Shown piece after piece: positions 1-40,406 of a DNA stretch of 40,406 nucleotides; the first letter of the stretch is position 1; each line of letters begins with the position of its first letter. The notes under the pieces were generated by a model. The model was given only the letters and a program-made list of their open reading frames with translations. It did not search any database and was not told the origin of the DNA. The translations under genes were made by a program, and so were the position numbers. This DNA comes from Pseudomonadota bacterium (GTDB taxonomy: Bacteria > Pseudomonadota > Gammaproteobacteria > Ga0077536), in the NCBI GenBank assembly GCA_029977665.1, contig JAPOKK010000005.1, positions 1 through 40,406 of the forward strand, written 5' to 3'.

Positions 1-2380
<2,380 letters not shown>

Positions 2381-2420
2381 GCGACGCAACCTCGTATCAG
2401 ATGAATCGGGACTGCTGGCC

Positions 2421-2449
2421 AGATGGGGCCGGCAGGTGCGCGAATCAAG
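2421..2449 (-). promoter_or_regulatory. Sigma-32 (heat-shock) promoter of clpB
   Basis: Read on the minus strand, a -35 element CTTGATT (2449-2443), a 14-base spacer and a -10 element CCCCATCT (2428-2421) match the RpoH consensus CTTGAAA-N11-16-CCCCATNT in 5 of 7 and 8 of 8 positions. The element lies 40 bases upstream of the clpB ATG at 2380 and just outside the pgeF stop, so clpB can be induced by heat independently of rluD-pgeF. Transcription start is inferred, not shown. Confidence 0.8.
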
Positions 2450-2476
2450 CGCGCGACGACGATCGCCGCGTGGCGC

Positions 2477-3241
2477 TCACGGAGATTTGAGCCAGATCAA
2501 GGCCGCCATGCGCCCGGTGCGGCCGTCGCGTCGATAAGAGTAGTAGTGCGTCGCGTCGTCGTGGACGCAGATCCCGGCCATGCTGCAGGCACCGACGCCG
2601 GCACCGCCGAGCTGGCGCGCGGCGAGCGCGGCGAGATCGCAGTGCCAGCCCGTTGTGGCTGGCGTGAAACAGGCTGTTGCAGCGGGTGTCGCGGCGCCCA
2701 GGGCGGCGCGCACGTCGTCGCCGACGACGTAGGCCGCGGCGCCGATACACGGCCCGACCCAGGCCAGCAGGGCCGCCGGCGGCGCGCGGAAAGCGGCCAC
2801 GGCGCGCGCGATGATGCCGCCGGCGAGCCCGCGCCAGCCGGCGTGCACGGCGGCCACTTCATGCCCGTCTCGCGAGCACAACAAGATGGGGACGCAGTCG
2901 GCCACCATGACCGCGCAGGCGAGGCCGGGCACGGCGGTGATGGCAGCGTCGGCCTGCCGACCGGCGCCGGGTGCGGTGAGGCGTAAGACCTCGACGCCGT
3001 GGACCTGTTGCAACCAGCACGGCGGGGTCTCGAGGCCGAGTGCGCGTTGCAGGCGCGCGCGGTTTTGGGCGACGGCGTCGGCATCGTCGCCGACGTGGGC
3101 GCCGAGGTTGAAACTGTCCCACGGCGTACGGCTGACGCCGCCGAGGCGCGTCGTGAAGCAGGCGCCGACGTTCGCCGGCGCCGCCCACGCCGGCGCGATC
3201 AGCGGGGGCTGCGAGGGCTGCGTGGTGTGCCGCTCAGCCAT
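2477..3241 (-). CDS. pgeF: Peptidoglycan editing factor / YfiH-LACC1 family protein
   Basis: Member of the YfiH/PgeF (Cu-oxidase_4, LACC1-like) family. Members are reported to have purine nucleoside phosphorylase/adenosine deaminase-type activity and, in E. coli, to prevent misincorporation of amino acids into peptidoglycan precursors. About 254 residues, normal for the family. The putative active-site residues are visible: His in QQVHG, Cys in ADCVP and His in VHAGWRG. I chose the ATG at 3241 (MAERHT), which overlaps the rluD stop by 8 bases and suggests coupled translation; an ATG at 3253 is an alternative. It lies between rluD and clpB, a widely conserved order. Confidence 0.93.
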   Translation of the reverse strand: MAERHTTQPSQPPLIAPAWAAPANVGACFTTRLGGVSRTPWDSFNLGAHVGDDADAVAQNRARLQRALGLETPPCWLQQVHGVEVLRLTAPGAGRQADAAITAVPGLACAVMVADCVPILLCSRDGHEVAAVHAGWRGLAGGIIARAVAAFRAPPAALLAWVGPCIGAAAYVVGDDVRAALGAATPAATACFTPATTGWHCDLAALAARQLGGAGVGACSMAGICVHDDATHYYSYRRDGRTGRMAALIWLKSP

Positions 3242-4199
3242 GCTGCGCGGCATCCGCGGCCAGCGCTTCGATGAGGGCCGCGAGGTCGTCCGGCCGCGGC
3301 GCTTCGACGACGACTGGCGCGCCGCTCGCCGGGTGCTCGAACGCGAGCCGGGCGGCGTGCAGCGCCTGGCGCGGAAAACCTTGCAGCAGCGCGATGAGCT
3401 CGGCGTCGGCGCCGCGCGGCGGCCGCGGCCGCGCGCCGTAGCGCACGTCGCCGACCAGCGGATGGTTGCGCGAGGCGAGGTGCACGCGGATCTGGTGGGT
3501 GCGGCCGGTCTCGAGGCTCACTTCGAGCAGGCTGTGCGCGCGGTAGCGCGCCTTGACGCGGTAGTGCGTCACCGCCGGGCGGCCGGCCTCGCTCACGCAC
3601 ATGCGCGTGCGCAGGCGCGGGTCGCGTGCGATCGGGGCATCGATGGTGCCGCCGGCGACGAGCACGCCGGTGACGACCGCCTCGTAGGTGCGGGCGATGC
3701 GCCGAGCGGCCATCGCGCGCACCAGTGCCTGGTAGCTCGCGGGGGTGCGCGCGATCAGCAGCAGGCCCGAGGTGTCCTTGTCGATGCGGTGCACGAGGCC
3801 GGCGCGCGGCAGCACGGCGAGTTCGGGGAAGCGCGCGATCAGGCCGTTGACCAGCGTGTGGTCGCGGTTGCCGGCGCCGGGGTGGACGACCACCCCGGCC
3901 GGCTTGTCGACGACGACGAAGGCATCGTCGAGCAGCGCGACGCGGAACGCGACGGTCTGCGGAGCGAGCGTCTCGTCCGCCTCCAGCGCAGCGGTCACCG
4001 CGACCTGGTCTCCGGTGTGAACGCGCTCGCGCGGGCGCGCCGGGGCGTCGTTGAGCGCCGCCTGCCCGGCCTCGATCCACTGTTTCAGGGCGGACCGCGA
4101 GTACTGCGGCAGGAGCCTGGCCAGGGCCTGGTCGAAGCGCAGGCCGTCGAGTTCGGGCGGCACGCGCAGCGCGTGGTTCTCGGTGCGGGTTGCGCTCAT
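3234..4199 (-). CDS. rluD: 23S rRNA pseudouridine(1911/1915/1917) synthase RluD
   Basis: Isomerises three uridines in helix 69 of 23S rRNA, which supports late 50S assembly and peptide release. 321 residues from the ATG at 4199 (MSATRTENHALRVP); the open frame extends further upstream but that part is not conserved-looking. An N-terminal S4 RNA-binding domain (RFDQALARLLPQYSRS, about 15-75) precedes the RluA-type catalytic domain, whose catalytic Asp sits in HRIDKDTSGLLL. It is divergent from bamD and overlaps pgeF by 8 bases. The bamD-rluD-pgeF-clpB order supports RluD over RluC or RluA. Confidence 0.93.
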   Translation of the reverse strand: MSATRTENHALRVPPELDGLRFDQALARLLPQYSRSALKQWIEAGQAALNDAPARPRERVHTGDQVAVTAALEADETLAPQTVAFRVALLDDAFVVVDKPAGVVVHPGAGNRDHTLVNGLIARFPELAVLPRAGLVHRIDKDTSGLLLIARTPASYQALVRAMAARRIARTYEAVVTGVLVAGGTIDAPIARDPRLRTRMCVSEAGRPAVTHYRVKARYRAHSLLEVSLETGRTHQIRVHLASRNHPLVGDVRYGARPRPPRGADAELIALLQGFPRQALHAARLAFEHPASGAPVVVEAPRPDDLAALIEALAADAAQHG

Positions 4200-4207
4200 G
4201 ACCGCGA

Positions 4208-4237
4208 TTGTCGCTTTTCCGGGCGCTGCGCTAAGAT
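4208..4237 (+). promoter_or_regulatory. Candidate sigma-70 promoter of bamD
   Basis: TTGTCG (4208-4213), an 18-base spacer and TAAGAT (4232-4237) each match sigma-70 consensus boxes in 4 of 6 positions. They lie in the 82-base gap between the divergent rluD and bamD starts, about 45 bases before the bamD ATG. This rests on pattern only. Confidence 0.4.
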
Positions 4238-4281
4238 GCGCTGCCGTCCACCGCGCGCTGTCCCGAGAGCGCCCCGACCCG

Positions 4282-5085
4282 ATGAGATCATTGATCAATC
4301 TACCCCTGTTCCGTACCGCCGGCCTGCTGCTGCTGTTCGCCCTGTCGGGCTGCGGCTACTTCCAGAGCCAGTCCGACCGTGACCGCGAGGCCGCGAAGTG
4401 GCCCGAAGATCGCCTCTACCACGCGGCCAAGCAACGTCTCGACTCCGGCTCGTGCACCGGCGCCATCGATTTCTACGAGAAGCTGCAATCGCGCTACCCG
4501 TTCGGCGTGTATACCCAGCATGCCCAGCTCGAACTCGCCTATTGTTACTATCGCACCGATGACCCCGGCCAGGCGATCGCGACGATCGACCGCTTCATCA
4601 AGCTCTACCCGTCGCACGAGCACATGGCCTACGCGTTCTACCTGCGCGGGCTGATCAACTTCGGCCGTGGTTACGGCCTGACCGAGCGCTACCTGCCGAA
4701 AGATCCGTCTCAGCGCGATCCCGGCATCAGCCTCGAGTCGTTCAACGATTTCAGCGAGCTGATCAAGCGCTTCCCCGACAGCATCTACGTCGAGGACGCG
4801 CAGAAGCGCATGCGCTACCTGCGTAACATCCTCGCCCAGCACGAAGTCAACGTGGCCAATTACTACATGCGTCGCGGCGCCTTCGTCGCGGCGGCCAACC
4901 GCGCGCGCTACGTGGTCGAGAACTACCAGCAGACGCCGGCCATGCCGGAAGCGCTGGTGCTATTGGCGAAATCCTACAAGGTGCTCGAGCTCAACGAGCT
5001 CGCCGCCGATGCCATGCGGGTGCTGGAAATCAACTACCCGAACCATCCCGGTATCGAGGAAGTGAAACAGACCCGCGTGCGCTGA
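4282..5085 (+). CDS. bamD: Outer membrane protein assembly factor BamD
   Basis: Lipoprotein of the BAM complex; it binds BamA and helps insert beta-barrel proteins into the outer membrane. 267 residues, close to the family's usual length. The start ATG at 4282 gives a lipoprotein signal peptide ending in the lipobox LSGC, with the modified Cys at residue 24; the frame is open further upstream, but only this start yields the signal. The mature part has TPR-like helical repeats with typical motifs AAKQRLDSG, YPFG and YCYYR. Divergent from rluD and convergent with nadE. Confidence 0.95.
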   Translation: MRSLINLPLFRTAGLLLLFALSGCGYFQSQSDRDREAAKWPEDRLYHAAKQRLDSGSCTGAIDFYEKLQSRYPFGVYTQHAQLELAYCYYRTDDPGQAIATIDRFIKLYPSHEHMAYAFYLRGLINFGRGYGLTERYLPKDPSQRDPGISLESFNDFSELIKRFPDSIYVEDAQKRMRYLRNILAQHEVNVANYYMRRGAFVAAANRARYVVENYQQTPAMPEALVLLAKSYKVLELNELAADAMRVLEINYPNHPGIEEVKQTRVR

Positions 5086-5124
5086 GGCGTGACGCCAGGG
5101 AAATGATCGGCGCCGCGCCGGCGG

Positions 5125-6762
5125 TCACGACGACGGTTGCTGCTCGTCGTAACGCGAGGTGATCGGGAAACGCCGGTCGCGCCCGAAGGCGCGCTTGGAG
5201 ATGCGTACCCCCGGTGCCGCCTGGCGGCGCTTGTACTCGTTGCGATCGACCATCTGCGCGACCCGGCGTACGACCTCGATGTCGAAACCGTGTTCGGCGA
5301 TTTCGCGCGGCGTCATGTCCTGCTCGATGTAGCGTTCGAGGATGGGGTCGAGGATCTCGTAGGGCGGCAGGCTGTCGGAGTCCTTCTGGTCGGGCGCCAG
5401 TTCGGCCGTCGGCGGGCGCTCGATGACGCGCGGCGGGATGACCTCGGCGATGCGGTTGCGCCAGCGTGACAGGCGGTAGACGAGGGTCTTGGGTATGTCC
5501 TTCAGCGGTGCGAAGCCGCCGGCCATGTCGCCGTAGAGCGTCGCGTAACCGACCGCCATTTCGCTCTTGTTGCCGGTCGCGAGCACGATGTTGCCGGTGG
5601 CGTTCGATTGCGCCATGAGAATGACGCCGCGGCTGCGCGCCTGGATGTTCTGCGCGGTCACGCCATCGGCATCGCCGCCGAGCAGCGGTGTCAGGACCTC
5701 GCCGAAGGCCTTGACCGGCCCCTCGATCGGCACGACGTGGAAGGCGCAGCCGAGCCGCGCGGCTTCCTCGCGCGCGTCGTCGATGCTCATGTCGGCGGTA
5801 TAGCGTGACGGCATGGACACCGCCGTGACGCACTCGGCGCCGAGCGCGTCGACCGCCAGTGCCAGCGTCAGAGCCGAGTCGATGCCGCCGGACAAGCCCA
5901 GCACGCAGCCCTTGAAGCGGTTCTTGCGCACGTAATCGCGAATGCCGAGCACCAGCGCCTGGTAGACCGCTGCGTCGGCATCTGGTGTCGTCGCGAGCGC
6001 GCCGCGCGGCACGAGTCCGTCGGCGGTGCGTTCGACGTCGACCACCAGCAGGTCCTCGACGAAGCTCGGTGCGAGCGCGGTGACCACGCCGCGCGCGTCG
6101 AGCGCGAACGAGCCACCGTCGAAAATGAGTTCGTCCTGCCCGCCGACGGTGTTGACGTAGACCACCGGCAGGCCGGCCGCGTGCGCCGCTGCCGTGACGG
6201 CATTGGTGCGCTCGACCGCCTTGCCCATGTGGTAGGGCGAGGCGTTGAGATTACAGATGAGTTCCGCACCGGCCGAGGCGGCCTGGACCGCGGTCTGCGG
6301 CGCCCAGATGTCCTCGCAGATGCTCAGCCCCACACGCACGCCGCCAAGCTCGATAATTGTCGCTGCGGTGCCGGGCTCGAAGTAGCGTTTTTCGTCGAAC
6401 ACCGAGTAGTTCGGCAGGCGCTGCTTGCGGTAGTTGGCGACCTGGCGGCCGCCGTGAAACACCGCGGCGCTGTTGTAGGTGTTCGCGCCATCGCGCTCCG
6501 GGTAGCCGAGCACGACGTGGATGTCCGGCTCGGCCGCCGCGATGGCGTCGAGCGCGCTGCGCACGCGGCGATGCAGTCCCGGACGGAAGAGGAGGTCTTC
6601 GGGCGGGTAGCCGGTCACCGCGAGTTCCGGGAAGACGACCGCGTGGGCGCCGTGTTCGACCCGCGCGGTGCGCGCCAGGTCGATGATGCGCGCGGTGTTG
6701 CCGGCGATGTCGCCGACGCAGAAGTCGGCCTGGGCCAGCACCAGTCGCAGGGATGCCGTCAT
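5125..6762 (-). CDS. nadE: Glutamine-dependent NAD+ synthetase
   Basis: Catalyses the last step of NAD biosynthesis: ATP-dependent amidation of deamido-NAD using ammonia released from glutamine. 545 residues, the usual size for the two-domain form. The N-terminal nitrilase-type amidase domain (about 1-260) shows the Glu-Lys-Cys triad in FPELAVTGYPP, RKQRLPNYSVF and GLSICEDIW. The C-terminal synthetase domain (about 285-545) carries the P-loop LSGGIDSAL and the ATGNKSE motif. It follows sucD on the same strand, separated by a 55-base gap that holds a perfect hairpin, so it may be cotranscribed with sucCD. Confidence 0.96.
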   Translation of the reverse strand: MTASLRLVLAQADFCVGDIAGNTARIIDLARTARVEHGAHAVVFPELAVTGYPPEDLLFRPGLHRRVRSALDAIAAAEPDIHVVLGYPERDGANTYNSAAVFHGGRQVANYRKQRLPNYSVFDEKRYFEPGTAATIIELGGVRVGLSICEDIWAPQTAVQAASAGAELICNLNASPYHMGKAVERTNAVTAAAHAAGLPVVYVNTVGGQDELIFDGGSFALDARGVVTALAPSFVEDLLVVDVERTADGLVPRGALATTPDADAAVYQALVLGIRDYVRKNRFKGCVLGLSGGIDSALTLALAVDALGAECVTAVSMPSRYTADMSIDDAREEAARLGCAFHVVPIEGPVKAFGEVLTPLLGGDADGVTAQNIQARSRGVILMAQSNATGNIVLATGNKSEMAVGYATLYGDMAGGFAPLKDIPKTLVYRLSRWRNRIAEVIPPRVIERPPTAELAPDQKDSDSLPPYEILDPILERYIEQDMTPREIAEHGFDIEVVRRVAQMVDRNEYKRRQAAPGVRISKRAFGRDRRFPITSRYDEQQPSS

Positions 6763-6775
6763 CGAATGTCCTGCT

Positions 6776-6804
6776 CACCCGTGCCGCGCGGGGCGGCACG
6801 GGTG
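6776..6804 (-). terminator. Perfect 12-bp hairpin between sucD and nadE
   Basis: CACCCGTGCCGC (6776-6787) and GCGGCACGGGTG (6793-6804) are exact inverted repeats with a 5-base loop. The hairpin lies 13 bases downstream of the sucD stop and 13 bases upstream of the nadE start. No T-run follows on the minus strand, so it may act as an attenuator, an RNA-stability stem or a weak terminator rather than a classical intrinsic one. Confidence 0.55.
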
Positions 6805-6817
6805 ACTCCGGGTACGC

Positions 6818-8856
<2,039 letters not shown>

Positions 8857-9200
8857 GTTTCCCCCTGTCTACGTCCGGGTAAGCATAGTGATGGACGACC
8901 CGCGCGGACTGTGCCGCGGGCCGGCTGCGGCCGTAGCGCCAGGCGCAAGGCGGCGCGTGCCGCGGCGGCCTGGAGCCGTGCGGACCGGCGTGCGTGCGCG
9001 CTGGCTGAGCCGGCGTCGGGTTTCGCCGCGGAAGCTTATCATCAACCGCCTTGAGTCGCGGCGGTCTGCGGGCGAACATACGGACGAAGCAATCCGGCAA
9101 GCACGGCAGGAAGGACGACGGAGCACGGTTTTTTCCGGCGCAGGTCGCGCTCCGCAACCGTCAGCCGCCGGCGCACCCTCTCCACATCGCAGGCTCGTAC
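8857..9200. other. Divergent intergenic region, sucC / PP0621-like gene
   Basis: 344 bases between two divergent genes. I see no gene, tRNA or convincing promoter pair here. The region is very G+C rich except around 9035-9050, where TTATCATCAAC stands out as AT-richer and could hold promoter elements for either direction. Short open frames crossing it look like high-GC shadows. Confidence 0.5.
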
Positions 9201-9422
9201 ATGCTCGCTCGGCTTCTCATCGGACTCGTCGTCATCGGCGCCATCGTCATGTTCGTGCGCGGCATGCGCGGGCGTGCGACGGGCACTGCGGAGCGCCCGG
9301 CCATCGACGCGCGCACCGTGCGCTGCGCGCACTGCCAGGTCTACCTGCCGCGCGATGAGGCTGTCGAGGCGGACGGTCGCAGTTATTGCTCGCGCGAACA
9401 CGCGGAGCGCGCGCGCGCATGA
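9201..9422 (+). CDS. PP0621-family small membrane-anchored zinc-ribbon-like protein
   Basis: 73-residue protein of unknown function resembling the PP0621 family found directly upstream of pilS in pseudomonads and relatives. One N-terminal membrane segment (LLIGLVVIGAIVMFV) is followed by a short basic linker and a C-terminal Cys-rich module: VRCAHCQVYLP, then SYCSREH, giving CxxC plus C and H ligands suited to one metal ion. The ATG at 9201 is chosen because it opens directly on the membrane segment. Its stop overlaps the pilS ATG (ATGA), which suggests a shared transcript and a possible accessory role in the PilSR system; that role is inference. Confidence 0.8.
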   Translation: MLARLLIGLVVIGAIVMFVRGMRGRATGTAERPAIDARTVRCAHCQVYLPRDEAVEADGRSYCSREHAERARA

Positions 9423-11050
9423 GTGCAGCCCTGCCCGCCGCGCGCGAGGCGGATGTCCGCCAGCGCGTGGCGCTGACGAACTGGAGCGCGCTGCGCTACT
9501 TCAATTTCTACCGCATCGTCATTTCGGGTCTGTTCGCCGTGCTGGTGCTCTCAGGCAAGATGCCACCGAGCCTCATGCAGCTCGATGCCCGCTTGTTTGC
9601 CGGCGCGGCGGTGGCTTACGCCGTCGGCGCGGTCGTCGCACAGTATTTCGTCGAACAACGCACGTTCCCGTATCGCGTGCTGGTCTACGGCCTCACGGTG
9701 GTCGACGTCATCGCCATCACGGTGATGATGCACGCCGCCGGCGGCGTTGCCAGCGGGCTCGGCATGCTGCTGGTCGTGGCCGTCGCCGGAACCTGCCTGC
9801 TGGCCTCGGGCCGCGCGGGGGTGTTCTTCGCCGCGCTCGCGAGTCTCGCGTTCCTCGGCGAGACCGTGTTCGGCACGCTCTATCTCGGCTACGCGAGCGC
9901 CAACTACACCCAGGCCGGCCTGCTCGGCGCGGCTTGTTTCGGTACCGCCATCCTGGCCTCGGCGCTGGCCGAGCGGGCGCGCCGGGGCGAGGCGCTCGCG
10001 GCGCGCCGCGCCATCGATATCGAGAACCTCTCGTTGCTCAACGAGCACATCGTCAGGCGCATGCGTGCCGGCATCATGGCGCTCGACGCCGAGAGCCGCG
10101 TCGTGCTGATGAACGACGCGGCGAGCGAGATCCTCGGCCGCGATGCGCCGCCCGGCCCCGGCGTCGCGCTCGGCAGCCTGTCGCGCCAGCTCGAGCACGC
10201 CTACCAGGGCTGGGTGCGTACCGGCGAGAACCCCGAGAACACCATCACCGGGCGCGGCAACATCAATGCCCTGGTCTCGTTCACCGAGCTCGGCGCGGCC
10301 GGTCATACCGGCACGCTGGTGTTTCTCGAGGACGCCGCGGAGACGCGCCAGCGCGCGCAGCAGCTCAAGCTCGCCTCGCTCGGGCGGCTGACCGCGAGCA
10401 TCGCGCACGAGATCCGCAATCCGCTCGGCGCGATCAGCCACGCCGGGCAGCTACTCTCCGAGTCGCCCGCGCTGGCCGCCGAGGACCGGCGCCTGATCGA
10501 AATCATGCTGCAGCACACGCAGCGCGTTAACACCATCATCGAGAACATCCTCACGCTCGGCCGGCGCAAGGACGTCGTGCCCGAGAGTTTCGACCTGGTC
10601 ACCTGGTTCGACGGCTTCCGGCAGGAGCTTCAGCAACGCTTCGAACTGGCCGATGAGGACATCCAGACGCGCTGGCAGGAGGAGCCGATCGTGGTCAGGA
10701 TGGACAAGACCCAGCTGCACCAGGTGCTGTGGAACCTGAGCGAAAACGCGTTGCGCTACGCGCGCGAACAACCGCGGCTGCTGTTCGAGGCCGGCATCAA
10801 TACCAGCAACGGACGTCCGTTCATCGACCTGCAGGATTCCGGCCCCGGCCTCGACCCGGCCATCGCCGATCGCCTGTTCGAGCCGTTCGCGACCTCCGAG
10901 GCCGAAGGCACCGGCCTCGGCCTCTATATCGCGCGCGAGATGTGCGAATCCAACCAGGCGTCCCTGCAGCTCGTGCCGGGCACGGGCGGCTGCCGCTTCC
11001 GCATCACCTTCACCCATCCCAACCGCCAGCAACGGACGGGCGAGCTATGA
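9419..11050 (+). CDS. pilS: Type IV pilus sensor histidine kinase PilS
   Basis: Membrane histidine kinase that controls pilin transcription through PilR. 543 residues. About six N-terminal membrane segments (roughly 33-185) are followed by a PAS-like region (about 205-310), the HisKA domain with phospho-acceptor His330 in HEIRNPLG, and an HATPase domain with the N box (WNLSENALRYA), G1 box (DSGPGL) and G2 box (GTGLGLYI). The multi-pass sensor lacks a large periplasmic domain, as in P. aeruginosa PilS, which senses pilin in the membrane. It overlaps its neighbours by ATGA at both ends. Confidence 0.93.
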   Translation: MSAALPAAREADVRQRVALTNWSALRYFNFYRIVISGLFAVLVLSGKMPPSLMQLDARLFAGAAVAYAVGAVVAQYFVEQRTFPYRVLVYGLTVVDVIAITVMMHAAGGVASGLGMLLVVAVAGTCLLASGRAGVFFAALASLAFLGETVFGTLYLGYASANYTQAGLLGAACFGTAILASALAERARRGEALAARRAIDIENLSLLNEHIVRRMRAGIMALDAESRVVLMNDAASEILGRDAPPGPGVALGSLSRQLEHAYQGWVRTGENPENTITGRGNINALVSFTELGAAGHTGTLVFLEDAAETRQRAQQLKLASLGRLTASIAHEIRNPLGAISHAGQLLSESPALAAEDRRLIEIMLQHTQRVNTIIENILTLGRRKDVVPESFDLVTWFDGFRQELQQRFELADEDIQTRWQEEPIVVRMDKTQLHQVLWNLSENALRYAREQPRLLFEAGINTSNGRPFIDLQDSGPGLDPAIADRLFEPFATSEAEGTGLGLYIAREMCESNQASLQLVPGTGGCRFRITFTHPNRQQRTGEL

Positions 11051-12435
11051 GCGAACATCGCGCCCTGATCGTCGACGACGAACCCGATATCCGCGAACTA
11101 CTGTCCATCACGCTCGCGCGCATGGACGTCGCGAGCGCCGCCGCGGCCAACATGAACGAGGCCGAGTCGCTGCTGCGCGCGGAGCATTTCGACCTCTGCC
11201 TGACCGACATGCGCCTGCCCGATGGCAACGGGCTCGACCTCGTCGCCCTCGTCGCGCGGCGCTATCCGCGCCTGCCGATCGCGGTCATCACCGCGCACGG
11301 CAACATGGAATCGGCCATCCAGGCGCTCAAGTCGGGCGCCTTCGATTTCGTCACCAAGCCGGTCGATCTCAAGGACCTGCGCAACCTCGTCGCCCAGGCG
11401 CTGCGCCTGCGCGGCACGCCGGCGGAGTCGTCGCGCGCGCTGATCGGGCAATCGGCGCCGATCGAGCGCTTGCGCGCGACCGTCGCCAAGCTCGCCCGCA
11501 GCCAGGCGCCGGTCTATATCAGCGGTGAGTCGGGCACCGGCAAGGAGCTCGTCGCGCGGCTGATACACGAGCAGGGCGCGCGCGCCGAGGCCGCGTTCGT
11601 GCCGGTCAACTGCGGCGCCATCCCCGACGAACTCATGGAAAGCGAGCTGTTCGGACATCGCAATGGCAGTTTCACCGGCGCCGTTGCCGACAAGCCCGGC
11701 CTGTTCCAGGCCGCCGATGGCGGCACGCTGTTCCTCGACGAAGTCGCCGAACTGCCGCTGCACATGCAAGTCAAGCTGCTCCGCGCCATCCAGGAGAAGC
11801 GCGTGCGCCCGGTCGGCGCCGAGGAGGAAGTGCCGGTCGACTGCCGCATCCTGTGTGCCACGCACAAGAACCTGGCGGCGCTGGTCGAGGCCGGCGCGTT
11901 CCGCCAGGACCTCTATTACCGCCTGAACGTCATCGAGCTGAACGTGCCGCCGCTGCGCGAGCGGCGCGACGATGTCGAGCTGCTGATCGACCATTTCCTC
12001 GGGCAGAAGGCTGCCGAGTTCGGCGTGCCGACGCCGACCCTGGGGCGGGTCGCGCGCGATGCCTTGGTCGCTTACGACTTCCCCGGCAACGTGCGAGAAC
12101 TCGAGAACATCCTCGAACGCGCCCTGACGCTGTGCGAGAACGACGAGATCCACGTCACCGACCTGCGCCTGAACGGCGCTGCGGCGGAGACCGCGGCGCC
12201 CCCGTCAGCCACCGCGGGCAACCCGTCCGCCGACCCGGCGCCGCCGGGCGCCGCCAATCCGGTTGGCCCACCGGCGGGCGGGGCCGAACTGCAGGCCTAT
12301 CTCGACGACGTCGAGCGCCAGCGCATCACCGAGGCGCTGGAGCGTACGCGCTGGAACAAGACCCAGGCAGCGAAGCTGCTCGGCATCAGCTTCCGCGCGC
12401 TGCGCTACCGCCTGGAGAAGCTCGGCATCGAATAG
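11047..12435 (+). CDS. pilR: Sigma-54-dependent response regulator PilR
   Basis: NtrC-type activator of pilA. 462 residues. The receiver domain (1-120) has phospho-acceptor Asp54 in LTDMRLPDG. The AAA+ domain (about 135-370) has Walker A GESGTGKE and the sigma-54-contact loop GSFTGA, a form of GAFTGA that I recall from PilR proteins. A Pro/Ala-rich linker (about 380-410) leads to a Fis-type helix-turn-helix (RWNKTQAAKLLGISFRALRY). The ATG overlaps the pilS stop. The next gene downstream is pilA, behind a sigma-54 promoter, which fixes the identity as PilR rather than another NtrC homologue. Confidence 0.95.
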   Translation: MSEHRALIVDDEPDIRELLSITLARMDVASAAAANMNEAESLLRAEHFDLCLTDMRLPDGNGLDLVALVARRYPRLPIAVITAHGNMESAIQALKSGAFDFVTKPVDLKDLRNLVAQALRLRGTPAESSRALIGQSAPIERLRATVAKLARSQAPVYISGESGTGKELVARLIHEQGARAEAAFVPVNCGAIPDELMESELFGHRNGSFTGAVADKPGLFQAADGGTLFLDEVAELPLHMQVKLLRAIQEKRVRPVGAEEEVPVDCRILCATHKNLAALVEAGAFRQDLYYRLNVIELNVPPLRERRDDVELLIDHFLGQKAAEFGVPTPTLGRVARDALVAYDFPGNVRELENILERALTLCENDEIHVTDLRLNGAAAETAAPPSATAGNPSADPAPPGAANPVGPPAGGAELQAYLDDVERQRITEALERTRWNKTQAAKLLGISFRALRYRLEKLGIE

Positions 12436-12504
12436 GGGCTCGGGGGGGAGGGGCGCAACACCGGGGGGAGCACGGTCCGCCAATCGCGGCCCGCTGCCGC
12501 CGCC

Positions 12505-12518
12505 GCGTCACTTCGCGG
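12505..12518. repeat. Direct repeat copy 1 upstream of pilA
   Basis: GCGTCACTTCGCGG; 13 of 14 bases match the copy at 12617-12630. The two copies are 112 bases apart, close to eleven helical turns at about 10.2 bp per turn. This is compatible with two sites on one DNA face for an oligomeric activator. Confidence 0.6.
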
Positions 12519-12528
12519 CCGTCGCCTA

Positions 12529-12545
12529 GTGACGCTCAACGTCAC
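12529..12545. repeat. Inverted repeat GTGACG-N5-CGTCAC
   Basis: Exact 6-base arms (12529-12534 and 12540-12545) around CTCAA, about 107 bases upstream of the pilA sigma-54 promoter. The arm CGTCAC recurs in both 14-base direct repeats, so it may be a binding half-site. Candidate proteins are PilR or another pilus regulator. Confidence 0.55.
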
Positions 12546-12616
12546 ATTGTGCCGCGCCTCGCCGCGATGCAGCGGTCGTAAGGCTGACTTGCGATGTGTG
12601 ATGCGAGCAGAAAAGC

Positions 12617-12630
12617 GCGTCACTACGCGG
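12617..12630. repeat. Direct repeat copy 2 upstream of pilA
   Basis: GCGTCACTACGCGG, differing from the copy at 12505-12518 only at position 9. It ends 22 bases before the sigma-54 -24 element, unusually close for an enhancer site, so it could instead modulate RNA polymerase binding. Confidence 0.6.
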
Positions 12631-12651
12631 AAAACCTGTCATTGGGCAAAG

Positions 12652-12668
12652 TTGGCACGCCGGCTGCA
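12652..12668 (+). promoter_or_regulatory. Sigma-54 promoter of pilA
   Basis: TTGGCACGCCGGCTGCA carries the invariant GG at -24 and GC at -12 with correct 10-base spacing and matches the RpoN consensus TGGCAC-N5-TTGCA except for one base. It lies about 125 bases before the pilA ATG, directly downstream of the PilR gene that should activate it. Confidence 0.9.
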
Positions 12669-12776
12669 TGAATGTCCCGCAGTCGCAGGCGGGTCATCCC
12701 AGACCACCGGCACCCCGGGAGACCGCGGGGCAGGCAGCTGAGCACCAGCCGCGCGGATACCAAAGACATTTGACTC

Positions 12777-12782
12777 GAGGAG
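12777..12782 (+). promoter_or_regulatory. Ribosome binding site of pilA
   Basis: GAGGAG is 9 bases upstream of the ATG at 12792. It is one of the stronger ribosome sites in the window, in keeping with high expression of a major pilin. Confidence 0.7.
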
Positions 12783-12791
12783 ACAGTCAAC

Positions 12792-13214
12792 ATGAACAAG
12801 CAGCAAGGTTTTACGCTCATCGAACTCATGATCGTGGTCGCGATCATCGGCATCCTGGCCGCTGTCGCCATCCCGGCCTACCAGGATTACACGGTTCGCG
12901 CCAAGGTCACCGAGGGTCTGAGCCTCGCTTCCGGTGCGAAGACTTCGGTTGCGGAGTACTTCTCCAGCGAGGGTACACTGCCGACCAGCAATACCGAGGC
13001 TGGCATGGCACAGGCCGCTTCCATCCGCGGAAATGCCGTCCGGCAGGTACTCGTCACGAATGCAGGCGCCATCCAGATCACCTTCTCGGGCGCGCCGATT
13101 GAAGGTGCCCTGCTGGAACTCAACCCGACCGACAACGGTGGTCAGCTGGTGTGGGAATGCGGCGGCGGTGCGACCGACCTCGCCTCGAAGTATCGCCCGT
13201 CCTCCTGCCGCTGA
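12792..13214 (+). CDS. pilA: Type IV major pilin PilA
   Basis: Subunit of type IVa pili. 140 residues. A six-residue basic leader (MNKQQG) is cut before Phe by prepilin peptidase; the mature N-terminus [20 protein letters not shown] has the conserved Glu5 and the hydrophobic helix. The globular part ends in two cysteines (WEC near residue 121 and SSC near 139) that should form the C-terminal disulfide loop. The protein ends just after that Cys, with Ser residues close to the C-terminus, as in pilins glycosylated at a C-terminal Ser; glycosylation here is inference. It is a single gene with its own sigma-54 promoter and terminator. Confidence 0.96.
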
Positions 13215-13242
13215 TAACCGGCCCTCGAACCGGACAGCAAGA

Positions 13243-13274
13243 GCACGCCGCGGCAACGCGGCGTGCTTTTTTTT
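13243..13274 (+). terminator. Rho-independent terminator of pilA
   Basis: GCACGCCGCG (13243-13252), loop GCAA, and the exact complement CGCGGCGTGC (13257-13266), followed by eight T residues. It is the best intrinsic terminator in the window. It ends only 12 bases before the ATG of the downstream membrane protein, so that gene needs read-through or its own promoter. Confidence 0.95.
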
Positions 13275-13286
13275 GTGCCGCGCTCC

Positions 13287-15179
13287 ATGACTCGCTCGCT
13301 AATCGCCGCCTGGCTCGCCATCGCCGTCCTCACGGCCGGCATCTACTGGTCGGGCCTCCATGGTGATTTCGCCTTCGACGATTACCACGTCATCGTCGAC
13401 AACCCCACGCTCGATCTCGCGAACTTCGCGCCCGCCACGCTGCTCGACGCTGCATTCTCGACAGAAACGGGGCCGCTGCTACGCCCGTTCGCGATGCTCT
13501 CTTTCGCCGTCGACCGCACGCTGGGCGGTCCCGAGGCCTTCCACTTCAAGCTCGCGAACGTCGTGCTGCACCTTCTGAACGCGGCGGTGCTGCTGGCGCT
13601 GCTGTGCCGCGTGCTACCGCGCCTCGCGCCCGCGTCGCGACCGGTCCCCGTCCTCGTCGCCGCGGTCGTCGTCGCGCTGTGGGCGGTACATCCGATCAAC
13701 CTCAGCAGCGTGCTCTATGTCGTGCAGCGCATGACGCTGCTCGCCGCGATGGGCGTGCTCGTCGCGCTCATTGCCTACTGCGTGGCGCGCGAACGCCAGC
13801 TCGCGGGGCGGCCGGCTTCCTGGGGGCCGTGGGTCGCCGGCGGCATGGGCTGGCTGCTCGGTCTCGCGTCGAAGGAGACGGCCGCGCTGTTGCCCTTGTT
13901 CGTACTCGCTATCGAGGTCTTCGCCTTTCGTTTCGCCGCCCTGCCGCGACCGCGCGGCTGGCAGCGCGGCCTACTGCTGCTCGGCGTGGCCGCGCTCGGG
14001 ACAGCCGCGATATTGCTCTTCATCGAACTCATCGGGCGCTACGGTTCGCGCGATTTCACGCTCGCCGAGCGCCTCATGACCGAGGCGCGCGTGGTGGTCA
14101 TTTACCTGCGCATGCTGCTCGTCCCCGATCTGTCGCTGTTCGCGATGTTTCACGACGACATCACGTTCTCGCGCGGGGTGTTGTCGCCGCCGACGACACT
14201 GCTCGTGCTGCTCGTCATCGGCGCCGCCGCGCTGTTGATGCTGCGCGGGCGCCCGCGCTATCTCGCCTTCGGTATCGCCTGGTTCTTCGCCGCCCATGCG
14301 CTGGAATCGACCGTGCTGCCGCTCGAGCTGATGCACGAGCATCGCAATTACCTGGCCGCCGTAGGGCCGCTCGTCGCCCTCGTCATGGCGATCTACCTGC
14401 TCCTCGAAACCCGCCTGTCGACACGCGGGTTGGCGTTCGTCGCCCTCGCTGGCGTGGCGATACTCGCCGGTATCACGGGCCTCCGCGCGGCCAAGTGGGC
14501 CGATCCCTGGCAGCAGATGGCGATGGAAGCGCATTACCACCCGCAGTCTTCGCGCACCACCTACGAATACGGGCGCCTCGCCATCAAGCGCGCCGGCGAG
14601 ACGAACAACGCCGCGCTGTACGCGGAAGGGCTGGCCGCAGTCGAGCGCTCGACAACGCTCGAGCCGGTGTACAAGCCTTACGTCGCGAAGGCGTCGCTGA
14701 TCAACCAGGCGCTCAACACGGACGCGCCAGAGCGCGCCGAGCGGCATCTCGCCGACGTCCTGGACGACCCGCGCGACCGGCAGCGCGTGGAAATCTTTCA
14801 TTCGATCGTCTACTGCCAGGTCACGGCAACGTGCAAGCCGCACCCGGACGTGGTCTTCCGCCTCGCCGAAAGCCTGCTCGGTGACGAAGACCTCGCCCCG
14901 GTTCGCCGCCGCAAGACGCTCGAATGGTTGGCCGTGTACTACAGCAACATCCTGGGTGACAGCGACGCGGCGATCCGCATCCTCTCCGAGCTGACGGAGG
15001 AGTGGCCGTACGCTCGGGCCGGGCGTATTCGTCTGATGGAAGTCCTCATGGCTGTCGGCAGGGCAGCGGAAGCGCGCGCGATGGCGAAGGAATACCTCGA
15101 TGCGCGGCCCTGGCACTACCCTGTCACCAACCGCCCGGAGTACCGTCGCCTACGCCGGCTGCTGCACGGGCCTTCCTGA
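13287..15179 (+). CDS. GT-C-like polytopic membrane protein with helical C-terminal domain (putative pilin/surface glycosyltransferase)
   Basis: 630 residues. Roughly eleven membrane segments fill residues 5-400, followed by a soluble helical, TPR-like C-terminal part (about 410-630). The first outward loop has an acidic FAFDDYHVIVDNP motif, then LLRPFAMLSFAVD and FHFKLANVVLHLLNA; the middle has GLASKETAALLP and later HEHRNYLAAVGP. These features recall TMTC/ArnT-type GT-C glycosyltransferases and the TPR membrane proteins often encoded beside pilA. The natural suspicion is transfer of a lipid-linked sugar to pilin or another surface protein, but substrate and activity are not shown by sequence. 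I chose the ATG at 13287; the frame also opens at a GTG inside the pilA terminator. Confidence 0.65.
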   Translation: MTRSLIAAWLAIAVLTAGIYWSGLHGDFAFDDYHVIVDNPTLDLANFAPATLLDAAFSTETGPLLRPFAMLSFAVDRTLGGPEAFHFKLANVVLHLLNAAVLLALLCRVLPRLAPASRPVPVLVAAVVVALWAVHPINLSSVLYVVQRMTLLAAMGVLVALIAYCVARERQLAGRPASWGPWVAGGMGWLLGLASKETAALLPLFVLAIEVFAFRFAALPRPRGWQRGLLLLGVAALGTAAILLFIELIGRYGSRDFTLAERLMTEARVVVIYLRMLLVPDLSLFAMFHDDITFSRGVLSPPTTLLVLLVIGAAALLMLRGRPRYLAFGIAWFFAAHALESTVLPLELMHEHRNYLAAVGPLVALVMAIYLLLETRLSTRGLAFVALAGVAILAGITGLRAAKWADPWQQMAMEAHYHPQSSRTTYEYGRLAIKRAGETNNAALYAEGLAAVERSTTLEPVYKPYVAKASLINQALNTDAPERAERHLADVLDDPRDRQRVEIFHSIVYCQVTATCKPHPDVVFRLAESLLGDEDLAPVRRRKTLEWLAVYYSNILGDSDAAIRILSELTEEWPYARAGRIRLMEVLMAVGRAAEARAMAKEYLDARPWHYPVTNRPEYRRLRRLLHGPS

Positions 15180-15197
15180 GCCCGCGCCGCATGCCGC

Positions 15198-16103
15198 TCA
15201 GTCGCCCGGCGCGTCCGACTCGTCGTCGCGCCGCACCAGGCGCCGCTCGGCGTCGGCTTCCTTGTAGTGCAGGGCCGATACCAGTTCGGCGAGGATGCCG
15301 ATGAGAAACGTCAGCACGGCCGACAGGAACACCACCGCCGACATGTTGGTGAAGCGGTGGAACATGACGAACGTATAGAGGTAATAGAGCGCGCCGGTCG
15401 TGAACAGGGCGAGGCTGACCGGCAGGAACAGGCGCATGGGTGAGAACAGCGTGCCGACCTTGAGGATGATCATGAAGAAGCGCACGCCGTCTTCGAGCAG
15501 GCGGATGTGACTCTTGCCGCTGCGGCTGCGCGCCGCGATCGGCACGTAGGCGACCGGCAGGCCCGAGCGGAAGAACGCCATGGTGCAGGTCGTCGGGTAG
15601 GAGAAGCCGTTCGGGTAGAGATACAGGAAGCGGCGGAAATGCCGCGCACGCACGGCGCGGAAACCCGAGGTCAGGTCGGCGATGCGGTGGCCGGCCATGT
15701 AGCTCGCGAGGTGGTTGTAGATCCAGTTCGCGGCGAGGCGCTGCGGCGAGGCATGGCTGCCCCAGGTGCGCGCGCCGACCGCCATCTCGTAACCTTCGTC
15801 GAGCTTGGCGACGAGGCTCGCGATGACCGCGGGGTCGTGCTGGCCGTCGGCGTCGAGGAATACCAGCACGTCGTGGCTCGCCTGGCGTGCGCCGGTTTTC
15901 ACTGCCGCACCGTTGCCCATGCTGTAGGGATGGTGGATGCAGCGCACCTCGAAGCGCGCGCAGACCGCCGCCGTGTCGTCGGTGCTGCCGTCGTTGACGA
16001 CGATGATCTCGGCATCCGGGTGGTGGTGCCGGATCTCGGGCAGCAGCTTCTCGAGGTTGCGCGCCTCGTTGCGGGCCGGGAGGATGATGGAGACCTGGCT
16101 CAT
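15198..16103 (-). CDS. Family 2 glycosyltransferase (DPM1/GtrB/ArnC-like, membrane-anchored)
   Basis: 301 residues. An N-terminal GT-A domain (VSIILPARNEARNLEKLLP; VNDGSTDDT; metal-binding FLDADGQHDP) is followed by the DLTSGFRAVR region. Two C-terminal membrane segments (about 225-245 and 255-280) resemble GtrB-type enzymes that load a sugar onto polyprenyl phosphate. The product would be a lipid-linked monosaccharide usable by a GT-C enzyme such as the convergent neighbour at 13287-15179. The sugar is unknown. It is transcribed in the same direction as, and 25 bases after, suhB. Confidence 0.85.
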   Translation of the reverse strand: MSQVSIILPARNEARNLEKLLPEIRHHHPDAEIIVVNDGSTDDTAAVCARFEVRCIHHPYSMGNGAAVKTGARQASHDVLVFLDADGQHDPAVIASLVAKLDEGYEMAVGARTWGSHASPQRLAANWIYNHLASYMAGHRIADLTSGFRAVRARHFRRFLYLYPNGFSYPTTCTMAFFRSGLPVAYVPIAARSRSGKSHIRLLEDGVRFFMIILKVGTLFSPMRLFLPVSLALFTTGALYYLYTFVMFHRFTNMSAVVFLSAVLTFLIGILAELVSALHYKEADAERRLVRRDDESDAPGD

Positions 16104-16128
16104 CGTGCTGCCGCGGCGCCGCCGGGCC

Positions 16129-16941
16129 TCAGCCGGTGTCCGCGCCGGGCCGCTTCATGGGCGTACGGTGCTGGGACAGCACGCCGAGCAGCTGGCGGTA
16201 GAGCTTGGGATTGGCCGCGACCACGTGGCCGCAGGCGAGATGGGTCTCGCCGCCCTGCGGATCGCCGACGAGGCCGCCCGATTCGAGCACGATGAGGGCG
16301 CCGGCGGCGATGTCCCAGGGCTTGAGGCCGAACTCCCAGAAGCCGTCGAGACGGCCGCAGGCGACGTGCGCGAGATCGAGCGCGGCGGCGCCGGCGCGGC
16401 GCACGTCGGCGCATTGCGCGAGCATCGCGGCGAACGACGGGATGTAGTCCTTGAGCTGTTCGGCGCGGCGCACCGGGAAGCCGGTCGCGAGCAGGGCATT
16501 GTCGAGGTGCTGGCAGCGCCCGACGCGGATGCGGTGGCCGTTGAGCTGCGCGCCGGCGCCGCGCGAGGCAGTGAACATCTCGTCGCGCACCGGGTCGTAG
16601 ATCACCGCCTGGTCGAGACGGCCGCGCACCCTGAGCGCGATGGAGACGGCGAACTGCGGGTAGCCGTGCAGGTAATTGAGCGTCCCGTCGAGCGGGTCGA
16701 CGACCCATTCGAACTCCGATTCGCCTTGTCCGCCCGATTCCTCGGCAAGCACCGCGTGACCGGGGTAGGCGCCGAGCAGGGTCTCGATGATGGTCGCCTC
16801 GGCCTCGCGATCGATCTGCGAGACGTAGTCCTGGTGCCCCTTGCGATCGATCTTGAGTTCATGCAGCCGGTTCTGTCCGCGCGAGATGATGGTGCCGGCC
16901 CGCCGCGCGGCGCGCACGGCGATGTTGAGCATGGGATGCAT
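16129..16941 (-). CDS. suhB: Inositol-1-monophosphatase family protein SuhB
   Basis: Mg-dependent phosphatase fold; in E. coli SuhB also joins the rRNA antitermination complex. 270 residues, normal length. Metal-site motifs are visible: LAEESG, WVVDPLDGTLNY, and KPWDIAAGALIVLESGG near the C-terminus. The ATG at 16941 (MHPMLNIAVRAARRAG) matches the family N-terminus. It is divergent from trmJ, a conserved gammaproteobacterial pairing that supports SuhB over CysQ or HisN. Confidence 0.93.
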   Translation of the reverse strand: MHPMLNIAVRAARRAGTIISRGQNRLHELKIDRKGHQDYVSQIDREAEATIIETLLGAYPGHAVLAEESGGQGESEFEWVVDPLDGTLNYLHGYPQFAVSIALRVRGRLDQAVIYDPVRDEMFTASRGAGAQLNGHRIRVGRCQHLDNALLATGFPVRRAEQLKDYIPSFAAMLAQCADVRRAGAAALDLAHVACGRLDGFWEFGLKPWDIAAGALIVLESGGLVGDPQGGETHLACGHVVAANPKLYRQLLGVLSQHRTPMKRPGADTG

Positions 16942-16973
16942 GAAGGGCCCGATGGAGTGGTGCGATGCGCGCG

Positions 16974-16979
16974 ATTCTA
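16974..16979 (-). promoter_or_regulatory. Candidate -10 element for suhB
   Basis: On the minus strand TAGAAT matches the sigma-70 -10 box in 5 of 6 positions and lies 33 bases before the suhB ATG. I do not see a matching -35 element at 16-18 bases, so support is weak. Confidence 0.3.
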
Positions 16980-17070
16980 GCAGGCTGGCGGCGGCGAACG
17001 GGGCAGGGCATGCGCCACGGTGTACACTCCCGCGCCGGGCGGGCTCGAACAGCGGAGGAACACGGCCATC

Positions 17071-17829
17071 GTGAGCAGCAACACCGAGTCCGGAGCGGCA
17101 CCGCTGGACCACGTGCGCATCGTGCTGGTCGGCACCACGCACCCGGGCAACATCGGTGCCACCGCGCGGGCGATGAAGGTGATGGGCCTGTCCGCGCTGC
17201 ACCTGGTGGCACCGGCGCGCTTCCCCAGTGCCGAGGCGACCGCGCGCGCCGCGGGTGCCGACGACATCCTCGCGCGTGCACGCGTGCACGCCGACCTCGA
17301 GGACGCCCTGGTCGGCGTGCGCACGGTCTACGGCACGACGGCGCGCGAACGCCACATCGATTGGCCCGCGCAGAGTCCGCGCGAGGCTGCCGCGGCGATC
17401 GCGGCCGACGGCGAGGAAGTCGCCATCGTGTTCGGCCGTGAGCGCTCCGGGCTGACCAACCAGGAGCTCGACCGCTGCCAGCGCGCGATTCACATTCCGA
17501 CCAGCGCGACGTTTCGCTCGCTCAATCTCGCCCAGGCCGTGCAAATCTGCGCCTACGAACTGCGCCTCGCCCATGTTGCCGCGGCGCCGGCCACGCCCGC
17601 GCCCCGCGAGGGCCGCGATCCGCCGGCCGCGGCTGCCGAGCTCGAGGGCTTGCGCGCGCACACGCTGGCAGTGATGGAAGCGGTCGGCTACTACGACCCG
17701 GCGCAGCCCAAGCTGCTCGAGCGGCGCTTGCAGCGCCTGTTCAACCGTGCCGGCCTGCTGCATTCCGAGAGCCAGATCCTGCGCGGCTTTCTCGCCGCCA
17801 TCGCGCAGCGCGTGTCGCGCGGCGATTGA
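17071..17829 (+). CDS. trmJ: tRNA (cytidine/uridine-32-2'-O)-methyltransferase TrmJ
   Basis: SPOUT-family enzyme that methylates the ribose of residue 32 in tRNA anticodon loops with S-adenosylmethionine. 252 residues from the GTG at 17071, preceded by a GGAGG ribosome site; an in-frame ATG at 17020 lacks such a site and adds unconserved residues. Knot motifs are visible: RIVLVGTTHPGNIGATARAMK, IVFGRERSGLTN and SLNLAQAVQI. Divergent from suhB. Confidence 0.94.
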   Translation: MSSNTESGAAPLDHVRIVLVGTTHPGNIGATARAMKVMGLSALHLVAPARFPSAEATARAAGADDILARARVHADLEDALVGVRTVYGTTARERHIDWPAQSPREAAAAIAADGEEVAIVFGRERSGLTNQELDRCQRAIHIPTSATFRSLNLAQAVQICAYELRLAHVAAAPATPAPREGRDPPAAAAELEGLRAHTLAVMEAVGYYDPAQPKLLERRLQRLFNRAGLLHSESQILRGFLAAIAQRVSRGD

Positions 17830-18020
17830 GCGCGACGTGCGCGTCGCCCCGCGCCCGGCGGCCAGGCAGGCAGCGCGCGCGCGGCGCGCCAGGGGCGCGG
17901 TAAACAACAGCGCGGGCGCCCGTGCCCGGGGCCTGGCGGGGGTCGTTGCAAACGCGGATCGCAGGACGAGCCGCAGCACCGCCAGCGGATGGCGCGGCCG
18001 CCCGCTGGTTCAGGACATCC

Positions 18021-19076
18021 CTAGAGCGTGCCGCGATAGACCACGCCGTGGCCCGCGCCGATGGTGCCGATGCGGTGCACCGTCTCGCCGGCCGCGGCCA
18101 GGGTCTCGCTGACACCGTCGGCCGCGGCCGCGGGCACCACTACGGCCATGCCGATGCCGCAGTTGAAGGTGCGCAGCATCTCGGCCTCGGCGATACCGCC
18201 CGCCTCGCGCAGCCAGGCGAATGCCGGCGGCAGCGCCCAGGTGCCGAGATCGATGTGCGCGGCAAGACCCTCCGGAAGCACGCGCGGCAGGTTCTCGGTC
18301 AGCCCGCCGCCGGTGATGTGGGCCATGGCGTGGATGTCGTGGGCGGCCAGCGCGGCGAGCAGCGGCTTGACGTAGATGCGTGTCGGCGCGAGCAGGACTT
18401 CGCCCAGGGTGCGCCCATCGGGATCCGTGTCGAGGACGTCGTCGAGACCGGCGCCGCTCGCTTCGAGCACACGCCGGACCAGCGAGTAGCCGTTCGAGTG
18501 CACGCCGCTCGAGGCGAGGCCGAGGATGACGTCGCCGCTCGCTACCGCGCTGCCGTCGACGACGCGTGCGCGTTCGACGACGCCAACGCAGAAGCCGGCG
18601 AGATCGTAATGCCCGGCCGGGTACATGCCGGGCATCTCCGCCGTCTCGCCGCCGAGCAGCGCGGCGCCGGCCTCGCGGCAGCCGGCGGCGACCCCGTTGA
18701 CGACCGCCTCGGCGGTGTCGAGCGCGAGCGCGCCGGTGGCGAAGTAGTCGAGGAAGAACAGCGGCTCGGCGCCCTGCACAACGACGTCGTTCACGCACAT
18801 CGCGACGAGATCGATGCCGATGGTGTCGTGCTGCCCGCTCTCGATGGCGAGCAGCAGCTTGGTGCCGACGCCGTCGGTGGAAGAGACCAGCACCGGGTCG
18901 CGGTAGCCGCAGGCGGCGAGGTCGAACAGGCCGCCGAAGCCACCCAGCCCGCCCATCACGCCGGCCCGCGAGGTCGCGGCCGCACCCGGCTTGATGCGCC
19001 GCACGAGTTCCTCGCCGCGTTCGATGTCGACCCCGGCGTCGCGGTAGGACAGGCCTTTGGCTTGGTCATTGCTCAT
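18021..19076 (-). CDS. purM: Phosphoribosylformylglycinamidine cyclo-ligase (AIR synthetase)
   Basis: Fifth step of purine biosynthesis: ATP-dependent ring closure of FGAM to aminoimidazole ribotide. 351 residues, typical. Visible motifs: [11 protein letters not shown] at the N-terminus, [44 protein letters not shown] and [14 protein letters not shown]. The ATG at 19076 fits the family start. No purN follows on this strand, since trmJ is convergent. It is divergent from the DUF2066 gene, as in many gammaproteobacteria. Confidence 0.97.
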
Positions 19077-19347
19077 GGCAGGGCTCTCCGTGGTGGGCGC
19101 ATCGGGCACACCAGGCGTGCGCCGCGGGGCGCGCAGTTTACACCGAAGGGCGTGGTCGCATGCGCTCGGCCCGGGCGCGCGGGCCACGTGGCGTGGCGGT
19201 CGCGGCCGTCCTTGACTTGATTTCGACGATTGGCATAGCGTGCCGGCGCGCCGCAGGACGGGCGTGACAAACGAGCCACGCTTGCGTGCATACTGCGCCG
19301 TGGCAGGTACTCTATCGCCATCGACGGGTTCAGGACGCAACGTGGGC

Positions 19348-20430
19348 ATGGAAAAATCCGAGGGCGCCGCAGCCGTGACTTCCCGCAGCCAGGGCCCTAT
19401 CTCTCGGCACGGCATCTGCCTCTTGATGCTGCTCGCGCTGGCTCTGGCCGCGCCGGGCGTGCCCGCGCGCGACATGAGCAACCTCTACAGCGCCCAGGTC
19501 GAGGTGGCCGATCGCTCGCCGGGCGAGCTCGCGCGCGGTGCCCGCGCCGCCCTCGCCGCGGTGCTGGTCAAGCTCACCGGCGACCGTCGCGCGGCAGCCC
19601 GCGAAGGCATCGGTGCGCTGCTCGGCAAGGCGTCCAAGCTGATGTTCAAGTATGCCTACGCACCGCTGCCGGAGGGTCCCGGCCTGTTGCTCGACGCCGA
19701 GTTCGACGAGCCGGCGGTGAGCGCGGAGCTGAACGCGCTTGGTGTTCCCCTGTGGGGCAGGCAGCGTCCCGATACCGTCGCCTTCATCGTCATCGACGAG
19801 GCCGGGCGCCGCAGCGTGCTCGGCGGCGACGAGCCGGGCTTGCGCGGGGAGGCGCTGCTCACGCGCGCCGCGCAGCGCGGCATCCCGCTGCTGCTGCCGT
19901 TGATGGACATCGAGGAGACCCAGCACCTCGCCCACGCGGCCGACTGGAACGGCATCGCGACGACCGCGCTGGCGCTCGCGTCACGCTACGGCACCACGGG
20001 CGTACTGGTCGGCTACCTGCGCGAGAGTGCGCCGGGGCTGTGGGAGTCGAACTGGCGCATGCAGGTCGGCGCCGAGGCGACGAGCTGGCACGACGAAGGC
20101 GACATCGCGGCGCTGATGCTCGAAGGCGCCGCCGACCGGCTCGCCGATACGCTCGCGAGCCGTTACGCCGACCCGGGCCTGCTGGGTACCGCGGAATCGT
20201 TCGCCATCGACATCGAAGGGCTCGGCAGTGCCGCCGACTACGCGCGCGTGGTGACCTACCTCGACGGGCTGGACGCGGTCACCAGCCTGTTCGTGCGCGG
20301 GGTCGAGGCCGATCGCGTGCGCATCGAGGTCAGCGCCCGCGGCGGCCGCGCCGGCTTCGCCCAGACGATTGCCTTCGGCCGCGTGCTGACCCCCCTGCCG
20401 CTGCCGGACGCCTACCGGTTGTTGCCGTGA
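19348..20430 (+). CDS. DUF2066 domain-containing secreted/periplasmic protein
   Basis: 360 residues of unknown function. An N-terminal signal-like segment ([18 protein letters not shown], about residues 25-45) is preceded by an unusually long polar lead; the ATG at 19348 is used, but a shorter product is possible. The body matches the DUF2066 pattern: [11 protein letters not shown] near the start, LVKLTGDR, then the [11 protein letters not shown] region. The family sits between purM and the PerM-type permease/hda genes in many gammaproteobacteria, as here. A possible promoter (GTGACA and CATACT with a long 19-base spacer) lies near 19264-19294. Confidence 0.8.
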
Positions 20431-20527
20431 TGACGGCCCGCTCGACGCCGTCGTGGGACGCGGATGCTGCCGGCCTCAAGCGCGGCCGGCCGGGGCCGCG
20501 CTGCCGCTCGGCCGCGGAGCGGCCGGC

Positions 20528-21592
20528 GTGAGCGCGCCCGCCCTGACCGATTCGCAGAAGTGGCTGGTCTTGTCGTGCCTGCTGCTGACGGGCTGGCTGA
20601 CCTGGCTGCTGGCGCCGGTACTGACGCCCTTCCTGGTCAGCGCGCTGCTCGCCTACCTCGGCGATCCGCTGGTCGACCGCCTGGAGGCCGCCGGCCTCGG
20701 CCGCACGCCCGGTGTCATGGTCGTCTTCGTCGCCATGATGCTCGCCGGCATCGTCGGCGTACTGGTGCTGGTGCCGTTGCTGCAGCGCCAGGCAGTGGCC
20801 CTGCTGAACGCCGTGCCGCAGCTGCTCGAATGGATGCAGCAGAGCCTGGCGCCGGCGCTGTCGGACCTGCTCGGCGTGGAGCTGCTGGAATTCGACATCG
20901 AGGGCGTGCGCAAAGCGATTGTCGATCACTGGCGCCAGGTCGGTTCGCTGGCCGGTCGCGTGATCGACCAGATCAGCCGCTCGGGCGCGCTCGTGCTCGG
21001 CTGGATCACCTACCTGCTGCTGATACCGGTGGTGACGTTCTACCTGCTGCGCGACTGGGACCACCTGGTCGCCGCGGTGCGCGCGCTGCTGCCCAAGCGC
21101 GTCGAGCCGACGGTGTCCAAGCTCGCCCACGAGATCGACCAGGTGCTGGCCGAGTTCCTGCGTGGCCAGCTCACGGTGATGGCCGCACTGGCGCTGATCT
21201 ATACCGCCGGGCTGTGGCTGGTCGGGCTGGATCTCGCCTTCTTCATCGGTATGCTCGCGGGCCTCGTCAGCTTCGTCCCTTACCTCGGCGTGATCGTGGG
21301 TATCGTCGTCGCCGGCATCGCCGCGTTCCTGCAGTTCCACGATGTCATCCATCTCGTGTTCGTCGCCGTGGTGTTCGGCGTCGGCCAGGTGCTCGAGGGC
21401 ATGGTGCTCTCGCCCCTGCTGGTCGGCGATCGCATCGGCCTGCACCCGGTCGCGGTGATCTTCGCGGTCATGGCGGGGGGGCAGCTGTTCGGCTTTTTCG
21501 GCATCCTGCTGGCCCTGCCGGTCGCTGCGGTGATCGTGGTGCTGCTGCGCCATTCGCGCGACGAGTACCTGGCCAGCAACCTCTACGGCTGA
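20528..21592 (+). CDS. AI-2E / PerM family permease
   Basis: 354 residues. Members of the AI-2E_transporter (UPF0118, PerM) family have about eight membrane helices; reported roles include autoinducer-2 export and Na+/H+ exchange, so substrate is open. The family-typical parts are PVLTPFLVSALLAYLGDPLVDRLE near the start, FYLLRDWDHL in the middle, and a C-terminal stretch with FVPYLGVIVG, GQVLEGMVLSPLLVGDRIGLHP and FFGILLALPVAAV. The GTG at 20528 has a GGAG ribosome site a few bases upstream and starts at the conserved region. Between DUF2066 and hda, a conserved order. Confidence 0.88.
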   Translation: MSAPALTDSQKWLVLSCLLLTGWLTWLLAPVLTPFLVSALLAYLGDPLVDRLEAAGLGRTPGVMVVFVAMMLAGIVGVLVLVPLLQRQAVALLNAVPQLLEWMQQSLAPALSDLLGVELLEFDIEGVRKAIVDHWRQVGSLAGRVIDQISRSGALVLGWITYLLLIPVVTFYLLRDWDHLVAAVRALLPKRVEPTVSKLAHEIDQVLAEFLRGQLTVMAALALIYTAGLWLVGLDLAFFIGMLAGLVSFVPYLGVIVGIVVAGIAAFLQFHDVIHLVFVAVVFGVGQVLEGMVLSPLLVGDRIGLHPVAVIFAVMAGGQLFGFFGILLALPVAAVIVVLLRHSRDEYLASNLYG

Positions 21593-21609
21593 AGCGGGGC
21601 GCGGCGCGC

Positions 21610-22338
21610 ATGAAGCATCCCGAGGGCCGGCCGTTCCCGGCCGACGCCCAGCTCACGCTGGATCTTTTCAGCGCCACGCGCCACGAGTTCGCCGACTACG
21701 TTGCCGGCCCGCAGGCGGCGGCGCTCGCCGCACTGCAAAGCTGGAGTGCCGGCGCCGGGCCGCCGGTGATCTACCTGTGGGGTGCGCCGGCGAGCGGCAA
21801 GTCACACCTGCTGCAGGCGGCGATCCGCGCCGCGTCCGAGCAGGGTGCCCGCGCGATGTACCTGCCGTTGGCGGAGCTGCGCGAGGCCGGGCCCGCGATC
21901 CTCGACGGTCTCGATACCCTCGAGGCGATCGCGCTCGACGATCTCGACGCCTGCGCGGGTGACGCGTCCTGGGAGCAGCGCCTGTTCCACCTCTACAACG
22001 CGCTGCAGGCGGCGGGGGGGCGTCTGCTGTGGAGCGGCGCGCGCGCGCCGGCCGGCTGCCCGATCGCGCTCGGCGACCTCGCTTCGCGTCTCGCCGCGAG
22101 CCTGGTGTTCCAGCTGCGCGAACTCGACGATGCCGACAAGGCGGCGGCGCTCGTCGCGCTTGCGCGCCAGCGCGGCCTCGAGCTGGGCGATACCGTGCTC
22201 GAATTCATCCTGCGCCGCGAACGCCGCGACATGGCGGCGCTGGTCGCGCTGCTCGACCGGCTGGACAGCGCGTCACTGCAGCAGCGCCGCGCGCTCACCG
22301 TGCCGTTCGTGCGCGAAGTCCTCGAGCGGCGCGGCTGA
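21610..22338 (+). CDS. hda: DnaA regulatory inactivator Hda
   Basis: AAA+ protein that, with the DNA-bound clamp, stimulates ATP hydrolysis by DnaA to prevent re-initiation. 242 residues. A clamp-binding motif QLTLDLF (about residues 15-21) lies near the N-terminus. Walker A is GAPASGKSH, followed by Walker B-like IALDDLDA and the sensor II-like region RRERRDMAALVALLDRLD. It lacks the DNA-binding domain of DnaA, which fits Hda. Its stop is 2 bases from the stop of the convergent wrbA-like gene. Confidence 0.92.
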   Translation: MKHPEGRPFPADAQLTLDLFSATRHEFADYVAGPQAAALAALQSWSAGAGPPVIYLWGAPASGKSHLLQAAIRAASEQGARAMYLPLAELREAGPAILDGLDTLEAIALDDLDACAGDASWEQRLFHLYNALQAAGGRLLWSGARAPAGCPIALGDLASRLAASLVFQLRELDDADKAAALVALARQRGLELGDTVLEFILRRERRDMAALVALLDRLDSASLQQRRALTVPFVREVLERRG

Positions 22339-22340
22339 GT

Positions 22341-23262
<922 letters not shown>

Positions 23263-23361
23263 GAACAGGGCTCCACGAGTCGATCGGGGATGGTGCAGCG
23301 GGCGCTATGGTAGCGCGCCGCTTGTCATGGCAGAGCATCCGCGCGGCGGCGGGCCGCTGGG

Positions 23362-24684
23362 ATGAGCCGCGGGCGCGACGGCGACACCGCGGTCGCCGAT
23401 GTCTTCGAGCGCGCGCGCCGGGCATTCGAGTTCGCGCGTTACCTGGCCGCGCGCTTCGAGCAGGATCGCTGCCTGCGCGCCGCCGCGTCGCTCGCCTACA
23501 CCTCGCTGCTGGCGCTCGTGCCGCTGCTCACGGTGGTCTTCATCACGCTGTCGGCCTTTCCGGCTTTCCAGGAGTGGCGCGAAGGCATCGAGCAGTTCGT
23601 GTTCCAGAATTTCGTGCCGGCGCTCGGCGACCAGGTCCGCGCCTACCTGCTCGATTTTGCCGACAAGGCGCGCGGCCTGCGCGCGGCCGGCATCATCGTG
23701 CTGCTGGCGACGGTGCTCGCGATGATGTCGACCATCGAATCGACGTTCAACGTCATCTGGGGCGTGCAGCGCCGCCGCCCGATGATGACCCGCTTTCTCG
23801 TCTACTGGGCGGTGCTGACCCTCGGCCCGGTGCTGATCGGCGCCGGCATGGTAGCGACGTCCTACGTCGTCTCGCTGCCGTTGCTCGGCGGCGGCGGGGT
23901 CGCCGGCAGCCTGCGCACGACGCTCATCGCCTGGTCGCCATTGTTCGCGACGACGCTCGCCTTCGTGCTGTTCTTCAAACTGATTCCGTATCGGCCCGTA
24001 CCGATGCGGCACGCCGTCGTCGGCGGCATCGTCGCGAGCGTGCTGTTCGAGCTGGCCAAGCGCGGCTTCGCGCTCTACGTGACCCACTTTCCGGCCCAGC
24101 AGGCGATCTACGGGACGTTCGCGACGTTGCCAATCTTCCTGCTGTGGATTTACCTGTCCTGGGTGGTGGTGCTGCTCGGCGCCGAGATCACCCAGTGCCT
24201 GACCACCTTCCGCGTCAGCCGGCGACGCCACGCGCACGCGCTCGGCGACGACCCGATGTTCTGCGCCTACCGCGTGCTCTACCGCCTGTTCGAGGCGCAG
24301 CAGGCCGGGCAGTCCATGTCGGAGAAGGACCTGCTGCGCGCCGAACCCGATTTCGGTTACGCGGCCATCAACCGCGCGCTTGCCAAGCTCGACGAGGCCG
24401 GCTGGATCTGTCGCAACGACAACTTCCTGTGGATGGTGATGGGTGACCTGCATCGCCTCACGCTGCGCGACCTGCTGAGGATCGCGCCGAGCTTCGCCGC
24501 GGCGCGAAGCGTGTCGGTGCTGAACGCCGATCCGGCCGATGCGGGGCTGCGCACGGCGCTGGCCGAGCTCGACGCTTTCGCCGAGCGGCGTCTCGAGGTG
24601 GCGCTCGCCGACCTCTATCTCGACGCCACGCAGGCAGGCCCGCCGCAAGCGGTGCCGGCCACGGCACGGGACGGGGCCGCATGA
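23362..24684 (+). CDS. YihY/UPF0761 (BrkB-like) inner-membrane protein
   Basis: 440 residues. Six or so membrane segments fill about 35-290, with the family motifs [23 protein letters not shown] near the start, PQ-like [10 protein letters not shown], and [25 protein letters not shown]. The family was once called RNase BN in error; function is unknown. A C-terminal cytosolic extension (about 300-440) includes a winged-helix-like stretch ([22 protein letters not shown] region), seen in longer members. The last four bases overlap the acylphosphatase ATG. Confidence 0.88.
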
Positions 24685-24965
24685 ACGAAACGGCGACGAC
24701 CGCCTGCCGGCGCTACCGCGTCAGTGGTCGCGTGCAGGGCGTGTTCTTCCGCGCCTCGGCGCGCGAGCAGGCGCGTGCCCTCGGGCTCAGCGGCTGGGTC
24801 GCGAACCGCGCCGACGGCAGCGTCGAGGCGGTCGCGAGCGGCAGCGCCGAGGCGCTCGCGGCATTCGCGAGCTGGCTCGCCGAAGGGCCGCCGCGCGCGC
24901 GGGTCAGCGCGGTGACCAGCGAGGTCTGCAGCGAGCAGACCGGGCCCGGCTTCGAGGTTCGCTGA
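24681..24965 (+). CDS. Acylphosphatase
   Basis: 94 residues, the typical size. Hydrolyses acyl phosphates such as carbamoyl or acetyl phosphate. The signature [18 protein letters not shown] contains the catalytic Arg, and [14 protein letters not shown] contains the catalytic Asn. The ATG overlaps the upstream stop (ATGA), so translation is coupled to the yihY-like gene. Confidence 0.94.
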
Positions 24966-24994
24966 GCGCCGCCGTGTGCGCGCCGTGACGCGGC

Positions 24995-26707
24995 TCAGGC
25001 CCGCCCGAGCTGTGCGCGCAGGAAGGCGATCGCCTCGCCGCGCGGAATCTCCTCGCTCTCGCTCGCGGTGCGCGCCTTGTACTCGAGGGTCCCGGCATCG
25101 AGACCGCGATCGCTGAGCACGAAACGGTGCGGTATGCCGACCAGGTCGAGATCGGCAAACATCACCCCGGGCCGCTCGCGGCCGTCGTGCAGCAGCACGT
25201 CGATGCCGGCATCCGCGAGCTCGGCGTAGAGCGCTTCCGCGGCCTCGCGCAGGCGCTCGGACTTGTGCATGTTGATCGGCGCGATGGCACATTCGAAGGG
25301 CGCTATCGAAGCCGGCCAGATGATGCCGCGCTCGTCGTGATTCTGCTCGATCGCCGCCGCGACGATGCGCGATACGCCGATGCCGTAGCAGCCCATCAGC
25401 ATGGTCACCGAGTTGCCGAGCTGGTCGAGCACGCGCGCCTTCATCGCCTCGCTGTACTTGGTGCCGAGCTGGAAGATGTGGCCGACCTCGATGCCGCGCT
25501 TGATGTCCAGCGTACCCTCGCCGGCGGGACTCGCTTCGCCGACCGTCGCGTTGCGCAGGTCCGCGGCGAGCGGCTCGGCGCCGTCGCGGCCCCAGTTGAC
25601 GCCGCGCAGGTGGAAGCCGGCCTCGTTCGCGCCGCAGACGAAATCGGCGAGCTGGGCGGCGGCATGGTCGACGACGACCGGGAACGGCAGCTCGAGCGGT
25701 CCCAGCGAACCCGGCCCGCAGCCGACCGCGGCAGCGATTTCCTCCGCCTTGGCGAAGCGCAGCGGCGTGGCGACGAGGGCGTGCGCGGCGGCCTTGACGG
25801 CGTTGAGTTCGTGGTCGCCGCGCAGCACGAGCGCGACCAGGCCACCGTCCGCGCCCGCGACGACGAGCGTCTTGACGCACTGCGCCGGGGTCACGCCGAG
25901 GAACCCCGAGACTTCCTCGATGCTGTGCTGCTTCGGCGTCGCGACCCGCTCGAGTTCGGCGGCCGGCGCCGGCCGTACGCCGGCCGGCGGCGGGCAGGGC
26001 ACCATTTCGACGTTGGCGGCGTAGTCGCCGCTCGAACTGAACGCGATGAGGTCCTCGCCGGAGTCGGCCAGCACGTGAAACTCGTGCGAGGTCGAGCCGC
26101 CGATGTTGCCGGTGTCGGCGAGCACCGCGCGGTAGCTCAGGCCGATGCGATCGAACATGCGCGAATAGGCGCGGTACATGTCCTGGTAGGTCGCTTCCAG
26201 GGAGTCCTGGTCGAGATGGAAGGAGTAGGCGTCCTTCATGAGGAATTCGCGCGCGCGCATGATGCCGAAGCGCGGGCGGATCTCGTCACGGAACTTGGTC
26301 TGGATCTGGTAGAAGTTGGCCGGCAGCTGCTTGTAGCTGCGCAGCTCGCCGCGGATCAGGTCGGTAATGATCTCCTCGTGCGTGGGTCCGAGGCAGAAGC
26401 CGCGCTGGTGGCGATCCTCGAAGCGCAGCAGTTCGGGCCCGTAGGCGTCCCAGCGGCCCGACTCGACCCACAGCTCGGCCGGTTGCACACCCGACATCAA
26501 CAATTCCTGCGCGCCGGCCCGGTTCATCTCCTCGCGCACGATGGCCTCGACCTTGCGCAGCACGCGCAGCCCGAGCGGTAGCCAGGTGTAGATGCCCGAG
26601 GCGAGCTGGCGGACCATGCCGGCACGCAGCATCAGCCGGTGACTGACGACCTCGGCGTCGGCCGGCGCTTCGCGGAGGGTGGGAACGAGCAGGTTGGAGA
26701 TTCTCAT
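24995..26707 (-). CDS. proS: Prolyl-tRNA synthetase
   Basis: Charges tRNA-Pro. 570 residues, normal for the bacterial type with an inserted editing domain. Class II motifs: motif 1 in the N-terminal catalytic part after [15 protein letters not shown]; motif 2 around [21 protein letters not shown]; motif 3 [14 protein letters not shown] near residue 450. The inserted YbaK-like editing domain covers about 240-380. The C-terminal anticodon-binding domain ends the protein. The ATG at 26707 fits the conserved N-terminus. Confidence 0.97.
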
Positions 26708-27107
26708 GGTCTGACGTGCGATCCGGAATGGGGCGGGAAGCGTGCGCGGCGCGGCCTGGCCCGTCGGCGTGCCGCGGCCGCGCGCGCGGCGCGAGCATTC
26801 TGGTCACATCGGCCGGGAGCTGCAAGCCGGCAACGGTCGCTGGCGGTTCGCGCGGCGCCGCGCCGGCACGGCCGGCCTGGACGTGCGTGCTCCCTTGACC
26901 GGTTCGGGGATTGACAGTAACGTGCCCGGTCCCCCGCGCGGTGGATGCGCGCAGGCGGCCACCCGCGACGGGCCGTCCGATTCGCACACACCTCAAAGGC
27001 ACGCGACAGGCGTCCGCTCGCACCCGGCTTCCGGCCAGGCAGGCTCTCAGGCGGCTGCGCTCGGGGCGTGCCCGCCGGGGCGGAAACCCTTATCAAAATG
27101 CTTAGTG
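26708..27107. other. Divergent intergenic region, proS / ilvB
   Basis: 400 bases without a gene I can support. A proS-directed sigma-70 candidate sits at 26797-26825. TTGACC (26895) and TTGACA (26911) are good -35-like boxes toward ilvB, but no convincing -10 follows either. I see no branched-amino-acid-rich leader peptide and no T-run attenuator before ilvB, and no tRNA or riboswitch I recognise. Confidence 0.5.
26797..26825 (-). promoter_or_regulatory. Candidate sigma-70 promoter of proS
   Basis: Minus-strand TTGCAG (26825-26820), a 17-base spacer and CAGAAT (26802-26797) match consensus in 3 and 4 of 6 positions with ideal spacing, 90 bases upstream of the proS ATG. Pattern evidence only. 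Confidence 0.35.
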
Positions 27108-28834
27108 GTGAGTGACGTGACTGAACGGCTGCGTGGTGCAGAAATCTTCGTTCGGGCACTGGCGGACGAAGGCGTCGAGTACGTCTTCGGCTATCCCGGC
27201 GGTGCCGTGCTGCATATCTACGACGAGATCTTCAAGCAGGACAAGGTCAAGCACATTCTCGTACGCCACGAGCAGGGCGCGACGCACGCGGCCGACGGCT
27301 ACGCGCGCGCGACCGGCAAGCCGGGCGTGGTCCTCGTCACCTCGGGACCGGGCGCGACCAACTGCGTCACCGGCATCGCCACCGCCTACATGGACTCGAT
27401 TCCGCTGGTAGTGTTCACCGGCCAGGTCGCGACCGCGCTGATCGGCAACGACGCCTTCCAGGAAGTCGACTGCATCGGTATCACGCGGCCGTGCGTGAAG
27501 CACAATTTCCTCGTCGAGCGCGTGGAAGATCTCGCCGAGACCGTGAAGAAGGCGTTCTACGTCGCTTCGACCGGCCGTCCCGGTCCGGTCGTGGTCGACA
27601 TCCCCAAGGACGTTACCGCCGAGGTGGCCGACTACCATTACCCGGAGAGCGTCGACATGCGCTCCTACCGGCCGACGGTGAAGGGGCACCCGGGACAGAT
27701 CAAGCGCGCCGCCCAGCTGATCCTCTCCGCGCGCAAGCCGATGATCTACACCGGCGGCGGCGTCGTGCTCGACAACGCCGCGCCGCAGCTGACCCGCTTC
27801 GCGCACCTGCTCGGCTACCCGGTCACGAACACGCTGATGGGGCTCGGCGCCTTCCCCGGCACCGATCCCCAGTTCGTCGGCATGCTCGGTATGCACGGCA
27901 CCTACGAAGCCAACATGGCGATGCACCATTGCGACGTGCTCGTCGCCATCGGCGCGCGCTTCGACGATCGCGTCACCGGCGACCTCGAGAAGTTCTGTCC
28001 CGAGGCCAAGATCGTCCACATCGACATCGACCCGGCGTCGATCTCGAAGAACGTGCCGGTCGACGTGCCGATCGTCGGCAGCGTGTCCAACGTGCTCGAC
28101 GATCTCATCGAGATCATCGAGGCCAGCGACCATCGGCCGACCGACCGTGCGAGCGACCCCTGGTGGCAGCAGATCGTCGAGTGGCGCAAGCTCGACTGCC
28201 TGCGCTACGACCGCGAGAGCGATCGCATCAAGCCGCAGGCCGTGATCCAGTCGCTCTATCGCGCCACCAACGGCGATGCCTACGTCACCTCCGACGTCGG
28301 CCAGCACCAGATGTGGGCGGCGCAGTTCTACCCGTTCGACCAGCCGCGCCGCTGGATCAACTCCGGCGGTCTCGGCACGATGGGCTTCGGCCTGCCGGCC
28401 GCGATCGGTGTGCAGCTCGCGTTCCCCGATGCGCAGGTCGCCTGCGTCACCGGCGAGGCGAGTTTCGTGATGTGCGTACAGGAGCTCTCCACCGCGCTGC
28501 AGTACGGGCTGCCGATCAAGATCGTGTCGTTGAACAACCGCTACATGGGCATGGTGCGCCAGTGGCAGGAGTTCTTCTACGACCGCCGCTACTCGCACTC
28601 CTACATGGACGCGTTGCCGGATTTCGTCAAGATGGCCGAGGCCTTCGGTCACGTCGGCATGCGCATCGAGAAGCCGGGCGACGTCGACGCCGCGTTCGCC
28701 GAGGCCTTCGCACTCAAGGACCGCCTCGTGCTGATGGATTTCATCACCGACCAGTCGGAGAACGTCTATCCCATGATCGCCGCCGGTAAGGGGCAGCACG
28801 AGATGCATCTCGCGCCCAACGATCGCGAGCTCGC

Positions 28835-28838
<4 letters not shown>
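27108..28838 (+). CDS. ilvB: Acetolactate synthase large (catalytic) subunit
   Basis: ThDP enzyme that condenses pyruvate with pyruvate or 2-oxobutyrate, the first common step to valine, leucine and isoleucine. 576 residues. The N-terminal ThDP-pyrimidine domain has the catalytic Glu in RHEQGATHAADGYAR; a central FAD-type domain follows; the C-terminal domain has the cofactor motif TGEASFVM with NNRYMGMVRQWQ. The start is uncertain: GTG codons at 27105, 27108 and 27117 are all in frame and none has a strong ribosome site; the frame stays open far upstream. It overlaps ilvN by ATGA. It could equally be named ilvI. Confidence 0.94.
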
Positions 28839-30452
<1,614 letters not shown>

Positions 30453-30459
30453 TCGGGAG

Positions 30460-30482
30460 CCGGCCCTTCGGCCCGTGGCCGG
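30460..30482 (+). terminator. GC hairpin after ilvC
   Basis: CCGGCC (30460-30465) pairs with GGCCGG (30477-30482) around an 11-base loop, 8 bases after the ilvC stop. It is followed by G residues rather than T, so it may be only an RNA stem. Confidence 0.25.
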
Positions 30483-30563
30483 GGGGACTGCGCCGGCCGG
30501 GAGACCGAATCCGAATGTCCGTCATTGCCTGGCGCACGGAGGCACCGCGCAGCGAGACCCCTG

Positions 30564-30584
30564 GGTGCGCGTCGGCTGCGCACC
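30564..30584. repeat. Inverted repeat before psd-like gene
   Basis: GGTGCGC and GCGCACC are exact 7-base arms with a 7-base loop, 37 bases before the ATG of the Psd-like gene. It could be a leader hairpin or chance in GC-rich DNA. Confidence 0.3.
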
Positions 30585-30620
30585 GCGAGTGGCGGGCGCC
30601 CGCGGCCGGGTAGCGGCAGG

Positions 30621-31316
30621 ATGCCGCGGGTTCCGTCGACCAAGCATCCGCCGATCGCGGCCGAGGGCCGCACGGTGTTCGTCGTCGCGCTCGCGCTCGC
30701 CGCGCTGGCCGTCGGCCTGTACGGTACGCCGGCGCTGCTCGTCGGCGTGCCGGTGGTCGCCGGCGTCGCGTGGTTCTATCGCGATCCGCACCGCGACTCG
30801 CCGTCGCTGCCGCTGGCGCTCGTCGCGCCTGCCGACGGCCAGGTGATCGCGGCCGGCGCCACCTTCGATCCCTGGTGCGGCCGCGATGCCGAGTGCGTCA
30901 CGGTGCGCATGGGGCTGTTCGACGTACACAGCCTGTTCAGTCCCATCGAAGGCAAGATCGTCGAGCAGTGGTCGCAGCCACGGCACCCGTCGCCGTGGCC
31001 GACCCAGCCGGAACCGCGCATCGCCTACCTGGTGCGTACCGACGAGGGCGACGAGGTCGTGCTCGAGATCGCACGCGGCACGCTGCGCGGTCCGCTGCAC
31101 GTCGCCTATCAGCCGGGCGAGCGCATCGGGCACGGCCGGCGCATCGGTTTCATTCCCTTCGGAGCCACGCTGACCGTCTACTGCGGCCAGCCGACGAGTA
31201 TCGAGACACAGAGCGGCAGCCGCGTCGTCGGTGCCTGCAGCGTGCTGATGACGCTCATCCACGAGCAGCCGGTGAGCGCGGTCAACCAGGCGGACGAGGC
31301 GAACGAGGCGGGTTGA
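30621..31316 (+). CDS. Phosphatidylserine decarboxylase-like protein lacking the pyruvoyl-forming Ser
   Basis: 231 residues, the size of short-form Psd. Two adjacent membrane segments (about 18-52, TVFVVALALAALAVGLYG) precede the WFYRDP motif, the PADGQVI Asp72 and FDVH His103, all as in the family. The C-terminal self-cleavage site, normally FGS, reads FGA (residues 180-182, codon GCC at 31164-31166), so the Ser that becomes the pyruvoyl group is missing. FDVH is also not followed by the usual Asn-Arg. Position between ilvC and pssA favours a Psd origin. It may be inactive, may do another job, or may cleave elsewhere; GS at 199-200 aligns outside the normal site. I chose the ATG at 30621; an upstream TTG adds no conserved sequence. 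Confidence 0.75.
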   Translation: MPRVPSTKHPPIAAEGRTVFVVALALAALAVGLYGTPALLVGVPVVAGVAWFYRDPHRDSPSLPLALVAPADGQVIAAGATFDPWCGRDAECVTVRMGLFDVHSLFSPIEGKIVEQWSQPRHPSPWPTQPEPRIAYLVRTDEGDEVVLEIARGTLRGPLHVAYQPGERIGHGRRIGFIPFGATLTVYCGQPTSIETQSGSRVVGACSVLMTLIHEQPVSAVNQADEANEAG

Positions 31317-31330
31317 GGCCCGCGCGCGGC

Positions 31331-31358
31331 TTGCACGCCATGCTGCGCGCAGTACCAT
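31331..31358 (+). promoter_or_regulatory. Candidate promoter before pssA
   Basis: TTGCAC (31331-31336), 16 bases, TACCAT (31353-31358): 3 and 4 of 6 matches to sigma-70 boxes in the 149-base gap before pssA. Weak. Confidence 0.25.
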
Positions 31359-31454
31359 AGTCAGGCCCTGCACGCGACGCGGCAGCGCGCGTCGGCCCGG
31401 CATCGACTGCGCACTTTGCACCGCCATCCGTCGCAGTGACCACGTTCAAGCGCG

Positions 31455-31460
31455 AGGAGG
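31455..31460 (+). promoter_or_regulatory. Ribosome binding site that sets the pssA start
   Basis: AGGAGG, a perfect match, lies 5 bases before the ATG at 31466. It argues for that start over the in-frame GTG at 31436. Confidence 0.75.
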
Positions 31461-31465
31461 CGTTC

Positions 31466-32278
31466 ATGCGAGTCGTGCATTCCGAAACGCGGGGCGAACC
31501 GCGCAAGACCGCTGCCGTGGGCACGCCACGCCGCCGCGCCGGTATCTACCTGCTGCCCAACCTGTTCACGACGGGCGCACTGTTCGCCGGCTTCTACGGC
31601 ATCGTCGCGGCGATCAACGATCGCTTCGAGGCTGCCGCCGTGGCGATCTTCGTCGCCATGGTGCTCGACGGCATGGACGGCCGCATTGCGCGCATGACCA
31701 ACACGCAGAGCGATTTCGGCGCCCAGTACGACAGTCTCGCCGACATGGTCTCCTTCGGTCTGGCGCCGGCGCTGGTCGTCTACGAGTGGTCGCTGCAGGG
31801 GCTGGGCAAGCTGGGCTGGCTGGCGGCGTTCGTCTACACCGCCGGGGCCGCGCTGCGCCTGGCGCGTTTCAATACCCAGGTCGGTAATGCCGACAAGCGC
31901 TATTTCCAGGGCTTGCCGAGCCCGTCCGCCGCCGCCCTGGTCGCGGCGATGGTCTGGGTCGGGCATCATTTCGAACTCGAAGACGGCCTGTTGCTGCTCA
32001 CGGCGAACCTGCTGGTCACGGTTGCCGCGGCGCTGCTGATGGTCAGCAACGTGCGCTATTACAGCTTCAAGGATCTCGACCTGCGCGGGCGCGTGCCGTT
32101 CGTCACGGTGCTCGCCGTGGTGCTGGTCTTCGTGCTCATCTCGCTGGAACCGGCCAGCGTGCTGCTCGTGATGTTCGGCTCCTACGCCGTCTCGGGCATC
32201 GTCCAGACCTGGTGGCAGCGCCGCCGGCGCAAGGCCGAGCGGCGCGAGGCGCGGGCGGCGACCAGCGACGAAGGCTGA
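31466..32278 (+). CDS. pssA: CDP-diacylglycerol-serine O-phosphatidyltransferase (type II)
   Basis: Makes phosphatidylserine from CDP-diacylglycerol and serine in the inner membrane. 270 residues. The CDP-alcohol phosphotransferase motif is complete: DGMDGRIAR at its front and FGAQYDSLADM at its back, giving the D-G-x2-A-R and G-x3-D-x3-D metal and substrate site. About seven to eight membrane helices span residues 25-245; a basic tail follows. It lies after the Psd-like gene, an order seen with ilv genes in other proteobacteria. A UDG gene starts 13 bases downstream. Confidence 0.93.
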   Translation: MRVVHSETRGEPRKTAAVGTPRRRAGIYLLPNLFTTGALFAGFYGIVAAINDRFEAAAVAIFVAMVLDGMDGRIARMTNTQSDFGAQYDSLADMVSFGLAPALVVYEWSLQGLGKLGWLAAFVYTAGAALRLARFNTQVGNADKRYFQGLPSPSAAALVAAMVWVGHHFELEDGLLLLTANLLVTVAAALLMVSNVRYYSFKDLDLRGRVPFVTVLAVVLVFVLISLEPASVLLVMFGSYAVSGIVQTWWQRRRRKAERREARAATSDEG

Positions 32279-32290
32279 GCGCAGGGCATC

Positions 32291-33025
32291 GTGAGCAAAG
32301 CGATGGAGCCGGTCCTCGATGCGCGCCGTCACGCCATGCTCGAAGCGATGGGCATCGACGTGTGGGTACGCCGCGATGCCGTCGATGCCGGGGATGGCGC
32401 CATCGCCCCGGTGGTGGGCCCGGTGCCGCGGGGCATGCCGGCTTCGGGCGGCGACGCCGTGGCTGAACTCGCCGCGCTGGCGCAGGAGGTTGCTGCCTGT
32501 ACCGCCTGCCCGCTGGCCGAAACGCGCACGCAGACAGTCTTCGGCGTAGGTGCCGCCACGGCGCGCTGCCTGGTCATCGGCGAGGCGCCGGGCGCCGAGG
32601 AGGATCGCCGCGGTGAACCCTTCGTCGGCCGTGCCGGGCAGCTGCTCAACGCCATGCTGGCGGCCATCGGGCTGGCCCGCGAGAGCGTCTACATCGCCAA
32701 CATCCTCAAGTGCCGGCCGCCCAACAACCGCGACCCGCAGCCGGCGGAAGTCGCCGCCTGCAGCGGCTTCCTGCGTCGCCAGATCGCGCTCGTCGCGCCG
32801 CGCGTGATCCTGGCCGTCGGGCGTATCGCGGCGCAGAACCTGCTCGGCGTGGAGACGCCGATCGGACGCATGCGCGGCCAGGACTACGTCTATGCCGGGA
32901 CCGACATTCCGGTCGTCGTCACCTATCACCCGGCCTACCTGCTGCGATCCCCCGGCGAGAAGCGCAAGGCGTGGACGGATCTGCAGCGCGCGAAACGCCT
33001 GCTCGACGCGGCGGGGGACGCATGA
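32291..33025 (+). CDS. Uracil-DNA glycosylase, family 4 (iron-sulfur)
   Basis: Removes uracil from DNA. 244 residues. An N-terminal extension of about 55 residues precedes the domain. The four cluster cysteines are seen at 70, 73 (CTACPL), 141 ([11 protein letters not shown]) and 157 (AACSGF), fitting a [4Fe-4S] site. Motif 1 is [17 protein letters not shown] and motif 2 is HPAYLLRSP with His213. The GTG at 32291 is used as start. It overlaps rimI by ATGA. Confidence 0.93.
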
Positions 33026-33510
33026 GCGCCGTGCTGCGTCCGGACGCGCTCAACATCCGTCCGATGGGCGACGACGATATCGCCGGGGTACTCGAAATCG
33101 AGAACCGCTCCTACGATTTCCCGTGGTCGGCGACGATATTCTCCGACTGCCTGCGCGTCGGTTATTGCTGCTGGGTGCTCGACACCGGCGAGCGCCTGGC
33201 CGGTTACGGCATCATGTCGGTGGCGGCGGGTGAGAGTCACATTCTGAACATCTGCATCGACCCGGCAGCGCGCGGCCAGGGGTATGCGCGAGCGCTCATG
33301 CAGCACTTGCTGGAAACCGCCTGCAGCCATGGCGCACGCGTCGCATTTCTCGAAGTGCGTCCATCGAACGACGTGGCACGCGGGCTCTACGCTACGCTCG
33401 GTTTCAAGCACGTCGGCACGCGCCACGACTACTACCCGGCGGTCGACGGCCGCGAGGACGCCTACGTGCTCAGCATGCCGCTCGAGCCGCGTACGGAACG
33501 CTGCGAATGA
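33022..33510 (+). CDS. rimI: Ribosomal protein S18-alanine N-acetyltransferase
   Basis: GNAT-family acetyltransferase that acetylates the N-terminal Ala of ribosomal protein S18. 162 residues. Key parts: IENRSYDFPWSATIFSDCLR near the start, the acetyl-CoA loop ARGQGYARALMQHL, and the C-terminal YYPAVDGREDAYVLSMPL pattern typical of RimI. Its ATG overlaps the UDG stop. Confidence 0.93.
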   Translation: MSAVLRPDALNIRPMGDDDIAGVLEIENRSYDFPWSATIFSDCLRVGYCCWVLDTGERLAGYGIMSVAAGESHILNICIDPAARGQGYARALMQHLLETACSHGARVAFLEVRPSNDVARGLYATLGFKHVGTRHDYYPAVDGREDAYVLSMPLEPRTERCE

Positions 33511-33571
33511 GGTGAGCACGACGCCGCCGCGTGGCGCGGCACGGGCGCGTGACGTTGCGCGCCTGGCGAAG

Positions 33572-33604
33572 TTGAACGCACGCGCGTTACCGGCTAGCCT
33601 AGCC
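33572..33604 (+). promoter_or_regulatory. Candidate promoter with CTAG palindrome upstream of pagL-like gene
   Basis: TTGAAC (33572-33577), a 17-base spacer and TAGCCT (33595-33600) form a weak sigma-70 pattern. The -10 part is overlapped by the perfect palindrome GGCTAG-C-CTAGCC (33592-33604), whose 13-base symmetry and position suit an operator. It lies 31 bases before the ATG. Confidence 0.4.
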
Positions 33605-33635
33605 GCCCTGTGCAACCACCCGGTAGTACCCGCTC

Positions 33636-34196
33636 ATGACTGCGAACGTTCTCGCCGCACTGCGTGCCGTGGCCGCGCTCGGCGCGCTGTTATTCTTCGC
33701 GCCTGCCGGCGCCGTCGATACCGTGCTCCTCGAAGGCGGTATGACGGAGAGCGACGAGGACGCCGAGCGCTACGGCGGTGCCGTGCGTTGGAATCTCGGC
33801 GGCGCCTGGTGGCGTACCGGTGACTGGAGCGTGGCGAGCTATCTCGAGCTGTCCGTCACCTACTGGGACGGCGAGCAGGGGCGCACCGGCGAGGACGACC
33901 TGGTCGACTTCGGCCTCACACCGGTGCTGCGCTGGCAGCGCGATCCGAGCAAGGTCGGGCTCGCGCCGTTTCTCGAACTCGGTCTCGGCGTGCACGGCCA
34001 CACCGAGGATGGCATCGGTAACAAGGACTTCGACATCCCGTTCGCGTTCGGCAGTCACATCGGCGCCGGCGCGCGTTTCGGTGCCGGTGGCCGTTACGAG
34101 CTGGTTTACCGCTTCCAGCACCTCTCCAACGCAGGGCTCGGCGACGACAACCCTGGCATCAACTTCCACGTTCTGCAGCTCGGCTATCATTTCTGA
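33636..34196 (+). CDS. Lipid A 3-O-deacylase, PagL family
   Basis: Outer-membrane beta-barrel that removes the 3-O acyl chain from lipid A. 186 residues. A signal peptide is visible (cleavage likely after AGA near residue 26), followed by alternating beta-strand segments. The C-terminal signature FQHLSNAGLGDDNPGINF holds the catalytic His162 and Ser164, and the protein ends in Phe, as barrels do. It is a single gene between rimI and the cysM-like gene, in no lipopolysaccharide locus. Confidence 0.88.
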   Translation: MTANVLAALRAVAALGALLFFAPAGAVDTVLLEGGMTESDEDAERYGGAVRWNLGGAWWRTGDWSVASYLELSVTYWDGEQGRTGEDDLVDFGLTPVLRWQRDPSKVGLAPFLELGLGVHGHTEDGIGNKDFDIPFAFGSHIGAGARFGAGGRYELVYRFQHLSNAGLGDDNPGINFHVLQLGYHF

Positions 34197-34276
34197 GCGG
34201 CCCTGCGGCGCGACCGCGGCGCCCCGCCGCCGGCCGCGCGGCGCCGGCTGATCCGCGACAACACAGGACACCGGCC

Positions 34277-35188
34277 ATGGACGAGGAGCGCAGCACCACG
34301 AGCTGGCCGACGCTCGAAGACTTCGTCGGCAACACGCCGCTGGTGCGCCTGCAACGCATTCCGGGCGAGACGAGCAACGTCATTCTCGCCAAGCTCGAAG
34401 GCAACAACCCGGCCGGCTCGGTCAAGGATCGCCCCGCGCTCAGCATGATCCGCCAGGCCGAGGCGCGTGGCGACATCCGGCCCGGCGACACCCTCATCGA
34501 GGCGACCAGTGGCAACACCGGTATCGCGCTCGCCATGGTCGCCGCCATGAAGGGTTACCGCATGGTCCTGATCATGCCGGAGAACATGTCGAGCGAACGG
34601 CGCGCGACGATGAAAGCCTACGGCGCCGAGCTGCTACTGGTCACGGCGGAGCAGGGCATGGAGGGTGCGCGCGACCTCGCCCAGGCCATGGCTGCGCGCG
34701 GTGAGGGCGTGGTGCTCGACCAGTTCGCCAACCCCGACAACCCGCTCGCGCACTACGGCGATACCGGTCCCGAGATCTGGCGCGACACGCATGGCCTGGT
34801 CACGCATTTCGTCGCCTCCATGGGCACCACGGGCACCATCATGGGCACCTCGCGCTACCTCAAGAGCCGCAACCCGGCCATCGAGATCGTCGGCGTGCAA
34901 CCGGCCGACGGCGCCCGCATCCCCGGGATCCGCCGCTGGCCCGAAGCCTACCTGCCGAAGATCTACGACGCGTCGGCGGTCGACCGCATCATCGACGTGA
35001 GCCAGGACGAAGCCGAAGCGATGACGCGCCGGCTCGGCGCCGAGGAGGGCATCTTCGCCGGCGTCTCCTCGGGCGGTGCACTGGTCGCGGCGCTGCGGGT
35101 CTCGGCCGCGGTCGAGAACGCGGTCATCGTCACCATCGTCTGCGATCGCGGCGATCGCTATCTCTCGACCGGTGTTTTTCCCGAATGA
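34277..35188 (+). CDS. cysM: Cysteine synthase B
   Basis: PLP enzyme that makes cysteine from O-acetylserine and sulfide, or thiosulfate in CysM. 303 residues, short as in CysM. The PLP Lys50 is in NPAGSVKDRPA; phosphate-binding TSGNTG and GVSSGG follow. Replacement of the usual CysK C-terminal region and the Arg-containing MSSERRATMKAYGA segment support CysM over CysK. Confidence 0.9.
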   Translation: MDEERSTTSWPTLEDFVGNTPLVRLQRIPGETSNVILAKLEGNNPAGSVKDRPALSMIRQAEARGDIRPGDTLIEATSGNTGIALAMVAAMKGYRMVLIMPENMSSERRATMKAYGAELLLVTAEQGMEGARDLAQAMAARGEGVVLDQFANPDNPLAHYGDTGPEIWRDTHGLVTHFVASMGTTGTIMGTSRYLKSRNPAIEIVGVQPADGARIPGIRRWPEAYLPKIYDASAVDRIIDVSQDEAEAMTRRLGAEEGIFAGVSSGGALVAALRVSAAVENAVIVTIVCDRGDRYLSTGVFPE

Positions 35189-35204
35189 AGTTGCAACGCC
35201 TGCC

Positions 35205-35993
35205 ATGAACGTATTCGTTTTCGATATCGAGACCGTGCCCGACGTCGCCGGGGCGCGCCGGCTGTGGGATCTCGGCGATCTCGACGACGCCGGCGTCGCC
35301 GAGGTGATGTTCTCCAAGCGCCTGCAGGAGACCGGCGGCAGCAGCGACTTCCTGCGTCACCACCTGCAGCGGGTGGTCGCCATCTCGGCAGTGTTCCGCG
35401 AAGGCGAGCGCTTCAACGTCTGGTCGCTGGGCGAGGAGTCGGCCGACGAGGCCGAGCTGCTGCGGCGCTTCTTCGAAGGTATCGAGCGTTACACGCCGAC
35501 GATCGTGTCGTGGAACGGCAGTGGTTTCGACCTGCCGGTACTGCACTATCGTGCGTTGTTGCACGGCATCAGTGCGCCGCGTTACTGGGATACCGGCGAC
35601 GACGACCGCAGCTTCCGGTACAACAACTACCTCGGCCGCTTCCACTGGCGCCACATCGACCTTATGGACGTGCTTGCCGCCTACCAGCCGCGCGCGTTCG
35701 CGCCGCTCGACCAGATGGCGAGCCTGCTCGGCTTCCCCGGCAAGATGGGCATGAGCGGCGCGGCGGTTTGGGACGAGTACTGCGCCGGCAATCTCAAGGG
35801 CATCCGCGACTACTGCGAGACCGATGTGCTCAACACCTGGCTTGTCTACCTGCGCTTCGAGCACCTGCGCGGCATCCTCGGCGAGACGGCGCTCGCCGCC
35901 GAGTTCGCGCGGGTGCGCGAGTTCCTGCAGACATCGGACGCGGCGCACCTGCAGGCCTTCCTCGCTGCCTGGGATACCGCGGGCGCGGCATGA
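35205..35993 (+). CDS. Predicted 3'-5' exonuclease, PolB-type (DEDDy)
   Basis: 262 residues, related to the proofreading domain of family B DNA polymerases without a polymerase. The DEDD motifs are in order: FVFDIETVPD at the N-terminus, SWNGSGFDLPVLHYRAL in the middle, and YCETDVLNTWLVYLRF at the C-terminal end. Its role is not known; such stand-alone proteins are common in proteobacteria. It starts 17 bases after the cysM-like stop and precedes rlmD closely, so probably cotranscribed. Confidence 0.88.
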   Translation: MNVFVFDIETVPDVAGARRLWDLGDLDDAGVAEVMFSKRLQETGGSSDFLRHHLQRVVAISAVFREGERFNVWSLGEESADEAELLRRFFEGIERYTPTIVSWNGSGFDLPVLHYRALLHGISAPRYWDTGDDDRSFRYNNYLGRFHWRHIDLMDVLAAYQPRAFAPLDQMASLLGFPGKMGMSGAAVWDEYCAGNLKGIRDYCETDVLNTWLVYLRFEHLRGILGETALAAEFARVREFLQTSDAAHLQAFLAAWDTAGAA

Positions 35994-36003
35994 GGCGCAC
36001 GCG

Positions 36004-37314
36004 GTGAGCCGCCCGCGCCGGCGCGAGCCGGTCACGCTCGAGATCGACAGCCTCTCCCACGAAGGACGCGGTGTCGGGCGTGTCGATGGCAAGACGGTCT
36101 TCGTGCACGGCGCCTTGCCGGGTGAGCAGGTCGTTGCACGCGTCACGCGTCGGCATGGCCGTTATGACGAAGCCGAGACGCTCGAGGTCCTGCGCGCCTC
36201 GCCGCGCCGCATCACGCCGCGCTGCGCGCACTTCGGCGTGTGCGGCGGTTGCAGCCTGCAGCACGTCGACGAGGACTACCAGCTCGAGCACAAGCAGGCC
36301 GTGCTGCTGGAACTGCTTGCCCACCACGGCCAGGTCGAGCCGGCGCGCCTCGCCGCGCCCATTCGCGGCCCGCAATGGGGTTACCGGCGCAAAGCGCGGC
36401 TGGGCGCAAAGCACGTCGCCAAGAAGGGCGGCGTGATCGTCGGCTTCCGCGAGCGTGCCTCGCCCTACGTCACCGATTGCCAGGCGTGCGACGTGCTCGA
36501 CGCGCGCGTCGCGCGCGAGCTGCCGGCCCTGCGCGCATTGCTGGACGGCCTGTCGATACGCGATCGCGTGCCACAGCTCGAGGTCGCCTGCAGCGACGAC
36601 GTCGCCGCGATCGTCGTGCGCCACCTCGCACCGCTGGACGAGAACGACCGCGACGCGCTGGCCGCCTTCGCGCGCCGCAGCGGGATCGATATCCACCTGC
36701 AGAGCGGTGGGCTCGAGACGATCACACCGCTGTCAGCGCCGTCGACGCCGCTGTGCTACCGCGTCGACGGTCTCACACTGCATTTCGAACCGGCCGACTT
36801 TACCCAGGTCAATGCCGCGATCAACGAACAAATGGTCGCGCGGGCGCTCGCGCACCTGGCGCCGGGCGCCGACGCTCGCGTGGCCGATCTCTTCTGCGGT
36901 ATCGGCAACTTCACCCTGCCGCTCGCGCGGCGCGCCGGGCAGGTCGTCGGCGTCGAGGGCGCGGCCGCACTGGTTGCGCGGGCGCGCGAGAATGCACTCG
37001 GCAACGGGCTGGAGAACTGCGAGTTCGCGGTCTGCGACCTGTCGTCGGTCGAGGCGGTTGCGAGCCTTGCGCTGGGCAACCCGTCGCACCTGCTGCTTGA
37101 CCCGCCGCGGGCCGGCGCCGCGGCGGTGGTCGAGGGGCTCGATTTCTCCGGCATCGAGCGCATCGTCTACGTTTCGTGCAACCCGGTGACGTTCGCGCGC
37201 GACGCCGGCGTGCTGGTCGCGCGTCATGGCTACCGACTGGCCGAGACGGGGATCCTCGACATGTTTCCGCACACCGCGCACGTCGAGTCACTGTCGCTGT
37301 TCACGCGCGGGTGA
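36004..37314 (+). CDS. rlmD: 23S rRNA (uracil(1939)-C(5))-methyltransferase RlmD
   Basis: Methylates U1939 of 23S rRNA with S-adenosylmethionine. 436 residues. An N-terminal TRAM domain (about 5-65) is followed by the [4Fe-4S] cysteines at 74, 80 and 83 (CAHFGVCGGC) and a fourth in TDCQACDV near 160; the SAM motif is DLFCGIGNFTLPLA, and the catalytic Cys is in VSCNPVTFARD. The GTG at 36004 begins at the conserved TRAM region; the frame continues upstream through the exonuclease gene without support. The GTG of the next gene overlaps its stop. Confidence 0.93.
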   Translation: MSRPRRREPVTLEIDSLSHEGRGVGRVDGKTVFVHGALPGEQVVARVTRRHGRYDEAETLEVLRASPRRITPRCAHFGVCGGCSLQHVDEDYQLEHKQAVLLELLAHHGQVEPARLAAPIRGPQWGYRRKARLGAKHVAKKGGVIVGFRERASPYVTDCQACDVLDARVARELPALRALLDGLSIRDRVPQLEVACSDDVAAIVVRHLAPLDENDRDALAAFARRSGIDIHLQSGGLETITPLSAPSTPLCYRVDGLTLHFEPADFTQVNAAINEQMVARALAHLAPGADARVADLFCGIGNFTLPLARRAGQVVGVEGAAALVARARENALGNGLENCEFAVCDLSSVEAVASLALGNPSHLLLDPPRAGAAAVVEGLDFSGIERIVYVSCNPVTFARDAGVLVARHGYRLAETGILDMFPHTAHVESLSLFTRG

Positions 37315-38864
37315 ACGGCCGCGGCGCAGCGGGGTGCCGCGGCGCCGGCGGTCGGCGCAACGCGCTCGGGCGCCTGGTCCCGGCGGTGCTCGCCGGCCTG
37401 CTGATGGTGCTCACGTTCGCCGCGTGCGGCGCGGAGCCGGCACGCCCCGTGTTGCGCTTCGGCCTGCCAACGGCGCCGGTCACGCTCGATCCGCGTTACG
37501 CGAGCGACGCGGTGTCCTACCGCCTCGTGCGCCTGCTGCACCGCGCGCCGGTCGATTTCGATGACACCGCCAACCCGGTCGCCGACCTCACCACCTGGCA
37601 GCGTGTCGCACCGCGTCGCTACCGCTTCTCGATCGTCGCCGGGGCGCGCTTCGACGACGGCAGCCCGGTCACGGCCGGCGACGTTGCCGCGACCTATCGC
37701 TCGGTGCTCGATCCAACGCGTGCATCTCCCCACCGTGGCTCGCTCGCGAACATCGTGCGCATCGAGGTCGTCGACGCACGCACGGTGGATTTCGTGCTCG
37801 CCGCGCCGGACCCCTTGTTCCCGGGCACGCTCGTGGTGGGTGTACTCGCCGCGGCCGACCTGGTTGCCGACGGTGGCCGCGACGCGTGGCGGCGGGGTAC
37901 GGGCGCTTTCACTCGCGTTGCCTGGCGTGACGACGGCAGTGTCACGCTGCGGCGGCGGCGCGACGGCCAGCACGTGGTATTCGTGACGGTGCGCGATCCG
38001 AGCGTCCGCGCAATGAAGCTGATCAGCGGCGAACTCGACATCGTGCAGGGCAACCTCTCGCCCGAGCTCTACCGCTGGCTGGCCGCGCGCCCCGGCCTCG
38101 TCGGGCAGCAGGTTGCGGGGTCCACGTTCAGCTACCTCGGCTTCAACCTCGCCGATCCCCTCACGGGCCGGCGCGCGCTGCGCCAGGCCATCGCTCACGC
38201 ACTCGATCGCGAGGCCATCGTGCGCCACGTGTTCGGCGGTACCGCACGCCTCGCACAGGCGGTCTTCCCGCCCGAGCACTGGGCCGGCGCTGCCGGGCTC
38301 GCCGCGCCTGCCCACGACCCCGACGCCGCGCGCCGCCTGCTCGCCACGGCCGGACTCGGTGACGGCGTACGCCTCAGCTACAAGACGTCGAGCGACCCGT
38401 TTCGCCTGCGGCTCGCCACCATCGTGCAGAGCCAGCTCGCGGCGGTCGGCATCTCGCTGGACATCCAGAGCTATGACTGGGGGACGTTCTACGGTGATGT
38501 CACCCACGGCCGCTTCCAGGTCTACGGCCTGTCCTGGGTCGGCCTGCGCCTGCCGGACATCTTCCGTCACGCCTTCCACAGCACCTCGGTGCCGCCCGCC
38601 GGCGCCAATCGCGGGCGCTACGCGAGCGAGCGCGCCGACCGCCTCATCGAGCAGGCCGAGCAGGCCGGTGAGCGCGCCGCGCGTGTCGCGGCCTACCACG
38701 CGCTGGAGGAGCATCTGCTGTACGATCTGCCTTACGTACCGCTGTGGTTCGAAGACCAGCTCCTCGTCACCCGCAGCGACATCGCGGGCTACCGTACCGA
38801 CGGCGCGGGCAGCTTCGACGCGCTCGCCGAGACCTCCAGGAAGCCGCCTCGTGGCGAAGATTGA
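37311..38864 (+). CDS. ABC transporter substrate-binding lipoprotein, oligopeptide type (SBP_bac_5)
   Basis: 517 residues from the GTG at 37311, which overlaps the rlmD stop. A hydrophobic segment ends at Cys39 (LTFAAC), so a lipoprotein is likely, though -3 is Phe rather than Leu. The mature part follows the OppA/DppA pattern: TLDPRYASDAVSYRLVRLLH, ARFDDGSPVTAGDVAATY, FNLADPLTGRRALRQAIAHA and YDLPYVPLWF. No permease or ATPase genes adjoin, so it must share a transporter encoded elsewhere or bind peptides for another purpose. It overlaps the L,D-transpeptidase gene, which suggests murein peptides as ligand. Confidence 0.88.
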   Translation: MNGRGAAGCRGAGGRRNALGRLVPAVLAGLLMVLTFAACGAEPARPVLRFGLPTAPVTLDPRYASDAVSYRLVRLLHRAPVDFDDTANPVADLTTWQRVAPRRYRFSIVAGARFDDGSPVTAGDVAATYRSVLDPTRASPHRGSLANIVRIEVVDARTVDFVLAAPDPLFPGTLVVGVLAAADLVADGGRDAWRRGTGAFTRVAWRDDGSVTLRRRRDGQHVVFVTVRDPSVRAMKLISGELDIVQGNLSPELYRWLAARPGLVGQQVAGSTFSYLGFNLADPLTGRRALRQAIAHALDREAIVRHVFGGTARLAQAVFPPEHWAGAAGLAAPAHDPDAARRLLATAGLGDGVRLSYKTSSDPFRLRLATIVQSQLAAVGISLDIQSYDWGTFYGDVTHGRFQVYGLSWVGLRLPDIFRHAFHSTSVPPAGANRGRYASERADRLIEQAEQAGERAARVAAYHALEEHLLYDLPYVPLWFEDQLLVTRSDIAGYRTDGAGSFDALAETSRKPPRGED

Positions 38865-39339
38865 GCACATCGAAATCGATCTCGCGCGCCAGCAGCTGCG
38901 TGCCATCCCGGCCGCCGGCGCGGCGCGTGTCTATCCCGTGTCCACGGCCCGCAACGGTCCGGGCGAGGTCATGGACAGCGAGTGCACACCGCGCGGGCGC
39001 CACGAGATCGCCGAGAAGATCGGTGCGGGCAGCGCGCCCGATACGGTCTTCGTCGGCCGCCGCCCGACCGGCGAGGTATGGACCCCGGCCCTTGCTGCCG
39101 CCACGCCCGGACGCGACTGGATCCTGACCCGCATCCTGTGGCTGGCCGGCTGCGAGCCGGGGCGCAACGCGGGCGGACGCTGCGACACGCGCGCGCGCTA
39201 CATCTACATCCATGGCACCCCCGACACGACGCTGCTCGGCGAGCCGGGCTCGCGCGGCTGCATCCGCATGCGTAACGCCGACGTCATCGAGCTGTTCGAC
39301 GCGGTCTGCGTCGGTACGCCGGTCGATATCCACGACTGA
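38851..39339 (+). CDS. Short L,D-transpeptidase (YkuD domain), no signal peptide
   Basis: 162 residues from the GTG at 38851, overlapping the previous gene by 14 bases. The YkuD site is seen: His121 in YIHGTPD and GSRGCIRM with Cys137 and Arg139. The position before GC is usually His (SHGC); here it is Arg135. Cys101 and Cys111 flank a Gly-rich loop (CEPGRNAGGRC) and could pair. There is no signal peptide or membrane segment, so either the start is wrong, export is unusual, or the enzyme acts in the cytoplasm. Family members of this short form are widespread in proteobacteria. Confidence 0.85.
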   Translation: MAKIEHIEIDLARQQLRAIPAAGAARVYPVSTARNGPGEVMDSECTPRGRHEIAEKIGAGSAPDTVFVGRRPTGEVWTPALAAATPGRDWILTRILWLAGCEPGRNAGGRCDTRARYIYIHGTPDTTLLGEPGSRGCIRMRNADVIELFDAVCVGTPVDIHD

Positions 39340-39479
39340 GCCGCGCGGCGCTCGGCCGGGAAGCGCGAGATTCCGTCAAACTGTGAACCCCGTCATAAAG
39401 TCGGCGGGCGCACGGCCGACACAAAGCACAGCCGTTTTCGCCCGCATTCGACCTGCCCGCCCGGGCCGAAGGAGTTCTC
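39340..39479 (+). other. Gap before the unrecognised ORF
   Basis: 140 bases. CCGTCA occurs twice (39373-39378 and 39390-39395, 17 bases apart), and CATAAA at 39394-39399 could be a -10 element, but no -35 is convincing. AAGGAG at 39469-39474 is a clear ribosome site for the ATG at 39480. Confidence 0.4.
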
Positions 39480-40406
39480 ATGCCGACCAGCACCGCGCCA
39501 CGCCCGTCGACCGGACGCCCCGTCGTCCCTGCCACGGAGGCCGCGCGCGGCCCGCTGCTCGGCCGTTTCGCCGCCGCCATCGCGCGCGCCCGTAACACGG
39601 GACCCCTGAGCCAGCTGACCACGGTCCACCCGTGCTTCATCAACGGCGTACGTACGCTGGTACACCGCCGTGGCCTGGACCGCAGTGAGCCCGGCGTATT
39701 CCAGCGCCTCAAGGCGTATGCGTTCAGCAACGGCTTCGAACTGCTCGAAGACCGGCGCAAGCGGGAACTGACCTGCCGCGACGAGCGTCGCCGGCTCGCC
39801 CCGCTGCTGATGTTCGCGGCTACCTTGCTCGGTGACGTCGCCATGGCCGAGGACGGCACGCTCAACGACGGCACGCAGGCCGTGGTGCCGACGATCGAGA
39901 TCATCGGCACCCGTACCCGCACCGACGACGGCCGCGAGTACCTCAGCGTCGGCGGCAAGCGCTTCATCTCCGAACCGATGGGCGAAGTCGAACAGATCAT
40001 GGACGTCGCCGCGACCGTGCGTGCCAGCGGCGAGCACCATCGCGTGCGCACGCGCGGCCTGTCGATGCCGAGCGAGTACACCGCGAGCTTCATCGACCGC
40101 TATGACTACACCATGCCGAAGGACTGCGGCGGTCAGCAGTTCAGCTACTACGAAGGCGATGGCTTCGCCGCGCTCGGCTACCATTCCGGAAAAGGGCACG
40201 TGGTGCTCGACGTGCTGGCCGGCGGTGGTCCGTTCTCCGCGCCGCGGCTGTGGGGCGCCTACGACCAGGTGCTGAACGCCAACATCCGCATGGACCTCAT
40301 GTTCGGAGACGGCCTCAAGGACGGCATGGGGCTGATGATGGCGTCCTACAAGATCGGGCTCATGCCGGTCATGCGCTCACGGTCGAAGAATTACTACGGC
40401 GAACTC
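39480..40406 (+). CDS. Unrecognised protein, C-terminus cut by window edge
   Basis: 309 residues visible and still open at the edge. The ATG at 39480 has a strong AAGGAG five bases upstream. Residues 1-100 are basic and polar with no signal. Residues 103-123 (RRRLAPLLMFAATLLGDVAMA) look like a signal sequence or membrane segment placed inside the protein. The rest (about 130-309) is hydrophilic with many Tyr, Gly and Met, for example YLSVGGKRFISEP, VRTRGLSMPSEY and YYEGDGFAALGYHSGKG. I do not recognise a family. The periodic Gly and Met in the last 60 residues could be beta-barrel or membrane sequence. It is separated by 140 bases from the L,D-transpeptidase gene in the same direction. Confidence 0.75.
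   Translation, partial: MPTSTAPRPSTGRPVVPATEAARGPLLGRFAAAIARARNTGPLSQLTTVHPCFINGVRTLVHRRGLDRSEPGVFQRLKAYAFSNGFELLEDRRKRELTCRDERRRLAPLLMFAATLLGDVAMAEDGTLNDGTQAVVPTIEIIGTRTRTDDGREYLSVGGKRFISEPMGEVEQIMDVAATVRASGEHHRVRTRGLSMPSEYTASFIDRYDYTMPKDCGGQQFSYYEGDGFAALGYHSGKGHVVLDVLAGGGPFSAPRLWGAYDQVLNANIRMDLMFGDGLKDGMGLMMASYKIGLMPVMRSRSKNYYGEL

Follow-up and report, generated by a model that had tools for sequence, protein, structure and literature searches.

Within the window analysed here (40,406 nucleotides, positions 1 to 40,406 of contig JAPOKK010000005.1 from a gammaproteobacterial assembly), a frame related to phosphatidylserine decarboxylase (Psd) lies between ilvC and pssA. The original prediction described an intact gene without frameshift at this location, with Ala in an FGA motif at the pyruvoyl-forming site and with Asp72 (PADG) and His103 (FDVH) retained, and each of these points is borne out by the features listed below. 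Residue counts, in the list and throughout, come from a census of 118 distinct sequences that we read, comprising 40 of the catalytic type, which belong to the phylum's other classes or, in some cases, to Gammaproteobacteria, and 78 sequences from the gammaproteobacterial clade to which the window protein belongs.

29430..30452, + strand: ilvC, the upstream neighbour; a conserved adjoining gene in most loci read.
30621..31316, + strand: Psd-like pseudoenzyme gene, 231 aa; an open ATG-to-stop frame with a PF02666 match and same-place relatives in most genomes.
30834..30836, + strand: Asp72 (equivalent of E. coli D90) in the motif PADG; Asp in 40/40 catalytic-type and 67/78 clade sequences.
30927..30929, + strand: His103 (equivalent of E. 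coli H144) in the motif FDVH; present in the window protein, gone in 73/78 clade sequences.
30948..30956, + strand: clade motif E110-G-K112; E110 in 78/78 clade and 4/40 catalytic-type sequences.
31038..31055, + strand: clade motif T-D-E-x-D-[D/E], residues 140-145; [TS]DE.[DNR] in 77/78 clade and 2/40 catalytic-type sequences (L131, L133).
31116..31136, + strand: clade motif G-E-R-I-G-[Q/H]-G at residues 166-172, with G166 and R168 in every clade sequence.
31164..31166, + strand: Ala182 codon GCC at the pyruvoyl-forming Ser site; the column is Ser in 40/40 catalytic-type sequences, and 66/78 clade sequences have another residue there.
31436..32278, + strand: pssA (type II CDP-alcohol phosphatidyltransferase), the downstream neighbour; TIGR00473 score 117.5 bits (cut-off 107), adjoining in nearly all loci.

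In the translated frame Ala182 stands in the context IPFGATLTVY. Of the autocleavage triad, the window protein has both the Asp and the His, as Asp72, Asp101 (aligned with E. coli D142) and His103, and it lacks the (L/F)GS/GST pyruvoyl Ser, the NER loop and the ARR[IL] segment. The autocleavage residues of E. coli Psd are D90/D142-H144-S254, and its S254A mutant remains uncleaved (PMC7952604); read against this enzyme, the window protein retains the Asp/His side and lacks the cofactor-forming residue. A score of 46.7-47.5 bits against PF02666 (PS_Dcarbxylase, cut-off 22) places the protein within the sequence family, and every NCBIfam Psd equivalog cut-off is missed, the best score being 86.2 bits (curated cut-off 262). 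Judged by its sequence, the window protein is not a pyruvoyl-type Psd. The same Ala occurs in a separately assembled sister species (L024/L188, 95% identity), which excludes a sequencing error and, together with the intact frame, rules out a frameshift.

Across the sequences read, the absence of the Ser is a property of the clade and not a private mutation of the window gene. Alignment with short-form Psd proteins shows Ala shared by 21 of the 78 clade members, the remainder carrying G (20), R (14), S (12), C (7) or, once each, K, T, L and Q, whereas all 40 catalytic-type sequences have Ser, preceded by an invariant Gly. The triad His survives in only 5/78 clade members compared with 40/40 catalytic-type sequences, the window protein exceeding most of its clade in triad retention; the NE[RQ] of the NER loop is found in 0/78 versus 40/40, and ARR[IL] in 1/78 versus 38/40. 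Residues E110, D141, E142, G166 and R168 are present in 78/78 clade members, D144 in 76/78 and H214 in 87%, and with the exception of G166 these clade-fixed residues are merely sporadic in catalytic-type sequences. Beyond what the original prediction had anticipated, the losses extend to catalytic features other than the Ser, and invariant residues peculiar to the clade have arisen. Homologues occur across Gammaproteobacteria, in 21 of 96 relatives searched, and a clade profile (A1) matches 99 of 276 genomes of the class, a count that includes some catalytic-type sequences and a few weak matches.

Of the known systems, the short-form (bacterial/archaeal) phosphatidylserine or archaetidylserine decarboxylase (PF02666, NF003680/NF003678, TIGR00164) is homologous to the window protein from end to end (hhalign probability 100, E 9e-64); both have an N-terminal hydrophobic segment and both are encoded between ilvC and pssA. 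The clade of the window protein differs from it in being mostly without the pyruvoyl Ser and His, without the NER loop and nearly always without ARR[IL], and in having its own E-G-K, T-D-E-x-D-D and G-E-R-x-G-Q-G motifs. A PDB sequence search with either the window protein or the clade profile matched no Psd chain, and a catalytic-type profile gave a weak match to E. coli Psd (E 0.001). The AlphaFold model of the window protein, built from five sequences only, has a pLDDT of 39, too low for judging the fold or whether the clade-fixed residues come together. We found no description of a Psd pseudoenzyme or of this clade among open-licence PMC papers.

In nearly all loci read, both the catalytic and the degenerate gene type have ilvB-ilvH-ilvC upstream and pssA downstream on one strand, and this common setting argues for an ancestral gene that has stayed in place, with no insertion. 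The gene can nevertheless be lost, since ilvC and pssA persist as neighbours without a Psd-like frame. In two members of the window's own family (G008 and G009) they are adjacent and the Psd-like gene is gone; in some gene-less genomes, these two included, the ilvC-pssA gap is 0-457 bases, and three further gene-less genomes have a gap of 700-1000 bases, likewise without a Psd-like frame. In genome G292 the ilvC-pssA interval at L202 4451-5452 holds a short unrelated frame and an N stretch, and no Psd-like frame. After pssA, window positions 32291-35188 carry uracil-DNA glycosylase (UDG)-like, RimI-like and CysM-like genes, an order that G007 and the sister species share, with UDG and CysM following in other family members too.

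Of 276 gammaproteobacterial genomes, 247 have a type II PssA that scores above the cut-off, and most of these are without the Psd-like gene; being near-universal, PssA does not need the pseudoenzyme, and a dependence of type II PssA on the Psd-like gene is unsupported. Type I PssA, considered as an alternative partner state, passes the cut-off in 1/276 genomes and is uninformative. PssA columns fixed only alongside the pseudoenzyme amounted to one weak column and nothing convincing.

In a tree of the 118 rows (IQ-TREE, LG+C20), a branch supported at 100/100 separates the 40 catalytic-type rows from the rest. With the rows from the phylum's other classes as outgroup, a root of our own choice, this argues for a single loss of catalysis. 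Within the clade, Ser requires 10 changes on the tree against a shuffled mean of 11.6, with 33/500 shuffles as low. This nearly random scatter suggests that the site drifts, its constraint gone, and with A, G, R, S and C freely exchanged there, another cofactor mechanism at this position, one of the roles raised in the original prediction, is unlikely. Two catalytic-type sequences combine features of both groups:

L131, 4010-4654, - strand: short Psd with a full active site and the clade motifs, sequence read.
L133, 4004-4648, - strand: short Psd with a full active site and the clade motifs, sequence read.

Both retain FNVH, NERN, ARRI and FGS yet already bear IEGK and TDEKDD, and on the tree they branch beside the clade as its nearest catalytic-type sequences. 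They are likely to be surviving evolutionary intermediates.

The window genome contains exactly one further PF02666 gene (G000:C302:2043-2705, protein P0002, 199.9 bits). Its translation contains YDYHRVH and GST, which identifies it as a canonical long-form Psd and the genome's evident PE source; the earlier suggestion that the strain has another Psd is thereby confirmed, and the window gene is ruled out as the genome's sole Psd. This long-form, E. coli-type enzyme (6L06, 7CNW) belongs to the same Pfam family as the window protein, in which D90, D142 and H144 have their counterparts. The long form, evidently the working Psd of the genome, has kept GST and YDYHRVH, whereas in the window protein the position of S254 is taken by Ala. 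A search with P0002 covered 80 genomes, 76 of which were residue-typed. The long form was present in 0/14 catalytic-type versus 58/62 degenerate-type genomes, and a catalytic short Psd and a long Psd never occurred together among the 76; nor was a long-form Psd found by this search in the L131 and L133 genomes. Fisher's test of this complementarity gives p 4e-12 with shared ancestry ignored, a value that overstates independence because the types are split by one branch and represent approximately a single evolutionary event. No long Psd was found in four degenerate-type drafts of 150-410 contigs (G118, G212, G232 and G253, with loci L186, L148, L155 and L162, respectively); gaps in the assemblies or an alternative PE route would account for these exceptions. 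An extra, weaker long-form Psd-like match of 28-35% identity lies at G127:C114, G277:C38, G180:C30 and G305:C20, besides the main psd.

Several other explanations for the Ala at this site need to be weighed. It is scarcely credible that the FGA motif reflects an alignment error, with the real cleavage Ser elsewhere. The window protein does have a Gly-Ser pair in SGSRVV, and the original prediction had named GS at residues 199-200 as an alternative cleavage site, but this pair is conserved no further than the sister species and gives way elsewhere mostly to G-D/E-R-V, leaving it without family support, while the FGA region aligns gap-free with FGS-bearing relatives in the hhalign comparison. 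A decarboxylase still active through another residue or cofactor at the same site is also very improbable. In its favour are the retention of Asp72, Asp101 and His103 in the window protein and the FGC motif, with Cys at the site, of several relatives. Against it are the canonical psd elsewhere in the genome, the loss of the His in 73/78 clade members, the absence of the NER loop and ARRI, and the range of residues that the clade has at the site (A, G, R, S, C, K, T, L and Q). A Cys at the pyruvoyl site could in principle permit partial processing. For the Ala of the window protein itself, the uncleaved state of E. coli S254A Psd (PMC7952604) argues further against such activity.

Selection bears on whether the gene is simply decaying. 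The window gene is under purifying selection, weaker than that on the adjoining IlvC and PssA: compared with the sister species, its dN is 0.027 and its dS 0.201, giving a dN/dS of 0.134 (0.13-0.18 in other clade pairs), against 0.031 for IlvC, 0.048 for PssA and 0.148 for UDG. The excess over IlvC and PssA, the high divergence and the several relatives without the gene in the ilvC-pssA gap would fit a remnant that the long-form Psd made redundant and that is slowly being lost, with no present function. However, dN lies far under dS, very divergent relatives still have intact frames, and remnants should not fix new residues that are invariant in 78/78 sequences, so that this reading is already disfavoured and in our view improbable. 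The same invariant residues invite the suggestion of a neofunctionalised enzyme, in which the Psd fold is reused and E110, D141, E142, D144, R168 and H214 make up a novel site, catalytic or metal-binding, that has nothing to do with pyruvoyl chemistry. Their near-complete conservation, the fact that none is required in catalytic Psd, and the intact gene in many families are all consistent with this, but the residues lie mostly in turn-like short motifs (E-G-K, T-D-E-x-D-D), an acidic surface would suit binding equally well, and the TDE and EGK motifs are already found in two fully catalytic Psd sequences. We consider a new enzyme of this kind unlikely.

The explanation that we consider probable is that the short psd of an ancestral ilvBHC-psd-pssA cluster lost its catalytic function and is retained today as a pseudoenzyme anchored in the membrane. 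In this model the window gene would be the direct, in-place descendant of that short-form psd, with catalysis having been lost once, in genomes also possessing the long-form Psd. The Psd fold would have been kept, as a Psd-like domain with a hydrophobic N-terminal membrane anchor; the pseudoenzyme may sit at the membrane beside PssA, and its acidic/Arg surface may bind a partner or a lipid head group. The original prediction had allowed for a different role, and the place of FGA within a clade-wide loss points the same way. Tentatively, the protein could serve near PssA as a lipid sensor or membrane partner that regulates PS synthesis or passes PS on to the long-form enzyme, although PssA carries no matching signature and the partner thus remains a guess. 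The trypanosome AdoMetDC prozyme provides a precedent for a dead paralogue controlling a live pyruvoyl decarboxylase: the prozyme, itself catalytically dead, activates the live enzyme, which is encoded in the same genome (PMC5201418). It differs from the present case in belonging to an unrelated family and in forming a functional complex that has been demonstrated, whereas a complex here is conjectural.

On balance, we think that the window gene represents an ancient, widespread and previously unrecognised gammaproteobacterial family derived from Psd, in which the pyruvoyl site was replaced by an invariant acidic/Arg site and which would act as a regulator or new enzyme in PS metabolism within the ilv-pssA cluster. 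The gene seems to be present in approximately 30% of sampled gammaproteobacterial genomes, an estimate in which some matches were counted from search output only. As a Pfam match would yield the annotation phosphatidylserine decarboxylase, genes of the clade are probably misnamed as enzymes, and recognising the pseudoenzyme corrects metabolic annotation. The family offers an example of one form of Psd being replaced by another with the old gene retained for something else, the intermediates L131 and L133 make the order of these events testable, and a possible new control step in PE synthesis is indicated.

Follow-up and report, generated by a model that had tools for sequence, protein, structure and literature searches.

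In PMC2805444, long signal sequences are described as having one part that targets the protein and another that may be free for other functions. The same paper describes the ESPR type, found in autotransporters and two-partner-secreted proteins, as >50 residues long, with an N-terminal extension before a normal n-h-c signal peptide. In PMC5422565, the extension of FhaB is described as making export slower and cleavage later, and the one of EspP as prolonging the association with the membrane. DUF6647, to which we return below, has been proposed for clan MA (PMC11467057). DUF3579 (PF12112) has a solved structure (PDB 2L9D), and our literature search found no paper naming this family.

Here, we analyse a gene at the end of a window of 40,406 nucleotides, i.e. 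the whole stretch of DNA studied, which is the entire contig C202 of a 442-contig genome. The encoded protein starts with a DUF3579-like domain and continues through an internal signal-like segment into an unnamed C-terminal domain. Like the ESPR proteins it has an N-terminal extension before a signal-like segment, however its extension is ~105 residues long and homologous to a separate protein family, and as cargo it carries a domain of ~220 residues in place of a large type V exoprotein. The conserved ESPR sequence is Pfam PF13018; the window protein has no match to it at E<=10, and a miss alone is no proof. As far as tested, the architecture is one that would work like an extended signal peptide without being an ESPR by sequence. 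A narrow literature search for a folded domain in front of a signal found nothing, and within the literature searched the combination of a DUF3579-like domain with an internal signal is probably undescribed.

The initial annotation had reported a well-initiated gene running off the window, and this is what we find: the frame opens with an ATG behind AAGGAG and is open up to the window end, Table 1. The rest of the gene could be obtained from contig C225 of the same genome, the start of which repeats the final 47 nt of the window with one mismatch. The stop is at base 152 of C225, 35 codons past the window (stop included), and the complete protein has 343 aa. A genome of the same genus contains an intact 343-aa gene with 98% identity to the window gene.

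Table 1. Features of the locus, in positions of the window.
Feature	Position	Strand	Evidence or remark
Upstream neighbour, YkuD L,D-transpeptidase	38854..39339	+	Pfam YkuD E=1.7e-22
AAGGAG ribosome-binding site	39469..39474	+	sequence; ATG 5 nt downstream
Reading frame	39480..40406	+	309/343 codons inside the window; remainder in contig C225
DUF3579-like domain, residues ~29-105, with basic DRRKRELTCRDERRR tail at its end	39564..39794	+	weak Pfam match, PDB 2L9D profile, hhalign
Internal signal-peptide-like segment LAPLLMFAATLLGDVAMA, residues 106-123	39795..39848	+	hydrophobic core and small-x-Ala site; putative signal peptidase I site after 123
C-terminal domain 'a', unnamed family, predicted periplasmic	39849..40406	+	conserved; 34 more residues in C225

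The N-terminal module is found on different C-domains, and we distinguish four types of relatives. Type a carries the C-domain of the window protein, domain 'a'. Type b has a DUF6647-like C-domain with HExxH (DUF6647 match at E<=0.1 in 16 of the 16 aligned), and type c is another HExxH protein with no Pfam match in its C-part. Type d has a type-a-like C-domain behind a weaker hydrophobic segment (G301, G191, G179, G386 and, by eye, G291). The window protein thus has its N-terminal module and signal-like segment in common with the clan MA metallopeptidases of type b, but its C-domain lacks HExxH, gives no match to the DUF6647 profile and is unrelated by hhalign. By profile comparison, domain 'a' is unrelated to both the b and the c domains. 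Between types b and c, hhalign joined only ten columns around HExxH with a probability of 10%, and they may or may not be distant relatives.

About 100 basic residues had been noted ahead of a hydrophobic segment ending in AMA, and residues 1-105 do have 20 K/R and 9 D/E, a net charge of +11. Pfam DUF3579 matches residues 29-88 of the window protein with 15.4 bits (E=0.026). The Pfam cut-off is 25 bits, and the match spans positions 25-87 of the 90 in the profile, therefore we call the domain DUF3579-like and not a member of the family. The first 24 positions are missing, and the IIEGVxEDGxKFRP stretch of the full-length domain, present in the stand-alone proteins, lies outside the match. Weak DUF3579 matches at E<=10 occur also in 7 of 14 control genomes, none of them above the cut-off, and a match of this kind does not count as evidence on its own.

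A profile of 20 relatives (types a and d) matches PDB 2L9D with E=1.6e-8, and 2L9D itself is clearly related to a DUF3579 protein of the stand-alone kind (E=5.9e-19). At E<=0.1, Pfam DUF3579 is found in 17 of the 20 type-a/d proteins (best 9.5e-8) and in 15 of 16 type-b proteins. An hhalign comparison of 14 fused modules with 13 stand-alone DUF3579 proteins gave 99.3% and E=8e-21 over 74 columns, the DRR...ERR tail included. Judged from these profiles, residues ~29-105 are a real, divergent DUF3579-like domain. An unrelated upstream domain had been suggested as one half of a mis-set start, and this half holds by the 2L9D profile and hhalign.

Both the domain core and the DRR...ERR tail of DUF3579 align with the window module. 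The stand-alone proteins, in open frames of 92-158 aa, mostly finish at or shortly after this tail, and the signal segment is absent in the 13 aligned. In contrast, the fused form is without the first stretch of the model and runs on into a hydrophobic segment and another domain; in the window protein the tail leads directly into LAPLLMFAATLLGDVAMA. In 19 genomes from the window's family, no stand-alone DUF3579 protein exceeded the cut-off.

The segment behind the module consists of RRR (103-105), then LAPLLMFAATLLG, then DVAMA. The most hydrophobic 13-residue window in residues 1-200 begins at 106, with a mean Kyte-Doolittle value of 2.03. An Asp at -5 of the putative cleavage site counts against a signal peptide here. 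A positive n-region, a hydrophobic core and a small-x-Ala site, i.e. the features of a Sec signal, are all present, starting at residue ~103 and not at the protein's N-terminus. Because it is internal, such an export signal may escape an N-terminal signal predictor. Of an extended signal region, as proposed in the initial annotation, the signal-like segment behind an extension stands, but the extension itself is a DUF3579-like domain. Tat export was considered and rejected. Type a and c proteins have RR before the core, but several type-b proteins do not (e.g. b_L052, b_L056, b_L096), and since the motif is not kept across type b Tat is unlikely.

We favour, with moderate confidence, a model in which Sec exports the C-domain from the internal signal, the DUF3579-like domain forms a folded cytoplasmic extension, and cleavage takes place after residue 123. 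The first ~105 residues would fold as the DUF3579-like domain in the cytoplasm, and its basic tail, with RRR at 103-105, would act as the n-region of the hydrophobic core at 106-118. SecYEG would insert the core and carry the C-domain (124-343) to the periplasm. Signal peptidase I probably cuts after AMA-123, as the site itself suggests, and C216 and the Cys at 320 are probably joined by a disulfide. The DUF3579-like domain itself would remain on the cytoplasmic side, and by analogy with FhaB and EspP the module would most likely slow, time or regulate export, or dock a cytoplasmic partner.

A serious rival predicts the same topology, namely that the segment is an uncleaved signal anchor. The protein would then be bitopic in the inner membrane, its DUF3579-like domain facing the cytoplasm and its C-domain the periplasm, e.g. 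as a sensor or a tether. We regard it as rather unlikely, although a folded cytoplasmic domain would be more sensible if it were kept attached. The 37 type-a, type-b and type-c proteins all have a basic stretch followed by a hydrophobic core with a 13-residue mean of 1.81-2.82, and in 37/37 no window beyond residue 150 is equally hydrophobic, as an anchor would have it. However, the core of the window protein is short, with 13 uncharged residues, and in 36 of the 37, all but c_G087, the core is followed by a [small]-x-Ala site, which random positions elsewhere in these proteins show at a rate of 34%. The same scan after the most hydrophobic window beyond residue 150 finds a site in 4/37. An Ala lies exactly 17 residues past the core start in 31/37 against a background of 9%; for this spacing as for the site, the 37 proteins are relatives and not independent draws. 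A stricter test, which requires the Ala close to where the uncharged run ends, is passed by 28/37, and the final Ala of the segment is invariant in 16/16 type-b proteins. An uncharged run of this length is no peculiarity of the segment: elsewhere in the same proteins the longest run has a mean of 15 residues and a maximum of 34.

A natural control is provided by the distant homologue in G151, which also speaks against an anchor. Here, the window-type C-domain lies directly behind a plain, cleavable-looking signal peptide, MKLFITALFSIISLQTQISFA. The gene starts with TTG behind AGGAG, and no DUF3579-like module was seen upstream of it in three frames. This homologue supports the export of the C-domain.

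It is also conceivable, but in our view improbable, that the protein is a cytoplasmic two-domain protein in which a buried helix, formed by the hydrophobic segment, links the two domains. The weaker segment of type d would suit this, as among the three type-d proteins tested one has a permissive site at the segment and two have none. The DUF6647-like proteins without the module (G212, G220, G070), which have no obvious signal peptide by eye, would suit it as well. The type-d segment suggests that export is perhaps not essential, and together with the signal-less DUF6647-like proteins it indicates that such proteins may function without export. A buried helix nevertheless does not easily explain why proteins with different C-domains keep positive residues, then a hydrophobic core and then, at near-fixed spacing, a small-x-Ala site, or why G151 has a plain signal peptide.

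Between the window and the same-genus genome, the ratio of synonymous to non-synonymous codon changes is 6:2 for residues 1-43, 10:1 for 44-105, 1:0 for 106-123, 25:3 for 124-309 and 6:3 for the tail. In a more distant pair (G014 and G020) the corresponding ratios are 8:11, 21:8, 6:5, 71:11 and 14:4. By these ratios, translation and constraint are clear for both the module (44-105) and the C-domain, while conservation is loose in residues 1-43. Synonymous changes dominate in both module and C-domain, which settles in favour of translation the question whether the frame is translated at all. An in-frame ATG, GTG or TTG is absent between codons 2 and 110; moving the start could therefore not create an ordinary signal peptide. 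An artefact, i.e. a wrong start or an untranslated upstream region, is hardly credible: the window's own DUF3579 score is under the cut-off and residues 1-43 are loosely conserved, but the Shine-Dalgarno sequence is good, no alternative start comes before codon 111, the 10:1 and 21:8 ratios fall in the module, and the module is conserved across families. The mis-set start offered earlier is not supported, as the start is well formed, nothing replaces it before the hydrophobic core and the upstream domain is conserved.

For domain 'a', searches of Pfam, NCBIfam, PADLOC, PHROGs and PDB sequences gave no significant match. The window protein gave nothing in NCBIfam at E<=10 and nothing in PADLOC or PHROGs at E<=0.1, and the C-domain profile had zero matches to PDB sequences at E<=10. 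The earlier statement that no family could be named therefore holds for the C-domain and fails for the N-terminus, which is DUF3579-like by profile. A match to a known family over the full length was likewise absent from these libraries, with the weak DUF3579 match confined to residues 29-88. As for the new membrane protein family that had been suggested, the C-domain is new within the libraries searched, and the membrane part corresponds to the uncleaved anchor, the serious but less likely rival.

Structure prediction was of poor quality. AlphaFold2 with five sequences reached a mean pLDDT of 31 for the full-length protein, and the C-domain alone reached a pLDDT of 45 and a pTM of 0.53. Foldseek against PDB gave nothing at E<=0.001. 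The top Foldseek match was Ivy (1xs0) with E=0.55 and a TM-score of 0.16-0.19, two more Ivy entries were lower among the matches listed, and no Ivy chain was among the VIA-align matches listed, the best of which had Z 3.0. We take the structure comparison as no result.

The two cysteines of the window C-domain are C216 and the Cys at 320, the latter in the C225 part. Both are present in 8 and neither in 9 of the 17 signal-bearing type-a proteins. This all-or-none pattern fits a probable periplasmic disulfide, and may also reflect a single loss.

The gene is present in 5 of the 36 genomes of the window's family, two from the window's genus and three from another genus. In a sixth genome of the family, G016, the module sits on a type-b protein. 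Weak module matches at L020 (G002, which would be a seventh genome of the family) and L021 (G000) were dismissed as chance after reading the open frames. In a class-wide draw of 369 genomes, the module is found at E<=0.001 in at least 46; at least 12 of these have long frames of 271-487 aa and the other 34 have only frames of <=158 aa. Domain 'a' is found in at least 9 of the 369, seven with the module by profile, G291 with a diverged module by eye and G151 without, and type c in at least 4, all carrying the module. These class-wide searches scored at most 13, 8 or 6 candidates per genome, making all the counts lower bounds. In a phylum-wide draw of 398 genomes (module profile, E<=1e-4), the window's own genome was the only one among the candidates scored, at most 13 per genome, again a lower bound. 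No relative was found among viral contigs, and a query of plasmids with one type-b protein gave no match. One type-b locus, L102:5574-6272, is a truncated second copy, in which only the zincin domain, the signal segment and the end of the module are left.

G153 belongs to an order other than that of the window. There, the module is found in 18 of 53 genomes, and we read 15 regions plus three more (two from G153, one from G268). Eight genomes (G153, G800, G817-G821, G823) have a type-a gene followed by a type-b gene on the same strand, 36-57 nt apart, and in 7 of the 8 an ORF of 132-136 aa lies upstream of the pair. The tandem linkage to a module-bearing zincin suggests an envelope protease as the possible partner of domain 'a'. 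A tree built from 53 modules over 76 columns is poorly resolved, with 19 of 50 inner branches open. It places the 40 fused modules and the 13 stand-alone DUF3579 on opposite sides of one branch (97/84). The 11 type-a modules form one supported group (99/93) and the 15 type-b modules another (99/95), so that in tandem genomes the modules track the C-domain type and not the genome; the tree resolves little of types c and d and of two single rows. The simplest reading of this tree would be one old fused lineage in which the C-domain was exchanged long ago.

More tentatively, DUF3579-like domains might be an unrecognised class of folded pre-signal modules, derived from a cytoplasmic protein family and fused once ahead of a Sec signal peptide, that control the export of several envelope proteins, those of paired protease/partner operons included, by retaining the nascent chain at the inner membrane until it is released by a cytoplasmic cue. 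If the model we favour is right, a whole small domain would be a signal-peptide extension common to different exported proteins. It would also give a first functional lead for DUF3579, the structure of which is already solved, and a testable system for the effect of a folded pre-signal domain on Sec export.

The gene neighbourhoods add several observations. A YkuD-type motif is found upstream of related genes in 4/4 loci (L010-L013), and in 3 of these 4 a DUF3106-like gene is located between the YkuD-type gene and the homologue. Locus L012 (CAMCBY010000228.1) is titled a Klebsiella pneumoniae MAG; it has the lineage-specific gene and the synteny, and the species given appears to be mistaken. 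We also considered, and rejected, a link to type VI secretion: T6SS genes are near 2 of 4 type-c genes, none were seen by eye at a third, in the 4.2 kb of L060, and none were noticed near the window-type genes read. The two type-c HExxH genes with the module in question are L062:1938-3017, which adjoins tssA/tssB-type genes, and L055:2313-3386, ~2 kb from a TssB-like gene. The type-d genes of L057 and L059 are divergent beside a DUF815-type AAA ATPase gene, identified by Pfam in L059 and by eye in L057. Finally, the type-b gene with the module at L063:4251-6916 lies beside a ShlB/FhaC-type secretion gene.
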